A stretch of DNA of 64,000 nt from Limnothrix sp. FACHB-406 (GTDB lineage Bacteria > Cyanobacteriota > Cyanobacteriia > CACIAM-69d), in contig NZ_JACJSP010000022.1 in NCBI RefSeq assembly GCF_014698235.1, positions 1 to 64,000 of the forward strand, given 5' to 3'. Of the stretch, positions 1 to 64,000 are shown piece after piece. Both the position numbers and the translations under genes were made by a program. The notes under the pieces were generated by a model. It was not told the origin of the DNA. It saw nothing but the letters and a program-made list of their open reading frames with translations, and made no database searches. Within the stretch, counting starts at the first letter, position 1, and each line of letters begins with the position of its first letter.

Positions 1-320
1 TTGTACAGCCACTCATCCAAGGAAGCAGCTTCCCAGATGGGGTAGAAGTGCAAACCGATGGCGTTCGACGAGGGGATCACAGCACCAGAGATGATGTTGT
101 TTCCGTACAGCAGCGAACCAGCCACGGGTTCGCGGATGCCGTCGATGTCAACCGGGGGAGCGCCGATGAAGGCGATGATGTAGCAGATGGTTGCGGTCAG
201 CAGGTTGGGGATCATCAACACACCAAACCAACCGACATAGATCCGGTTGTTGGTGCTGGTGATCCAATCGCAGAAGCGATCCCAACTGCTACCACCTTGA
301 CGGGTGATCGTTGCAGTCAT
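1..320 (-). CDS. psbA: Photosystem II D1 protein, N-terminal part (runs off window)
   Basis: The minus strand encodes the first 106 residues of D1, the photosystem II reaction-centre subunit that binds the primary electron-transfer cofactors and plastoquinone QB in the thylakoid membrane. The ATG lies at 320-318. The reading starts [10 protein letters not shown] and continues through the near-invariant stretches [38 protein letters not shown] and [14 protein letters not shown]. The first membrane helix is at about residues 33-54. The residue-130 Gln/Glu switch that separates low-light and high-light D1 forms lies beyond the window, so the isoform cannot be assigned. Recognition as D1 is certain. 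Confidence 0.98.
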
Positions 321-779
321 TTGTAAATGAATCCGTGTTGAAGAATGGAAATGAGGCAATTGGAAATTGATGAATTATGTCAATCCAAATTGCTTTTTAG
401 ATCCTAGAGACTTACCTTCCGTAACGTCCACGAAGTTGAATATATTTTTATGAAAAAGCTTGATTGAATTTAAAGTAAAACAAACAACGATTGAGTTTCG
501 TAAAATTAATAATAAGCAATGTAAATGAATCTAAAGAAATTGTTACAAAGCAATGCCGCACAACGGAGAGAGTCGATCGAACGCAGCTCGTGATACTAAG
601 CCGATCGCGCGTGATCAACGGCGATCGAGCGCGTTTGAACAAGTTTTTTAATGAAGTGCGTTTGATTAGGCGTGTTTAATTAGGCGCATTTGATCAAACA
701 CGATTGAACAAGATTGAAATTGAGCAAAACCGAACGATCCGGCAGGTCAATCCCTCGCCGTCACCGAGCAGTGATCAGC
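321..779. other. AT-rich intergenic region upstream of psbA
   Basis: This gap lies upstream of psbA (minus strand) and downstream of the tab2-like gene. It should hold the psbA promoter and leader. On the minus strand a TTGACA hexamer occurs at 383-378, but no convincing -10 follows it. Another AT-rich stretch is at 430-500. From about 650 to 735 the sequence is a degenerate repeat of units resembling GCGTTTGATTAGGC. No gene is supported. Confidence 0.5.
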
Positions 780-1655
780 TCAGGCAGGTTGCAAAAACCA
801 AAGCCCCGTATAGGTCATGCCGGAATTATCCGGTTGAATAAGCAAGAAGTGCAGGTGGCGCACGGTGGACTTTCGAGACTCAAACGCGAGGCCAGCTTGG
901 CGCAATTCCGAATCTTGGCTGGTGGCTAAAATCCATCGATCGCACAGGCCGGCTTCCAAGATTACCCCATCCGGCTCGCCGGGCACGAAGCTGAGGGCAA
1001 CGGGCTGCACACCATTGAGCCATTGGGCCAACGCACGCGATCGCCGCCCACCGTTCACCACAACCCCGGGAATAGGAGCCTTGGCAGACAATCCCAGGCG
1101 ATCGGGAAATAATTCCGAAGGGCGATCGCCGTAGGGGATGGGCCGCTGGGCTAACTGCCGAGCCAACACCTCCGCCGACAAACTGGCAAACCCCCAAGAA
1201 TCCCCCCATAGCGAGTCCGCCAGGGGCAAAGGTGGCGGCGAATCGATCGCCAAGGGATCGTAAGGCTGACCGGTGGCCGGGTCGAGCAGGGTGGACTCGA
1301 TCGCCCGTTTTTGCAACCAATCCTTCAGCGCTTGGGTGCGGCGGGTGGCGGTCACGGGCCAACCCAACCGCGAAGCCGCCGCTTCCACCAAACTCAGGGA
1401 TTGGGGCCGAAACACACAGAGCCGATCGGGCGGGGTAGCATTGTCACCCATAGCCGCCACCAGCCGCTCCGTTAACCAATTGGTGTCGATCGAGCTTTGG
1501 GGGCAAACATCTCGAAACACAAACGTTTGGGACCGATCGCACAGGACTAATTCCCAAAGGGGTTGCCCTGCGGTGTCGGTCATGGGCCGACGATAAAAAT
1601 CGACTTCCCAAATTTGTTGATTGATGGGTTGATTGGTCACCGGTTGATTTGTCAC
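780..1655 (-). CDS. Tab2/Atab2-like RNA-binding protein (DUF1092)
   Basis: A 291-aa protein matching the cyanobacterial and chloroplast Tab2 family. The family signature is visible: an N-terminal WEVDFYRRP block, then WELVLCD, and a C-terminal GLWFLQ ending. In chloroplasts, Tab2 and Atab2 bind RNA and promote translation of photosystem I reaction-centre mRNA; a similar role here is inferred from family only. The first 14 residues (MTNQPVTNQPINQQ) are encoded by a degenerate tandem repeat that continues upstream, so the true start could be internal to this stretch. It lies near psbA, but a 459-bp gap argues against co-transcription. Confidence 0.85.
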   Translation of the reverse strand: MTNQPVTNQPINQQIWEVDFYRRPMTDTAGQPLWELVLCDRSQTFVFRDVCPQSSIDTNWLTERLVAAMGDNATPPDRLCVFRPQSLSLVEAAASRLGWPVTATRRTQALKDWLQKRAIESTLLDPATGQPYDPLAIDSPPPLPLADSLWGDSWGFASLSAEVLARQLAQRPIPYGDRPSELFPDRLGLSAKAPIPGVVVNGGRRSRALAQWLNGVQPVALSFVPGEPDGVILEAGLCDRWILATSQDSELRQAGLAFESRKSTVRHLHFLLIQPDNSGMTYTGLWFLQPA

Positions 1656-1692
1656 TGGTTAATCTGTAATTGGTTAATTAATTGGTTGATTA
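1613..1692. repeat. Degenerate tandem repeat (TTGGTTGATTAAT-like)
   Basis: About 80 bp of imperfect units built from TTGGTTAAT and GGTTGATT words. The tract spans the start of the tab2-like gene and is translated as repeated TNQP/INQ residues. It resembles the short tandemly repeated elements common in cyanobacterial intergenic DNA. Confidence 0.6.
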
Positions 1693-1763
1693 ATCGCTGA
1701 AACCGTCGGAAGCACAACAAGTTTGAACCCCAAAGTCTGAAACACACAGAGCAGGCAACTTCC

Positions 1764-2693
1764 ATGGCTCGATCGTTGGTGCTGGTGAATTCTCCCCAAG
1801 TGACCCGTAACAGTCGATCGCCCCTGTGGGCCCTTCTGTTGGGCGTTGCGTTAACCGGCTGTGGCGGGGGCAGCATGGCCAACAAAGCCGCCGCACCCAT
1901 GCCCGAGGCCATGGCTCCCGCAGCGGGCGGCCAAGAGCGCCAGGCATTAGCCCCCAACGATAGCGATTTGGCGGCCAATGCGCAGTCGCCCCCCAGCCCG
2001 ATCGCCCAACCGCAACTGATCAAAACCGTCACCCTGGCCCTGAAGGCAGATTCGGTCACCAAAGCCCTGGAAGCCACCCAAGCGATCGTCAAGGAAAATC
2101 AGGGCGATGTGATTAGTCTCAACGATCGCCGCACCGACACCAGCCGGATCGCAGAATTACAGTTTCGGGTTCCCGCCAACCAACTCGATCGCGCCGTGGC
2201 CGCCGTCACCCAATTGGGTTACCTGCAAAACCGAGCCATGCAAGCGGAAGACGTGACTGATCAACTGGTGGATGCCGATGCCCGGTTACGCAACTTGCGC
2301 CGCACCGAAGACAGCTTGCTCGCCTTGCTGCAAAAATCTGGCTCCGTGCGCGACATTTTGGCGGTGAATCAACAGGTCAGCCAAACTCGCCAACAGATTG
2401 AGCAAATTGAAGCCCAACTGAAAAATCTGCGCACCCGCGTGGCCTATTCCACCGTGAACTTAACGATCGAACAGAGCGTGGCTGGTTTGGCCGATGCCAA
2501 CCCCATTACGGCCCAGTTGGCGGAAACCTGGGGTAAGGCGACGCAATCGGTGGGTCAAGTCACGATCGGCCTCTTGCAAATCACCCTGTGGCTGTTGGCC
2601 TACACCCCCTATTGGTTACTGTTCGGGCTGGGCATTTGGGCAATGCGCCGCTGGGCCCTTCGGCGGGCCCAAAATCAATCCGCCAACCATTAA
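1764..2693 (+). CDS. DUF4349 lipoprotein
   Basis: A 309-aa protein with a lipoprotein signal peptide: a hydrophobic stretch LWALLLGVALTGC ends in a lipobox with the lipidated cysteine at residue 33. An Ala/Pro-rich linker (about 35-85) follows. The DUF4349 core runs from about 85 to 250 and includes the recognisable VPANQLDRAVAAV segment and a helical coiled-coil part (DADARLRNLRRTEDSLLALL, then QQVSQTRQQIEQIEAQLK). A C-terminal transmembrane helix (about 265-295) ends in a basic tail. The protein is therefore expected to be anchored at both ends at the plasma membrane. Molecular function is unknown; some relatives are annotated as putative zinc-binding or envelope proteins. Confidence 0.85.
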   Translation: MARSLVLVNSPQVTRNSRSPLWALLLGVALTGCGGGSMANKAAAPMPEAMAPAAGGQERQALAPNDSDLAANAQSPPSPIAQPQLIKTVTLALKADSVTKALEATQAIVKENQGDVISLNDRRTDTSRIAELQFRVPANQLDRAVAAVTQLGYLQNRAMQAEDVTDQLVDADARLRNLRRTEDSLLALLQKSGSVRDILAVNQQVSQTRQQIEQIEAQLKNLRTRVAYSTVNLTIEQSVAGLADANPITAQLAETWGKATQSVGQVTIGLLQITLWLLAYTPYWLLFGLGIWAMRRWALRRAQNQSANH

Positions 2694-2848
2694 TTCACGA
2701 CCAATTCACGACCAATTCACGACTCATTCACAGTCCTTGATTCATCAATTCATCGATTATTCACTCACCTATTCATGGATTTATTGGCCAATCAATGGGT
2801 TTGTCAGTCAATGCATTTGCCAATCAATGCATTGGTTAATCGCTTGCC
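2694..2848. repeat. Degenerate ATTCACGACCA / CAATCAATGCATT repeats
   Basis: Immediately after the DUF4349 stop there are three near-copies of AATTCACGACC, then ATTCATC/ATTCACT words, then CAATCAATG words up to the end of the convergent aminotransferase gene. No good hairpin terminator stands out. Confidence 0.6.
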
Positions 2849-4021
2849 CTAAACCCCGACACAGTTCGTCGGCAAAGGAACCGCAGTCAACACCTCTCGC
2901 AGGTCGTTGATGACGCGATCCTGTTGCTCTGGGGTCAGCTCTGGGAACATGGGCAAGGACAAGACACAATGGCCCAATTGCTCGGAAACGGGCAAAGATC
3001 CCGGCTGATAGCCCAAGTTGGCGTAGACCGCTTGTAGGTGCAGCGGCAGAGGATAGTAAACCGCTGTCCCCACACCGCGATCTTGCAGGGCTTGCCGCAA
3101 CCGATCGCGCAGTTCTGGGCCAGCGCTGCCCTCGCCCACTTGGATTGTGTATTGATTCCAAACGCTAGTTCCACCAGCGATCGCCTGGGGCAAACGCAGG
3201 CCCGGCAAACCGGCGAGACCCTGTTGATAGCGCTGGGCGATCGCGGTGCGCTGTTGGTTCCACTGATCGAGCGATCGCAACTTAATTTGCAGAATCACCG
3301 CCTGAATGGCATCGAGGCGACTATTCACCCCGATCGCCTCGTGGTAGTAGCGTTGGCGCTGGCCATGCTCCCGCAACATCCGCAAATCCGCCGCCAGTTG
3401 AGGATCGTTCACGGTCATGGCCCCGCCATCGCCGCAAGCGCCCAAATTTTTGGTGGGATAGAAACTAAAGCAACCCACGTGGCCAATGCTGCCCACCCGT
3501 CGATCGCCCCACTTTGCTCCCGTGGCCTGGGCACAATCTTCAATCACCCACAGGTTGCTGGCCCGGGCGATCGTCATCAGCCGCTCCATATCCACCGGCT
3601 GGCCAAACAGGTGTACGGGAATAATCGCTTTGGTGCGCGGCCCGATCGCCCGTTCCACCGCGTCCAGATCCAGGTTAAAGGTCTCCGCATCCACATCCAC
3701 AAACACCGGAACCGCACCCACTGCGCTCACGGTTTCCGTGGTGGCAATGAAGGTGAAAGGCGGCACAATCACCTCATCCCCCGGGCCAACACCCAGGGCC
3801 CGCAACGCCAAATACAGAGCATCGGTTCCGGAATTACAGGCCACACAGAATTCCGTACCCACATAGCGGGCAAAATCCTGCTCAAAGGACTCGATCGCCG
3901 CGCCGCCAATGTATTTACCGGAAGCCAATACCTCCAAGACCGCCGCATTCACTTCGTCGCGAATTTGCGGAAATTGCTCCGTTAGATTAAACGCAGGAAC
4001 GTTACTCACCACGCACACCAC
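2849..4021 (-). CDS. DegT/DnrJ/EryC1/StrS family PLP-dependent aminotransferase
   Basis: A 390-aa fold-type I sugar aminotransferase. Visible features are the N-terminal ASGKYIGGAAIESFE block, the cofactor-binding CNSGTDALYLAL, the PPFTFIATTE segment, IEDCAQATGA and the Schiff-base lysine at about residue 191 in FYPTKNLGACGDGGA. Family members transaminate nucleotide-linked keto-sugars for cell-surface glycans or antibiotics; the substrate here cannot be told from sequence. No ATG begins the frame: several consecutive GTG codons (4021-4007) are possible, and the fourth (near 4009) gives the family-like start MSNVPAFNL. It is divergent from ntrC. Confidence 0.9.
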   Translation of the reverse strand: MVCVVSNVPAFNLTEQFPQIRDEVNAAVLEVLASGKYIGGAAIESFEQDFARYVGTEFCVACNSGTDALYLALRALGVGPGDEVIVPPFTFIATTETVSAVGAVPVFVDVDAETFNLDLDAVERAIGPRTKAIIPVHLFGQPVDMERLMTIARASNLWVIEDCAQATGAKWGDRRVGSIGHVGCFSFYPTKNLGACGDGGAMTVNDPQLAADLRMLREHGQRQRYYHEAIGVNSRLDAIQAVILQIKLRSLDQWNQQRTAIAQRYQQGLAGLPGLRLPQAIAGGTSVWNQYTIQVGEGSAGPELRDRLRQALQDRGVGTAVYYPLPLHLQAVYANLGYQPGSLPVSEQLGHCVLSLPMFPELTPEQQDRVINDLREVLTAVPLPTNCVGV

Positions 4022-4142
4022 ACCATCACATTGATTTTAGGGTGACATCCTTCCTGCCTTGAAGCAACGGGGCAAGGGTTAATCAATACCTGAACGAATG
4101 CCTACACTGCTGAATCAATTGCTGGGATGGCAACGGAATTCT

Positions 4143-4166
4143 GACTATGCTATTTTATTCATAGTC
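4143..4166. promoter_or_regulatory. 7-bp inverted repeat at the ntrC start
   Basis: GACTATG (4143-4149) and CATAGTC (4160-4166) form a perfect inverted repeat with a 10-nt AT-rich spacer. It ends 3 nt before the probable ntrC ATG at 4170. It could be an operator or an mRNA hairpin that occludes the start. It supports the downstream start, since a longer reading would translate through it. Confidence 0.4.
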
Positions 4167-4169
4167 GGT

Positions 4170-5579
4170 ATGAGTTTAGATAAAGCATCCATGACCAGCG
4201 CCGCTTCTGCACCCAACACCGTTGAAAATGTCGTGATCATCGGTTCCGGCCCCGCCGGTTACACGGCTGCCATCTATGCCGCTCGTGCCAACTTGAAACC
4301 TTTTATGTTTGCGGGCTTCCAGGCGGGCGGTCTGCCCGGTGGCCAACTGATGACCACCACGGAAGTGGAAAATTTCCCCGGCTTCCCGGAGGGCATCACG
4401 GGCCCACAATTGATGGATCGGATGCGCGCCCAGGCGGAACGGTGGGGCACGGAGGTGGTGACGGAAGATGTCACCTTTGTGGACTTGAGCCAGCGGCCCT
4501 TTGTGGTGCGATCGACCGATCGGGAATTGCGAGCCCACAGCGTCATCATTGCCACCGGAGCCACGGCCAAGCGGCTGGGGCTGCCCAGCGAAACGGAATT
4601 TTGGAACCGGGGCATTTCCGCCTGCGCCATTTGTGATGGAGCCATGCCCATGTTCCAAAACGCCGAGCTGGTGGTGATTGGTGGGGGCGACTCGGCCGCC
4701 GAAGAAGCGATGTACCTGACGAAATATGGCTCACGGGTGCATTTGTTGGTGCGATCGGACAAAATGCGGGCCAGCAAGGCCATGCAAGACCGGGTGTTGG
4801 CCAATGCCAAGATCACGGTTCATTGGCACACCACCGCGATCGATGTGGTGGGGGACGAAACGGGCATGACCGGCCTACGGGTCCAGCACCAGCAAACCGG
4901 CGAAGAATCAACGATCGCCGCCCGTGGTTTGTTCTACGCGATCGGGCACAAACCCAACACCGATTTGTTTGTGGGGCAGCTTGACCTAGACGAGGTGGGC
5001 TATATCAAAACCCGTCCCCACAGCGTGGAAACCAGCGTGGAAGGGGTGTTTGCGGCCGGTGATGTGCAAGATCATGAATATCGGCAAGCGATCACGGCGG
5101 CCGGAACCGGTTGCGCAGCGGCCCTGTTGGCGGAACGGTGGCTTTCGGCTCAGGGCTTGGCCCAGGAGGTGAAGCGCGACAGCACCGAGCCAACGGCGGC
5201 CTCCGTGACCGAAGACAAGCCGATCGTGGCGGATACGGAAGAAACTTTCAATCCACAAGCCACACGCCACTTTGGCGGCTACGCGGTTCGCAAGCTTTAC
5301 CACGAGACCGATCGCCCCTTGGTGGTGAAGTTCGTTGCCCCCGATTGCGGCCCTTGCCACATCCTGAAGCCCATGCTGGATAAGGTGGTGGATGAATTTG
5401 AGGGGCAAATCCACTTTGTGGAGGTGGATGTGAAGGATGAGCCACAAATTGCCGAAGGGGCGGGGGTCACCGGAACGCCAACGGTGATGATTTTCCACAA
5501 CAAGGCCAAGGCAGCGGAGTTTCGCGGCGTGAAGCAAAAGAGTGAGTATCGCCAGGCGATCGCCCAACTCCTGAGCTAA
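4170..5579 (+). CDS. ntrC: NADPH-thioredoxin reductase / thioredoxin fusion (NTRC)
   Basis: A two-domain flavoenzyme of about 469 aa. The FAD-binding motif [19 protein letters not shown] is at the N terminus, the reductase active site CAIC at Cys152/Cys155, and the NADPH motif [16 protein letters not shown] follows. After a linker (about residues 325-360) comes a thioredoxin domain with CGPC at Cys393/Cys396. NTRC passes electrons from NADPH to 2-Cys peroxiredoxin and other thiol targets in oxygenic phototrophs. The open frame extends upstream to 4098, but homologous N termini begin shortly before the FAD motif, so ATG 4170 or ATG 4191 is preferred. The gene ends 23 bp before convergent nadB. 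Confidence 0.95.
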
Positions 5580-5602
5580 GTTGCCATAAGGCGATCGAAC
5601 GA

Positions 5603-7351
5603 TCAGACCCAAGGGAGACTGGTGCGATCGCCCAAACCCGATTGGGAAATCCAGCGCTTGTTCCCCTGCAACAGGGTGTGACAAGCCCAAGCTGGATCCG
5701 TGTTGGGGTGATCCACTCGATAGTGACCGCCGCGACTTTCCGTTCGGAACAGGGCACTCTCCAGCAACGAGGTGGCCACATCCAGCAAGTTGCGTGTTTC
5801 CACCCACTGATGTACCGCCGAGATTGCGCGATCGTCCAAAATTTGGCAGGTTTCACCCGGCTGCAATTGGGTCAACAATTGTTGAATCGGCAAGTTGCGC
5901 AGGGTGGATTGGGCCGCTTGCAACTGGGCGATCGCGTCGATCAGGGTCGATGATTTGCGACAAATGCCCGCCGCACTCCAAACCAGCTTGGGCAAATAAT
6001 TTCGCCAGTGCGCCAAGTCCGGCGATGGCTCAAAGGCGATGGTCGGCAGCGACAAGCACCGCTCGATCGGCAGTACCGACCCTTGGGCCACGGTCAAGTT
6101 TCGGAACTGGGCCCCAAACACAATGCATTCCAACAAGGAATTACTGGCCAAGCGATTGGCCCCATGCACCCCGGTGCTGGCGGTTTCGCCCACGGCATAT
6201 AGCCCCCCTAAGGAGGTGCAATTGGCTCGATCGGTCGCAATGCCCCCCATCCAATAGTGGGCCGCGGGCGACACGGGAATCGGCTCCCGCAGCGGATCGA
6301 TGCCCCAATCACGACAAGCCTTCAAGATATTGGGAAACCGGTGCAAAATTTGCGCTTCGGGAATGGGTTGTAAGTCCAACCACACCCGATCGCCCCCATG
6401 CCGTTGCAAGTGGGAATAGACGGCCCGACTGACTGCATCACGCGGGGCCAACTCTCCCGCTTCATGAAAATCAAAAGCAAACCGCCGCCCTTGGTCATCC
6501 ACCAAGTGGGCCCCCTCACCCCGCACCGCCTCGCTGATGAGAAAGTGCGGTGCGCCGGGAATATCCAAGGCCGTGGGGTGAAACTGCACAAATTCCAAGT
6601 CGCGCAGCACGGCCCCAGCGCGATAGGCCATGGCCACGCCGTCGCCCGTGCTAACGCTGGGATTGGTGGTGTGGGCAAAAACCTGGCCGCCGCCGCCCGT
6701 GGCCAAGATCGTGGCTCCGGCCGCCAGCCACCGCAGTTGCCCTTCCTGCAAACAGGCAATTCCTTGGCAACTTTGTCGATCGGGGGTCAGCCACAGGTCA
6801 ATCGCCAGGGTTTCCGACAGCACCGTAATGTTCGATCGCTCCAACACCCGCGCCACCAAGGCACTCACCACCGCTCGCCCCGTTGCATCCGCCGCATGGA
6901 GCACCCGCCGTCGGGAGTGAGCCGCCTCCAGGGTGACGGCCAACTGTCCCTGATCGCGATCGAACGCCACCCCCAGTTCCACCAACTGCGCCACGCAGGC
7001 CGGCGCTTCCGCCACCAAAAATTCCACCGCCACCCGATCGCACAGGCCCGCCCCTGCCGCCAGCGTGTCGGCCACATGCAACGCCACCGAATCATCGGGA
7101 GCCGTCACCGCCGCCAGCCCCCCTTGGGCCCAATCACTCGCCGATCGCGACACCGTGGCCTTGGTCACCACCGCCACCGACAGCTCAGCCGGTAAACAGA
7201 GGGCTGAATATAACCCCGCCGCCCCACAACCCACCACGATCACATCAAAGCGATCGACCGTTGGGCGCTCAATTTCCACAGCCGGCAAAGGGTCATGCAT
7301 CATTGGGCACAGAAAGCTAAAAATCGTGGGATTGCCAAGCAAAAGCGCCAC
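5603..7351 (-). CDS. nadB: L-aspartate oxidase
   Basis: A flavoprotein of the succinate dehydrogenase/fumarate reductase family that oxidises L-aspartate to iminoaspartate, the first step of de novo NAD synthesis. The FAD site VVGCGAAGLYSAL, the SASDWAQGGLAAV segment, the active-site FHPTAL motif and SEAVRGEGAHLVD are all present, as is GLYAVGETASTGVHGANRLA near the middle. The C-terminal helical part is intact. The frame opens at 7351 (582 aa), but MMHDPLPAVEIERP at about 7303 is the more likely start because it gives a normal distance to the FAD motif. It stands alone, convergent with ntrC. Confidence 0.95.
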   Translation of the reverse strand: MALLLGNPTIFSFLCPMMHDPLPAVEIERPTVDRFDVIVVGCGAAGLYSALCLPAELSVAVVTKATVSRSASDWAQGGLAAVTAPDDSVALHVADTLAAGAGLCDRVAVEFLVAEAPACVAQLVELGVAFDRDQGQLAVTLEAAHSRRRVLHAADATGRAVVSALVARVLERSNITVLSETLAIDLWLTPDRQSCQGIACLQEGQLRWLAAGATILATGGGGQVFAHTTNPSVSTGDGVAMAYRAGAVLRDLEFVQFHPTALDIPGAPHFLISEAVRGEGAHLVDDQGRRFAFDFHEAGELAPRDAVSRAVYSHLQRHGGDRVWLDLQPIPEAQILHRFPNILKACRDWGIDPLREPIPVSPAAHYWMGGIATDRANCTSLGGLYAVGETASTGVHGANRLASNSLLECIVFGAQFRNLTVAQGSVLPIERCLSLPTIAFEPSPDLAHWRNYLPKLVWSAAGICRKSSTLIDAIAQLQAAQSTLRNLPIQQLLTQLQPGETCQILDDRAISAVHQWVETRNLLDVATSLLESALFRTESRGGHYRVDHPNTDPAWACHTLLQGNKRWISQSGLGDRTSLPWV

Positions 7352-7441
7352 AGCCAGCGATCACCGCCGCCAAGCCGCAACAGACGCTGCATGTCTCGGA
7401 TCACTGCCCGAGACCTAACGAGATTCAACCAGATTTAAGCA

Positions 7442-7488
7442 AAAGGCGATCGCGCCGGGAGCTAAACCACCGCTGCGCAATCGCCTTT
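7442..7488 (-). terminator. Putative psbU terminator hairpin
   Basis: AAAGGCGAT and ATCGCCTTT are exact complements, extended by GCGC/GCGC across a one-base bulge. The loop is about 19 nt. Read on the minus strand the stem is followed by TTTTGCTT. It lies about 200 nt beyond the psbU stop, which is far for a dedicated terminator, but it also separates psbU from nadB. Confidence 0.4.
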
Positions 7489-7601
7489 AATAATCTAGTT
7501 CACGGATTCCGGATACGGGAATTCCGAGTGCGGGGCCCCAAACCCGATGGAGCAATCAAACCGGCCAAGCCGATCATCGGGCGGGGTGAGTCACTATCTT
7601 C

Positions 7602-7634
7602 GGTTCCAGTGGCAATATTGCGATCACCGGAACC
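7602..7634. other. Imperfect stem-loop 3' of psbU
   Basis: GGTTCCAGTG pairs with CACCGGAACC with one mismatch. The interior contains the perfect palindrome GCAATATTGC (7612-7621). It lies 52 nt past the psbU stop on the minus strand and has no U-tract, so an mRNA-stabilising or processing structure is as plausible as a terminator. Confidence 0.35.
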
Positions 7635-7685
7635 CTTGATTAGCCCTTTGATTAGTCTTGGAAACCAATCAGGGGCAACCTAACG

Positions 7686-8075
7686 TTATTTGTAAACGCC
7701 ATCGTTAATGCGGTGATCCCCTTCATTGAAGATCGGATCCTGTTCCGTCACCGTGAAGGTGCCCGCATCCAAGTAATCCTTTAAAAGGCTCTGTTGCCGA
7801 TCGCTCAGGCCGCCAATCTTCAGCACTTCTTCCGGCGCACTGTAGGGCGCATTCGCAATAATCTTTTGCGCCAACGTCGGGTACAGACCCCGGTAAGCCT
7901 TGAAGTTGCTGATATTGGTATTGTTCAAATCAATTTTTTTGCCAAATTCCGTCGCCAACTTGGCATCGGCATTGTTTAAAGATGCTTCAGCCCATGCAGC
8001 CTGAGGATAGCCCGCGCCAATCCACGTGAGCGCGACCAGGGCGATCGCAAATACCAGGCGAACAAACCGTTTCAT
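7686..8075 (-). CDS. psbU: Photosystem II 12-kDa extrinsic protein PsbU
   Basis: A 129-aa lumenal protein that stabilises the oxygen-evolving complex on the lumen side of photosystem II. A signal peptide (MKRF, then a hydrophobic core ending in AAWA) precedes the mature part. The mature part carries the PsbU helix-hairpin-helix-like fold: KIDLNNTNISNF, YRGLYPTLAQKI and the C-terminal DRINDGVYK-like ending (HRINDGVYK). The start at 8075 is set by a strong ribosome binding site AAGGAGGT at about 8086-8093; the open frame continues nine codons further upstream through it. Confidence 0.97.
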   Translation of the reverse strand: MKRFVRLVFAIALVALTWIGAGYPQAAWAEASLNNADAKLATEFGKKIDLNNTNISNFKAYRGLYPTLAQKIIANAPYSAPEEVLKIGGLSDRQQSLLKDYLDAGTFTVTEQDPIFNEGDHRINDGVYK

Positions 8076-8392
8076 GAGAACCGGTACCTCCTTACAAGAC
8101 ACAGCAAATCATGGCGGAACCACCAACGCGATCGCGCTTCGCTCTCAGTTACCCATGGGCACCGAGACTGGGCAACGGCCTTCGCTGGTGAAAAAGTCGA
8201 ATAATATCACCAGTATCTCAAGTTTCGAGCCACCTGCGACCGGGCTGATGGAAGCCCCACCAACCTTTTTCGCTATTGCTCGCAAACAGACAAACGGGCG
8301 AGAGCCAGTCGAGAGCTAATTGTTGCATAGATTTTGGGCGTGCGATCGCCCATTCTTGACTGCCACCCTTAGGCCCAACAGGCTCCCGAGCC
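8076..8392. other. psbU upstream region
   Basis: This 317-bp gap contains the psbU leader with its AAGGAGG site and presumably its promoter. No second gene is supported. Confidence 0.5.
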
Positions 8393-9979
8393 TTAAACCA
8401 TCGCTTCCGCCCGTTGACTATTCTTCAGGCGCAATTCCTCCGCCAAGAACTGCTGCACTTGCTCTTCAATTTCCGATCGCACAATTTCGCGATATTCCAT
8501 GAAATGTTCAATTTGGGCGCAAACCGATAGATAGCTGCTGATGCCACCGGGGTTATGCCGCCACATATTCCAAAGGTTGCGCCAGAACTGCCAGCGCGTT
8601 TTCCGCAACGCCCCCTGCCGCCAACAAATGGTCAGCAATGCCCGAACCGTCACCCAGTTAATGGGCTTGCGCGATCCCTTGCCCTTCTTGGGATAGGTCG
8701 CTTCCCCCAGCAAGCGGAAGTGGCGATAAACCCGATCTAAAAACCGTTCCGGATCGTAGAGTTCATAGAAAGCCGCCACATATTCCCGCGCAATGTCTTC
8801 GAGGGGGCGCGTGGGCACAAAGTTCATCAATGTGGTTTGGTTGATGTTGGCCGACTTGCTGCGCAGCCGCCCTTCCCGCTCCAATCGATGCCAAAGGGCC
8901 GTATCCGGCAAGGCTTGCAACATGCTGAACAGGGCGGTGGGAATTGCCGTTTTTTCCACAAATTGCACAATTCTTGCGCCCGCACCGGCTTTTTCCCCAT
9001 CAAAACCGATGATAAAACCGGCCATCACCCGCAGGCCCGATCGGGCAATGGCGATCACCGCCTCGCTCAAGGAATCTCGGGTATTTTGATGCTTTTGGGT
9101 CAGGGTCAGGCTCTCCTCATCGGGCGTTTCAATGCCCAAAAACACAGCCCCAAAGTTGCACTGCACCATCATATCCATCAGTTCTTGATCCTGAGCCAAG
9201 TCCACCGAAGCTTCCGTGGCAAAGGAGAAGGGATATTGATGCTCCACCATCCAAGGCAACAGCTCTTTTAGGAACAGCTTCACATTGCGTTTGTTGCCAA
9301 TGAAGTTGTCATCCACCATGAAGATGCTGCGCCGCCATCCCAACTCATACAGGTAGTCCAATTCTCGCAAGAGTTGTTGAGGCGTTTTGGTGCGCGGCTT
9401 GCGACCATAGAGCACAATAATGTCGCAGAATTCGCACTGGAACGGACAGCCCCGCGAAAATTGCACCGACATTTCCGCATAAGCATCAAATTCCAGCAGG
9501 TCGAAGCGCGGAATGGGCGTTTCGGTTACGTCGGGCTTCACCCCGTTGGCGCGGAAAGTGCCCGCTAGCTCGCCTCGTTCGATCGCCTCCACAAACAGGG
9601 GCAGGGTAATTTCCCCTTCATCCAAAATCAGATAATCGGCCCCCACATCGCTCACTTCCTGCGGCAGGGCCGTGGCATAGGGGCCGCCCACGGCAACCCG
9701 TTTGCCCCGTTGTTTTGCGGCTCTGATGCGATCGAGCAAATCATCTTTTTGCACAATCATCGCCGACAAAATCACCAAATCAGCCCAATCCCACTCCGCT
9801 TCGGTGATGTCACGGACATTACAATCCACCAGCTTAAAATTCCAGCTTTGGGGCAAAAGCGCCGCCACCGTCACCAATCCCAAGGGCGGGAGCATTGCCT
9901 TGCGATCGAGCAAGGCTAGGGTTTTCTCAAAGGACCAAAAGCTTTTCGGAAAAAGAGGATATAGCAGCAGGACGTTCAT
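8393..9979 (-). CDS. B12-binding domain radical SAM protein (DUF4070)
   Basis: A protein of about 528 aa. The N-terminal third is a cobalamin-binding-like Rossmann domain (MNVLLLYPLFPKSFWSF, then VAVGGPYATALP). The radical SAM core carries the iron-sulfur cluster cysteines as CPFQCEFC at about Cys178, Cys182 and Cys185. A C-terminal DUF4070 region follows (about 340-500). The architecture is that of the broad family containing the hopanoid C-2 methylase HpnP and related methyltransferases or ring-modifying enzymes. Sequence alone does not settle the substrate. The preferred start is ATG 9979, with a TGGAG ribosome site just upstream. Confidence 0.85.
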   Translation of the reverse strand: MNVLLLYPLFPKSFWSFEKTLALLDRKAMLPPLGLVTVAALLPQSWNFKLVDCNVRDITEAEWDWADLVILSAMIVQKDDLLDRIRAAKQRGKRVAVGGPYATALPQEVSDVGADYLILDEGEITLPLFVEAIERGELAGTFRANGVKPDVTETPIPRFDLLEFDAYAEMSVQFSRGCPFQCEFCDIIVLYGRKPRTKTPQQLLRELDYLYELGWRRSIFMVDDNFIGNKRNVKLFLKELLPWMVEHQYPFSFATEASVDLAQDQELMDMMVQCNFGAVFLGIETPDEESLTLTQKHQNTRDSLSEAVIAIARSGLRVMAGFIIGFDGEKAGAGARIVQFVEKTAIPTALFSMLQALPDTALWHRLEREGRLRSKSANINQTTLMNFVPTRPLEDIAREYVAAFYELYDPERFLDRVYRHFRLLGEATYPKKGKGSRKPINWVTVRALLTICWRQGALRKTRWQFWRNLWNMWRHNPGGISSYLSVCAQIEHFMEYREIVRSEIEEQVQQFLAEELRLKNSQRAEAMV

Positions 9980-9989
9980 CAAAAACTCC

Positions 9990-10005
9990 AGGAATGATCA
10001 TTCCT
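9990..10005. promoter_or_regulatory. 16-bp perfect palindrome upstream of the radical SAM gene
   Basis: AGGAATGATCATTCCT is a perfect palindrome ending next to the TGGAG ribosome binding site, 11-26 nt upstream of the ATG at 9979. It could be an operator for a dimeric repressor, or a hairpin affecting translation initiation. Confidence 0.45.
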
Positions 10006-10399
10006 TATGGTTGTTTTTTGGATCGCTGTTTGAAAGAAATCAGTGACTCAAGCCAGTAAAATTTGCCAATAGTTGCCAATAGTCGATTCTTTGTCCCATT
10101 GCTTGGATGCAAAACCCAACAAAATTTCATTCCACTATAGCAACAGAAGCCCAAAATCATGGTTAGGGTCCTGTTGAGTAATACCGTTTGCGCCCATGGG
10201 ATTGCACCGACATTACATCCCTAGGTGTTGGTGGAGATTGGCCAAAGTTTTGAATCTCGATCGAGAACAATTGACCAACGATCGGCCCTAGGATTTTCCA
10301 CACGGTCCTGGTCTTCATCTCAATTCGCCAGTTAGACCAAACTTGGGTCAAGGGAGGCAATTGATTGGATTTTAATTTGGATTTTAATCAAGTTGAATT
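10006..10399. other. Intergenic region with no gene seen
   Basis: It contains a short direct repeat TTGCCAATAG (near 10060-10082). A 65-codon open frame on the minus strand (10163-10360) has no ribosome site or family-like composition and is not called. Confidence 0.4.
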
Positions 10400-11398
10400 T
10401 TAAAAATCCAGTTCCAGGGATCGATGATGGGCGGTTAAAAACCGATCAAGATTGTCGTAGGTGGCGGCATAGGTGACGCTTTCGGTGTCATAGCCCTTGA
10501 GGTTTACGCGATATTCCTGAAAAATCTCGCAGGCAGAGCCATTCAAGGCACAGAGATACTGGTAGGTGGTTTTCCCGATCGCCACGTCCAGTTGCAATTC
10601 CTTGGTGCAAGACTCTAACCGAAAGGCGGCGTTCACCGTGTCGCCCAGGGCGGTGTAATCAGGGCGATCGTTGCTGCCGGTGTTGCCAACCATGGCATAG
10701 CCCGTGTTGGCCCCGGTGCCAATTCGCAACGGAAAGGGCAAAGGATAGTGCAAATGCAAGTCGCGGGTCATTTTTTGCAGTGCATTGACCGCCTCAAAAA
10801 TTTGCAGCACTTCCCGGGGACTCACTTCCTGTTCCCCGTGAATCCACACGGCCATCACAGCATCGCCGATATATTTATCCACCCAACTGCCGGATTCACG
10901 GATGATGTTGCCCGCTTGGCGAAACCAAGTCCCGATCGCCTCCGAGAGGACTTTTTCGTCCGTCTGTCGGGTCAGCCCCGTGAAATTCCGAATATCAGCC
11001 ACCAAAATCGTGATCAGCCGTCGCACATGGAGCGTTGCAGTCACAGAAAATTCAAAACTATCGCTGGTGCTGTAGTCCCGATCGTGGGCGGGCGCATAAA
11101 AATCCAGTTCCGTTTGGCCAAAGGTCAGGCGATCGCCGCTTTGCAGGGTGACGGGAATGCTCACCCGGCGGCCATTCACGAAGGAACCATTGCGACTTCC
11201 CAGATCAATCAAATAGAACGCGCCATCCTCCATGCACTGGAGCATGGCATGGTTGCGCGAGATCCAAGGATCGCCCAGCACAAAATCATTGTCTGGGCTA
11301 CGACCGATCGTCCAGCAAGCGCTACCGACAAGGGGTAAGTACCGGCTGCCGGATTCGGTTCTCAGAATTAAATGCGGACAGGGCTGGAGCGTAACCAC
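10400..11398 (-). CDS. FHA domain-class III adenylate/guanylate cyclase
   Basis: A 332-aa signalling protein. The N-terminal FHA phosphothreonine-binding domain (about 20-105) has the hallmark GRSPDNDFVL, ISRNHAML and LGSRNGSFVNG motifs. The C-terminal class III nucleotide cyclase domain (about 130-310) has the metal-binding aspartate in ILVADIRNFTGL and a second aspartate in YIGDAVMAVW, plus LGDTVNAAFRLE. It is expected to make cAMP (or cGMP) in response to phospho-protein docking. cAMP controls pilus motility in several cyanobacteria, so a link to the pilus locus of this window is possible but unproven. It starts with GTG at 11398. Confidence 0.92.
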   Translation of the reverse strand: MVTLQPCPHLILRTESGSRYLPLVGSACWTIGRSPDNDFVLGDPWISRNHAMLQCMEDGAFYLIDLGSRNGSFVNGRRVSIPVTLQSGDRLTFGQTELDFYAPAHDRDYSTSDSFEFSVTATLHVRRLITILVADIRNFTGLTRQTDEKVLSEAIGTWFRQAGNIIRESGSWVDKYIGDAVMAVWIHGEQEVSPREVLQIFEAVNALQKMTRDLHLHYPLPFPLRIGTGANTGYAMVGNTGSNDRPDYTALGDTVNAAFRLESCTKELQLDVAIGKTTYQYLCALNGSACEIFQEYRVNLKGYDTESVTYAATYDNLDRFLTAHHRSLELDF

Positions 11399-11538
11399 GC
11401 GCGCACAAGTGAAAGTCCTGGAGACTAGGTGTTGTTTTAGTCCGGCACAATATACACCGCCATTGACAGCTCCTCCGTACAGCCTGTGCAGATTTTGGGC
11501 TACGCCACGGTTGGGGCCAACGGGGCCGAGTAGGCAAA

Positions 11539-12357
11539 TTAGGCAAACAGGGCACTCAGCCAGAATAGGCCATCGACAAAGAGAGTGCCCAACAGGGCCG
11601 CACTAAACACCATCCAGCCAGCATCCTCGGATCGCTTGGCCCACCAACCCGCGCCCAGGCCAGCAAACAGCAACGTACCCGCCAGCAACGCGGCCCAGCC
11701 CAGGCCAAAGGGGGTATGCATTTTGGCCAAGGCTCCGTGCAGGATCGGGGCAACGGTGTGAAGATCGGCACTTTCGGCGGCGATCGCCTCGCGCCAGGCG
11801 GGCATCAGATCCACGCAATAGAAATAGCTATCGGTGATGGCGGTTCCCAACAAGGAGCCGAGATAGAACAGGCTGCCAATGCGTCCCCAGCTCGATCGCA
11901 CGGAGATTAGCGCCAGGGGCAGGGCGATCGCCTCCATGGGCAGGTGGACTGTGGGTTCCCAACGCAACCAGCCCCAATAGAGCGAACCCGCCAGCCAACT
12001 CCAGCTAAACCCCACCAACAGATCGCCCCAAACCCGCCACTTGGGCGACTCCAGCCACCGGGCCCCCAACAGGCTCCAAACCAGGGTGAGGGCGGTGCAA
12101 AGGATGGGAAACGATCGCACCAAGGGGGCTTCCACAAACACGGGGCCCGACACCAGGAACAACCCCGCCACAAACATCCAGCCCAAGGCCACGGGCGATC
12201 GGCTGGCGATCGGCGGGGCAGGGGGAATCAGGGTTGTCTCATCAGGGCAATCACTAGCCGAGGCATCCGCCGCCAAATTCGCGGACATCAAACGACCGGG
12301 GCCAGCCGATCGGCGAAACGGCGTAATGGCGCTGGCAGAGGAGGGATAGGCAACCAA
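11539..12357 (-). CDS. DUF3120 integral membrane protein
   Basis: A protein of up to 272 aa with a polar N-terminal tail and about six to seven hydrophobic segments. It matches the cyanobacterium-specific DUF3120 family by its VFVEAPLVRSFP stretch, the WGDLLVGFSWSWLAGSLYWG core and WLRWEPTVHLP. No function is known for the family. The start is uncertain: 12357 gives a 23-residue extension ahead of an internal Met at 12288. It lies upstream of the FHA-cyclase on the same strand, 140 bp away. Confidence 0.85.
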   Translation of the reverse strand: MVAYPSSASAITPFRRSAGPGRLMSANLAADASASDCPDETTLIPPAPPIASRSPVALGWMFVAGLFLVSGPVFVEAPLVRSFPILCTALTLVWSLLGARWLESPKWRVWGDLLVGFSWSWLAGSLYWGWLRWEPTVHLPMEAIALPLALISVRSSWGRIGSLFYLGSLLGTAITDSYFYCVDLMPAWREAIAAESADLHTVAPILHGALAKMHTPFGLGWAALLAGTLLFAGLGAGWWAKRSEDAGWMVFSAALLGTLFVDGLFWLSALFA

Positions 12358-12671
12358 AATGAGAAAACCTGCGACTTTGGTTAGGTTTATTAATTTTTAT
12401 CTTTAGTTTTCTTAACATACCATAGCCCCCACGGTGCATCACCGATAGCAGTTGGTTTTCGAGATGCGGCAAAATCAGCCACAATATCAGCCGCGATTGG
12501 AATGATGGCGGAGGAACGCCGTTGGGTAGCATGGCAAGGAAGGCGGATTGCGAATCAAGGACATCGTATTCAGTCCTTAGCATCAGTCCTTAGAAATTCA
12601 GCAGAAATTCAGAACAGTGGTTGAAGGTGCTGAGCATTTTCAGGCATGGTTGGGGCCAATCAGGTTTAACG

Positions 12672-13664
12672 ATGGGTAATTCACAGCAAGGGCGATCGAG
12701 CAGCAAAGGGCAGAGTCAAATCAAGCGGGTTTACCGCTGGTGGGCCGGGATGGGGCTGGGGGTTTGGCTGGTGGGCTTGGGGGCTGCGGCCCAAGCGGCT
12801 GACCCAACGGTTCCGGTGAGTGATGGTGTGAGCTGGCTGGAGGCGATCGGTCTGGGGCTGGTGCAAGGGCTGACGGAATTTTTACCGATCAGCAGCACGG
12901 CCCACCTGAAGGTTGTGCCCGTGGTGCTCGGTTGGGGCGATCCGGGCGTGGCCTACACGGCGGTGATCCAACTGGGGAGCATCGCGGCGGTGCTGACTTA
13001 TTTTTGGGCAGATTTAACGGCCCTGGCGATCGGGTCGGCCCAAGCCATTTCCCGCAAGGATTGGGGCGATCGGCAGTTTCGGATTGCCCTTGGCATTGGT
13101 CTGGGAACGTTGCCCATTGTGGCTGGCGGCTTAGCAATTAAGAAATTCATCCCCGATTTTGACAATTCCCCGCTCCGGAGCTTGGGGGCGATCGCGATCG
13201 CCTCGATCGTCATGGCCCTGCTGCTGGGTTTAGCGGAAGTGACCGGCAGCCGCCACCGCCACTACAACTCCCTGGGGCTGAACGATGGATTAATTTTAGG
13301 GGCGGCCCAGGCCCTGGCCCTGATTCCCGGGGTCTCGCGATCGGGATCAACCCTGACGGCGGGCCTGTTGTCCGGCATCGATCGGGCGGCGGCGGCGCGT
13401 TTCTCCTTTCTGCTGGGCATCCCCGCCATTACCCTGGCGGGGTTGGTGGAACTGGTGGGTGTTTTGAAAGAAGGGTTGCCGGCCGGTGCGGGGTTGTCGC
13501 TAACGGTGGGCGTTGTGGTGGCGGCGGTGTCGTCCTATGCGGCGATCGCTTGGTTGCTGAAGTTTTTGCAGACCCAAAACACTTGGATTTTTGTGATCTA
13601 TCGGTTGATCTTTGGGGTGGCGATTTTGGGGTCGATCGGGTTTGGGTGGCTGCCCAATCAATAA
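12672..13664 (+). CDS. uppP: Undecaprenyl-diphosphatase (BacA/UppP family)
   Basis: A membrane enzyme that dephosphorylates undecaprenyl diphosphate to recycle the lipid carrier for peptidoglycan and surface glycans. Both family signatures are present: GLVQGLTEFLPISSTAHL near residue 70 and PGVSRSGSTLTAGLL in the C-terminal half, with about eight membrane segments. There is an N-terminal extension of about 45 residues including a hydrophobic segment ending AQAADP, which looks like a signal peptide and is unlike the compact E. coli protein. ATG 12672 is preferred over the upstream non-ATG opening. Its 3' end overlaps the convergent PHP gene by 7 bp. Confidence 0.93.
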   Translation: MGNSQQGRSSSKGQSQIKRVYRWWAGMGLGVWLVGLGAAAQAADPTVPVSDGVSWLEAIGLGLVQGLTEFLPISSTAHLKVVPVVLGWGDPGVAYTAVIQLGSIAAVLTYFWADLTALAIGSAQAISRKDWGDRQFRIALGIGLGTLPIVAGGLAIKKFIPDFDNSPLRSLGAIAIASIVMALLLGLAEVTGSRHRHYNSLGLNDGLILGAAQALALIPGVSRSGSTLTAGLLSGIDRAAAARFSFLLGIPAITLAGLVELVGVLKEGLPAGAGLSLTVGVVVAAVSSYAAIAWLLKFLQTQNTWIFVIYRLIFGVAILGSIGFGWLPNQ

Positions 13665-14497
13665 CCAGTTTCCATTGCCAAGGTGGCCTTGACCTGTTTT
13701 AGGCGATCGAGCAAGGCCAGGGGCAATTGAAATTGATTTAAGCTGTCGCGGCGTTCAGCCCTGGTACTCGGGGCGGGGCCATGGTAGTCACTGCCGCCTG
13801 TGGCCAACAATCCATAGCGATCGCACAGTTCCAAAAGGCGCTTTTGCTCCGTCAGGCTGTGGTTGGGATGATAAACCTCCAAGCCCAACAGCCCCGCCGC
13901 CACCAGTTCCGGCAAGGTGTCTTCCACATTGCCCCCACGAAACAGGTAAGGATGGGCCCAAACGGGCACGGCCCCAGCCGATCGGAGCAGGTTCATGCCC
14001 TCCACGATCGAAAATTTGTCGTACTGCACATGGGCCGGGCGATCATCCCCCAAAAATCGGGTAAACGCTTCCTGGGCCGACGTGACATGGCCCGCCGCCA
14101 CCAGCGCTTGGGCGATGTGCGGTCGGCCGGGAGCCATGTTGCCTGGTAATTCCGGCAGCTCGATCGGGTAGCCCAACTCCGCCAGCTTTTCCGCCATGCG
14201 TTGGGCCCGCTGGCGACGGCCGGCCAAGCGCACGGCCAGCGGTTCATGAATTCGATCGCGATCGGGATAAAACCCCAAAATATGGAGCGATCGCCCGTTG
14301 TGAACCACGCTCAGTTCCAACCCCGGCACAATTTCGAGCCGATCGCCCGCCGCCTCGATCGCCTCATCCAAACCAGCGCAGGTATCGTGATCCGTAATGG
14401 CCAGGGCCCGCACCCCCGCCTCGATCGCCGCCGCCACCAACTCCGTCGGAGTCAGCGTGCCATCGGAAAACGTCGTATGACAATGCAATTCCAGCAA
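13658..14497 (-). CDS. PHP-domain phosphoesterase (RNase AM/TrpH-like)
   Basis: A 279-aa metal-dependent PHP phosphoesterase. The metal ligands are visible in LELHCHTTFSDG, ITDHDTCAGLDEA, PGLELS, VWAHPYLF and GGSDYHGP. Members of this family hydrolyse 3',5'-nucleoside bisphosphates or act as 5' exonucleases on short RNA. The start is a TTG codon at 14497, supported by a strong ribosome site (GGAGGA) five to six bases upstream. Confidence 0.88.
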   Translation of the reverse strand: MLELHCHTTFSDGTLTPTELVAAAIEAGVRALAITDHDTCAGLDEAIEAAGDRLEIVPGLELSVVHNGRSLHILGFYPDRDRIHEPLAVRLAGRRQRAQRMAEKLAELGYPIELPELPGNMAPGRPHIAQALVAAGHVTSAQEAFTRFLGDDRPAHVQYDKFSIVEGMNLLRSAGAVPVWAHPYLFRGGNVEDTLPELVAAGLLGLEVYHPNHSLTEQKRLLELCDRYGLLATGGSDYHGPAPSTRAERRDSLNQFQLPLALLDRLKQVKATLAMETGY

Positions 14498-14938
14498 AAT
14501 TTCCTCCTGCCCCTTTTGCCCATTCCTGTCTAGATTCTGATCTGGATCAGATCCAGGTCAGAATCCGAATCTTTCTGAATCTTGGCTACTCCTGGCCCAG
14601 TCCCCGGCAGTCGTCGCCAAACCTGAGACAGGCTTCGGGGTATCTGTTACAAATCTTCACCAAAGCTGCCACCGATTGACACCCCCGACCAAGGCCTTTT
14701 GTGGAGAATCTGGGATCAGCAACAGCCCTCTGAATCGATCGCCCCTAAGTAAACCCAAGCCAACGATTTCCCGATCGACGAAAACCGACTGGGCAATGGT
14801 TTGACCCCATTTTTGCTAAGGGGTCTCGGCCCATTCCAGCCCCGGGCGATCGCCCCAATCAGGGGTCAATTCGCCCGAAGGTTTTGCCGCGAAAAAACTT
14901 TGGTAGAGTGGAAACGATATTCCGATACTCTCGATATT
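14498..14938. other. Divergent intergenic region between the PHP gene and apcD
   Basis: This 441-bp stretch must carry the apcD promoter. It contains a long hairpin at 14533-14565 near the PHP side, described separately. No gene is seen; an open frame from 14801 is an upstream extension of apcD. Confidence 0.45.
14533..14565. other. 13-bp stem-loop upstream of the PHP gene
   Basis: GATTCTGATCTGG (14533-14545) pairs with CCAGGTCAGAATC (14553-14565), with one G-U pair and a 7-nt loop. The centre also reads as CTGGATC-A-GATCCAG. It is 36 nt upstream of the PHP start on its strand and about 375 nt from apcD. No T-tract follows on either strand, so a protein-binding palindrome or leader structure is likelier than a terminator. 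Confidence 0.45.
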
Positions 14939-15427
14939 ATGAGCGTAGTTAGCCAAGTCATTCTGAAAGCCGACGACGAGCTTCGCTACCCTAGCAGTGG
15001 CGAGCTTAAGAGCATCTCGGAATTTTTAAAAACCGGCGAGCAGCGTATTCGGATTGCCCAAACGCTGGCCGACAGTGAGAAAAAGATTGTGCAAGAAGCC
15101 AGCCGCAAGCTGTGGCAACGTCGTCCGGACTTTATTGCTCCCGGCGGCAATGCCTATGGCCAACGGGAGCGGAACCAGTGCCTTCGGGACTATGGCTGGT
15201 ATCTGCGACTGGTGACCTACGGCGTGTTGGCGGGCGACAAAGAACCGATCGAAACCATTGGTCTGGTGGGCGCACGCGAAATGTACAACTCCTTGGGTGT
15301 CCCGCTGCCGGGGATGGTGGAAGCCGTGCGTTGTCTCAAGGAAGCCACTTTGGGCCTTCTGAGCACCGAAGATGCCGCCGCCACCGAGCCTTACTTCGAT
15401 TACATCATTCAGGGAATGGCGGCCTAG
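14939..15427 (+). CDS. apcD: Allophycocyanin alpha-B subunit
   Basis: A 162-aa biliprotein of the phycobilisome core and one of its terminal energy emitters, important for transfer to photosystem I and for state transitions. It begins [18 protein letters not shown], close to known ApcD proteins. The chromophore cysteine lies in the conserved [13 protein letters not shown] segment. [27 protein letters not shown] and a final DYIIQGMA complete the globin-like fold. The frame is open to 14801, but the start at 14939 matches the family exactly. It is not next to the main core genes, as is usual for apcD. Confidence 0.95.
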
Positions 15428-15655
15428 GGCCGTTCCTTCAGAGACCAAAAACCCATGAAATTTGGTTTGCGTTCAAGGTCGTTTTCGGGCGATCGTGGTG
15501 GGCGCAGGCTGCAATCACAGGGGGTGGAGATGTGGGCTGCATCTCTACCCCTTTGCGTGTCTGAGGCTGGCTGAAACGGCTGCTCTCGGCCCACATCTGA
15601 CCAAACAGAACGCTAGCAGCAATCCAGCATTAGCAAGAATTAGAACCAAGAATTC

Positions 15656-15683
15656 AGAAATTAGAAATTAGAAATTAGAAATC
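15656..15683. repeat. Heptanucleotide tandem repeat (AGAAATT x4)
   Basis: Three perfect AGAAATT units followed by AGAAATC, just upstream of truB. Heptamer tandem repeats of this type are known from cyanobacterial genomes. A degenerate copy field (AATTAGAACC, AATTCAG) precedes it. Confidence 0.7.
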
Positions 15684-15722
15684 AAAAATCAGGTGTTTGT
15701 CCCCTGTAGGTGCAATTAGGCG

Positions 15723-16661
15723 ATGGTTTGTGGATTTTTGAACTTGTGCAAACCGGCGGGCTTCACGTCCCACGATTGCGTGGCCAAAGTACGGCGGCTG
15801 ACGCGGTGCAAACGGACGGGCCATGGGGGCACGTTGGATCCGGCCGCGATCGGGGTGTTGCCGATCGCCCTGGGGCCCGCCACCCGTCTGTTGCAATTTT
15901 TGCCGGGGGCCAAATCCTACGCAGCCACGGTGCGCCTTGGCATCACCACCACCACCGATGACCTGGAAGGGGAAGTGCTGACGGCGCGATCGCCCGAGGC
16001 CTTAACCAGCCTCACCTTAGAAGCCATTTCCAGCCAAATATCGCAATTCATCGGCCCAATTCGACAGATTCCCCCCCAATACAGCGCTATTCAGGTGGAT
16101 GGGCAGCGGCTCTATGATTTAGCGCGACAAGGTAAGACCGTGGAAGTGCCGGAGCGACAAGTGCAGGTCGATCGAATCACGATCGAGGCTTGGCGACCAG
16201 GAGCCGAACCGGAGTTGGACTTAACCATCGACTGTGGCCCCGGAACCTATATCCGCTCGATCGCCCGAGATCTGGGCGCGGCCTTGGGCGTGGGGGGCAC
16301 GTTGGCCCATTTGAAACGAACGGCCAGCGGTGGCTTCACCTTGGAAGACAGCCTGACACTGGAGCAATTGGAAGCGGCGATCGGGCAAGGGTGGCAACCG
16401 ATCGACCCAGCCTTGGGCTTAACCCATCTGCCCACGGTGACCTTGGCGGAAGAGGCCGTGAAGCGCTGGTTTTTTGGCCAAGCGATCACCCTCGCGGAAT
16501 GGCCCCCAACACCGCAATGCGGCGAATCCCTCAAGCAAGAGCAAACCGACCCGATCGCCCGTGTTTTGGATCAGTCCGGTCGGTTGTTGGGAGTTGGGGC
16601 CCTAACGACGGAAGAGGCGGGGCCGCTATTGGCTCCGCGTGTCGTCTTGCCAGCCGATTGA
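15723..16661 (+). CDS. truB: tRNA pseudouridine-55 synthase
   Basis: A 312-aa enzyme that makes the universal pseudouridine 55 in the tRNA T-loop. The catalytic aspartate is Asp39 in GHGGTLDPAAIGVLP. Other TruB motifs are the initial FLNLCKPAGFTSHD, the KSYAATVRLG stretch, QIPPQYSAIQVDGQRLY and the CGPGTYIRSIARDLG block. The start at ATG 15723 leaves the family-typical short N terminus. It converges with the ABC-like gene 66 bp downstream. Confidence 0.95.
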   Translation: MVCGFLNLCKPAGFTSHDCVAKVRRLTRCKRTGHGGTLDPAAIGVLPIALGPATRLLQFLPGAKSYAATVRLGITTTTDDLEGEVLTARSPEALTSLTLEAISSQISQFIGPIRQIPPQYSAIQVDGQRLYDLARQGKTVEVPERQVQVDRITIEAWRPGAEPELDLTIDCGPGTYIRSIARDLGAALGVGGTLAHLKRTASGGFTLEDSLTLEQLEAAIGQGWQPIDPALGLTHLPTVTLAEEAVKRWFFGQAITLAEWPPTPQCGESLKQEQTDPIARVLDQSGRLLGVGALTTEEAGPLLAPRVVLPAD

Positions 16662-16726
16662 AATGCCACGGGCCCGATGACGACACAGGCCATGCAGGGC
16701 CACTTGCAGAGCATAGCCAAACCACT

Positions 16727-17515
16727 TCAAAACCAATCGGCTTCGGGATCGGAATCTATTCCAGAATTCATGCCGGAATTAAGGCCGGCCTGATTAACCG
16801 AGGGGAATTGTTTTTCCAGGGCAGCCCAGTCCATTTCGGAAGCCGGCCGATCGGTCGTCAGTTGCCCTTGCGTTAACACCCAACAGCGGGTGGCGATCGG
16901 GGCAGCCCTCAGGCCGGCGATTGTGGTGGCGGTGCAAACAACTGCGGCGGTTTGGGAGCTGAATGCTTGATTTTGCAGCAGGTTTTGCAGGCGATCGCTC
17001 TGTTCCTTGGTTAAGCCCTCAAACCCATCGCCCAACAGCAACACCAACGGTTGCAACAAACTAGCCCGCGCGATCGCCACCCAATGTTGCTCGGCGGCGG
17101 TCAGTTGAAAGGCTTGGCGGGTTAACCAACTGGCGGGAATCCCAAAGCGATCGCAGGTTTCCTGAATGGCCGCCTCGATCGCCCGGGAGTCTTGGCCCAG
17201 CAACGCCAGAGGATAGGCGAGGGTTGCCGCCACCGTCGGAGCCAGCAAGGTCGATCGAGGAGCCACCCAAGCCACCCGCCGCCGCAGGGCAACGGGATCC
17301 AGCGTTTGCACCCGCTCTCCCTGCACCAGCACATCGCCAGCCGTTGGCTCCGACAGCCGCACCCACCAGCGCAAAATCTCCGGGGCCTGTGCCCCCACAA
17401 TCAACAGCCGCTCTCCGGGTTCGATCGCCCCCGTAATCGGCCCCAAGGGCGATCGACCGCCTTGGGTTGCGCCTTGGCAAGCTAACAGGGGCGATCGAGG
17501 GGTGGCTGCATCCAT
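16727..17515 (-). CDS. Degenerate ABC ATPase-like protein
   Basis: A 262-aa protein with the layout of an ABC nucleotide-binding domain but eroded catalytic motifs. The Walker A position reads VGAQAPEILRW with no GKS/T lysine. The signature-loop region reads LTAAEQHWVAIARA in place of LSGGQ. The Walker B region is PLVLLLGDGFEG, with the usual glutamate replaced by glycine, and the H-loop histidine is not apparent. Beta-strand spacing, the QxxRVAWVAP-like Q-loop region and the helical subdomain are still recognisable. It is unlikely to hydrolyse ATP in the usual way and could be a structural or regulatory paralogue. The reading frame is long and uninterrupted, so it is not an obvious pseudogene. 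Confidence 0.7.
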   Translation of the reverse strand: MDAATPRSPLLACQGATQGGRSPLGPITGAIEPGERLLIVGAQAPEILRWWVRLSEPTAGDVLVQGERVQTLDPVALRRRVAWVAPRSTLLAPTVAATLAYPLALLGQDSRAIEAAIQETCDRFGIPASWLTRQAFQLTAAEQHWVAIARASLLQPLVLLLGDGFEGLTKEQSDRLQNLLQNQAFSSQTAAVVCTATTIAGLRAAPIATRCWVLTQGQLTTDRPASEMDWAALEKQFPSVNQAGLNSGMNSGIDSDPEADWF

Positions 17516-17780
17516 AGCAATTGGGTTGGATCGTTGGTTTTGGATTGTCGGTTTCGGATTGATTGTCTATGCCGTTGTAACGACATTCAGCCCAGGTCTA
17601 GCCCATGGCCCATGGATGAGGTCGCTGGTAGAAATATTTGCGGGAAATGCTCACGGGAAATGCCGACGAAAAATTTCCGCGAGAAATTCTGAGAAACCCA
17701 ATGCGGGATTGGGCGGGTTTTCTGTCAAAATAAGTGCCAAGAAATATTACAGAACGTTATCAAAATTAGAGAGGTCGGTG

Positions 17781-18023
17781 ATGGCGTTTTTCCGGCAGTA
17801 TGTGGCTCCCTTCCTGGTGGTGTTGATCTTCGCGGTGGCATTGATCGCCGTGAGTGCGCGGATCTTCTTGCCCAATGATTTGGCCGCGCCCGCACCGATC
17901 GGGGCGATCGACTTCCCTTCCCCCATTGCTCAACAAACTACGCCCTCTGCACCGTTGCCGCCTTCCCTGTCTGCGTTGGTGCAAGGGTCTGCGCCCGATT
18001 TGGATCTCTCTGCCAGTTTGTAG
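17781..18023 (+). CDS. Small single-span membrane protein
   Basis: An 80-aa protein starting MAFFRQYVAPF, with one hydrophobic helix (about residues 8-29) ending at ARIFLP, then an Ala/Pro/Ser-rich tail of about 45 residues. The open frame extends upstream to 17502, but a GAGG ribosome site at 17771 fits ATG 17781. I do not recognise a named family, although the N-terminal segment looks like a conserved cyanobacterial short membrane protein. It lies 33 bp upstream of the acetyltransferase gene, so the two may be co-transcribed. Confidence 0.6.
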   Translation: MAFFRQYVAPFLVVLIFAVALIAVSARIFLPNDLAAPAPIGAIDFPSPIAQQTTPSAPLPPSLSALVQGSAPDLDLSASL

Positions 18024-18056
18024 CCTGCGGGTTGAAGTCTGCGGACTAATGCCGCC

Positions 18057-18635
18057 ATGAATCAGCCATCCGACCCAGGGCCGGAGCCTGGGATGGGGCA
18101 ACCATCCAATCAGTTACCCACAGGCTACCGATTACGGCGAGGGAGCCGGGCCGATCGCCCCCAATTGTTGGCGGGCTTGGCGGCCACCTACCGAGAGCTA
18201 ATGCCCCTGAGTCCAGACCCAACAGCGATCGCCCTGTTGGTCGATCGGCTCTGGACGGCCGATGGGCAACTGTGGTGGGTGGAAGCGGCCACGGCTCAGG
18301 CCAGTGACGGTCAATCTAACGGTCAATCTTGGGTTGCGGGTCTGTGGTTGGGCTGGGCGATCGACCCAGAAACCGGCCAACGACGGGCTCAACTGCTTTG
18401 GCTCTATGTGCAACCGGCAGAACGGCGGCGCGGTTTGGCTCGGGCCCTGCTGCACCAAGCGGAACAGCAGGCCAAACAGGCCGGTTGTGATCGCCTGGGG
18501 CTGCAAGTGGGAGCCAGCAACCAAGCGGCGATCGCCCTTTATCAATCCTTGGGCTATCAGACCCGATCGCTGGAGCTAGTGAAATCCTGGGATGGGGCGG
18601 CGGTCAGGGACGCAGACGCACCGGCCACGCCGTGA
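18057..18635 (+). CDS. GNAT family N-acetyltransferase
   Basis: A 192-aa acyl-CoA-dependent acetyltransferase. The acetyl-CoA pyrophosphate-binding motif A is LYVQPAERRRGLARALL, and motif B (ASNQAAIALYQSLGYQTRS) follows. The substrate is unknown. The last 79 bp overlap tail-to-tail with the convergent membrane gene, so the C-terminal 26 or so residues of both proteins share the same DNA. Confidence 0.85.
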   Translation: MNQPSDPGPEPGMGQPSNQLPTGYRLRRGSRADRPQLLAGLAATYRELMPLSPDPTAIALLVDRLWTADGQLWWVEAATAQASDGQSNGQSWVAGLWLGWAIDPETGQRRAQLLWLYVQPAERRRGLARALLHQAEQQAKQAGCDRLGLQVGASNQAAIALYQSLGYQTRSLELVKSWDGAAVRDADAPATP

Positions 18636-19846
18636 TAGAGCGAACCCAGGCCCCACAGTTGCCAAAACCAACGCACCCGCACCAACAAAACCAGGGTTAG
18701 CCCACAGCCAACCCCCATCGCCCGCCGCCAAACCGATCCCCCATCCCCGATCGTGGTTGGCCCGCCTGCCAGGGTCATGTGCATCCCGATCGCCACCAGG
18801 GCCGGAATGGCAGCCAGGTGTAAGGTGCGCCAGTGGGAGCCTAACCAGCGCATGGCTCGATCGAAACTGGTGAGGGCCAACAACGTTAGCAGCCCGATCG
18901 CCCCCACACCGGCCCAAATCCCCACCTGCTGGCGAGGGTGCAAAAAGCCCACCGCCCCCCAGTCCCAATCCAGGGAGTGATCGAGCATGTGGCCCGTATG
19001 GGCCAGGGCCAACAACCAAGCGCCCACCCCGATCGCCCGACGATAGCGCAGGGGGGCCGCCCACAACCGACTGATGGGCCGAGCGATCAGGGATAAACTC
19101 AGCAGCACCAAGGAACCATAGCCCGTCAGATCCTGCATGGCGCTGGTGCGGCCCAGGGTTAACAGCCCGATCGCGATCGTCACCCAACCGGCCATCCGAA
19201 AGAGTTGGCTGCGTCGATCTTGGCCAATGGAGCCAGCCCAAGCGCCCGTTAAAACCATGGTGGGCAAGGTTCCCAGCCCAAAGACCAGCATGGTCAGGCT
19301 GCCCCCGATCGCGCTGCCCGTTTCCGCCGCCTTAATCTGGGCCGCATACAAAAATCCACAGGGAATTAGCCCCCAAACCAGCCCCACGGCCAACGGCATC
19401 CACCAACGGGTTTGGCCAGCAATGGTGAGCATGGTTTTTTCGAGGCGATCGCGTTGGGGCCCCCGGGCCAGGGGATGCCAGAGCGGCAAGCGGGGCAACC
19501 ATTGGGGTCGCACTTGGGCAAGGCCAAACCAAATCAACATTAACCCCGTCAGGACGCTCAGGCTTTGGCGCAGGGGGCTATCAATCCCCGTCAGTTGTCC
19601 GCCCGCCACCAGCAAAGATCCCAAACTCCCGATCGCCCCGCCCGCCACGGCATAGCTGAAAATTCGCCCCAAATTCAGCAACAGATGGAAGCGGCCCAAC
19701 TGCCACCAGGTTTTGGCTCCCGCTTGCGGCAAGGATCGAGGGTCTCCCGACAGAGCAAAGGCCACCGCCAAAGGCCCACACATACCCGCACAGTGACCAA
19801 AACTACCCAAAAAACCCAGCGCCCAAATCAAGCCCCAGTCAAGCAT
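18557..19846 (-). CDS. UreH/SafE-like transmembrane protein fused to a ferric-reductase-like domain
   Basis: A polytopic protein of about 429 aa. The N-terminal half is the UreH-like/TauE-SafE domain found in metal-handling and cytochrome-maturation proteins: GSFGHCAGMCGPLAVAF near the start and GLIPCGFLYAAQ in the fourth segment, with cysteines positioned as in CcdA-type proteins. The C-terminal half has about five further helices with spaced histidines (LALAHTGHMLDHSL and LHLAAIPALVAIGMHM), resembling the haem-binding ferric reductase-like transmembrane domain. A role in metal or redox transfer across the membrane is inferred. The frame opens at 19939, but MLDWGLIWALGFLGSFGHC at 19846 matches the family start. 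Confidence 0.8.
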   Translation of the reverse strand: MLDWGLIWALGFLGSFGHCAGMCGPLAVAFALSGDPRSLPQAGAKTWWQLGRFHLLLNLGRIFSYAVAGGAIGSLGSLLVAGGQLTGIDSPLRQSLSVLTGLMLIWFGLAQVRPQWLPRLPLWHPLARGPQRDRLEKTMLTIAGQTRWWMPLAVGLVWGLIPCGFLYAAQIKAAETGSAIGGSLTMLVFGLGTLPTMVLTGAWAGSIGQDRRSQLFRMAGWVTIAIGLLTLGRTSAMQDLTGYGSLVLLSLSLIARPISRLWAAPLRYRRAIGVGAWLLALAHTGHMLDHSLDWDWGAVGFLHPRQQVGIWAGVGAIGLLTLLALTSFDRAMRWLGSHWRTLHLAAIPALVAIGMHMTLAGGPTTIGDGGSVWRRAMGVGCGLTLVLLVRVRWFWQLWGLGSLYHGVAGASASLTAAPSQDFTSSSDRV

Positions 19847-20156
19847 CTCCCCAGATCCTGTTTTCCTGTAGTTTCCCAATGGCCCCCGGTCGATCGCTCC
19901 TGGCAACCGAAAACCTGAGGTAGTTCTAGTTCTCCGCAATGGCGCTGTTTTGGTTGAGTTCTGAACTCGATCACCATCATGCTGATTAGCTCAACCAGAT
20001 TGGCTCAACCGGCTTGGCACTCAACTTGATCGGTGCAAACGGTTGGTTAACCCAATCAAGGTTCCAGCAAGGGGACAAAATTCAGCACAACGATTACGGT
20101 AAACAAGCGGGGCATTGATCCCGTCAGTATTTTTGAGCTTACCCGCAATTGGTTTC

Positions 20157-20963
20157 ATGCCTGCCCAGTGGTATCACGGTCAACCCCTCGATCAGCGCAC
20201 CATTACTCTGGATGTCACAGATCCGGGGTTGATATTTGGGGCCACAACCTTCACAACCTTGCGCATTTACGATCGCGATCTCCACGGGCCCATGACCCAA
20301 TGGCTGGCCCACCGCGATCGGCTCTACAACACTCGCAGTCAGTTGGGCCTGCCCCAGCCGGATTGGGAACAGGTGGAACAGGGAGCAACCCTGTTGGCGG
20401 CTGAATATCCGGTGGTGCGGGTCACTCTTTTTTCCGATGGGCGGGAGTGGATTGTGGGGCGAGAATTGCCCTCCAATTTGGCCCAAAAACAAACACAGGG
20501 CATTGTGGCTTGGGTGGCCCAGGCAGCCCACTACCGCCGTTCGATCGCCGTTCACAAAACGGGCAATTATCTTCCCTGTTGGCTGGCATTGCAAACGGCC
20601 CAGCGACAGTTTTTGGGCCCCGAACCGGCCTCCGAAGCCATTTTGGTTGATGAGGATGGGCGCTGGCTGGAAACCAGCACGGGCAATCTTTGGGGATTTC
20701 GGGATGGGCGTTGGTGGACTCCGCCCCTGGGGGATTGCTTACCGGGCATTGCTCGATCGCACCTGATTCGCCAGCTCCAACGTCACGGGCAACTGATCGG
20801 CGTTGACCAGCCCTGGACTGCCGATTGGGTGGAAGGATTCGAGGCGATCGCCTATTCCAACAGCGTGGTGGAGGTGGTTCCTTTCCATGCGGTGCTAGAT
20901 GGCCACCGGGTACATCGATTGGCGATCGAACCGGTGGCCGAACTCCAGGCTCTCTACCAATAG
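20157..20963 (+). CDS. Aminotransferase class IV, probable 4-amino-4-deoxychorismate lyase
   Basis: A 268-aa fold-type IV PLP enzyme. The cofactor lysine is at about residue 134 in the HKTGNYLPCWLA segment, and LETSTGNLWGF and YSNSVVEVVP are typical PLP-phosphate and active-site stretches. The length and the loop composition favour 4-amino-4-deoxychorismate lyase (PabC, p-aminobenzoate synthesis) over branched-chain or D-amino-acid transaminase, but class IV members are hard to separate by eye. The frame opens with TTG 42 bases upstream; ATG 20157 (MPAQWYHG) is the better start. Confidence 0.8.
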   Translation: MPAQWYHGQPLDQRTITLDVTDPGLIFGATTFTTLRIYDRDLHGPMTQWLAHRDRLYNTRSQLGLPQPDWEQVEQGATLLAAEYPVVRVTLFSDGREWIVGRELPSNLAQKQTQGIVAWVAQAAHYRRSIAVHKTGNYLPCWLALQTAQRQFLGPEPASEAILVDEDGRWLETSTGNLWGFRDGRWWTPPLGDCLPGIARSHLIRQLQRHGQLIGVDQPWTADWVEGFEAIAYSNSVVEVVPFHAVLDGHRVHRLAIEPVAELQALYQ

Positions 20964-21078
20964 GGCGATCAAGCGGTTCGCGCAGGATCCGTTGGTTCAG
21001 AATCCATTGAGCATTGCTCGGCCGAGCAGCTTAGGCACTAGTTAGGCACTGCTTAGGCGCTGGTCGGGAATTTAGGCG

Positions 21079-24000
21079 TTAGGCATTGGCCGTGATCAGC
21101 ACCTCACCCCGCAGCATTCGCCGCGCCGCATCCAGGAGGGCTTCTTCCAGGTAGGGCTTGGTGAAGTAACCCTTTGCGCCCAAGTCAACGGCCATTTTCC
21201 GGTGCTTGTCGGCTCCCCGAGAGGTGAGCATGGCCACAGGCAGTTCACAGAGGGTTTCTTCCGTCTGCAATCGCTGCAAGAGCTGCAAGCCGTCCATGCG
21301 GGGCATTTCAATATCACAGAACACCAAGTCGCAGGGCAAGCCCGATCGCAGTTTTTCCCAGGCCTCTTGACCGTCGCGGGCCTGCTCCACCTGATAACCC
21401 GCTTTCTGGAAGGTCATCTTCAGCAGCTCGCGCACCGTGATCGAGTCGTCCACAATTAACACCATCGGATCCTTTTGCTCCGTCGGTGGCTCCACGATGT
21501 GGATGTTGTCGGATTCCCAACGGCCGCTGACGGTATCGCGTCGGATGCGACCCTTCGCCAGGTCAATTAGCTCCAGCACATCGGCGATCGGCATGACGCG
21601 CCCATCACCCAGCACCGTCATCCCGGCAATGCCCAGGGGCTTGGGCACGGGGCCTTCCGGTTGCTTAATTACGATTTCTTGCTCGCCCAGCACCCGATCG
21701 ACCTCGATCGCAATGAACTCACCGGCACTGCGCAACACCACGATCGCCAAGGAGTCATCCTCCTGGTTGCCGCCGTAGATGTTGCCGCGACTCAGGTGGC
21801 GGTTGTATTTCAGCAGCTCAGTGAGGGGATGCAACGTCAAGATCCGATCGCGCCAGGCAATGCAGCGGCGGCCTTCCTTATCGGTCTGCACATCCTCCGG
21901 GTGAATATCGGGCGGCGTATCTTCCACCCCATCCATCGGAAACGCGATCGTGGCGTGATCGCTCAAGCACCGCAGCGCCTTACAAATACTCAGGTTCAGG
22001 GGCAACCGGATGGTGAAGGTCGTTCCCCGTCCCAGTTCTGAATCAATGCTGATGCTGCCGCGCAATTCCTGAATTTTGCGCATCACCACATCCATGCCCA
22101 CGCCGCGCCCGCCAAACTCATCGGCCTGGTCTTTGGTGCTGAAGCCCGGCAGAAACAGCATTTCATAGATTTCTTGGCGCACCATATTGCGAGCCTGGTT
22201 GGGGTCAATCAAGCCCTTCTCGATCGCCTTTTGTTTCACCCGCTCCGTATTAATCCCCGCCCCATCATCGGACAGGGAAATCACCGTTTGGTTCCCTTGA
22301 TAAAACGCCCGAATGGTGAGCTTGCCGGTGGGGGGTTTGCCTGCCGCCACCCGCGCTTCAGGCGTTTCAATGCCATGCACCAGGGCGTTATTGATCATGT
22401 GGGTAATTGGACTCGATAGCTCCTGGGATAGGAACTCATCGATCGCCGTTTCTTTGCCCTCAATGATCAGATCCACGTCCTTGCCACAGCGCTCAGACAC
22501 CGATCGCACTGCCCGGGGCAACCGTTCCACCGTACGCGCAAAGGTCACCATGCGCGACTTATTCAAGTTCTCTTGAATCTGGGTGGTGATTTGCCGCAGG
22601 TTCCGCACCAGTTGATCGGTTTGTTCCACCACGAAGTCAATGTCGGAGGCAGACTCCCGCACCCGCACAATCAACTCAATGATTTCTTGAGATTGGGTGT
22701 GGAAGGGGGTGAAGCGATCCAGCTCCAGTTCTCCCAAGCCCATCCGGCCGCCGTGGGTGTCAGACTCACCGCTGTGATGGGTGTCGGAATGTCCGCCGCC
22801 ACTGCCGCCGCGCCGCCCCGACAGCAGGGACATTTCCAGGAGCGATCGCTCGTAAAAGTCCTGCATTCGTTGCCCCACATCCCCCAACTGCTGCACCCGT
22901 TGGGTCAGATTTTCCAAGGACTGGCGCAGGCGCTCTTGGCCCTGTTCCATGCTGTTGCGGTTCACCACCATTTCCCCAACCAGGTTGTTGAGGTTGTCCA
23001 AGTTCCGCACCGGCACTTTGATGATTTGCTCGGCCCGTAAATTGCGGTTGGCGGCCGCTTCCATTTCGCGCTGACCGTTCGCCACGGGAGTTGGGGCCGA
23101 TCGAGCTGGAGACACCGCAGGGCTGGGGCCGGTCGCTGGGGCAGCCTTGGCCGGGGTCTCGAGTATCTCCACCAAAGCGTCAAAGTCTAGATCGAGGCCA
23201 CCGGTACTGCCAGCGGGCGCGGGGGTTGTGGCTGGGGCCGCCGCATCGCCAAATAGATCCTCAAAGCGATCAGGGCTGTTGGTGGCGGCCGTCGTTGACA
23301 GATTCAGATTCTTCAGCAGATTATCCAGCTCATCGGCATCGCTGGCCGCTTGGCTCGCCGGAGCCGGTGCAGCGGAACCCTCTAGGGCATTGAGCAGGTC
23401 ATCGAGGGTGCTGTCACCGGCCGGCGCAGATCCCGGCTCCTGATTCAGCAGTTGATCCAGATCGCCCAAATCACCCAAACCGCTGAGGCCGTCCATCATC
23501 GGCTCACTGGTGGGGGGCGCACCCAAGAGCGCATCCAAATCTTCCAAGTCCGAACCGGCCAGCGGATCAACCGCATCAACGGGTAATCCTAGGTCACCCA
23601 AATTACCAAAATCACCCAAAGTCCCCAAGTCTCCTAAGCCACTCAAGTCGTTTAGATCACCCAGGCCCCCGAAGTCAAAGTCATCGGCGAGATCGGCACT
23701 GGCTGCCTCCTGTGGCTCACTAAGATCCAAGGGGCTGCTCCAGTCGGCCGTTCCCATCAAGAAGTCAGGGGCTTCGCCATCAGCGGTGGCTTCCAGGCTG
23801 GTCGCTTCCCCAAAGTCCAAATCGTCCAAGGCTGCCCAATCATCATCCAGCGCAGGAGCAGGGGCCGACGCGGCAGCGGGGGCCAACAGGGCATCCAAAT
23901 CCGAGAGAATGGGCGGCTCCGTGAAGTTTTCCGGAGTCCAGAGGGCGGCTGCATCATCGTTGGCCCCTGCGAGATCTGCTTCGGCCTCGGCCAGGTCTAG

Positions 24001-26556
24001 ATCTTCTTCTAGACCGCTCAGATCGGTCGTTCGCCGATCGGAGAACAGATCTTCCAGACCTTCGGAACTGAGGGTGGAGCGATCGATCCGAATGGCTTTG
24101 GCCCCATTCACGTCGTAACTGAGGTCAGCCGCCTCATAGACCGGCTCGGCCGGCTCCGCAGAAAGCGGATCGTCCAGCAGGGTATCGATATCTTGGATAA
24201 AGTTCTCAGCGGTTGAGGTTTCCGCATCCGGCAACATCACATCGGGCGACTCCACCAACAGATCCGCGAAGGGATCCACCTCCTCCAAGGGATTGGCATT
24301 CAAGATGCCATCCAAGTCGAACTGATCAAGGGCGGGTAAGTCGTCTAGGGACGGATCCACCAGGGCCGGCATGGCGGTGGTCGGCGCGAGATCCTCATCG
24401 GTCAGATCAACGGCGCTGAAGTCGCTCAGATTATTGAAATCATCGGTCAGGTCAACAGCGCTGAAGTCACTCAGATTATTGAAATCGTTGAAGTCCAAAT
24501 CAGGGGCGGAGTCTGACCAATTATCGTCCAGGTCGATCGCGGCCAAGTCAGGCAACTCCCCTGGCGACATATCCCCGAGATCCAACCCATCCCCCCAATG
24601 ATCTGCGGTTGCTTCCGGGGCCGCGGCGGCCGCCACATCTAGATCAGCTAGATCAGCCAGGCCCGCATTGCCAAAGTCTAGGTCTGCATGGGCCAGATCT
24701 ACGTTGGCCAAATCTGCGGCCCAAGCATCCAGATCAGCCATGTCATCGATCGCCCCAGTCTCTGGTAACGGATCGAGGGTCAGCTCTGGAGGCGCAATCT
24801 CACCCGTCAGGCCATCAATCAGATCCAACCCCAGGTCTGAGCCGAAATTGCCATCAAGATCATCCAGATTCCCCAGCGCCGGATCAATCACCGTCGTCAA
24901 ATCCGGGTCATCATCTCCCAACTTTTGGAGTTCATTGGGGATCGGTTCGATCGCCGTGGGATTGCTGATCAGCTCCGTGGAGAAGGTCAGGTCGCCGCTG
25001 GGCACCACCCGCAGATCGGTGGGTTCCTCTTCCGCATCCAAGCCCAGATCGAACAGGTCATCCGAGGCAATCGGGTTGACTTCTGTGGCCGTTTCCACCG
25101 CGTCCAGCAGCGCATCCAGATCATCATCACCAATGAGATCGATCGCCCCTGAGCCTTGACCCGCATTCACCAGCAGTCCATTGCCACTCGATGGCTCATC
25201 CCCAAAGGACAACAGGTCATCGATGGACTCTAAGCCCATATCCGCCACCGAATCGGTGGTATCCATCTCATCCAGCAGATCGTAGCCCAGTGCATCCAGA
25301 GAACTGGTCAAGGCATCAGCATCCGCTGACGATTCCTCATGGGTAAAGATTAGATCTGACAGGTCATAGTCCGCGGCCTGATTTAGGGGTAACCCAGCCC
25401 CTGACTCCGAACTTTGCCCCGGCAGATCAGCCTCCAAATCCTGGGAGCTTTGGCGAAACAAGTCCGCCAACACGTCCAATTCAGCCACGCCCACTTCCGG
25501 CCCCGTGCCCGGTTCTGCCCTTGGCCGTTCCACCCGACTGGTTTGGGTGGGTGATGGAGTGGGGCTTAAATCCAGCTCATCCATCCGGGTTACGACGGTG
25601 TTGCTGGTTTCTGTAAACCAATCTTGCTCAAACTCATCGCCCTGGCTGTGGGTGATGTCGGTAATTTCGGGCGCTAATTCGTCGTTGAGTAAGTCGTCGA
25701 AGTCAAATAGATCTACATCTAGGCTGCTGGGGCTGGGGGCAACCGGCTGGGGAACCAAGGCCCGTAACTCACTGCCCAAGCAGATCTCCTGGCTGCGATC
25801 GTCCAGAACCAGATCTTGAGCCTGCTTCAGGTCGCGAATAATGGTGGGCGCTAGGGTTTTGTAGGAGTTGGTGGGGCAACCGATCGCCTGGCTGGCCGCA
25901 TCCAGTAGCTCCACCCAGCCGGTAATGCGGCTGCTTTTGCCCAAGTCAGACAAGCGCTGACACATCCATTGGAGCTGCGCGCGTTGCTGAGGACTGTCCC
26001 CTTGGCGAAACAGATCCAACATTTCCCGCAACAGTTGGGGCACCTGTTGCTGAAAAACCTGATGGGTGCGATCGGCCGCCCAAGCATCCTCACTTTGGGA
26101 TGAGAGGGTACGATGCAGCACGCTGGGCATGTCCACTTCATGGACGGCGAGGCCCAAACGTTCTGCCAGGGCGTTAAACGCTGGCTCCGAATCCTGTAGC
26201 ACGCGGTTGCCCACTTCGGTGGTGAGGCCGAAGGGGCCCTGGAGATGGTCGAGCAGTTCCACCAGGGTGTCAAAGGCTCGCAAAAACAGGCTTTCCAACT
26301 CCCGATCGATATGGATCGGATGTTCTTTCAGGACTTTGAAAAAGTCTTCAATCCGGTGGGCGGCCTGTTGGATGCTCTCGAATTCCAACATCCCCGCGCC
26401 CCCCTTGATCGAGTGGGCCGCCCGAAAGACCTCATCCATCAGCTCCGGGTCTTCGATCGTCCCCTGCAAGTTCATGAGGCCTTGCTCGATGGTTGTGAGG
26501 TAGTCCTTGGCTTCCTCAATGAAATAACCGACGATGCGTTGCTGTTGATCTTGCAT
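21079..26556 (-). CDS. pilL: CheA-type hybrid histidine kinase of the pilus chemotaxis system (PilL/HmpE-like)
   Basis: An 1825-aa cytoplasmic kinase. Domains in order are: an N-terminal Hpt domain with the phospho-accepting histidine His48 in AAHSIKGGAGML; a region of about 1000 residues (about 270-1240) rich in Asp, Leu, Ala and Gly; the dimerisation domain; the HATPase domain with MINNALVHGIETPEAR, DDGAGINTERV and GGRGVGMDVV; a CheW-like domain; and a C-terminal receiver with Asp1748 in FCDIEMPRMDG. It should phosphorylate the PilG/PilH receivers in response to PilJ and so steer twitching or phototactic motility. A GGAGGC ribosome site precedes ATG 26556. The acidic region contains an exact-style 14-residue tandem duplication (around 24418-24490). 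It is 498 bp downstream of pilJ. Confidence 0.93.
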   Translation of the reverse strand: MQDQQQRIVGYFIEEAKDYLTTIEQGLMNLQGTIEDPELMDEVFRAAHSIKGGAGMLEFESIQQAAHRIEDFFKVLKEHPIHIDRELESLFLRAFDTLVELLDHLQGPFGLTTEVGNRVLQDSEPAFNALAERLGLAVHEVDMPSVLHRTLSSQSEDAWAADRTHQVFQQQVPQLLREMLDLFRQGDSPQQRAQLQWMCQRLSDLGKSSRITGWVELLDAASQAIGCPTNSYKTLAPTIIRDLKQAQDLVLDDRSQEICLGSELRALVPQPVAPSPSSLDVDLFDFDDLLNDELAPEITDITHSQGDEFEQDWFTETSNTVVTRMDELDLSPTPSPTQTSRVERPRAEPGTGPEVGVAELDVLADLFRQSSQDLEADLPGQSSESGAGLPLNQAADYDLSDLIFTHEESSADADALTSSLDALGYDLLDEMDTTDSVADMGLESIDDLLSFGDEPSSGNGLLVNAGQGSGAIDLIGDDDLDALLDAVETATEVNPIASDDLFDLGLDAEEEPTDLRVVPSGDLTFSTELISNPTAIEPIPNELQKLGDDDPDLTTVIDPALGNLDDLDGNFGSDLGLDLIDGLTGEIAPPELTLDPLPETGAIDDMADLDAWAADLANVDLAHADLDFGNAGLADLADLDVAAAAAPEATADHWGDGLDLGDMSPGELPDLAAIDLDDNWSDSAPDLDFNDFNNLSDFSAVDLTDDFNNLSDFSAVDLTDEDLAPTTAMPALVDPSLDDLPALDQFDLDGILNANPLEEVDPFADLLVESPDVMLPDAETSTAENFIQDIDTLLDDPLSAEPAEPVYEAADLSYDVNGAKAIRIDRSTLSSEGLEDLFSDRRTTDLSGLEEDLDLAEAEADLAGANDDAAALWTPENFTEPPILSDLDALLAPAAASAPAPALDDDWAALDDLDFGEATSLEATADGEAPDFLMGTADWSSPLDLSEPQEAASADLADDFDFGGLGDLNDLSGLGDLGTLGDFGNLGDLGLPVDAVDPLAGSDLEDLDALLGAPPTSEPMMDGLSGLGDLGDLDQLLNQEPGSAPAGDSTLDDLLNALEGSAAPAPASQAASDADELDNLLKNLNLSTTAATNSPDRFEDLFGDAAAPATTPAPAGSTGGLDLDFDALVEILETPAKAAPATGPSPAVSPARSAPTPVANGQREMEAAANRNLRAEQIIKVPVRNLDNLNNLVGEMVVNRNSMEQGQERLRQSLENLTQRVQQLGDVGQRMQDFYERSLLEMSLLSGRRGGSGGGHSDTHHSGESDTHGGRMGLGELELDRFTPFHTQSQEIIELIVRVRESASDIDFVVEQTDQLVRNLRQITTQIQENLNKSRMVTFARTVERLPRAVRSVSERCGKDVDLIIEGKETAIDEFLSQELSSPITHMINNALVHGIETPEARVAAGKPPTGKLTIRAFYQGNQTVISLSDDGAGINTERVKQKAIEKGLIDPNQARNMVRQEIYEMLFLPGFSTKDQADEFGGRGVGMDVVMRKIQELRGSISIDSELGRGTTFTIRLPLNLSICKALRCLSDHATIAFPMDGVEDTPPDIHPEDVQTDKEGRRCIAWRDRILTLHPLTELLKYNRHLSRGNIYGGNQEDDSLAIVVLRSAGEFIAIEVDRVLGEQEIVIKQPEGPVPKPLGIAGMTVLGDGRVMPIADVLELIDLAKGRIRRDTVSGRWESDNIHIVEPPTEQKDPMVLIVDDSITVRELLKMTFQKAGYQVEQARDGQEAWEKLRSGLPCDLVFCDIEMPRMDGLQLLQRLQTEETLCELPVAMLTSRGADKHRKMAVDLGAKGYFTKPYLEEALLDAARRMLRGEVLITANA
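24405..24495. repeat. Tandem duplication inside pilL
   Basis: Two consecutive 42-bp copies (14 codons) encode DFNNLSDFSAVDLT twice in a row. The copies differ at only a few bases (for example GTCGCT versus GTCACT), pointing to a recent duplication in the disordered acidic region. Confidence 0.8.
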
Positions 26557-27054
26557 GGAACATAGCCTCCGAAGCGTTTGCCCGCATGATCAAGGGCACT
26601 GCCAGCCAACTCGATGCGGATTTGGGGCGAATCAAAAGATGGATCGACAAAGGGTTGCTGGCGACTCAAACTCGCTCACGGGGCGAGCCGCTGAACCTTC
26701 CAAGCCGTGACAATGACTTCAGAATTCAGCATGGAATCTCCAGCTTGGAATCTACTGTACTCGATCCATTTCAGATCAGCTTCCATGGATACATCTTGAA
26801 CCGTCTGATCCACTTGGGTTTGATTCGTTCAAATTAGACTTGTTCAATATGGGACTGACCCAAATTGGGCTGATCCAAATCTGCCCAAATCTGATTGATC
26901 CAAACCCCCGAAGGTGAGGACTCAAGACAACCCAGGAAACGGCAGCATTCAACAGATTTTGAGCCGCGATTGGGCGATGAGCCACTGAGCAATTCGCAAT
27001 TGACCACGATCGCCCCTGATGCCCCCGCTCATGGTGAGTCAGAATCACTCAGGG
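26557..27054. other. Gap between pilJ and pilL
   Basis: A 498-bp gap inside the chemotaxis gene run. Only the GGAGGC leader of pilL and degenerate repeats of GATCCAAAT / CCCAAAT words (about 26800-26915) are visible, including the short palindrome CCCAAATTGGG. No gene is supported. The length suggests that pilL may have its own promoter. Confidence 0.45.
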
Positions 27055-30000
27055 CTACTGATTGCTGCTGTCAACACGGAAACGCTCCACGGAGGAGAGC
27101 AGATCGCCCGCCACTCGCACCAGAATTTGCAGGGACTCGGACACCCGCTGCGATTCTTGGGAGGTGTCTTGGGCGGTCTTTTCGACCGATCGCACCACTT
27201 GAGCCACGGAGCGGGAGGTGTCCGTTTGCTCCACGGTGTCCGCCGTAATCGATCGCACCAGCACATCAATCCGGTTCGACACTTGGATGATGTCATCGAG
27301 TGCGCGCTTGGCTTGTTCCGCCAGCTTGGTTCCTTCCAACACCTGTTGTGTACCGTCTTCCATCGCTCGCATCACCAAGTTGGTTTCACTTTGGATTTGC
27401 ATCACGATCTTTTCAATTTCCTTGGAAGCCTTGGCGGCGCGATCGGCCAACTGTCGCACTTCATCCGCCACGATTGCAAAGCCCTTGCCCGCTTCGCCAG
27501 CCCTGGCCGCTTCGATACTGGCGTTGAGGGCGAGCAGGTTGGTACGGGAGGCGATCGTGGCAATCAAGGCCACAATCTTGGAAATTTCTTGGGTGGATTC
27601 CGCCAGTCGCTTCACCTTGCGGGCGGTTTCCGCCACCGTTTCCCGAATTTGCAAAATCCCGGCCACGGTGCGTTCCACCGCTTCGCCTCCCTTCAAAGCG
27701 GTCGCGGAGGCGGAACGAGCCACTTCCTCGGCTTCGCGGGCACTTTCGGCCACCCGCTGAATCGAGTCGGTCATCACCTGCACAGAATTGAGGGTCACGG
27801 CCAACTCTTCCGCCTGCCGCAGTGCATCGGAGGAGAGCGATCGGGCAAAAGACTCGTTTTCCGAGGAGCGCTTGTTCACCTGCAAAGCGGCCGTTTTCAC
27901 CTGCTGCACAATTTCTCGCAGGTTTTGAATGGTCAGGTTGAACGAGTCGGCCACTGCGCCCAGCACGTCGGCGGTCACTTCCGCCTGTACGGTTAGGTCG
28001 CCTCGGGCAGCCCCTTCCACGTCGTCCAGCAGCCGAATCACTTGCCGCTGGAGGTCTTCGCGAGCCTGCTCCTGTTCTTGGGCTTTGCGCTGGGCCTCGC
28101 CCATGGTGCTCAAAATCACCCGGGTCATTTGGTTAAAGGAGTTGGCCAGTTCCCCAAACTCGTCATCCCCAAAAACCCGAGCTGTGGCATGGAGACTGCC
28201 TTGGCAAACGGAATCCAACTGGGCTTGCAAATCGCCCGTGGCCCGCTCCACATGCTGGGCAGTGCGACGGCCCAGGAACAGGGCCACCCCGCCTCCGGTG
28301 GCTCCCGCCAACAGGGAGGAAACCAGGCCGATGGTGCGAATGTCGCCCATCAGTTGCGGGCTGATGCCCCGATCGCGCACATGGGTCATGGTTAAGTGCG
28401 TGGTGCCCGCCACGGCCAGGAATGACACAATCCCAGCCATCACCGCCGTGACGGTTTGCTTGGTGGTCAGGCGGGCATTGTCGAAGGAAGCCAGCCAACC
28501 ATCTTCGGATGGGGTGACCGGTTCGGCGGCGCGGCTTTCGGGCTGGTCAAAGCTCAGCAGTTCTTCGTTGTTGGAACTGGTGGCGATGTTGAAAACCTCG
28601 TTGTCTCCCCCAACAAAGTTAGAGAGAGGTTCTCCCATCACGCCCAAGGAGGGTTCCCCAAGGGAAAATTCGTCGCCACCGTCCGATCGCGGCACGAATT
28701 CCGAGGAGGTGTTGGTCAAGCTGAAGTCCGGTAGGCTGCCGAGGTCGTCGAATTCATCGAAGTCATCCATGAAGTCGCTGGCGGCGGCGGCTCCGTCATC
28801 CGCGATCGCGGACAGGGCCCCGGAGGCCGGATCATCCACCGATCGAGCAGGGCTGGTGAAAGCCATGCCCGGGGCCCCGTTGATCATGTCGAGGGGGAAC
28901 GCATCATCATCGGACTCCGGCTCCATGACCGGCGGCTCATTGAAGATGCCAAAATCGCCAGCCTCGTTGTCTTCTGGCTCGATCGCCCCCAAGGCTGGCT
29001 CCGGCTGTGCGTCCCAGGAGCCGCCCCCAAAGGCTGTGGCACTCAAGTCTTCAGGGTTGAACTCGTTGAACTCATCCGGGTTGAACTCTGCCCCGTTGAA
29101 GTTCCCACTGCCAAATTCCGCCAAGTCTTGGGCTGTGGCTCCCTGAAGGGTGCTGGGCCCCGCCATCATGAACAGGGTTTCTTCCACCTCATCATCGATC
29201 GGGAAAGATCCCTCGATCGGGGCCGCAAAAGGCAACTCGATTCTGGCCGCTGGCTCCTTAACCGCTGGTTCTTGCGTGCCGGCTGGCGGCGGCATGAAGA
29301 GGGTGCGATCGTCGTCGGCACTGTCCCCCACAAACACGCCAAAGGGTTCATCAAAAGCATTCGCGCCCGCCAGCGGCCCGGCCGGAGCCGGAGCCGCTGG
29401 CTCTGAGAAATCGCCAAAGCCGTCCCCAAACGTCTCGGAGCCAAAGGGATTTTCGGCCCCTGCGGCAACCTCAGCGCCACCAAAATCAGTGCCACCAAAA
29501 TCAAAATCAGCCTCAGCGGCCAGGGGTTGACTCGCTAGCCCATCCGCGTCAAACACGCCAAATCCAAAATCTTCAGGGGCAGATGATTCAGAGCCTGCCG
29601 GTGCTGCCCAGTCTTCTGCAAAGGCCGCCGCGGCCGGATCGGCCGGGGTTTCGAGGTCAAAGCCCTCAAAGTCACCGAAGCCATCGGTCGCCAAGTCATT
29701 GGTCTCCGTCGAATCGGCAAAATTAGGTGGCTCAAAGCTGGCTTCAAAGGGCGCTGCGGGAGACGCTGCCCCAAAGTCACCTCCAAGATCACCAAAATCT
29801 TCAATGGGATCAGCATCCAAGTCCCCAAACACCGGAGCTGCAGAGGTGGACGCGGCAAAGTCTTCTGAGCCAGCCGCTCCAAAGCCCACCGCCTCATCAA
29901 AGCCGGCCGATTCGCCGAAGTCGAGGTCAGCCAACGCGGCTCCAAATTGATCTGCGCCAAATTGACCTGCGCCAAACTGATCGCCATCGGCCGTGTCGCC

Positions 30001-31092
30001 GGGCAAATCGCTCGCGAAGTCATCGGCTCCAAAGGCTGATGCGGCCAGGGGATCCGCTCCACTGGTTGCCCCAAAATCAGCTTGATCTAAGTCGAAAGAC
30101 TGATCACCAAAATCCATGCTGGCCCCAAAAGCATCATCGCTGGTGGGCGATGCCGATGCCGCAAAGGGATCCGCCTCGAAGCGATCGGGCAGCCCCAAAT
30201 CTGGTGCTGGTGAGGGTGTGGATTCTTCGCTTCCCCCAAAGGGATCGATCAGGAAGGGATCCGCTGCCGGATCTGAGGGGATGGCTGGTTCCGGAGACCC
30301 CAAGGCGGCGAAGGGATCATCGCTCCCTCCTAGGTCAGCACCTAGGGCGATCGCCCCGGGGTCGGCTCCCAAGTCCATTCCCGAGTCCGTGCCAAAGTCA
30401 AAGTTATCAAAACTGTTGAGGTCATTGGGATCACTGCCCGGGGATCCATCCCCGAGATCCAGCGCGCCCAAATTGCCTAAATCGGCGCTCTCAAAATCCG
30501 CATCTTCAAAGTTGACACTACCGAAGTCTGCACTGCCAAAGTCCGCGCTACCAAGCTCGCCGCTCTCTAGGTCAGCATTGGCAAAGTCCGCGTCACTTTC
30601 CAGGTCGCCCAGGGCTTCGGCCATGGTGCTGTTGCCGGCCAGTAGTCCCGTTTCCGTGCCCTGGGGGTCACTCATCAATTCATCAAAATTGAAGTCCCCA
30701 TCATCAATCAACGGTTGATCGGCTAGATGGGTGTTGCCACCGTTGGTAGTGGTTTCCTGATCGCCAAAGTCGAATTGGTCAAAGTTGGGAGTTTCGTCAT
30801 AACCATTACCGGCGCTCAGGGCCTGGCTGGTGGCGGCTAACCCTGAATGGGCGTATTCCACAAAGGTGGGGTCGCTGGTCAGGCTGAGCACGGACTGGTA
30901 TTCCACCTGGGCCGTGTCGTATTGGTTTAGGCCATAGCAGTAGATGTGGCCTCGGAGTAAGCGAACGCTGGGATCATCGGGATAGGCCTGGGCAAGCCGA
31001 TCGATCGCGGCGGCAGCTTCGGGGTAATTACCGCTGGTGTAGGCATCATTGGCCCGCTGGTAATCCTGGTTGTAATCCGTGCTGGATGCCAT
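27055..31092 (-). CDS. pilJ: Methyl-accepting chemotaxis protein of the pilus system (PilJ/HmpD-like)
   Basis: A 1345-aa chemoreceptor. The N terminus (about 5-105) is TPR-like ([23 protein letters not shown]). Residues 168-207 are eight tandem pentapeptide-repeat units of A-D-F/L-x-x type. A long region (to about 870) is dominated by Asp, Phe, Gly, Ala, Ser and Pro and is probably disordered. Two membrane helices (about 884-903 and 925-945) are separated by a short loop. A HAMP-like segment follows, and the C-terminal signalling domain has the hairpin tip [20 protein letters not shown]. With no sizeable periplasmic sensor domain, it may sense through its cytoplasmic N-terminal part. ATG 31092 has a GGAGAAGG ribosome site. 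Confidence 0.93.
30472..30591 (-). repeat. Pentapeptide repeat tract within pilJ
   Basis: Eight uninterrupted 15-bp codon blocks encode [35 protein letters not shown] and ADLGN. This matches the A(D/N)LXX pentapeptide consensus, which folds as a quadrilateral beta-helix. Confidence 0.75.
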
Positions 31093-31232
31093 TGACCTTC
31101 TCCGGGACGATCGAACTCTGGCGCGTTTAGAAAATTGCGGCTGGGGGCGCGTGGGGCCGCTTGTAACAATTGGGCAAACAATTGGGCAAGTCAGGTACGA
31201 GCATAGCCGCCCATCGTACTTCGATGCTACTC

Positions 31233-31769
31233 CTATCCTGCGGATTGACCCAGGCGATTAGACCGCAAAATGGCCACATGATCCAGTAATTGCAGAATTC
31301 GATTGTTACTCAATCGCCACTCTCCGCGCAAAAATTCCCCGATCGGATCATTCACGCTACTCAAGGCTTCCACATTGTCCGGCTTGAGCCAATACATACC
31401 CGCCACCCGGGCCACCGCCAAGCCAAGCATCATATCCCCTTCCTCGATCGCAATCACCGGCACCTCCGCCCGATCGGTATTCAGCGGGATGGTTTCCCCC
31501 AAAAACTGCCCCAGATCCACCACCCAAATCACCTGCCCCCGAATATTCAAGGTTCCTAACAACAGGGGAGACACGTTCGGCACAGGCGTGATCCGATCGG
31601 GAGAGGGTTCACTCACCTCGCGGATAATGACCGCTGGCAACGCCAATTCCCGTCCCGAGGGTAGGTAAAACCGCAGGTGCATCTCACCTTCAGGATTTTC
31701 TAGCTCCTGAAGTTCCGGCGACTGATCATCCACACCTCCGCCGGCCAAAAAATCTGGACTTCCGACCAC
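31233..31769 (-). CDS. pilI: CheW-like adaptor (PilI/HmpC-like)
   Basis: A 178-aa protein whose body (about 30-170) is one CheW domain, the beta-barrel adaptor that links chemoreceptors to the CheA kinase. Typical CheW features are [44 protein letters not shown] and the closing [19 protein letters not shown]. The GTG start at 31769 is supported by GAGGAAAG about seven bases upstream. It is 140 bp upstream of pilJ. Confidence 0.92.
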
Positions 31770-32108
31770 AGCGCTTTCCTCTGGCTCCGTAACAGACTGA
31801 AGGGCAACTGCTACCCCACAATTACGTTACGCCATGCATTCGCGATCGCACCCGATCTTTCAGGCAGTCATCACCCCGCTGGGGGCAAAGAGCCAGATTT
31901 TGATCTAGCCAAACTGCGCAATTGCCGTTGAATCACCGTTCAATTGTTGCTAATTTCGCGAAACCACACCCATCCTGCCAGATTGGCGCAAGTTTCCTCA
32001 ATTAGAAGCCAATTTTCTCAACTCCAGATCACCAGATTCAGATCACTGGACTCAGATCACCAAACTTAGATCGCCGAACTCAGATCACCAGATTCCAACC
32101 TTTACCAA
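31770..32108. other. Gap between pilH and pilI
   Basis: A 339-bp gap. It contains a tandem repeat at 32025-32096, described separately, and no gene. Confidence 0.5.
32025..32096. repeat. 14-bp tandem repeat (CAGATCACCAGATT), five units
   Basis: Five consecutive units of 13-15 bp (CAGATCACCAGATT, CAGATCACTGGACT, CAGATCACCAAACTT, AGATCGCCGAACT, CAGATCACCAGATT). The first and last units are identical. The tract sits 13 bp past the pilH stop. Confidence 0.75.
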
Positions 32109-32474
32109 TCAGCCGCGCAATAATTGCTTCACTGTTCCCACCAACTCTTGAGGCTGAAAGGGCTTAGCAATATAGGCATCTGCGCCTTGTCTCAGGCCCC
32201 AGTAGCGATCGAACTCTTCCCCTTTTGAGGAACACATCACCACTGGCACATCCTGCGTTGTGGGATCCGACTTCAAGCGACGACAAACTTCGTAGCCATT
32301 CATGCGGGGCATCACAATATCCAAAACGACCAGATCTGGACGCTGCTTTTGCAAACTTTCTAGCGCCTCAACACCATCGGATGCCATGTTGACGGTCAGC
32401 CCACTGCCCTGCAAGAGCTCGCCGATCATCTCTCGCTGGGCGACGCTGTCTTCGACAACTAACACTACACTCAT
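32109..32474 (-). CDS. pilH: CheY-like response regulator (PilH/HmpB-like)
   Basis: A 121-aa single receiver domain. The acidic pocket VVEDS, the phospho-acceptor Asp52 in LVVLDIVMPRMNG, the conserved VVMCSSKG switch residue and the KPF lysine at the end are present. It has no output domain, so it presumably acts by protein contact on the pilus machinery or as a phosphate sink for PilL. It lies 800 bp from pilG and 339 bp from pilI, so the locus is colinear but loosely spaced. Confidence 0.93.
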   Translation of the reverse strand: MSVVLVVEDSVAQREMIGELLQGSGLTVNMASDGVEALESLQKQRPDLVVLDIVMPRMNGYEVCRRLKSDPTTQDVPVVMCSSKGEEFDRYWGLRQGADAYIAKPFQPQELVGTVKQLLRG

Positions 32475-33277
32475 GGCTATCTTTCTCGTTTCACTCTGCC
32501 TGCCAAGGGGGTCAATCGGGGCGCATGGGGTTCATGACGCAGCGGTGGCTCGTCACCCAAACTCTTGCATTACCGGTCATCGGAACGGGCAATGATTTAT
32601 CCCAGACGCGATCGGTGCTGCTCTTACTTGAACCATCCTGATCCTGCCAGCTTTAGGGTTCCCAAATCCCTGGCAGCCAACGGACATGGCTACCGGTGAA
32701 TTGAGGCACGCGAGAATTTAACGACTAGGAGATAGGGAGTGGGTGCGAACCAGCAATCAGGTTATTACCGGCGATCAATGGCCTGGGGGCAATTGCTCTG
32801 TTTTCGGCAGGATTGCCGTTGACAAGATCGGCTAATAGAGCTGTGGTGCTGGCCTATGGGCGGGCATAAACCTCACCCATGTCAAGCAATCACGGCTGGT
32901 GTTGACTAAGAACACTCAGACCCTGGCAAAATGCCGCTATGCAAGTGCGATGGCTGGCAATGATTATAGCGTCGTGATGGGCGGGCCACGTCTTTTTGCG
33001 GGTGGTTGTCACCCACGGAAATCGCAGACCTGCGCCTGAATGCTAGCAGGAACTGACAGCTCGCGCACCCGATTCTTGAGCCGAGTTGGGGCTAACCCGG
33101 TTGCGCAAGCGTAAACGATGGTTGGGTTGTTTTTCAACTTTTCTGGCCATCTTTGGGCAATCTTTAGGCAACGCGCTGGCCATTTGACATCCCGTTGGGG
33201 CTGGGCGATCGCCCGTTTGGGTTTCTCCGCGAAAGGCCCTAGACCGGTGCTAATTTGAGTCCAATTGGGCACTTTTG
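32475..33277. other. 803-bp gap between pilG and pilH
   Basis: The longest gene-free gap inside the chemotaxis locus. An 87-codon minus-strand open frame (33009-33272) lacks a ribosome site or recognisable domain and is not called. No clear RNA gene, terminator or repeat was seen. A leader or small RNA cannot be excluded. Confidence 0.4.
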
Positions 33278-34504
33278 CTATGGTACGGGAAGAGATTCCG
33301 CCGTAGACAGCGCTAGATCGCTTATTTCCTCCTCAGGGGCTGGTTCTAAGCGACCAGAGCCGATATATCGCTCAATTAAGGCTTTTAATTCCTGGCGCTT
33401 GAAGGGCTTGGTTAGGTAGTCGGTTGCGCCGGCCAAGCGGGCTTGGGTGCGATCGAGAAACCCCTCCCGCCCCGTGATCATGATGATGGGCACATGCCGA
33501 AACAATCGAGTTTGTCGCAACATGGCGCATAGCTCATAGCCATCCAAATGGGGCATGGCAATATCGCAGAGGATCAAATCTGGCCGCAGCTCAAACACCT
33601 GGCTAATCGCTTCTAGGGCACTGAGAAAGCCCACCACGTCATAGCCCAACAACTGCAACCCCTGCTCGATCGCGCGGCAAACGGCGGGGCTGTCTTCAAT
33701 GCAAACAATTCTCGGTGCTCGCGGGTTGGGATCCTGAACGGTCATGACCTGATGCCAGCGCGATCGGGCGGCCGAATGCTCCAAGGGCGGCTCGATCAGT
33801 TGCACCAACCCCTCCTGGATGTAGGGATAAAGCGCCTGGGCCACGGCCAGGAGCGGCCGCTGGCGATAGCGAGCAATTTGGCGCAGGGTAATTGACCCGG
33901 TGGCCCACTCGCTAAAGGTTTGGAGGGTTTGGGCCGGCAGCACTTCTCGCAATCGCTGAACATCCGTCAACACGGGGCACAAATCCGGCGACTGCACGTA
34001 GGGATAGAGTTGTTTCCAGTCCTGCAATTCCTGGGCCACTTGGGAAATCAGCGGGCTAACGGCCAAGCTGGTTAAGTGGGGCGCGATCGCCTCGCCCATA
34101 TTGAAAATGAACCGCCCCTCATGCACCGTCAGCAAATCAAACAGGGCCTCATGCACCATTGCTTGGAGGATGTTGCGGCCCTGCACCGGCTCCAGTTGAT
34201 GGGTTTCCAGCAATGCCCAAAGATATCCATATTCCGGCTCGCTGATGGAAGCCATTTTGGAAACTGACAGCTCATCAATGGCGGCTTCCAAGGCATAGCG
34301 ATGGAGATAGTCCCGAAGGCGGGTTGTGCCCCCTTCCCCGGAGGTGCAGTAAACGATCGCCCCTTGGCGAAAGAAGACGAACCAACTGCGGCGATCGCCC
34401 GGGTGAGCGCCTTCCACTTCTAAATACAGTTCACCCGTGCGCTGGCCTAACTCAATCAGGTGCAGGAGGCTGCGGATATCAATCTCGCTGAGCTGTCCTT
34501 GCAT
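33278..34504 (-). CDS. pilG: PatA-family response regulator (PilG/HmpA-like)
   Basis: A 408-aa protein. The N-terminal PATAN/DUF4388 domain starts MQGQLSEIDIRSLLHLIELGQRTGELYLE and runs to about residue 170. A linker follows, then a C-terminal receiver domain (about 265-385) with the phospho-acceptor Asp314 in LILCDIAMPHLDG, the ITGRE switch and the KPF lysine. PatA-type regulators in cyanobacteria act in pilus motility, phototaxis and heterocyst patterning. As the first gene of the minus-strand chemotaxis run and divergent from hmpF, it fits the PilG/HmpA position. Confidence 0.92.
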   Translation of the reverse strand: MQGQLSEIDIRSLLHLIELGQRTGELYLEVEGAHPGDRRSWFVFFRQGAIVYCTSGEGGTTRLRDYLHRYALEAAIDELSVSKMASISEPEYGYLWALLETHQLEPVQGRNILQAMVHEALFDLLTVHEGRFIFNMGEAIAPHLTSLAVSPLISQVAQELQDWKQLYPYVQSPDLCPVLTDVQRLREVLPAQTLQTFSEWATGSITLRQIARYRQRPLLAVAQALYPYIQEGLVQLIEPPLEHSAARSRWHQVMTVQDPNPRAPRIVCIEDSPAVCRAIEQGLQLLGYDVVGFLSALEAISQVFELRPDLILCDIAMPHLDGYELCAMLRQTRLFRHVPIIMITGREGFLDRTQARLAGATDYLTKPFKRQELKALIERYIGSGRLEPAPEEEISDLALSTAESLPVP

Positions 34505-35342
34505 AGGGCTGTCCTGGCACGGGGATAGGGGGGAGTGGGGTTGCCCAGTCCTGGCTCCATGCTATCGCGATCGATCAATCCCGAATGGCTCGATCGCAAC
34601 TTTTTCAAGCTCAATTTTTAAATACATTTTGTCTAATACATTTTGTATAGTAGGGCGGTTGCCCAAGCAACCCGGCGCATCTACTCCAGCAGCGATTCAA
34701 TTCAGCAGCGATTCAACCCCGAGCTAGTTTTGAATCTCAACAACTCCAGCCAACCCACCCTAAGCAACCGCAGGGAGCTGGCAGAACTTCGCCCCCAGCG
34801 GGCTGCTGGCCGGAAAATAGAAGATTGTCCCTCTCAGGTGGCTTCTGGCTGCGTTTGATAAAATCAGCATGGTTTAACCACTCTGCTCATCTTGCAGCGA
34901 TCTCTCAGCCCTAGCGCTGTGAAACCGAGTCTGAAGGCCAAGAGCGGGAAAAATCAGCAATCCATGGGCAGTCTGACCGAAAAACAGGCCCCTTTTGCAG
35001 CACCGGAGAGTAAAACGCCCGGCTCGCGATCGCGAATCGGTGATTTGAAATCCAATGGGTCAAGCTGACGTGCCGATCGCCCCAGTTTCTTTGCCGGTTA
35101 CGGTCAATGGCTGGTTACGGTCAACGCAGCGTCAACCCGTGGTCTAATCGAGCAAATAGGGTTGCTCGGCTGGGGCCAAAATCCCCTTGCCCCTGGGCAG
35201 GGAAAAGTGTCAATCTCACAGTGGCAGCCAAGTCACGTCTTTATAAGTTGCGTCCTTAAAAAAGCTGCATCTTGAAAGACGATGGCCAACGCCATCATCC
35301 GTAGCGCGAAGATCTCACTGAACGAACGAGGGGAAGGGCAGC
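34505..35342. promoter_or_regulatory. Divergent control region between pilG and hmpF
   Basis: An 838-bp gene-free region. Two direct copies of AATACATTTTGT (34621-34632 and 34635-34646, 14-bp period) run into a -10-like TATAGT at 34646-34651. The nearer 5' part is the pilG leader. Toward hmpF there is a GAGGGGAAGG ribosome site at about 35327-35336. Candidate open frames inside (34437-34727, 34643-34858) show no family features. Confidence 0.5.
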
Positions 35343-37073
35343 GTGCTGTATCTTGCAGAAGTCGTCCAAAAACGCGGCTTGATGGGATCAAAGTCAGAAT
35401 TGAAGCTGCTGGCCTGTCAAAAGGGAGAGCAGTGGAGCGCAATTACCAATGAGGATCCCATCGCTTCAGACGATGCCAGCAATTACAAAGACGGGGCATT
35501 AGTGCTGGTGGATGCGATCGGGTCAGGGGCCGATCGCAAAGTCAAGAATATTCAAGAAGGGGCCCGGCAGATTGTCAGCCTGCTGCAAAGCTATTCCCGT
35601 CAACAGGAAAAGAATAAGAGCCAGGAAGAAGAAATTCAGCAATGGATGGAGTCCCTGACTTACCAAAGCCAGGAGCTGAACCGGCGGGAACAGGAGCTCG
35701 ATGAGCGGCGCGAAAAACTGGAGCAACTGGAACAGGAGTTGCGGCAGCTCGATCGCCAGCGCCAAGAGGTGCAACAGGCCCGGGAATCGGCCGATCGCCT
35801 CAATCAGGAAGTGCAACACAAGCGCCAGGAAATTGAGCAAGCTCAACATGCCCTGCGGGCCCAACAGGAGCAACTCAACCAAGAGCGCCTGGCAATGCAG
35901 CAGCAGTTAGCGCAGTCGGCGGGTCTCGATGCCCAACAGGCGGCTCAATTACAACATTTGCTGCAACAGGCTGCTTCTTCGGTGGTGGCCATGGACTATT
36001 TGCAGTCGGCGGTGGAAACTTGCCTGCAAATTACGGCGGCCCAGGAAAGCCTGCTCAACCACGCCCCAGCGGCGGAACCAACCCTTTCCCCAGAGGTGCG
36101 GGATTGGATTACGTCAGAAACTCAGACCCTGGCGGCGGCTTGGCAAGATTGGTATGCCCAGCGGGATGATCTGGATCGTGCCCGGGCCGAATGGCGGGCC
36201 CAACAAACGGCGCTCGAACTTCATCAACAGCAGCTTTCGGCCGTTGAAGGGCAACTGGCCACCCAACGCAGCTTGCAGACCCTGTTGGAGCAAGCGGCCA
36301 ATGGGGATGGCCACAGCGATGCAGCCCAGCGGGTCGATCGAGCAGCCTTGGAAGCCATGCCGATCGGGGAGTTGCAAGAGCTGACGGCCCAGTTGCAGCG
36401 GGACTTGGAAAAGCTATCGCGGCTGGTGAGTGACGAGGAAGAGGAACTGAGTGCCAAGCGCCAGGCGATCGAGGAACTGCAAGGCCAAATCAACAGTGCC
36501 AATGAGTACGATCGCATTCAGCTAGAGGCAAACCTGGCCGATGAGCGCGACGGTTGCCAGATGCTGGAAGAAACCCTGGTGGGGCAACGGCGCAACCTGC
36601 AAGAGCGGGAAGAGGTGCTCCATGCCCACAAAACGGTGCTGAACAAGCGCCAGGGGCTGACTGCTCCCCGGACGGAGGGCGGCGTGGATCTGTCGCCGTT
36701 GCTCGATCGGGTGACGCAAGATCTGCAAGCCCTGGAGGAATTGCAAGCCCAATTGCGCGATCGGATTTCCACATTGGAATCCACCGTGCAAGAGGCGGAA
36801 ATGACCGTGAACCAGCGCCATGGGGACGTGCAGGCCCAATTGCAAATCCTGCAAGATCGGGAACGTGAATTGCAAAGTAAGCAAATTGAGGCCATCACCC
36901 AGGGCAGCCAAGGGGGCGACACTCTGACTCAGCCCATGTCTGAGCAGGTTTCCGGCCTGCGGCAACACCTGGAAGCCCTATTGACCAACCTCACCCAGGC
37001 AACGGACACCACCCAAGCCCAGCAGGCAACGATCGGGCAAATGCAGCAAATTGTTGCGTCCCTCAGCAAGTAG
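35343..37073 (+). CDS. hmpF: HmpF-like coiled-coil pilus motility protein
   Basis: A 576-aa protein. The N-terminal globular part (1-95) has MLYLAEVVQKRGLMGSKSEL and LKLLACQKGEQWS, features I associate with HmpF. Residues about 100-420 and 430-560 are long heptad-like coiled coil rich in Glu, Gln, Leu and Arg (QELNRREQELDERREKLEQL). HmpF proteins are needed for type IV pilus-driven motility and localise at cell poles or junctions in filamentous cyanobacteria. The start is GTG 35343 with a strong GAGGGGAAGG ribosome site. Its position divergent from pilG mirrors the arrangement I recall from the Nostoc hmp locus. Confidence 0.87.
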   Translation: MLYLAEVVQKRGLMGSKSELKLLACQKGEQWSAITNEDPIASDDASNYKDGALVLVDAIGSGADRKVKNIQEGARQIVSLLQSYSRQQEKNKSQEEEIQQWMESLTYQSQELNRREQELDERREKLEQLEQELRQLDRQRQEVQQARESADRLNQEVQHKRQEIEQAQHALRAQQEQLNQERLAMQQQLAQSAGLDAQQAAQLQHLLQQAASSVVAMDYLQSAVETCLQITAAQESLLNHAPAAEPTLSPEVRDWITSETQTLAAAWQDWYAQRDDLDRARAEWRAQQTALELHQQQLSAVEGQLATQRSLQTLLEQAANGDGHSDAAQRVDRAALEAMPIGELQELTAQLQRDLEKLSRLVSDEEEELSAKRQAIEELQGQINSANEYDRIQLEANLADERDGCQMLEETLVGQRRNLQEREEVLHAHKTVLNKRQGLTAPRTEGGVDLSPLLDRVTQDLQALEELQAQLRDRISTLESTVQEAEMTVNQRHGDVQAQLQILQDRERELQSKQIEAITQGSQGGDTLTQPMSEQVSGLRQHLEALLTNLTQATDTTQAQQATIGQMQQIVASLSK

Positions 37074-37105
37074 CTTTCAGTGAGTAGCTTTCAGGCAACG
37101 ACGCT

Positions 37106-38428
37106 TTAAGCAAACGGCATGGTTGCTCCGTCCTGGGCCGCTTGGGCGATCGCCTGCCATTCCTGAAGGCCTTGGCGGGCGGTGACGGTTGCCTGCTGGG
37201 CCGCCGCCTGATCAATCCAGGCCGCGAGTCGATCGGCTCCCTGTTGGGGGTCGATTTGCCGCAGTGCCGCCAACACTTGCAAGGCCAGGGTCGGGGACTG
37301 GTCGGGCCGATCGCACAACCGGGGCAGCAGTCGATCGAACGCGGCTGCCACTCGCAAATTACCTAGGGCTTCAATTAAGGCCCCCTGAACTGCCCCGTCG
37401 GTGAAGGGAGCCAGGGGCCGATCGAGCCAATCGAGCAGCAGATGAGCCACCCGGCGTTGATAGGTTTGATCGGAACTGTGATGCTGGGCGATCGCCACAA
37501 TCCCCCCCAACAACAGCTCTGTTTCACCTTGGGGCAACCGCTCTCCCAAGGCCGCCAAGGCCGAGGGCAATCCCATTTGGGCCAACAGTCGCACCACCAA
37601 CGCTGGTGGTAACTGTCGCCGCTCCCAGGCCGCCACCAAAGCGGCCCGCGCTGATTCATGGCCCCAGTGGCTGAGGGCCAAGGCGGCCGCCTCCGCCACC
37701 GAGGCCGCCGGATCGCTCAACAGTTGGGTGAGGGTTTGGGCGATGGTTTCTTGGGCCACTGGGCTGTGGCCCCAACGCTTGGCCCCCAAGGCCGTCACCG
37801 CCACCAACCGCACTGTGGCCTCCGAGTCTTGAGTTCCTTGCAGCAGGTGAGGCAACAAGGCGGGATGGGGCAAGCTGCCCAGGGCTTCCAAGGCGGCCCG
37901 CCGCAGGGGAGGCTGAGGAGAAGCGGCCCCAATCAGGAGGCCATTAATTGCGTCGGGGTGGTCAATTTGCCCGATCGCCTTGATCACCAAGGGCCCCCAA
38001 TTTGGATCCGTGAGGTAAGGGTTCAGACAATCCAGCGCCACCGTTCGCAGTTGGGGCGATCGCTCTGCCAATTTACCCAAGGCCTCGATCGCCGCTGCCT
38101 GCACGGAGGGATCAGGCGCGATCGAGAGCAGATTCACCAGCGATTGCACCGCCGCCGGGTCGTCAAACTCTCCCAAGGCCCTGGCCACAAACCAGCATTG
38201 CTCTAAATCCAGCGCTTCATCGGTCAGCAACGCCACCAGAGCCGGAATCGCAGACTTGCCAATGGTTTTGAGCTGCCCGATCGCCTGCCAGCGCTCATAG
38301 AAATCCCCATCCGCCAAAGTCGCCAGCGCCTGATTTAACACTGGATTGCTCACTGGCTCCAGCACCTGATCTAGCGGTTGACCGGGCAGTTGTCCCAACT
38401 CCTGCTCTTGATGGTGATTCAATGGCAT
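37106..38428 (-). CDS. HEAT-repeat protein
   Basis: A protein of about 440 aa made almost entirely of HEAT/armadillo-type helical repeats from residue 45 onward (for example AIPALVALLTD, AVQSLVNLL, VQAAAIEALGKLAER and LRRAALEALGSLPHPALLPHLL). In cyanobacteria such proteins include bilin lyases and NblB-type phycobilisome degradation factors as well as generic scaffolds, and this one is not clearly any of them. The frame opens with TTG at 38434; ATG 38428 is preferred. It is convergent with hmpF and divergent from the YgfZ-like gene. Confidence 0.8.
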   Translation of the reverse strand: MPLNHHQEQELGQLPGQPLDQVLEPVSNPVLNQALATLADGDFYERWQAIGQLKTIGKSAIPALVALLTDEALDLEQCWFVARALGEFDDPAAVQSLVNLLSIAPDPSVQAAAIEALGKLAERSPQLRTVALDCLNPYLTDPNWGPLVIKAIGQIDHPDAINGLLIGAASPQPPLRRAALEALGSLPHPALLPHLLQGTQDSEATVRLVAVTALGAKRWGHSPVAQETIAQTLTQLLSDPAASVAEAAALALSHWGHESARAALVAAWERRQLPPALVVRLLAQMGLPSALAALGERLPQGETELLLGGIVAIAQHHSSDQTYQRRVAHLLLDWLDRPLAPFTDGAVQGALIEALGNLRVAAAFDRLLPRLCDRPDQSPTLALQVLAALRQIDPQQGADRLAAWIDQAAAQQATVTARQGLQEWQAIAQAAQDGATMPFA

Positions 38429-38573
38429 AGCCAACCGTTTCTGGATTGAAATGTCTGGATTAAGCTCTTGGAACCTAATCGCTTCTCAGCTTAACCGCCC
38501 CTATTGACCTATCTCTCCACTGAACTCTCTGGCAGCCATAATTTTGAAACCGTAGCAAGAGCAGTTCTGAACG

Positions 38574-39653
38574 ATGGTAACCCTGCAAGACGCACAACAG
38601 CAGATGGGAGCAGTATGGGATCCCGCCGTGGCCGAGGGGCAAGTGCCCGCCCATTTCGGCAACGATCCGGGGGCGATCGCGGCGGTCACGACGGGGGTGG
38701 CCCTGGTGGATCGATCGCACTGGGCCCTGTTGCAATTAACAGGGGACGATCGAGCCTTGTTTTTACATAACCAAAGCACCGCCAACATCAAAACTCTGCA
38801 ACCGGGCCAGGGTTGCCAAACCGTGTTGGTGACCTCCACCGCTCGCACCCTGGACTTGGCCATGGTGGCCGTGACGGCGGAAGCGCTGGATTTATTGGTG
38901 TCGCCGGGGATGGGGCCAACCCTGTTTCGCTGGCTCGATCGCTACATCTTCCCCGCCGATCGGGTCGCCCTCGCGGATATTAGCGGTCAATTCGCGATTT
39001 TCAGCCTTGTGGGGCCCCAAAGTGCCCTTTGTTTGCAACAGTTGGGGGCGACCCTTGACGACATTTCAGCCCTGGAACCCTTTGCCCACCAGACCATGAT
39101 CCTGGCTCAGGATGTGTCTGTGCGGGTGCAACGGAGCAGCGGTCTGGCCACCGATGGCTATACCCTTTGGGTGAGCAACGATCGAGCCGGTGACCTGTGG
39201 CAGGCGATCGCCCAAGCGGGAGCCATTCCCCTGGGCGAACAGGCCTGGGAACAGTTGCGGATCACCGAAGGGCGACCGGCAGTGGGCCATGAGTTGACGG
39301 AAGATTACAACCCTCTAGAAGCAGGGCTATGGACAGCCGTTTCCTTTAACAAAGGCTGCTACATCGGCCAAGAAACGATCGCCCGCCTGAACACCTACAA
39401 CGGCGTGAAGCTGAACCTTTGGGGATTTCGACTGCCTCGGGTGATCGCCACCCCCTGTCCGATTTTGCAAGCGGATCAGAAAGTGGGAACCCTCACCAGT
39501 TGTGTGGCCACCGAAAACGGGGCGATCGGGCTGGGCTATTTGCGCACCAAAGTGGGCGGCGCGGGCTTAAGCGTCATGATTGACCATTGCCCCACCGACG
39601 CGATCGACCTGCCCTTCATCACACGCGAACTGGCCAACACCATCGATCATTAG
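38574..39653 (+). CDS. ygfZ: YgfZ/GcvT-like folate-binding protein
   Basis: A 359-aa protein of the YgfZ/IbaG-associated family, which uses tetrahydrofolate and supports repair or assembly of certain iron-sulfur enzymes. The diagnostic motif KGCYIGQE appears at about residues 260-267 with its conserved cysteine, preceded by AVSFN. The N-terminal half has the GcvT fold (VDRSHWALLQLTGDDRALFLHNQSTANI). ATG 38574. It ends 26 bp before the convergent chorismate lyase gene. Confidence 0.9.
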   Translation: MVTLQDAQQQMGAVWDPAVAEGQVPAHFGNDPGAIAAVTTGVALVDRSHWALLQLTGDDRALFLHNQSTANIKTLQPGQGCQTVLVTSTARTLDLAMVAVTAEALDLLVSPGMGPTLFRWLDRYIFPADRVALADISGQFAIFSLVGPQSALCLQQLGATLDDISALEPFAHQTMILAQDVSVRVQRSSGLATDGYTLWVSNDRAGDLWQAIAQAGAIPLGEQAWEQLRITEGRPAVGHELTEDYNPLEAGLWTAVSFNKGCYIGQETIARLNTYNGVKLNLWGFRLPRVIATPCPILQADQKVGTLTSCVATENGAIGLGYLRTKVGGAGLSVMIDHCPTDAIDLPFITRELANTIDH

Positions 39654-39679
39654 CGATCGTTACATTGCAATCATTGCCA

Positions 39680-40336
39680 CTACTGGCGGGCGATCGGCCC
39701 CAAGTAGCGCTGGAGATGTGGGGAAAAGACCTCAAAAATCAGCGTGAGGGGCTGATTTCGATGCCAAAACAGGTAATGTCGCCCCCAGAGCGGCCCCGAC
39801 TCTCCAAATGCGGCCTCTAGGGCCGCCGATCGCCCATAGCAAATTCCCCGCACATCGCGGTAAAGTTCCGTACGCAACCGAGCCAGACTGGCCCAGATGG
39901 GCAGCGATCGATTTTGCAAATACTCATCCACATGGCTGGCTTCCCACCAAGACGTGGCATAGGCCAACCGCTGGCCGGAAGCCGTCCGTAACCAAACCTG
40001 GCGACGTAATCGCGGCCCCGGAACCATTTCGATCGCCTCCGGGGCCCCATCCCCCGCCGGCCCCACCACCGACATATCAATCACATCCACCTCGGTTGGT
40101 TCTCCCGTCAGCAATTGCAGGTGGCGAGTGGGTGACCCATCTCCCAACAACAACATTTGCCAAGGGGGAGCCAAAAAATGGTGAGGTAAGCCCTGCTGCA
40201 CAACGGTTTCATCCCCTTGCCAGGTGGGTTTCAGCCGATGCCAATCCCCATGGGATCCCAGCTCGATCGAGGGGCGATCGACGGGGGGCTGAGGTGCAGA
40301 TAAATCCGCTTGTCGATCAGTAACGCTAGCAGTCAA
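39680..40336 (-). CDS. Chorismate--pyruvate lyase, cyanobacterial type (DUF98)
   Basis: A 218-aa protein of the DUF98 family, which in cyanobacteria makes 4-hydroxybenzoate from chorismate for plastoquinone synthesis. Conserved features are WQMLLLGDGSPTRHLQLL, RRQVWLRTASGQRLAYATSWW and the C-terminal RLRTELYRDV-IYYGRS-like block with GPLWGRHYLFW. The only start in frame is TTG 40336; there is no internal ATG early enough, so the start is moderately uncertain. Confidence 0.85.
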   Translation of the reverse strand: MTASVTDRQADLSAPQPPVDRPSIELGSHGDWHRLKPTWQGDETVVQQGLPHHFLAPPWQMLLLGDGSPTRHLQLLTGEPTEVDVIDMSVVGPAGDGAPEAIEMVPGPRLRRQVWLRTASGQRLAYATSWWEASHVDEYLQNRSLPIWASLARLRTELYRDVRGICYGRSAALEAAFGESGPLWGRHYLFWHRNQPLTLIFEVFSPHLQRYLGPIARQ

Positions 40337-40665
40337 GGTCTTTGCATTTCTTAACTTTTCTCGATCCTAACACTCACCTAAAGAAAAGGGACTGAAGCAC
40401 CACCCTCGTGATGCGGCTTTCAGCATCTCCCCTGGAATTTCTGGAATTTAAGGACGCGGCGGGTCTCGATCGATTTAAGAGTCCCGTTCATCCTATCGAG
40501 AGCCTGAGTCGCAATCCTTGAGTCGCAATCTTGAGCCACAACTCTGAGCCGGAGATTATGAAAAACCGGATCACTGAAAATCAATGATCCGGTCGCAGGT
40601 TATGAGCTGAGGACGCTCAAGCCAGGTTTCAAAGTGCTCTGGATGAAGTCCAATCTGGAATTCGA
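40337..40665. other. Gap between chorismate lyase and tRNA-Leu
   Basis: A 329-bp region without genes. It has degenerate GAGTCGCAATC repeats (about 40505-40550) and the tRNA-Leu terminator at 40561-40593. It also contains the upstream region of the chorismate lyase gene. Confidence 0.5.
40561..40593 (-). terminator. Intrinsic terminator of tRNA-Leu
   Basis: ACCGGATCA (40565-40573) and TGATCCGGT (40585-40593) form a perfect 9-bp stem with an 11-nt loop. On the minus strand the stem is followed immediately by TTTTT. It lies 72 nt downstream of the tRNA-Leu 3' end. Confidence 0.8.
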
Positions 40666-40746
40666 TGCGGATGGCGGGACTCGAACCCGCAAGGCAAAGC
40701 CACACGCCCCTCAAACGTGCGCGTATACCAATTCCGCCACATCCGC
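40666..40746 (-). tRNA. trnL-GAG: tRNA-Leu (anticodon GAG)
   Basis: An 81-nt class II tRNA on the minus strand. The acceptor stem is GCGGATG/CATCCGC with discriminator A, the T-arm is GCGGG-TTCGAGT-CCCGC, and the anticodon stem CACGT/GCGTG carries the loop TTGAGGG, giving anticodon GAG. A long variable arm fits leucine. CCA is not encoded in the gene; the bases following the discriminator are TC. Confidence 0.93.
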
Positions 40747-41246
40747 AGGTGATTCACTGATGATGCTGGCGTGAGTTTTTGGGGGTATTGCTGAACCCAA
40801 CTGAGGATGTTGGGGGCAAATTATTGTTACCCGTCAAACCAGCCGTAGCAGTATAGCATTCTTCGATCGTTTTGTTGAGCCTTGGCTGAGGTTCATCAAC
40901 AGATTCATGCAGATCAGGATACACATCGGGATGCAGATTGGGATGGTGCTGGAGCCAAGATCGAAGAATTGGGCTAGATACTGAATCAAATTCAATCAGT
41001 GTCAAATTCAATCGGTATCGAGCATCGAGCCAAATCTTGAGCCAAACACCAAATCTTGAGCCAAATCCAAATATTGATTGAGCCAAATCTTGAGCCGAGA
41101 TTGGACGAGATCCCAAACGAGATCCCAAAGGATCCAGCACAAGCGCCACCCTCGGCCCGATTTCCCCAGACTCCGCCGCCCGATCGCCCGCAGGCCACCC
41201 ACGATGATAGGATTGGCTACCGCGCCCCACCTGCGATCGTACGACA
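40747..41246. other. accC upstream region with repeats
   Basis: A 500-bp gap carrying a field of degenerate repeats (40975-41110) based on AAATCTTGAGCC, including four near-copies. It must also hold the accC promoter. No gene is supported. Confidence 0.5.
40975..41110. repeat. Degenerate AAATCTTGAGCC repeats
   Basis: Near-copies of CAAATCTTGAGCCAA are spaced 12-30 bp apart, preceded by CAAATTCAATC(A/G)GT pairs and followed by GAGATCCCAAA pairs. The array lies upstream of accC. Confidence 0.65.
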
Positions 41247-42605
41247 ATGCGCTTTTCAAAAGTCCTGATTGCCAACCGTGGAGAAATCGCCGTTCGGGTA
41301 ATCCGAGCCTGCGAAGAACTGGGAATTTCCACTGTGGCTGTTCACTCCACTGCCGATCGACAAGCCCTGCACGTGCAGCTTGCCGACGAAGCCGTTTGCA
41401 TCGGCGACGCAGCCAGCAGCAAAAGCTATCTGAACATTCCCAACATCATCGCTGCCGCTCTCACCCACAACGCCACGGCCATTCACCCGGGTTACGGTTT
41501 TTTGGCAGAAAACGCAAAATTTGTCGAGATTTGTAACGATCACCAAATTGCCTTCATTGGCCCCTCGCCGGCCGCGATTCGGGCCATGGGCGACAAGTCC
41601 ACCGCCAAGGAAACCATGCAACGGGCCGGCGTGCCCACGGTTCCCGGCAGCGAAGGACTGGTGCAAAACGAAGAATCGGCCCTGGAGCTGGCCAATGAGA
41701 TTGGCTATCCCGTGATGATTAAGGCCACGGCGGGTGGTGGCGGTCGCGGAATGCGTTTGGTGCGCAGTGCGGAAGAGTTGCCCAAGCTGTTCCAAGCGGC
41801 CCAAGGGGAAGCGGAAGCGGCCTTTGGCAACCCGGGCCTCTACATTGAGAAATTCATTGAACGGCCGCGGCACATTGAGTTCCAAATTTTGGCCGATAGC
41901 CATGGCAACGTGATCCACCTGGGTGAGCGGGATTGTTCCATTCAGCGCCGCCACCAAAAGCTCCTGGAAGAAGCGCCCAGCCCTGTGTTGAATCCGGAGT
42001 TGCGGGAAAAAATGGGCAGCGCGGCCGTGGCAGCGGCCAAGTCGATCGACTATGTGGGCGCAGGAACGGTGGAGTTTCTGGTGGATCGATCGAGCAATTT
42101 CTATTTTATGGAAATGAACACCCGCATTCAGGTTGAACATCCAGTCACGGAAATGGTTTGCGGCCTGGACTTGATCGCTGAACAGTTGCGGATTGCCCAA
42201 GGGGAAAAACTGCGCCTCACCCAAGATCAGGTTCAGTTGCGCGGCCATGCGATCGAATGTCGAATTAATGCGGAAGATCCTGATCAAAATTTCCGCCCTT
42301 GCCCCGGTCGAATTGGGGCCTATTTGCCGCCGGGTGGCCCGGGGGTGCGGATCGATTCCCACGTTTATCCCGATTATGAAATTCCGGTCTACTACGATTC
42401 TTTGATTGGCAAATTGATTGTTTGGGGCCCCGACCGCTCCAGCGCGATCGCCCGGATGAAGCGTGCCCTGCGCGAATGTGCCATCACCGGGGTGAACACC
42501 ACGATTGGTTTTCACCAAAAAATCATGGAATCGCCGGAGTTTATTGGCGGCGAAGTTTATACCAATTTTGTTGAAGAGTGGATGAGCAAAAATAAAAAGC
42601 GCTAG
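41247..42605 (+). CDS. accC: Biotin carboxylase subunit of acetyl-CoA carboxylase
   Basis: A 452-aa ATP-grasp enzyme that carboxylates biotin on the carrier protein AccB, the first step of fatty-acid synthesis. It starts [22 protein letters not shown]. The glycine-rich ATP loop [14 protein letters not shown], the [10 protein letters not shown] segment, the [12 protein letters not shown] stretch and the [15 protein letters not shown] active-site block are intact, as is the C-terminal domain. The ATG is 41247. It is followed 73 bp later by a small membrane ORF on the same strand. Confidence 0.97.
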
Positions 42606-42678
42606 TCAAGCGCTAATCAAGCGCTAATCCTAACCCCTGAATTGCTGACCACCTTCCTAACCTGTTTCGGAGTCAACC

Positions 42679-42771
42679 ATGGGCGACCATTGGATGGATT
42701 GGGCCACGGTGATTGGCTATGTGGGATTCACACTATTCATCATGTGGCAAATTGTGACCCGATCGAAGTAG
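42679..42771 (+). CDS. Candidate 30-aa single-helix membrane microprotein
   Basis: A 30-residue reading frame too short for usual gene callers. It starts MGDHWMDWATVIGYVG and consists of a tryptophan/aspartate-rich head, one hydrophobic helix of about 17 residues and a basic end (TRSK), the pattern of small photosystem, cytochrome or NDH-complex subunits. A GGAG ribosome site sits 8 bp before the ATG. It lies 73 bp after accC on the same strand and 68 bp before the restriction-modification gene. I do not recognise it as a named subunit. Confidence 0.5.
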   Translation: MGDHWMDWATVIGYVGFTLFIMWQIVTRSK

Positions 42772-42839
42772 CATCCCTATGCTGTTCAAGAAGTTCTGGC
42801 TCTAAAATTGTGTAAAGGTTAACTAACAGACACTTGGCT

Positions 42840-45800
42840 ATGAGTCTCAAAAATTTTCAAGCTGAAGTTATGCGCCTAGCGGGTGAAGCTGAGCAAATGC
42901 AGCGATCGCCGCGAGAGGGTAAACCAGAAGATGCTACCAAAAGCCGTTTATTAGAGCCTTTGCTCAATGCTTTGGGCTATACGCCCGAGTGTCGTACTCC
43001 AGAAGGAAAGATCAAAAGTCTAATTCGCACTACCACTTGGGTTGATTATTTGCTCAAGCCTGAAGCTGGTACTAGACCTGTGCTGATGTTTGAGGCGAAA
43101 AGTCTGTGGGATAAGGATATTTGGGAAAGCAATAAGCAGCAGGTTTTGGATTATTTGCGCGATTACAGCTTGGATATTGCTAATGATCAGCCTGTGTTAT
43201 GGATTGTTCTATCAAATTTTCGAGAATGGTATGTGTTGCGGTTGCAAGACAAGACACCATTCTGGCAGTTTAAGATTGAGAATTTGCAAAATGATCCTGA
43301 GTTGGGAGAACGGCTTTATAGTTGTTTAGCTAGGGAGAATTTACGCGGTGATCGCCTAACAGCTTACTATACAGAAAATACCAGAGAAGGCTTGGGCGCA
43401 AGGTTTCTAGCCGATTTAAAAATTTGGCGAGCAATTTTGGCGAATGGAATTAAAGCTTCACAGCCTGGGCTAAGTCTAGATCGAGTTAGAGAAGCTTCAC
43501 AGGTAATTCTCAATCGTTTTTTGTTGATTCGATTATTGGAAGCCTATAGTTCCGAAATGCCCTATAACTATTTAGGGAGAATTTATTACAATTGGCAAGA
43601 AACTTTTCCTGATTTGCCCTTTATCGAAGAGCTGCGTAAGGGATTTCGGAATACTTGGGTGGGCTATAATACGGAGCTTTTTCATCCCTCTTGGGTGGAT
43701 GAGTTAGACATTGAGAGCAATTATTTAGAGCCACTAATTATTGTTAATGCAGTACCTGAAAACGGGTTGCTGTATGCAATCACGGAAACTTTAACGGAAT
43801 ATCGTTCGATTTATAATTATGATTTCACAACTTTAACTCAGGATATTCTAGGAACTGCCTATGAGCAGTTTTTGGCTCACCAATTAATTGAAGATGGGCA
43901 TCAAGTCAAGATCCTCGAAAATCAACAAACTCGCAAGCGGGAGGGAGTTTTCTATACACCCGAATATATTGTGCGGCGGATTGTCTATCAAACTTTGCAG
44001 CCTTTGGTAGAAACAAAAATTGATCAGGCGATCGCTTTACTACAAGCCCATCATTTTACGGAAGCCCATGCGATTGCTAGTTCAGTTTTAGAAATCACTG
44101 TTTGCGATCCTGCCTGTGGTTCGGGATCGTTTCTATTAGGAGCTTTTGATTATTTATTAGATGAACTAAGGCGCTACAACAAGGCTTGTGAAAATCCCAA
44201 TTTAACTTCTGGTAATGGCGATTTATTTAGTCATTCAGCAGCAATTCCGATTAGTAATATCGAAGAAAGTATTGTCGTAAAAATGCTGCATGGTGTGGAT
44301 CTCGACCCGCAAGCAGTACTTTTAGCAAAGTTATCGCTATGGACAAGGTTACTTCGCGCTCGTCCTAATGTTTACGGTAAGCGAAAAACACTTAATTCTA
44401 AGTTGCCCGCACTGGCTTTAAATATTAGAGTTGGTAATAGTCTGATTCATTCGCCTGCAAATTTAGAGCCTGTATCTGAGCAGTTAGTAAGGGCTGCCGA
44501 TTTAGCAATTGCGGCTAGAAATGTGACTTTATCAGAACACGATCGCACTCAAGCGGTGACAAACTTAGAGCATTACATTGCCGAAATTAATCAACAAATT
44601 AATCCCACACTTGCTGCTTTCTTTGCTAGTGATGAGAGTTTACAAGAAGCAACTAAGTTGATTAAAAATCGCGAAGCTAGTGATAAAGAGGTTATTGCTA
44701 TTCGTCGTTATCTCACGTCAGAATCTCCGAGAGTCCTGCAAGATTGGACAGTTACCGAACTTGAGCGATTGAAAGCACAGTTAATGTTGATTCCTACGGC
44801 TTTAGAGGAAGCAATTATTAAGCGTCCTTTTAACTGGCAGGTAGAATTTCCTCATGTTTTTGATCCACGGTTACCAGTAGATCAAAGAGGTTTCACGTCA
44901 ATTATTGGCAATCCTCCATATTTCAGTGTCGATGCTACCTTTGGTAAAGGTGCATCGGAATTATTATGGTTTAAAACGATTTATGCAGATATTTACACTG
45001 ATAAAACTGATATTTTGTTTTATTTTTTGCGCTGGGGTTATGAATTGCTCAAGCAAGCAGGAACGTTGAGCTTTATTGTTTCCCGTGCTTTTATTCAGGG
45101 TGATAAATCAGAAAATCTACGCAACTTTCTCAGTCGAAATACGACAATTACTCATATTCTCGATTTCTTGGGTCACAAAGTTTTTAAAGCTGGAATCGCT
45201 ACTTGTATTATTCAATATCGAAAAGAAACCCCCGATATTGAAAGTAGTTTTATAACTGACTATGTCCTTGATTTTGACAAAGCTAAATCTGCAATTCCTA
45301 AAAAATTAGAATTATCTGCTCAAAATGGTTTTGCTAAAGTTGAAGTCAACCAGGAAAATCTAAAAGCCGATAGATGGGAAATTTCTCCCTATAGTCACAT
45401 CTTCGATGAAATTGATCACAAAGGTCAAAAACTAGAGCTATCTAATTATGGGAAATTTATAAAAGGAATAGATACGGGACTTGATGAAGTTTTTGAGGGT
45501 GATTTTAGTCGTAAATTTCCTAAAGAGTTTTTGCGTTCTAGAGTTTCAATTTCATCTATCCACAGCTTTGGACATAAACCTTCAGAGACCCAGATCATCT
45601 ATTATGGTCGAGATACTCAATGGGAAGATATTCCTAAAATCTTACAAAACCACCTGAAATCTCATCGTAATTCATTAGAGGCAAGAAAAGTTTTCAAATC
45701 TGGCGGCTATGAATGGTTTCATTTACATCGACCAAGAGTCGGATTGTTTGAGCCAAAAATATTTTTCCCACGCCGTGCCAATGCGAATAAATTCGCTGTT

Positions 45801-46703
45801 GATGAAGATGGATCATTAGGATTCAAAAGTGATGTTGCGGGCTTTGTAAAAGCTAAAAATGCAAGTATTGATACCCTTCATTACATTTGTGCTTTGCTCA
45901 ATTCTAAACCCTTAGAGTTTCGTTATAGAGCTTTGGGTGGGATTGGTAAGCTAACAGGAAAAGGGATGTTTGAATACTTTGAAAACCAAGTGGGTAATAT
46001 ACCGATTCCTGTATTTGAGGAACCAGAAAATAATTCCAACTTTCAAGAACTAGCACAACTTAGCAAAGAAGCCCATCAAATTTGGCGTGATCGCTACTCG
46101 ATCATCACTACTTACCAAGCTAAATTGTCAGCAATGCCATATACCGAAGTCGCTGCAACTCATTACCACAGCATCACAGGCGACTATGGTGCAGATGTGG
46201 AATATGAAAGTCCCAATCCTAACCGAGAAGGACATTTACTCTCGCTAAAAATTGAGCCGACCGTTGACGGTTATCGGCTGTTGGGAGAAATTACCGAAGA
46301 TGAAGATTGGAAAGAAGGCGATCGCGAATGGGTCGAACTTGTCACCGTGAGAATCCGTAATAACTTCCTGCGCCGCTATTTATTAGCTCGATTAATTTAT
46401 TTGATTGAATTTGATCAAGACTTTCGCCGTAAACAAAAGCTTACCCGCGATATTAATAACTTAGTAAATGCTGCTTTTGAAGCACTTAAGGTTTATCAAT
46501 ACGATCATGATCGCATTAGTAACTTGCGCGTCCTTGAAGTCATTGAACAACGAGTGCAACAAGAAGCAGGGCGATCGGACTTAGAGAATATTGTGTTGCG
46601 ACAAGCCGAGATTCAATTGAGTATTGATCAAATTGCTTACAGGTTATATGGGGTCAGTGAATACCAAGAAGTAATTGAACAAGCCCTCAAAGTTACTCTT
46701 TAA
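42840..46703 (+). CDS. Single-chain restriction-modification enzyme (type IIG-like, Eco57I-type methylase)
   Basis: A 1287-aa protein. The N-terminal domain (about 20-200) looks like a PD-(D/E)XK nuclease of the HsdR-N type: Asp69 in WVDYLL and Glu85-x-Lys87 in MFEAKS. The central adenine-N6 methyltransferase has motif I DPACGSGSFLLGAF from about residue 423 and motif IV NPPY at about 691. A target recognition region follows (about 850-1100), then a C-terminal extension. Restriction and modification are thus probably in one chain. The gene is AT-rich compared with its neighbours, has only three HIP1 octamers over 3.9 kb, and sits between housekeeping genes, which points to horizontal acquisition. 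ATG 42840. Confidence 0.9.
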   Translation: MSLKNFQAEVMRLAGEAEQMQRSPREGKPEDATKSRLLEPLLNALGYTPECRTPEGKIKSLIRTTTWVDYLLKPEAGTRPVLMFEAKSLWDKDIWESNKQQVLDYLRDYSLDIANDQPVLWIVLSNFREWYVLRLQDKTPFWQFKIENLQNDPELGERLYSCLARENLRGDRLTAYYTENTREGLGARFLADLKIWRAILANGIKASQPGLSLDRVREASQVILNRFLLIRLLEAYSSEMPYNYLGRIYYNWQETFPDLPFIEELRKGFRNTWVGYNTELFHPSWVDELDIESNYLEPLIIVNAVPENGLLYAITETLTEYRSIYNYDFTTLTQDILGTAYEQFLAHQLIEDGHQVKILENQQTRKREGVFYTPEYIVRRIVYQTLQPLVETKIDQAIALLQAHHFTEAHAIASSVLEITVCDPACGSGSFLLGAFDYLLDELRRYNKACENPNLTSGNGDLFSHSAAIPISNIEESIVVKMLHGVDLDPQAVLLAKLSLWTRLLRARPNVYGKRKTLNSKLPALALNIRVGNSLIHSPANLEPVSEQLVRAADLAIAARNVTLSEHDRTQAVTNLEHYIAEINQQINPTLAAFFASDESLQEATKLIKNREASDKEVIAIRRYLTSESPRVLQDWTVTELERLKAQLMLIPTALEEAIIKRPFNWQVEFPHVFDPRLPVDQRGFTSIIGNPPYFSVDATFGKGASELLWFKTIYADIYTDKTDILFYFLRWGYELLKQAGTLSFIVSRAFIQGDKSENLRNFLSRNTTITHILDFLGHKVFKAGIATCIIQYRKETPDIESSFITDYVLDFDKAKSAIPKKLELSAQNGFAKVEVNQENLKADRWEISPYSHIFDEIDHKGQKLELSNYGKFIKGIDTGLDEVFEGDFSRKFPKEFLRSRVSISSIHSFGHKPSETQIIYYGRDTQWEDIPKILQNHLKSHRNSLEARKVFKSGGYEWFHLHRPRVGLFEPKIFFPRRANANKFAVDEDGSLGFKSDVAGFVKAKNASIDTLHYICALLNSKPLEFRYRALGGIGKLTGKGMFEYFENQVGNIPIPVFEEPENNSNFQELAQLSKEAHQIWRDRYSIITTYQAKLSAMPYTEVAATHYHSITGDYGADVEYESPNPNREGHLLSLKIEPTVDGYRLLGEITEDEDWKEGDREWVELVTVRIRNNFLRRYLLARLIYLIEFDQDFRRKQKLTRDINNLVNAAFEALKVYQYDHDRISNLRVLEVIEQRVQQEAGRSDLENIVLRQAEIQLSIDQIAYRLYGVSEYQEVIEQALKVTL

Positions 46704-46713
46704 AACTGAAGGA

Positions 46714-48360
46714 TTATGAATAGAATTCGTCTTGACGTTGCGAGAGCCAGATAACTACTAGGGATACCACCACCGATAGCGGCGTGAGCCAGTCACCCCA
46801 GCGGACATAGGGGGTTTGGCGGGTGCGGCGATAGATTTCGGTGGCGTGGAGTTCGTAGACATTGGGGCGCGATCGCCAGTGGGTGACTCCGTGCGGATCG
46901 ATGAAGGCGGAATAGCCGGTGTTGGCGGCGCGGGCCACCCATCGATCGGTTTCAATCGCCCGCATCACGTCTTGGGCGTGGTGTTGGGCAAACATCGTGG
47001 GCCGGTAATGGGCGTTGTTGGCTGCTGAGAGGATGAATTGCCCGCCGCCGGCCGCCTGCGATCGCGCCAACTCCGCATGGGCTGAGTCATAGCAAATCAA
47101 GGCGATCGCCTGGCCAAAGGGAGTGTTGAGGCGCTGATTGGGCTGGCCGAGGGCCAACTTGGTGTCCAGCGGCGATAGCCGATCGATCAAGCCGCCGATC
47201 ACAGACTCAAAGGGAATATATTCCCCCAGGGGCACAAGGCGCACTTTGTCATAGCGACCCACGGCTTTTCCGGTGCGATCGAGGGAGATGAGGCTGTTGG
47301 TGAGGCGATCGGGTTGCTGGCGATCGGGCGCAAACAGGCCCAACCACACGGGCACAGCCCGATCGAGCACTGCCGACAGGAATTCATTGCGTCGATCGCG
47401 AGTGGCCTCCGCTGTCCAGACCATTGGCAAGGCCGTTTCGGGAATCAACACGCCGTCAACGCCCGCCTCTGCAAGAGTTTCATAGCCCCGTTGATAGCCC
47501 GTGAGGGCCCTGCGCCAACCTTCGGAGCCAAATTTCAGATCGTTGGGAATATTGCCTTGGATTACCCCGATCGTCAGGGCCGCAGCGGGGCGATCGGCTA
47601 AGGGTTGGGCAGCCAAAGCGGCCCCCAAGCCATGGCCCAACAGCAACAGCGCGATCGCCCCGGCCCACCAACGCCGCCGATGGGTCAACCAAGCTTCTGC
47701 CCAGGCTCCATTCACCCCCACAATCACCGCCGTTACCAGGGCGGGGCCCGACAATTGGCCCAAGTGCAAAATCGCTAAGTTATGAGGCGCTTGGGTCAGG
47801 CCCAATCCCGTCCAAGCCAAGGGAGATTGGTTCCAGAGCCATTCCGTCACCAACCACAGGGCTAGGCCCAGCGCCCAGCGTCCGCCGGCCGATCGCCCCG
47901 CCAATTTGCGGTGTAGCAGCCCAAACCCCACCGCCCAGCAGGCGACCTGTGACCCGGCCCAACCGGCCGCCACCAACCAGCACACCAGGGCAATGGTGAG
48001 GCTGGTGGCCCAGGACACTCCCAGCCACATCATGGGATGTAGGCCCGTGAGCCAAAACACCGCCACGAGGTTGTAGCCCAAACCCCAAAGCCAGCCCAAC
48101 CCGAGTCGATCGCGCCAATTGAGCGTTGGGTTTGCCAGCAACCACCACAGCGGGGCGATCGCCACCCAGGGGAGCGGCCACCAGCCCACCGGCTCCGGCC
48201 CCAGCCCCATCACCACCCCAGCCCCCAAGGCCAGAGCCGATCGCTGCCAACGACTCCACAGCGATCGTCTTGGCCCTGGCTCGCCAGCGGTGGGCGCAAC
48301 GCCGCTGGCCCAACGACTCAGAAAATCCGTGCCTTGCCCCCCGGTTTTGCGACCAAACAC
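46714..48360 (-). CDS. lnt: Apolipoprotein N-acyltransferase
   Basis: A 548-aa membrane enzyme that adds the third acyl chain to lipoproteins. After a Gly/Arg-rich tail there are about six to seven membrane helices and then a nitrilase-like periplasmic domain. The catalytic triad is visible: Glu308 in PETALPMV, Lys372 in YDKVRLVPLGEY and Cys423 in LICYDSAHAE. A last helix closes the protein. The start is GTG 48360, three bases after the upstream small gene's stop. It ends 11 bp from the convergent restriction-modification gene. Confidence 0.95.
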   Translation of the reverse strand: MFGRKTGGQGTDFLSRWASGVAPTAGEPGPRRSLWSRWQRSALALGAGVVMGLGPEPVGWWPLPWVAIAPLWWLLANPTLNWRDRLGLGWLWGLGYNLVAVFWLTGLHPMMWLGVSWATSLTIALVCWLVAAGWAGSQVACWAVGFGLLHRKLAGRSAGGRWALGLALWLVTEWLWNQSPLAWTGLGLTQAPHNLAILHLGQLSGPALVTAVIVGVNGAWAEAWLTHRRRWWAGAIALLLLGHGLGAALAAQPLADRPAAALTIGVIQGNIPNDLKFGSEGWRRALTGYQRGYETLAEAGVDGVLIPETALPMVWTAEATRDRRNEFLSAVLDRAVPVWLGLFAPDRQQPDRLTNSLISLDRTGKAVGRYDKVRLVPLGEYIPFESVIGGLIDRLSPLDTKLALGQPNQRLNTPFGQAIALICYDSAHAELARSQAAGGGQFILSAANNAHYRPTMFAQHHAQDVMRAIETDRWVARAANTGYSAFIDPHGVTHWRSRPNVYELHATEIYRRTRQTPYVRWGDWLTPLSVVVSLVVIWLSQRQDEFYS

Positions 48361-48363
48361 GCC

Positions 48364-48549
48364 CTAACGCCCCTGCTCGATCGCCGGTTTGGGGGTTTCG
48401 GGGGTGGGTTCGGCGCTGGGGCTGAAGGCCGGGCCAACCCAAGCCAGGGCAATGGCCCCTAGCACGATCCACTGGGTCGCTTGCAGGAGCCGATCGGGCG
48501 ATCGGGGAGCCGTTGGAGGATTGGAGTTGGGGGGCAAATCCGGTTGCAT
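48364..48549 (-). CDS. Small membrane protein upstream of lnt
   Basis: A 61-aa protein starting MQPDLPPNSNPPTAPRS with one hydrophobic helix (WIVLGAIALAWVGPAF) and a polar Pro/Glu-rich end. The open frame extends upstream to 48639, but that part is encoded by tandem repeats and would overlap the phosphatase gene, so ATG 48549 is preferred. The stop TAG is followed after three bases by the GTG of lnt, so translational coupling is likely. It has no family I recognise. Confidence 0.65.
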   Translation of the reverse strand: MQPDLPPNSNPPTAPRSPDRLLQATQWIVLGAIALAWVGPAFSPSAEPTPETPKPAIEQGR

Positions 48550-48554
48550 AGCTA

Positions 48555-48625
48555 GTTTTAAGAGTGTTGTTGAGAGTGTTGGTGAGAGTGTTCTTGGGAT
48601 TGCTTTTGGGATTGCTTTTAGAATG
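48555..48625. repeat. Short direct repeats (GAGAGTGTTGGT / GGGATTGCTTTT)
   Basis: Three near-copies of GAGTGTT(G/C)(T/G) at 10-12 bp spacing are followed by two GGGATTGCTTTT copies, just downstream of the PP2C gene on the same strand. Confidence 0.6.
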
Positions 48626-48635
48626 ATGCTTCGGT

Positions 48636-49406
48636 TCAATCAGCCAAACGCTGAACCAAAATTAGTGTGACATCATCATCGGTGCGCTGGGCAATTCGAT
48701 CGGACTCCAAAAACGCCCGCAGCCGATCGATCACGACGGTCAGGTCTGGGCTTTGGGCTAAAAACCGAAACAGCGGCTGAAAAAAGGGCTGAAAAGGCGA
48801 TTGATCGGGTTCCTGTAAGGCCAATCGCTGCAAACCATCGGAAAATAGCGCGAGAGATTGCCAATCACCAAGCCAAGTGACCAACTGAGGCGATCGGGCG
48901 GCCCCTGGCTCCTGCAAAAATCGGGTTTCGTTGGCAAATTCTCCCTGTTCCGGCTGCGTGAGCGTTTGCCAATTGCCCTGGGCATCTTGAATCACCACCG
49001 CCCCATCGCCAATTTGGCCGATCACCAATCCCGTTGGTAAGGCCACCGTCACCACCAAGGTGCAAGCCAACTCTCGCAAGGCCAAATCCCGATCGCGTGC
49101 GGCCCGATCGACCGCCCACCGAGCCGCCCGCACCACCGCCCGCAACAACGGCAACCAATCCGCCAACGATCGGGGCGATCGCCGCCGCTGCCAACGAGGC
49201 AACAACGTTAAAACCGTTTCCACCGCCACCTGGGCCCCCAGATCGGAGGCACTGGCCGATCCGGCTCCGTCGGCCACCACCGCAAATCCTGCCCGATCGC
49301 CCAAGACCCAACCACTGGCATCTTGGCAAGGTTCCGCCGCCCGCCGATGCCGACTCCCCGCCACCGACAGGGCGATCGATGCCATCCGCATCGATTCCAG
49401 TTGCAT
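48636..49406 (-). CDS. PP2C-type protein phosphatase
   Basis: A protein of about 256 aa with the metal-dependent PP2C fold: a CQDASGW start to the core, the metal aspartate in VVADGAGSA, GQIGDGAVVIQD and the DDVTLILVQRL ending. It should remove phosphate from Ser/Thr residues, possibly opposing the Ser/Thr kinases encoded nearby. The frame is open to 49469, overlapping the histidine kinase by 19 bp; Met codons at 49406 and 49385 are alternatives. A perfect hairpin (49410-49429) lies just upstream of 49406. Confidence 0.85.
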   Translation of the reverse strand: MQLESMRMASIALSVAGSRHRRAAEPCQDASGWVLGDRAGFAVVADGAGSASASDLGAQVAVETVLTLLPRWQRRRSPRSLADWLPLLRAVVRAARWAVDRAARDRDLALRELACTLVVTVALPTGLVIGQIGDGAVVIQDAQGNWQTLTQPEQGEFANETRFLQEPGAARSPQLVTWLGDWQSLALFSDGLQRLALQEPDQSPFQPFFQPLFRFLAQSPDLTVVIDRLRAFLESDRIAQRTDDDVTLILVQRLAD

Positions 49407-49409
49407 CCC

Positions 49410-49429
49410 AAGTTGCAGCGATGCAACTT
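49410..49429 (-). promoter_or_regulatory. 8-bp hairpin with tetraloop before the PP2C start
   Basis: AAGTTGCA and TGCAACTT form a perfect 8-bp stem around a 4-nt loop. It sits between the histidine kinase stop (49451) and the PP2C ATG at 49406. It has no T-tract. It may moderate readthrough or translation within the operon. Confidence 0.45.
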
Positions 49430-49450
49430 CCTGACCCGTGACGCTCAATC

Positions 49451-50764
49451 CTAACTCCTGTCTACACAAACCAGCGGCAACTCAATCATAAAGGTTGTGC
49501 CCGCCCCTAACTGGGACTCCAACCACAATCGACCGCCATGCTTTTCTTCAATCACTTGTCGAGACAGGGTTAAGCCCAAGCCGGTTCCTTTGCCAACCAA
49601 TTTAGTTGTAAATAAATGCTCAAAAATTTGGCTTTGTAGCTCCTCAGCAATGCCGCGCCCGTTGTCCTGGATGGATAGGTGAACCGATTTTTGATCCGCC
49701 GAGAGGGCAGTGGTGATGATGATTTGGGGGGGATTTTCGCTGAGCGCCTGGACAGGGCGATCGCGGCAAGCTTCATCCAGTTCATCGATCGCGTTAGCCA
49801 GCAAATTCATAAACACCTGATTCAGTTGACCGGCAAAGCATTCCACTTCAGGCACATCACCATAGTTTTTAATGACCTGAATGGCAGGCCGATGATCATG
49901 GGACTTCAGGCGATGTTTTAACGGTAAAATTGTGCTGTCCAATCCATCTTGCAAATCAAAACTAACTGGATATTCACTATCTAAGCGCGAGAAGGTTCTT
50001 AAGCTATCACTAATCGTTTTAATGCGATCAATTCCCTGATTCATCGACTCCAAAAGCTTGGGCAAGTCCTGGCGAATGAATTCTAAATCCACTTCTTCAA
50101 TGAGTTGTTGCACCTGCTGATGGGGATCGGGATGATGTTCCGCATAGGCATCCAACAGGGCAAACAGATCCTCCAGGTGCTCCAATGCAGGGCGAATATT
50201 GCCCTTTAAAAACCCCAAAGGATTATTAATTTCATGGGCCACCCCGGCGACCAAATTCCCCAGGGCCGACATTTTTTCACTTTGTACCAGTTGAATTTGC
50301 GCTTGCTGAAGCTGTTCCACCACCTGCTCGAGGGTCGTGGACTTTTCTAAGAGCTGAGCCTCGGATTCTTGCAAACGTCGTTCGGCCATCACTCGATCGG
50401 TCACATTCTGGGCGATCGAGTAAATGGATAGCATCTGATCTTGGTCATCAAAAACCGGCGTGTTAATCCATTCACAAATAATGACACTGCCGTCTTTGCA
50501 GATATTCTCATTTTGACAAACAACCGTTTTTCGCTCCTCTAGCAGGGCCACCATCAGCGGCTTAATTTCGGTTTGCACGGTTGGCGACACGATACGGCTA
50601 ACCGGTTGTAGATAAATTTCTTCCGCAGAATAGCCAAAGATTTTTTCGGCAGCCGGGTTCCAACTGATGACACAGAAATCTTGGTTCCATTCAATCAGCG
50701 CTAAGGGGGTTTGCTGAATCAGGAAACTGAGTTTTTCAGTGATGCCAAGAAACTGGTTTGACAT
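49451..50764 (-). CDS. PAS domain sensor histidine kinase
   Basis: A 437-aa soluble kinase. An N-terminal PAS domain (about 10-125) has IEWNQDFCVISWNPAAEKIFGYSAEEI, and a short coiled coil (about 130-165) follows. The dimerisation domain carries the phospho-acceptor His177 in GVAHEINNPLG, and the HATPase domain has NLLANAIDELDEA, DNGRGIAEE and GKGTGLGLTLSRQV. It has no transmembrane segment. Its transmitter is closely similar to the C-terminal kinase half of the 1807-aa protein 3-9 kb away. It may lead an operon with PP2C, the small membrane gene and lnt. Confidence 0.93.
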   Translation of the reverse strand: MSNQFLGITEKLSFLIQQTPLALIEWNQDFCVISWNPAAEKIFGYSAEEIYLQPVSRIVSPTVQTEIKPLMVALLEERKTVVCQNENICKDGSVIICEWINTPVFDDQDQMLSIYSIAQNVTDRVMAERRLQESEAQLLEKSTTLEQVVEQLQQAQIQLVQSEKMSALGNLVAGVAHEINNPLGFLKGNIRPALEHLEDLFALLDAYAEHHPDPHQQVQQLIEEVDLEFIRQDLPKLLESMNQGIDRIKTISDSLRTFSRLDSEYPVSFDLQDGLDSTILPLKHRLKSHDHRPAIQVIKNYGDVPEVECFAGQLNQVFMNLLANAIDELDEACRDRPVQALSENPPQIIITTALSADQKSVHLSIQDNGRGIAEELQSQIFEHLFTTKLVGKGTGLGLTLSRQVIEEKHGGRLWLESQLGAGTTFMIELPLVCVDRS

Positions 50765-51372
50765 AACAGTCAGTTGTTGAATGGAAGGAAAATTAGCAAT
50801 CTTGCTGAGTCGATGTCTGAAAAGCGTCTTGGATTATTTACCAAGCACGAATCATCACGAAGGCAAGGAGCTTAAGCCCCTTATTTGCGATGACACCTGA
50901 AAGGAGTAGCTATGGCTTTTCAGACATCTACTTAGGGATAACGCTTAGCAAGCTATCCAAACACTAAACATCAAACAATCAGCCCAGGACAGACCATAGT
51001 TATGAATATCTGTATTGGATTGAATATTTATAAAGAGTACCAGCGTATTAGAACTTTAAATTTGAGTTGCAAAATGTGCAAATAGCACCAAGTATCCTCC
51101 AATCTTAACGGATGATCCGAATGGCCGCCGTAAATTTGTGATATTTGTAGTTAAAGTTTCGATAATGCATCATCACAAATTAATCCCCCACCTTAGCTGC
51201 CGATCAGTGGTGCGTTAAAGTTCTGGAGTGATTTTGCTCAATTTTTCGCCAAAAATCAGCAGAGATGCGATTAGCGCGAAATTTCAACTCCGTTCGGGTC
51301 AAGGCGCGTTCCTTCGCCATGGAGATTCACCGGCTGCGATCGCCCGTTCCAGCGGTTCTAAACTGATTTTGC
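50765..51372. other. AT-rich gap with MITE-like element
   Basis: A 608-bp gene-free region upstream of the histidine kinase. It holds the inverted-repeat element at 50808-50932, described separately. The rest (50950-51200) is AT-rich with no ORF recognised. Confidence 0.5.
50808..50932. mobile_element. MITE-like 125-bp inverted-repeat element
   Basis: The ends are an 18-bp inverted repeat, AGTCGATGTCTGAAAAGC on the left and GCTTTTCAGACATCTACT on the right, with one mismatch. The middle contains a near-palindrome around GCTTAAGC (50870-50877). No transposase is encoded and no target-site duplication is evident. The size and termini fit a non-autonomous element, moved in trans by an insertion-sequence transposase outside the window. 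Confidence 0.5.
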
Positions 51373-53307
51373 CTAGACCAATCGCGCTTGGCGATAGAAC
51401 TGCACCCGATCACGCAGGGTATTAGCCGGGGTTTCTTGGCTCCAATGTTCCACCAAGGCATGGCCCAAGGCCCAAGCTTCCCGCTCCGGTGGCTGACCGT
51501 TGTCGGTCACCAGCGGCCACAGGGACAGCCAATCTAAGTTGCGCGATCGCGCTTCGCCGTCCAAGCTGGCTGTTGGTTGCAGTAGGCTAAACAGGTCGTA
51601 GGCCAGTTGCAACTTACCAACCACCAGGGGCAATTGCTCGATCGGGATGCGCTCGGCCAACAGATAGGCCAAGGTTGGAGAGCCGGTCATCACCCGCGAA
51701 ATGAGTTGCAGAACGGGGCTTTTGAGAAACAGGGCCAGCCCTTGGGCGGTGGACATTTGGAACACATATTGATCGATGATGCGAGCGGCGGCCGTGGCGC
51801 GGGCTTCCCGATCGCGTAGGAAGCGGGCCAAGCGAAGTTCCTGGGCTGGGCCGATCGCCTCTAGTAATGCCAGGGAAAGGGTTTCCAGCCCCCAAGGCCC
51901 CCGCTCTCCCAACACCACAGGCAAGAATTGATCGCAATGGGCCCCCAGTAGCTCGGCGCGATATTGCACCGCTTCCCGCATCGATTGCTCCTTGGGTCGA
52001 TCTCCCTCCAACCAGTCGTAGGGCGGTTGCCACTCCCGCAGGGGCCGCAAGCGATCCACCTGGGAAATGACCCCAATCACCGGAGCCGTCACCCCAGCGG
52101 CCTGCAAATCTCGCAAGCAGTCCAAATCCATCTGTAGCGCCGGATCCAGCGCTGGAGTCACCAACAGGATCACGTCTGCGGCCCGAGCGGCCGCCCGGGC
52201 CCGCTCTCCGGCCGTTGGGTTACCCGCCTGTTCATAGCCCGGTGAGTCCCACAGCCGCAACCGATCGCCCGTGGCGGCCACCCACTCATAGCTCACCACC
52301 CGATCGGTGTTGGGCAACACATCCGTTTCCGCCAACTCCGCCGCAAACAGCCCATTCACCAGGCTGCTTTTGCCGGCCCCCGTTCGCCCCAACAACAACA
52401 CATTCACCACGGCGGTGGCGATCGCCTCTTCCGGTTCCGCTTGAGCAATCAAGGCTTGCAGGGTTTCGGTTTGGGCCTGGGGAATGGGTGAGGCGATCGG
52501 GGCAAAATTTTCCGGCGGCAACCCGGCCCCACCGTACAGGGCGATCGCCTGGCGCGCCAAATTCCGCAAAGCCGTTTCCCGCAACACTTGCCCCAAATTC
52601 GCCAACAGGGCGCGATCAGCCCTAGTGCTGGAGCCTTGGGTGATCGTTCGAGCCGCCGCCGCCACCGGATTCAAAAACCACTGGGCCCACTGCCAAGCCC
52701 GAAACGCCTTGCGCATGGAAGGCTCCAGCTTTTGATACAGCGTATAGGTCTCGTAGGCTTGGCCCACGGTCACCTGGCCCAAAACTGGCTCCAGTTGCTG
52801 CATCCAGCGATCCAAATCATCCACCGTCCCCCGCATCAATCGATAGGCTTGGGGCACATAAATACTGAGTAAGGGATAGCTCGCCTCCGGGTAATAGGCC
52901 CGAGCAACCGCCGTCGTTAAGCTCAAACAACGCTGCCAAAACTGATCCCAATTTTCCCAAGGGGCCGGGTCGTTTTGGGCAGCTTGCAACAGGTCCGTTA
53001 AGGCCACTTCCGCCCGCGCCAACGCACCTTCATTCACCGGCACAGCAACATGATCGCCCCGCTGTTCCCAGTCCGCCAGCCCCGCCGAGGCGATCGCCGC
53101 TTCCACTTGCCCCACCATGGATTTTGTCCAGCGCACCAGCAACCAGCGCCAGCCCACCAGCATCAGGGTAAACAGTCCCCAAATCCAACTCAAGCCCCAA
53201 GCGTGCAACTGGGAGCCGGCCGCCCACAGCACCACCCCCACTATCGTCACCAACGGCAGCGCCAACACCACCCACTGCCACCGCGCCAATCGCACCATTG
53301 CCGCCAA
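51373..53307 (-). CDS. Membrane-anchored GTPase
   Basis: A 644-aa protein. Two hydrophobic segments lie at the N terminus (about 10-32 and 38-58). The P-loop G domain starts near residue 300: GRTGAGKSSLVNGLF (G1), DSPGYEQAG (G3) and a G4 that reads SQVD rather than NKxD. The remainder is helical. It is like the Era/DUF697-type GTPases of cyanobacteria with unknown cellular role, and is expected to act at the inner membrane. The G4 change may alter nucleotide selectivity. The P-loop assignment is secure; the role is not. Confidence 0.85.
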   Translation of the reverse strand: MAAMVRLARWQWVVLALPLVTIVGVVLWAAGSQLHAWGLSWIWGLFTLMLVGWRWLLVRWTKSMVGQVEAAIASAGLADWEQRGDHVAVPVNEGALARAEVALTDLLQAAQNDPAPWENWDQFWQRCLSLTTAVARAYYPEASYPLLSIYVPQAYRLMRGTVDDLDRWMQQLEPVLGQVTVGQAYETYTLYQKLEPSMRKAFRAWQWAQWFLNPVAAAARTITQGSSTRADRALLANLGQVLRETALRNLARQAIALYGGAGLPPENFAPIASPIPQAQTETLQALIAQAEPEEAIATAVVNVLLLGRTGAGKSSLVNGLFAAELAETDVLPNTDRVVSYEWVAATGDRLRLWDSPGYEQAGNPTAGERARAAARAADVILLVTPALDPALQMDLDCLRDLQAAGVTAPVIGVISQVDRLRPLREWQPPYDWLEGDRPKEQSMREAVQYRAELLGAHCDQFLPVVLGERGPWGLETLSLALLEAIGPAQELRLARFLRDREARATAAARIIDQYVFQMSTAQGLALFLKSPVLQLISRVMTGSPTLAYLLAERIPIEQLPLVVGKLQLAYDLFSLLQPTASLDGEARSRNLDWLSLWPLVTDNGQPPEREAWALGHALVEHWSQETPANTLRDRVQFYRQARLV

Positions 53308-53500
53308 CTCCCAAGGCTACGGTTCCCATTCTAGAAACCATCAGGGGCGATCGCCCAAGCTTTTTTAATGCGTGAGAATGGGCAGCAAAACCATGCTTAA
53401 CAGCAACCATGCGATCAAAAAAAGGCGATCAAAAAAGGCGATCGGTTCACTAGGTTACAAAATCAGGCGATCGTCATCACCCTCAGCACAAACATTAAGA

Positions 53501-53531
53501 TTGACACCTGACCAAAAGAAATTGCTAAGCT
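53501..53531 (+). promoter_or_regulatory. Candidate promoter of the hybrid kinase gene
   Basis: A perfect TTGACA (53501-53506) is followed after 19 bp by TAAGCT (53526-53531), 69 bp before the ATG of the 1807-aa kinase. The spacing is long for a standard promoter, so this is a weak call. A GCGATCAAAAAA direct repeat lies upstream at about 53410-53437. Confidence 0.3.
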
Positions 53532-53599
53532 AGATGTCTGAGTTGATGAAAACACGATCAATTTCAACTCTATCAACGCTTCATCACGGATTAATTTAG

Positions 53600-56500
53600 A
53601 TGTCTCCACTGAATGCTTCTTCAATCAATTCTTTTCCTGAAGTTCCTGGCTATAGAATTTTTGAACAAATTCACCGTGGGTCACGCACATCCGTTTATCG
53701 CGCCATCCAGCACCATAGTCAGCGACTAGTAATTCTAAAAGCGCTGCATTCAAGCTATCCCACCTTTAGTGAATTAATTCAATTTCGAAATCAATACGCC
53801 ATCACTCAAAATCTTGATGTTCCAGGCATTGTGCAGCCTTTAGATTTGGAGCCGATCGGCAATAGCTATGCCCTGATCATGGAAGACTGTGGCAGCATTT
53901 CTCTTCAGCAATATTGTCAGCAACAACAACTCAGCCTAGGTGATGTGCTCAACATTGCCCTGCAACTGACCACCATTCTGCATAACCTGCATCAGCAACG
54001 GGTCATTCATAAAGATATTAAGCCGGCCAATATTCTAATTCATCCAGAATCCAAGCAAGTCAAACTCATTGACTTTAGCATCGCGTCCCTATTGCCCAAA
54101 GAGACACAGGAAATTCAAAATCCGAATGTTCTTGAAGGAACCCTGACTTATCTTGCGCCGGAGCAAACCGGACGCATGAACCGGGGGATTGACTATCGCG
54201 CGGATTTTTATGCCTTGGGTGTGACCTTATATCAACTATTCAGTGGCCAGTTGCCCTTTGAGTCAGAGGATCCAATGGAGCTGGTGCATTGTCATATTGC
54301 CAAAGTACCCACACCCGTTGAGCAAATCAATCCAGCCATTCCAGCCATCGTAGGGGCGATCGTTGCTAAATTGATTGCCAAAAATGCTGAGGATCGCTAT
54401 CAAAGTGCCCTGGGACTAAAACATGATTTACAACAATGCTTGAACCAGTGGCAGGACACAGGCACTGTTGCTGATTTTGAATTGGGTCAACGGGATTTAA
54501 GCGATCGCTTCCTGATTCCTGAAAAACTCTATGGCCGCGAAACGGAAGTTCAAGCGCTCCTGAAAGCCTTTGATCGGATTGCTCAAGGCCGTTCAGAATT
54601 GATGCTAGTGGCGGGATTCTCTGGAATTGGCAAAACCGCTGTTGTCAACGAAGTTCACAAGCCCATTACTCAGAAAAAAGGCTATTTCATTAAGGGAAAA
54701 TTTGATCAATTCAATCGCAGTATTCCCCTCTTTGCGTTTGTACAAGCACTGCGCGACCTGATGGGACAGCTTTTGTCAGAATCTGATGCGCAATTAGCCC
54801 AATGGAAGACCCATATTCTGGAAGCCGTGGGCAGCAATGGTCAAATTCTGATCGATCTCATTCCTGAGCTGGAACAAGTTATTGGGCCGCAGCCACCCGC
54901 TCCAGAGCTTTCTGGTGAAGCCGCCCAAAATCGTTTTAACCACTTATTTCAAAATTTCATTCAAGTTTTTGCAAAATCAGATCACCCCCTCGTCATTTTT
55001 ATCGATGATCTGCAATGGGCTGATTCAACTTCTTTGGGGTTGATGCAAAATCTGTTAACAGAGGCTCGCTCCCATGCTCAATGTCTCTTGGTTTTGGGAG
55101 CCTATCGAGATAATGAAGTGTTGCCCGGCCATCCCTTTTTAATCACAGTAAAAGCCTTAGAAGAGGCCCATGTTTCCTTGACGACCCTCACCCTCGGCCC
55201 CTTAAGTGCAGAGAGTCTCAACCAGTTAATTGCTGATACTTTCCGAACCTCAAACAGCAAAGTGCAGCCCTTGACCCATCTGGTGATGCAAAAAACCCAG
55301 GGCAACCCATTCTTTGCGACCCAATTCCTCAAAGCACTACACCAAGACAGTCTCATTACCTTCGATCGGGAGGCGGGTCACTGGCAATGCGACTTAGTAC
55401 CAGTACAGGACGCAGCCTTAACGGATGATGTGGTGGAGTTCATGGCCTTGCAGCTCCAAAAGTTGCCCATGGTCACCCAAGAACAACTGAAGTTTGCCGC
55501 TTGTGTTGGGGCTAAATTTGACCTCAAGACCTTAGCAATTGTTTCAGAACAAAGCGAAATTCAAGCGGCTTCAGCCCTATGGCCAGCACTGCAAGAGGGG
55601 CTGATTTTGCCAGAGGGCAAGATTTATAAGTTCTATGCGGATCGTGATTCATCCCAGGTCGATCAAGCCTGGAGCGAAGAAATTTCTGGGCAAATTCAAT
55701 ACCGTTTTTCCCATGACCGAGTGCAACAGGCTGCTTATTCCCTGATTCCTGAAGATCAGAAACAGGTGACTCACCTGAAGATGGGTCAGTTGCTCCAAAG
55801 TCGCCTGTCGGCAGCAGAGCGAGAGGAGAAGCTATTTGATATTGTCGGACATTTGAATTTGGGGCATGGGCTATTAAGTCAGCAAAATGAACGAGAGGCA
55901 TTGATTCGACTGAATCTTGCTGCCATTGACAAGGCGAAAAAGGCAACGGCTTACGGTGCGGCTCAAGGCCTCGTGACGATCGGGCTGGAGCTACTTTCAG
56001 AAGAGCCTTGGCAGACCCAGTATGAATTGAGCTTAAAACTCCATCAAATGGCGGCAGATGTGGCCTGTTTAAAGGCTGATTTTGAGGGGGCGATCGCCCA
56101 AGTTCAACAGGTTTTAGAGCAAGCTCAAACCGTCTTGGATAAAGTGCCTGTTTATATGGTGCAAGTCAGGGTGTTGACGGCTCAGAATCAATTGGCAGAG
56201 GCGATCGCCATTGCTGCCCAAGCTATCACTGAATTGGGAGTTCAGTTTCCCGACGACATCACACCAAGCCTCACCGCCCAAACCTTGCAAACTGTGGAAA
56301 CTGAGCTAGAGGGAACGGTCATTGAGGATTTGGTCAATTTGCCAGTGATGACTGACCCAAAGACCATTGCCGCCATGGAATTGCTGGGCATGATTATGCC
56401 CATGGTATTTATTGCAAAGCCCACTTTTCTACCCTTTGTTTGCGCAAAGATTGTGAGCTTGTCGCTCCAGTTTGGCAACACGCCTGTCTCAAGTGTTGGT

Positions 56501-59023
56501 TATACGACTTACGGCTTGGTTTTAGCCACGGGCTTCGGTCAGGTCGATCGGGGCTATCGCTTGGGAAAAATGTCCTTAACCCTAATCGATCAGCTCAATA
56601 CAAAAGCATACAAGTGCCTGAGCATTCTTTTCTTTGCTGCCTGTGTTCAGCACCAGAAAGAAGCCATGACTTCCATAGCAGCTCTGCTTAAGCAGGGATA
56701 TTTAACCGGTATAGAAGCCGGTGACTTTTTATATTTAGGCTATTGTTTAGCCCACTATTTTTATGCTTATTTCTATAGCGGCAAGGAATTATCTGGACTG
56801 CAAGCCGAGGTTGATCAATTCTGTTCTGCTATTGCTTCGTCAAAGCAAGATAACGCTCTAGCATACTTGCAGATGACGAGTGAGTTTCTTGAACGATTGT
56901 TGGTCACACACCGCCAGCCCGCTCTCTTGATTGGCGATCGTTATGACGAGACGAAAATCTTTCCAAAACATCTTCAAAATCAGCAACTAACTGATCTTGG
57001 GATTGCTTACACCTACAAATTGATCTTGGCCTATTTGTTTGGTGATTATGGGCTTGCCCTTGAATATCTCAGTGAAGTCAAGCAGTATCTAGATAACATT
57101 GTCGGAATGTTGCATATTCCCGCCATCCATTTTTATGGAGGGTTAACCTGTTTGGCAGTCGCGATCGGCAAGCCCGAAAATGAGCGATTAGAGCTACTCG
57201 CCTTGGTGGAACAGCACCAAAGCAGCCTATCACCTTGGGCAGAGAATGCCCCGATGAATTACCAGCACAAGCTGGATCTTTTGACAGCAGAAAAACATCA
57301 ATTTTTGGGCAATTTCTTGGAGGCAATTAATGGCTATGAGCGGGCGATCGCGGGTGCTAAAGCTAATGGTTTCATTCAAGAAGAAGCTTTAGCATATGAA
57401 CTGGCCGCGCAATTTTATCTCGATTGGGGTAAGGAGAAAATTGCCGCCAGCTATATGCAGGAAGCCTACTATGGCTATGCTCGCTGGGGAGCGAAAGCCA
57501 AAGTGGTTGATTTAGAGCAACGCTACGCCCAATTACTACAACCGATTCTGCAAGCGGCCAATCAACCCTTCGCCCTTTTAGAAACCCTAGCGACGATCAC
57601 AAATCCTGCTGATTCACCACGCGCCACTCCGCATGGAAGTTCTAGCGGCAGCATTAACCAAATGCTTGATTTTACTGCCCTGCTACAGGTCTCTCAAAAT
57701 CTGGTCAGTACGATCGCCCTAGATGAATTGCTGCAAACCCTAGCTCAGACGATGTTGAAAAACTCGGGAGCCGATCGATGTGCCTTAATCCTTTGGGAGG
57801 GCGATCGATGGCAGGTGAGAGTGATGGCAAACCCAGAGCAGGTGACATTGCAATCGACTCCCTTAGACGATAACCCCGACATTCCGATCAAGTTGATTCA
57901 ATATGTCAAAAACAGGGCAGTGACGGTTGTTGTCAATGATCTTGATACCGATTTACCCGTCATTGGTGATTATCTAAACTGCTATCAACCCAAGAGTGTC
58001 TTGTGTTTGCCAATTCTTAACCAAGGAAATGTGCGGTCTATTTTATACCTGGAAAATCGATCAACCAGTGGCGTGTTTACCAGCGATCGAATCACTATTT
58101 TGAAATTCCTTTGCAGCCAGGCCGCCATTTCTTTGGAAAATGCTCGACTTTACCAACAGTCTCAAACCTATGCGCAACAGTTGGAGCAGTCCCAATTGCA
58201 AATGGTGCAGAGCGAGAAAATGGCTTCTCTCGGAAACCTCGTGGCAGGGGTAGCTCACGAAGTTAACAACCCGATCGGCTTTCTCAATGGCAGCATTAAT
58301 AATGGCAAGGATCACGTTAAAGACCTATTGGCACATTTGGCGCTTTATCAGCAACATTATCCCAATCCAGTTATTCCCATTCAAGATCATGCTGAAGACA
58401 TTGACTTAGAGTATATTTGCGAAGATTTACCCCAGTTGCTGAACTCAATGCAGGGAGCAACCGATCGAATCAAATCGATCAGCACCAGCCTTCGCATTTT
58501 CTCTCGTGCCGACACAGAATATAAGGTCAGCGCTAATTTGCATGAGGGTATTGACAGCACAGTGCTGATTTTGAAATACCGGCTCAAGGCAAATCCGTTT
58601 CGGCCTGCCATCGAAGTCAAAACTGACTACGGAGACATACCAGAAGTTGAGTGTTTTCCAGGACAAATCAACCAGGTATTTATGAATATCCTGGCCAATG
58701 CAATCGATGTGTTTGATGAAATGGTGCAGGGTCGATCGTTCAAGGAATTAGAAGCGCATCCCCAAATCATCACAATCAGTACAACTGTTGTTGATGATCA
58801 AGTGCAGATTTCAATTCGGGATAATGGCAAGGGCATTAGCGAAGAGGTGCAAGCCAAAATCTTTGACCATTTGTTTACCACAAAGGGCGTGGGCAAGGGG
58901 ACGGGATTAGGGCTAACGATCGCCCGCCAAATTGTCGAGAAAAAACATGGCGGCAGTTTGACAGTCCAGTCAGCATTAGGACAGGGAACTGAGTTTTTGA
59001 TTCAACTGCCAATCAAGGGCTAG
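53600..59023 (+). CDS. Trifunctional Ser/Thr kinase-ATPase-GAF-histidine kinase (HstK-type)
   Basis: An 1807-aa signalling protein. An N-terminal eukaryotic-type protein kinase (about 12-275) has HKDIKPANILIH and a DFS triplet replacing DFG, so the phosphotransfer loop is not fully canonical. An AAA/NB-ARC-like ATPase follows with Walker A GFSGIGKT at about 339-346 and IFIDDLQWADS, then a long helical TPR-like region (about 700-1340). A GAF domain (about 1355-1520) comes next, then the histidine kinase with His1553 in GVAHEVNNPIG and GKGTGLGLTIARQI. This architecture is characteristic of cyanobacterial HstK-type kinases, which may link Ser/Thr and His phosphorylation. ATG 53600. Confidence 0.93.
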   Translation: MSPLNASSINSFPEVPGYRIFEQIHRGSRTSVYRAIQHHSQRLVILKALHSSYPTFSELIQFRNQYAITQNLDVPGIVQPLDLEPIGNSYALIMEDCGSISLQQYCQQQQLSLGDVLNIALQLTTILHNLHQQRVIHKDIKPANILIHPESKQVKLIDFSIASLLPKETQEIQNPNVLEGTLTYLAPEQTGRMNRGIDYRADFYALGVTLYQLFSGQLPFESEDPMELVHCHIAKVPTPVEQINPAIPAIVGAIVAKLIAKNAEDRYQSALGLKHDLQQCLNQWQDTGTVADFELGQRDLSDRFLIPEKLYGRETEVQALLKAFDRIAQGRSELMLVAGFSGIGKTAVVNEVHKPITQKKGYFIKGKFDQFNRSIPLFAFVQALRDLMGQLLSESDAQLAQWKTHILEAVGSNGQILIDLIPELEQVIGPQPPAPELSGEAAQNRFNHLFQNFIQVFAKSDHPLVIFIDDLQWADSTSLGLMQNLLTEARSHAQCLLVLGAYRDNEVLPGHPFLITVKALEEAHVSLTTLTLGPLSAESLNQLIADTFRTSNSKVQPLTHLVMQKTQGNPFFATQFLKALHQDSLITFDREAGHWQCDLVPVQDAALTDDVVEFMALQLQKLPMVTQEQLKFAACVGAKFDLKTLAIVSEQSEIQAASALWPALQEGLILPEGKIYKFYADRDSSQVDQAWSEEISGQIQYRFSHDRVQQAAYSLIPEDQKQVTHLKMGQLLQSRLSAAEREEKLFDIVGHLNLGHGLLSQQNEREALIRLNLAAIDKAKKATAYGAAQGLVTIGLELLSEEPWQTQYELSLKLHQMAADVACLKADFEGAIAQVQQVLEQAQTVLDKVPVYMVQVRVLTAQNQLAEAIAIAAQAITELGVQFPDDITPSLTAQTLQTVETELEGTVIEDLVNLPVMTDPKTIAAMELLGMIMPMVFIAKPTFLPFVCAKIVSLSLQFGNTPVSSVGYTTYGLVLATGFGQVDRGYRLGKMSLTLIDQLNTKAYKCLSILFFAACVQHQKEAMTSIAALLKQGYLTGIEAGDFLYLGYCLAHYFYAYFYSGKELSGLQAEVDQFCSAIASSKQDNALAYLQMTSEFLERLLVTHRQPALLIGDRYDETKIFPKHLQNQQLTDLGIAYTYKLILAYLFGDYGLALEYLSEVKQYLDNIVGMLHIPAIHFYGGLTCLAVAIGKPENERLELLALVEQHQSSLSPWAENAPMNYQHKLDLLTAEKHQFLGNFLEAINGYERAIAGAKANGFIQEEALAYELAAQFYLDWGKEKIAASYMQEAYYGYARWGAKAKVVDLEQRYAQLLQPILQAANQPFALLETLATITNPADSPRATPHGSSSGSINQMLDFTALLQVSQNLVSTIALDELLQTLAQTMLKNSGADRCALILWEGDRWQVRVMANPEQVTLQSTPLDDNPDIPIKLIQYVKNRAVTVVVNDLDTDLPVIGDYLNCYQPKSVLCLPILNQGNVRSILYLENRSTSGVFTSDRITILKFLCSQAAISLENARLYQQSQTYAQQLEQSQLQMVQSEKMASLGNLVAGVAHEVNNPIGFLNGSINNGKDHVKDLLAHLALYQQHYPNPVIPIQDHAEDIDLEYICEDLPQLLNSMQGATDRIKSISTSLRIFSRADTEYKVSANLHEGIDSTVLILKYRLKANPFRPAIEVKTDYGDIPEVECFPGQINQVFMNILANAIDVFDEMVQGRSFKELEAHPQIITISTTVVDDQVQISIRDNGKGISEEVQAKIFDHLFTTKGVGKGTGLGLTIARQIVEKKHGGSLTVQSALGQGTEFLIQLPIKG

Positions 59024-59477
59024 ACAAGGCTGCAAAACATTGCTCAACGGCAATAATTCGATCGGGAAAGGCGATCGGGGCGATCGTCTCACCAGGTTGC
59101 AAGATCAGCCGATCGCCATAGCCATCAGCACAGGGCGATCGATAAACTTCTAAGTGGCGCTGCTCCAAGTCCACTAACCAATAGTCCCCGATCGACTCGC
59201 GGGCATAGAGTACGCCTTTGACCTGGCGATCGTATCGAGCGGTGCTGTCAGCAACTTCAATGAGCAACTGAACATCAGCGGGAGTTGGATAGCCATCTTC
59301 ATAGAAGTTCGATCGCCATCGCAGCACTGCAATATCCGGCTGGGGAAATGAGTCGGTCATCTGCAAAGAGTTGTGCACGCTGACGATTACCTGCTCCTGG
59401 AGTCGCGCTGTCAACAAATGCATCAACCGATTCACACAGGCTATGTGACGAGCTGTAGTAGTTGATGCTTCAACCAT
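59013..59477 (-). CDS. Uma2-family nuclease-like protein, N-terminally truncated
   Basis: A 154-aa Uma2 (DUF820) protein, a PD-(D/E)XK-related family very abundant in cyanobacteria. The retained part has FPQPDIAVLRW, LLIEVADSTARYDRQVK, RESIGDYWLVDL and LQPGETI. The usual first 45-55 residues, with the EFxxM and VELIEGEI-like motifs, are missing; upstream DNA (59478-59600) is AT-rich and noncoding in this frame. It may be a decaying copy or a shortened variant. It overlaps the 3' end of the large kinase by 11 bp, in convergent orientation. Confidence 0.75.
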   Translation of the reverse strand: MVEASTTTARHIACVNRLMHLLTARLQEQVIVSVHNSLQMTDSFPQPDIAVLRWRSNFYEDGYPTPADVQLLIEVADSTARYDRQVKGVLYARESIGDYWLVDLEQRHLEVYRSPCADGYGDRLILQPGETIAPIAFPDRIIAVEQCFAALSSP

Positions 59478-59685
59478 TGTTGTTTGGTGACCTTAATATA
59501 TGAGTTAGATAGCCAAAGTGTTGAAAATGTTACTATGTAAGCTTTTAAATTGTTCTTGCTTGAATAAATTTAAAGCGATGTGAATGAATTCAAGAAAAAA
59601 TATACAGAAATAAACCCTCGAAATCTTTGAAGTATATTAGAGTTTTAGTGAGACAACCGAATCACTCCTAAATTATCATCTAATT

Positions 59686-61515
59686 ATGAAAGACCTCAGT
59701 CTTCCAAAAAAGCAAGCCATTGTTCAGTTTTTGATATGGCAATCTTATCGAGATGGAGAACTCACAGCTCAAGAACAAGAGTTTCTGAAAAATATTGCTG
59801 ATCAGATGGGTTTGACAGACTTGCCTAAATTTGACGGATTAAAGGAATTAGACGATCCGTATCCAGTGCTGAAGCATCTGAAAACTAGAGAAAGTCAGCT
59901 TCTACTGCTAAAGCTATTGATTCAAATGTCTTTTGCAGACGAGGTGTATGACGCACGTGAGCGTGAAGCATTAGTTATGACTGCCAAAATACTTGGCTGG
60001 CCATTGAATACTGTAGACGCTATTGAGCATGAACTGACTGAGAATTTAAAAGCAAAATTGACTGACTTAAATTCAGAGAATCCAGAATCTTCCACTTCAG
60101 CAGTACAAAAATCGCAAGAATGGGATTGGTGGAAAATTGGTCAAATCGCAGGGGCTGCTGTGGTTGGTGGTGCAGCTTTAGTCATGACAGCTGGAGTAGC
60201 AGCTCCTGTTCTAGGGGGGTTAATTGGGACGCAACTTTTGGGGTTAAGCGGTGCAGCCGCAACATCAGCAGGTTTAGCCCTATTGGGAGGTGGCAGTCTT
60301 GCGGCTGGTGGAGCTGGAATGGCAGGCGGTATAGCTGTTTTAACAACAGCCCTAGGAGCGTGTGGTGCAGGAGTAGCAGCATGGAAAGCTAGCCATGTTT
60401 TGGGAGATATAGAGGAATGGGATATTCAATATGTTGATGGCTCTGGATTGCATGTTTGTTTGGGAATTAGCGGCTTTCTACAACAAGGGCAAGGATCTTT
60501 AGACGCTTGGACTTCACTGCGCAATGTATTTCCACAGTCTGTTAATTACTCGTTGATGTGGGAGTCGAAGGCGCAGCATCATGTCTATGATTCTGTGATG
60601 TCCGTTGGACAAAAAAGTTTTGCAGGATTTGCAGCAGCATCAGCGGCCCAATCAGCAACTAAAATGGCTTTTCAAGCATTGGTTTGGCCAACTGCCATAT
60701 TATCTGCTATGGACATCATCGATAATCCTTGGGCCGTTGCCAGAAATCGAGCTGACCAAGCAGGAAAAATACTAGGTGATTACTTGGCGGAAAATCAATT
60801 TGGTGGACTACCAGTAACACTAATTGGCTATTCGCTAGGGACACAAGTCATTCTTTCTGCTTTAAATCGACTAGCTGAACGAGGCTCCCATGGAAAAATT
60901 TATAATGTTTATCTTCTAGCCGGAGCAGTTGCTCAAAATGATCAACGACTGCAAGTAATTGATCAAGTTGTTGCCGGTACTGTAGTCAATGTTTATTGCA
61001 GAAGTGATCTCGTCTTACGATATATCTATCGTCTAGCGGAAGGATTTGCACAACCAATTGGTGTTGAACCTTTAGAGCATGATGGTGTTGTTAATTTAGA
61101 TGTTAGTGATTTTATCAATGGTCATTTAGACTACGTGTCAAATTTGCAACGAATTCTGACTGAAGTGAAGTTGTCAATTGGCTATCAGGAAGTTTTTGAA
61201 TCGTCTGTGCCGCAAGAGAATGAAGCCGTAGAGAATTCCGATCAGCCAATCTTAAAAGATTTGATTAAGATTCTCAAGAAAGTTCCAGGTATGACAAATG
61301 CCAGCTTTTCAGATTTTTCTAGTGCAACCTCGGTAGTGCAATTTAAAAATAATCTGCATATTCGAACATGGAAAAACTTTTTTGGTGTTGATCACGTGTT
61401 TGTCGGCCGTGACTCAACTTGTCTTTATGGTGGTTTTGTAGGCTGGGTTCATTCTGACGGAATGGAGGCTGCTCTGAAAAAAATTAAGCAAAAATATTCT
61501 GACTTTATAATTTAA
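59686..61515 (+). CDS. TerB-DUF726 alpha/beta hydrolase protein
   Basis: A 609-aa protein. Residues about 7-115 look like a TerB domain (tellurite-resistance type helical domain: LIWQSYRDGELTAQEQEFL and MSFADEVYDAREREALVM). A Gly/Ala-rich hydrophobic stretch (about 150-250) is compatible with membrane insertion. A DUF726/TMCO4-type alpha/beta hydrolase core follows, with the nucleophile elbow GYSLG at about residue 380 and a candidate catalytic histidine in NGHLDYV. The C-terminal 100 residues are of unknown role. The gene is AT-rich compared with the housekeeping genes around it. The combination suggests a membrane-acting lipase/esterase or an immunity-type effector, but this is inference. 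Confidence 0.75.
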   Translation: MKDLSLPKKQAIVQFLIWQSYRDGELTAQEQEFLKNIADQMGLTDLPKFDGLKELDDPYPVLKHLKTRESQLLLLKLLIQMSFADEVYDAREREALVMTAKILGWPLNTVDAIEHELTENLKAKLTDLNSENPESSTSAVQKSQEWDWWKIGQIAGAAVVGGAALVMTAGVAAPVLGGLIGTQLLGLSGAAATSAGLALLGGGSLAAGGAGMAGGIAVLTTALGACGAGVAAWKASHVLGDIEEWDIQYVDGSGLHVCLGISGFLQQGQGSLDAWTSLRNVFPQSVNYSLMWESKAQHHVYDSVMSVGQKSFAGFAAASAAQSATKMAFQALVWPTAILSAMDIIDNPWAVARNRADQAGKILGDYLAENQFGGLPVTLIGYSLGTQVILSALNRLAERGSHGKIYNVYLLAGAVAQNDQRLQVIDQVVAGTVVNVYCRSDLVLRYIYRLAEGFAQPIGVEPLEHDGVVNLDVSDFINGHLDYVSNLQRILTEVKLSIGYQEVFESSVPQENEAVENSDQPILKDLIKILKKVPGMTNASFSDFSSATSVVQFKNNLHIRTWKNFFGVDHVFVGRDSTCLYGGFVGWVHSDGMEAALKKIKQKYSDFII

Positions 61516-61552
61516 AATCATTAGACTTTTGCATACAAGAAATCGATGGACT

Positions 61553-62062
61553 CTACGTCACCTGACTCCATCGCGGGCCGCCAGATCTGATTTCACCCAT
61601 ACGCAGCAAATTGAGAATGGGTTCACTGAACAAGTGTTGTAAATCTTCAGGCAGCTTTTGAACATTAGTGGTTAGAGTTAACCCTTCCATCCATTGCTGA
61701 ACTCTGGTGGCAAAATCCCATCCAGATTGTGTTTGAGATTGATGTTGAGTTGGCGGCAGCAACGTATCTGGCAATTTGGCTTCACCGATCATTTGAATAG
61801 AGCGGCCATCAGATTGCTCAAAGGAATCCCAAAGTAGCATGATTGTTTCACCCCAAATCAGCAACCCATTGGGGCATCCTACACCAACCATATATTGCTT
61901 TAACTGGGCGATCGCCCGCGATGCTTGATCAACACCATGGCTGGTTAGCTTAATTTCTACCAGCATCAAATATTCACCATCGGGACTGACCACAATGATG
62001 TCTGGTTGAAATCTGTCAGGCTGAAAATCAAGTGAACTGGTGCTGGTTTGGGTCGTGTTCAT
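61553..62062 (-). CDS. PD-(D/E)XK nuclease superfamily protein
   Basis: A protein of about 169 aa (ATG 62062, preferred over an opening at 62164 that would overlap rimI). A nuclease-like core is visible: Asp in DRFQPDIIVVSPDGEYL, then MLVEIKLTSHG as the E-x-K element, then ASRAIAQLKQYMVGVG with a conserved Gln. This is the PD-(D/E)XK layout of restriction-type endonucleases and of many small uncharacterised cyanobacterial proteins. It is divergent from rimI and tail-to-tail with the TerB-DUF726 gene, 37 bp away. Confidence 0.65.
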   Translation of the reverse strand: MNTTQTSTSSLDFQPDRFQPDIIVVSPDGEYLMLVEIKLTSHGVDQASRAIAQLKQYMVGVGCPNGLLIWGETIMLLWDSFEQSDGRSIQMIGEAKLPDTLLPPTQHQSQTQSGWDFATRVQQWMEGLTLTTNVQKLPEDLQHLFSEPILNLLRMGEIRSGGPRWSQVT

Positions 62063-62135
62063 CCTTGAAGTCTGGTATGAATTGACAGTATTGCCTGCCT
62101 TTTCAAGATAACCGCCAAAATAGGGCCTTGACCTG

Positions 62136-62723
62136 ATGCGATCGCTCCGTTTGCAACTACTCAATCATGACCATCTCGATCAGTTGGTGGCGATCGACCA
62201 GATAGCCTTGGGTGGTCTATGGAGCGCCAACACCTATCGCCGGGAACTGGATAGCCCGAATAGTGATTTGCTCGGGGCGATCGATCCGCAAGGACAACTG
62301 ATCGGGTTTGGTTGCGCCTGGGCGATCGTTGACGAGTGCCACATCACGGCGATCGCCCTGCGGCCCGAGTGGCAGCGACAGGGCTTGGGCCAAACCCTGC
62401 TGTGGGGCCTGTTGAGCTTGGCGCGGCAACGGGAAATGAAACGCGCCACCCTTGAAGTGCGACCCAGCAACCAAGCCGCCCTCTCGCTTTACGAAAAATT
62501 TGGCTTCCAGGAGGCCGGCCGTCGCAAACGCTACTACGCCGATGGCGAAGATGCGGCGATCCTGTGGTTAGGCAAGTTGGATTGGCCCCAGTTTGCTCAA
62601 CAGCTCGATCGCACCGCTGCTGACCTGAGCGATCGACTGGCGCAACATCAATGGCAGTGGTGGGGAGAGATTATGCCCCCAACCGCCGGGGTCGGCAGCC
62701 CCCCAAGCCATGCGCTAGATTAA
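62136..62723 (+). CDS. rimI: Ribosomal protein alanine N-acetyltransferase
   Basis: A 195-aa GNAT enzyme. The acetyl-CoA-binding motif is IALRPEWQRQGLGQTLL, followed by LEVRPSNQAALSLYEKFGFQEAGRRKRYY, the block typical of RimI, which acetylates the N terminus of ribosomal protein S18 (and in some bacteria acts with the TsaD system). A C-terminal extension of about 40 residues is unusual relative to compact RimI. Start ATG 62136. Confidence 0.9.
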   Translation: MRSLRLQLLNHDHLDQLVAIDQIALGGLWSANTYRRELDSPNSDLLGAIDPQGQLIGFGCAWAIVDECHITAIALRPEWQRQGLGQTLLWGLLSLARQREMKRATLEVRPSNQAALSLYEKFGFQEAGRRKRYYADGEDAAILWLGKLDWPQFAQQLDRTAADLSDRLAQHQWQWWGEIMPPTAGVGSPPSHALD

Positions 62724-63178
62724 AAACCTATCTTTCAATCCTGCCCAACAGGTTCACCCAATTTTTGGGATTCACCCCAGTCCACTGGCTCAATGGGGGT
62801 CTGCCAAATTCTGGCTAACCCTTGAGCTGGCCCATGTTTCACTCCCGATCGGGCCGTTTTGCCGCTGGCCCTTGCCATCAGCAATCCCAAGACCCGATTT
62901 TCAACCCAAACGTTCTTTAAAAATCCTAAAAGCATTCATCAATCCATCCCCCAGGATCGCCCAAAAGGCTTGATCCCCCCCTACCCCATCGGGGAACAAA
63001 ATCTCCCGAAAGTTCATGGCAATTTCTCGAGTTCTTGAGCTTGCCAAGGGGAAGGCGATCGAGTTGGGGAAACCGCCCGATCGCCCCCCAATTGCCGGCC
63101 AGGTCAGCCCCAAACTGCCCAAACCGCGCGTGTTAAAATCAGATTTGCCAGCACTTCGCAGGTGATAGGGAACCGCCA
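62724..63178. other. Upstream region of clpC
   Basis: A 455-bp gap. An extended -10 element TGTTAAAAT (63131-63139) lies 40 bp upstream of the clpC ATG without a clear -35. No gene is supported in the rest. Confidence 0.45.
63131..63139 (+). promoter_or_regulatory. Extended -10 element upstream of clpC
   Basis: TGTTAAAAT matches the TGnTAnnnT extended -10 form and is 40 bp before the clpC start. No convincing -35 hexamer is seen at the right distance. Confidence 0.35.
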
Positions 63179-64000
63179 ATGTTTGAACGCTTCACTGAGA
63201 AAGCCATTAAGGTGATCATGCTCGCCCAAGAAGAGGCCCGCCGCCTGGGTCATAACTTCGTGGGCACTGAGCAAATCCTTCTCGGACTCATTGGCGAAGG
63301 CACTGGTGTAGCCGCCAAAGTCCTGAAATCCATGGGTGTCAACCTCAAGGACGCTCGGATTGAGGTCGAAAAAATTATCGGTCGCGGCTCCGGTTTCGTG
63401 GCTGTGGAAATTCCCTTCACGCCCCGGGCCAAGCGGGTTCTGGAACTGTCGCTCGAAGAGGCCCGCCAACTGGGTCATAACTACATCGGCACAGAGCACC
63501 TGCTGCTGGGCCTGATCCGCGAAGGAGAGGGGGTCGCGGCCCGAGTGCTGGAAAATCTGGGCGTTGACCTGTCGAAGGTGCGCACCCAAGTGATTCGGAT
63601 GTTGGGCGAAACGGCGGAAGTGACTGCCGGTGGCTCCCAAGGCCGCACCAAGACCCCAACCCTGGATGAGTTTGGGGCTAACCTGACCCAACAGGCTGCT
63701 GAAGGCAAGTTGGATCCGGTGGTGGGTCGCCAGAAGGAAATTGAGCGGGTGATTCAGATTTTGGGTCGCCGCACCAAAAACAACCCGGTGTTGATCGGGG
63801 AGCCGGGCGTGGGTAAAACCGCGATCGCCGAAGGGTTGGCCCAACGGATTGCCAATGGCGATGTGCCGGACATTCTGGAAGACAAGCGGGTCGTGACGCT
63901 GGATATCGGTCTGTTGGTGGCCGGTACCAAGTATCGCGGGGAGTTTGAAGAGCGCCTGAAGAAGATCATGGATGAGATTCGCCAGGCCGGTAACGTGATC
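63179..64000 (+). CDS. clpC: ATP-dependent Clp protease ATP-binding subunit ClpC, 5' part
   Basis: The first 274 residues of a Hsp100/ClpC unfoldase, running off the right end. It starts [20 protein letters not shown]. Two Clp N-terminal repeats are present ([17 protein letters not shown] and [17 protein letters not shown]), then the linker and the first AAA+ domain with Walker [15 protein letters not shown]. ClpC feeds substrates to ClpP in cyanobacteria and plastids and supports protein quality control. The ATG is 63179. The frame is open at the window end. Confidence 0.97.

Follow-up and report, generated by a model that had tools for sequence, protein, structure and literature searches.

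The element upstream of a histidine kinase gene in Limnothrix sp. FACHB-406 is, with a probability that we put at about 75%, an old and immobile IS5-type MITE (family A) containing a shared palindromic module, P, which serves as the preferred landing site of a second MITE family (family C) and is supplied anew by that same family. Under this reading, the element would be a non-autonomous family A copy that was once mobilised in trans by an IS5-type transposase, and P would be a module of approximately 24 bp common to several otherwise unrelated MITE families. Family C would land at the central TTAA of P while carrying a P of its own in its centre. Each family C insertion would split one P and deliver another, so that landing sites would not be exhausted and elements would nest in each other and in their own kind. 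Families A and B may have kept or received P because it is a harmless landing and recombination site and a strong hairpin.

The element upstream of the histidine kinase gene and its family

The window, that is, the whole stretch of 64,000 nucleotides that was analysed, had been the subject of a sequence-only reading, which described an element with inverted termini at 50808-50932 (125 bp). The inverted repeats are real, with 21-nt arms at 50805-50825 and 50915-50935 that are 90% complementary, and a 14-bp word, GATGTCTGAAAAGC, is perfect at both ends (50812-50825 on the + strand and 50915-50928 on the - strand). Comparison with other copies of its family shifted the borders one base inward on each side, to 50809-50931 (123 bp), so that the 21-nt arms end, on the outside, in C-TNA-G target context that is not part of the terminus. 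The central palindrome described earlier is present (50865-50876 / 50871-50882), and no open reading frame of at least 80 amino acids overlaps the element, in agreement with the proposed lack of coding capacity. Its position upstream of the kinase gene was also borne out, with 44 bp between the start codon (50764) and the element. The features of the window are as follows.

49451-50764, - strand: PAS-HisKA-HATPase histidine kinase gene, start codon 44 bp from the element (list of open reading frames, Pfam)
50806-50808, no strand: left flanking triplet of a TNA-type target-site duplication, TGA (TTA in the ortholog of congener G042) (sequence and congener copies)
50809-50931, - strand (oriented as in the family alignment): decayed family A MITE of 123 bp, without coding capacity (16-copy alignment)
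50809-50825, + strand: left terminal inverted repeat, GTCGATGTCTGAAAAGC, against GAGGATGTCTGAAAAGC in the family consensus (repeat search, alignment)
50862-50885, no strand: central palindromic cassette with an 18-bp core at 50865-50882, AAGGAGCTTAAGCCCCTT, one mismatch from the consensus AAGGGGCTTAAGCCCCTT
50915-50931, - strand: right terminal inverted repeat, with the - strand sequence GTAGATGTCTGAAAAGC (repeat search, alignment)
50932-50934, no strand: right flanking triplet of a TNA-type target-site duplication, TTA (sequence and congener comparison)
50997-50998, no strand: TA at which G042 holds a 117-bp MITE (D) that is missing in the window (alignment with G042)
42614-42626, no strand: site in an 11-bp direct repeat at which G042 holds a family C MITE (palindrome, TA duplication) that the window lacks (alignment with G042)

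BLAST of the element against its own genome (4.50 Mb, 38 contigs) returned 82 matches, many of them to the palindrome only, and other full-length copies exist. The terminal word was found, at up to 2 mismatches, 44+42 times in this genome, compared to 13+4 times for a reversed control. By hand count, a sample of 864 kb (the window and 800 kb from contigs C1 and C2) held 15 hits to family A (at least 36 bits), 8 to family B and 5 to family C (at least 40 bits), and 16 chosen family A copies could be aligned over their full length. Folding of the two element strands gave z scores of -5.75 and -6.06 against 200 dinucleotide shuffles, none of which folded as well. The element is thus short, non-coding, multicopy and bounded by terminal inverted repeats, and it is a MITE.

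The ends of family A, GAGGATGTCTGAAAAG, match those of a 933-bp IS5-family insertion sequence (L174) from another genus, whose 16-bp ends are identical to the family A consensus and flank a transposase gene (NF033580, E 5.5e-43; PF13340 and PF01609; frame cut short at 188 aa). The single-copy state, with no insertion sequence bearing these termini, that the sequence-only reading had named as fatal to its proposal was thus not what we found. L174, with its shortened frame and from another genus, is an autonomous-type insertion sequence that shares these ends, and by sharing them with an IS5-family transposase gene family A qualifies as IS5-derived (IS1031-like); it was probably moved in trans by a transposase of the IS5 type. 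As to a parent within the own genome, only distant transposase relatives were found there (45% identity), one of which (L273) has other ends, and these were rejected as parents. Likewise, the own-genome stretches examined held no two family A ends at a spacing of 500-3000 bp, as expected for a full-length parent, and a pair of B-type ends 2143 bp apart, considered as an insertion sequence, turned out to be two separate family B copies.

A 3-bp TNA duplication is a feature of the IS1031 group. Exact TNA duplications flank four of the six family A copies listed from the two congeners G042 and G291 (L183, TGA/TGA; L184, TAA/TAA; L187, TAA/TAA; L190, TTA/TTA), and the G042 ortholog of the window copy also has TTA/TTA, so that target-site duplication is seen in the family. 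In the own genome, identical triplets flank 3 of the 16 aligned copies and TNA stands on both sides of 6 of 16; the window copy has TGA/TTA, and the triplets of L174, TTA/TCA, are not identical. In two other genera, two MITEs each (L177-L180) have the same end type and exact TNA duplications in all four cases, with unrelated interiors in which, on reading, P is absent. It is extremely improbable that the structure is no transposable element but an inverted repeat arisen by chance or one isolated REP-like structure: the decay of this copy and its differing triplets would suit such a view, but multicopy ends, TNA duplications in the congeners and an insertion sequence with the same ends oppose it.

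In G042, the element lies at the same place, with 91% identity over the neighbourhood, and this orthologous copy indicates that the window copy is old, predating the split from G042, and decayed. The earlier suggestion of looking for empty sites in other strains yielded none for the window copy, as G042 has the element and G291 has no match to the flanks. Differences between the genomes were found at other places. The 117-bp MITE D (G042 C14:36842-36958, L172), with a TA duplication and ends CAGCCYTTACCTC, is absent at window 50997-50998, and own C1:200581 has a family B element where the G042 flanks are continuous. The middle of MITE D holds another palindrome, GGTGAGCAATGCCCACC, and single ends similar to those of MITE D occur near the DDE_3 transposase genes L351 and L352 of G042. 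Separately, window 42772-46774, which by Pfam includes an Eco57I-like restriction-modification gene of 1289 aa, is without a match at the equivalent position of G042, and a sequence of about 75 bp left of own C2 57548, not recognised as A-C, has dozens of matches in both G042 and G291.

It was also considered whether the element has been retained because it works in the regulation of the histidine kinase gene, as a promoter, an insulator or an RNA hairpin, which we regard as improbable. The short distance to the start codon and the presence of the element in the congener favour this view, as do the stem changes in both species, which on the kinase transcript strand still allow a G-U pair; in the window, the cassette stem is preserved in the - strand RNA in this manner. 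However, this is a single locus, and a strand rule by which decayed palindromes keep G-U pairs, while it fits the window locus in two species, is contradicted by two other decayed copies (C1:227607 and C1:315150) and was rejected. No promoter-like match was found within the element, no known RNA family was recognised at it (a single Rfam row lay far below its cut-off), and the element had no match in plasmid and phage records. The word TAGATGTCTGAG, which the sequence-only reading had noted for its likeness to the terminus, does occur exactly at 53531-53542, upstream of a 1807-aa kinase gene, with 0.11 matches expected at up to one mismatch; since the family profile recognised no second family A element in the window, including at 53531, this word is probably unrelated to the element. 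Taken alone, the finding at the window locus is an ordinary one, a decayed MITE of the IS5 type that lies upstream of a kinase gene.

A palindrome common to several MITE families

The palindrome at the centre of the element is 18-24 bp long, with the consensus (AAC)AAGGGGCTTAAGCCCCTT(GCC) and a central TTAA. It is much more abundant than the family A element itself, a separate repeat status that had escaped the sequence-only reading, which saw the palindrome as such. Exact AAGGGGCTTAAGCCCCTT occurs 109 times in the own genome and 252 times in G042, compared to 0 for a reversed-pattern control, and a one-mismatch form gave 165 forward matches in the own genome at up to 3 mismatches. In a sample of 291 genomes of the phylum, from 115 genera, exact P occurred in 16 genomes and 12 genera, a patchy distribution, and a closing-pair variant with a TTTNAA middle was present in 10 of the 291 genomes. 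In G054, from a distant genus, this variant (45 copies) outnumbers the CTTAAG form (19 copies).

At least three MITE families of the own genome, with different ends and duplications, have P at their middle. Family A has IS5-type ends and a TNA duplication; family B measures 140 bp between CTAG duplications (CTAC in one copy); family C measures 142 bp in a G042 copy, with ends GGGCCTGTCGTCA and a TA duplication. P is also found in repeats of other genera, and alone between genes. A scan of named genomes with the 24-mer of P gave at least 80 loci, and their ends were read by eye in the 31 listed. Among these listed matches, the 24-mer AACAAGGGGCTTAAGCCCCTTGCC occurs in repeats of Leptolyngbya sp. 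PCC 6406 and Phormidium sp. FACHB-1136 with ends TATAGCGGTT..., and other ends bound the P-bearing repeats of Snowella (AAGCTGT...), Pseudanabaena (GCAGCTTGTA...) and Leptolyngbya RL_3_1 (CTAGTACTCG...). Some listed copies (e.g. L239, L221) have no such ends, and copies resembling families A and C occur in Limnothrix sp. CACIAM 69d (L256, L226, L245). One 24-mer copy (L261:1478-1501) lies outside cyanobacteria, on a contig labelled Candidatus Coatesbacteria, by transfer, contamination or binning error. In the own genome, P also occurs twice in frame in a fused hydantoinase A/B (oxoprolinase-like) gene (C1:252862-256659; L090:12862-16659), at about codon 697 and, with one mismatch, at about codon 736, in the linker between two domains.

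Beyond P, the similarity between B and C is clear (0 and 1 of 200 column shuffles reach that of the two near flanks), that between A and C is weak (12 and 4 of 200 for the near flanks, with the left far flank, at 7 of 200, no different), and that between A and B is absent (187 and 21 of 200). A larger core common to A, B and C was therefore rejected, as the flank shuffles support B-C only and A-C weakly. P is a repeat separate from the MITE arms, used as a module by several families.

In the 16-copy alignment, several members of which were chosen through the palindrome, divergence from the consensus was 21-43% in the interior arms, 0-17% in P and 8-22% in the ends. A fairer test, for that reason, is a set of 19 different copies of family A that had been selected through their arms or ends, in which P was exact in 8, had one mismatch in 3, two in 1, three in 4 and five or more in 3. 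By these comparisons, P is better conserved than the family A arms. In the window copy and its G042 ortholog alike, P has changed, no slower than the remainder.

One explanation for such a distribution is that P itself is a very small mobile element, comparable to the small dispersed repeats reported from Nostoc, which hopped into each MITE family separately with the MITEs as mere vehicles. This idea draws on the 24-bp unit common to repeats with different ends in many genera, on the solitary copies and those in frame within a gene, and on the patchy distribution. We consider it rather unlikely, because P stands near the middle of A, B and C and not at random places, and because solitary copies gave no empty site: at six aligned loci (of seven queried), G042 has P or a changed form in all six, as does G291 at all three aligned solitary loci.

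Another explanation is that P is a host 3'-end hairpin or bidirectional terminator, so that MITEs capturing it were better tolerated, and that selection rather than insertion explains its spread and conservation. In 800 kb, 29 positions of P (up to 2 mismatches) were found, 26 of them intergenic by crude ORF calls, and 12 of these 26 lie between convergent genes, which hold 17% of the intergenic bases (p 6e-4). This position fits a terminator role, or a selection against insertions near promoters. Furthermore, P forms a strong hairpin and is better conserved than the arms, and its solitary copies mostly retain their stems while the loops change between species (TTAA/TGAA/TTCA). However, compared to an intrinsic terminator, defined by a GC-rich hairpin followed by a U-run, P has the hairpin and no U-run after the stem; a terminator scan, run at the window copy, found none there. 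The stem is broken in G042 at C2:85646, convergent gaps would also be favoured by selection against promoter damage, and the gene calls are crude ORFs. A terminator role is thus possible, though we do not hold it to be the probable one.

Family C junctions at the palindrome

The reading preferred here, in which P is a landing site of family C, is based on the junctions between the two. The junction of a half-P with a family C end (AAGGGGCTTA joined to GGGCCTGTCG, up to 3 mismatches in 20) was found 21 times in the own genome, 88 times in G042 and 158 times in G291, compared to 0, 1 and 1 for the respective controls; half elements repeated in tandem raise the figures for G042 and G291. The own genome has 58 family C-type ends (control, 6), of which 13 abut a half-P at up to 2 mismatches in the 20-base junction and 45 lie outside P at that threshold. 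When family C ends were counted in the own-genome sample together with 60 kb from G042, the result was too noisy and was discarded (53 end-like words that had a partner or a palindrome close by, 6 after TA and 2 after half-P); that material held a single element with half-P on both sides (C1:238032-238220).

Upon retrieval, 29 of 30 junction loci were re-found, and 16 of them showed both junctions, representing 14 distinct elements since L327/L330 and L328/L337 are identical. The inserts were 111-230 bp long, with duplications of TA/TA in 11 of 16 and TA/TC in 5 of 16. A palindrome of their own was present in 10 of the 16 inserts and absent in 6. When the insert was left out, P was restored exactly in 5 loci; a single mismatch was left in 10 loci and three mismatches in 1. 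The host could then be recognised by profile as family A (e.g. L323, L344, L340), B (L335) or C (L324, L333, L339). Together, the junctions, the restored palindromes and the recognised hosts indicate that family C-type elements insert into the central TTAA of P, inside copies of A and B and of their own kind. In addition, the TA of G042 that corresponds to about window 42614-42626 is occupied by a family C element that the window lacks.

In the other 13 re-found loci, the right junction was not recognised, and several of them consist of a left C half, a palindrome and the other arm of the host (e.g. L331, L332, L342). Head-to-tail units of 68 bp, three in a row, starting with a half palindrome and a family C end, were found in G042 (C80:28925-29080). 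Similar head-to-tail units occur in G291 (C100:53901-54004), with sizes of 68 to 84 bp across the two congeners. We infer that the half-C loci and the head-to-tail units fit recombination between palindrome halves. Going further, P could be a reusable landing pad borne by its invaders, with recombination between P copies passing P and arms between families of different transposases across many cyanobacterial genera; we put this forward tentatively, as a possibility that falls short of being probable.

The TA duplication, the one feature that points this way, suggests that family C may be of IS630 nature. Family C ends beside the DDE_3 genes of the genus gave single weak matches only, so that no family C transposase was found among these genes.

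Relation to known systems

MITEs are normally explained family by family, by ends borrowed from one insertion sequence. Here the ends differ while the middle is the same, and one of the families uses that middle as its target. If this is true, short elements would have a simple route for finding harmless sites repeatedly, and MITE families could trade parts, which is testable in cultured cyanobacteria. As far as we searched the literature, a palindrome common to MITE families and supplied again by its own invader was not found described, nor were the letters of P or its variants found printed there.

The small dispersed repeats that Elhai is said to have described in Nostoc in 2008 are reportedly units of 21-27 nt, often in mini-transposons and some of them self-nested. 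By this description (21-27 nt, dispersed, nested in other repeats), the 24-bp unit of P is alike in size and nesting and may even be the same as one of them; different from these repeats, P is a near-perfect palindrome serving as a transposition target. Family A is comparable to the IS1031-like group of the IS5 family, through the transposase of L174 (NF033580 / PF13340 and PF01609), a 933-bp sequence whose 16-bp ends equal the family A consensus, and through the 3-bp TNA duplication, shared in congener copies. Different from L174, family A is non-coding, and it has a central P, which the four MITEs of two other genera with the same end type lack. Like Nezha and other cyanobacterial MITEs, family A is non-coding, short and multicopy with terminal inverted repeats.

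The insertion of small elements into one another is already known (PMC10969869). According to PMC2170065, ISY100 of Synechocystis (IS630/Tc1-mariner) inserts into and duplicates TA. Families C and D share the TA duplication with ISY100-like elements as far as that source describes them; unlike the ISY100 insertions at TA dinucleotides reported in it, those of family C are strongly enriched at one palindrome, which family C also carries. The tag that marks a REP/REPIN, GTAG or CGTC at the palindrome foot (PMC3733652), is absent from P; in the listed copies, AAC and GCC or near variants of them stand on either side of P. Insertion sequences are reported to target REP palindromes specifically (Tobes and Pareja 2006, PMC1525189), which resembles the present case in that an abundant extragenic palindrome is the specific site of insertion. 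Different from the REP-targeting insertion sequences as described there, the invader here would be a MITE carrying the same palindrome, and many of its targets lie inside other MITEs.
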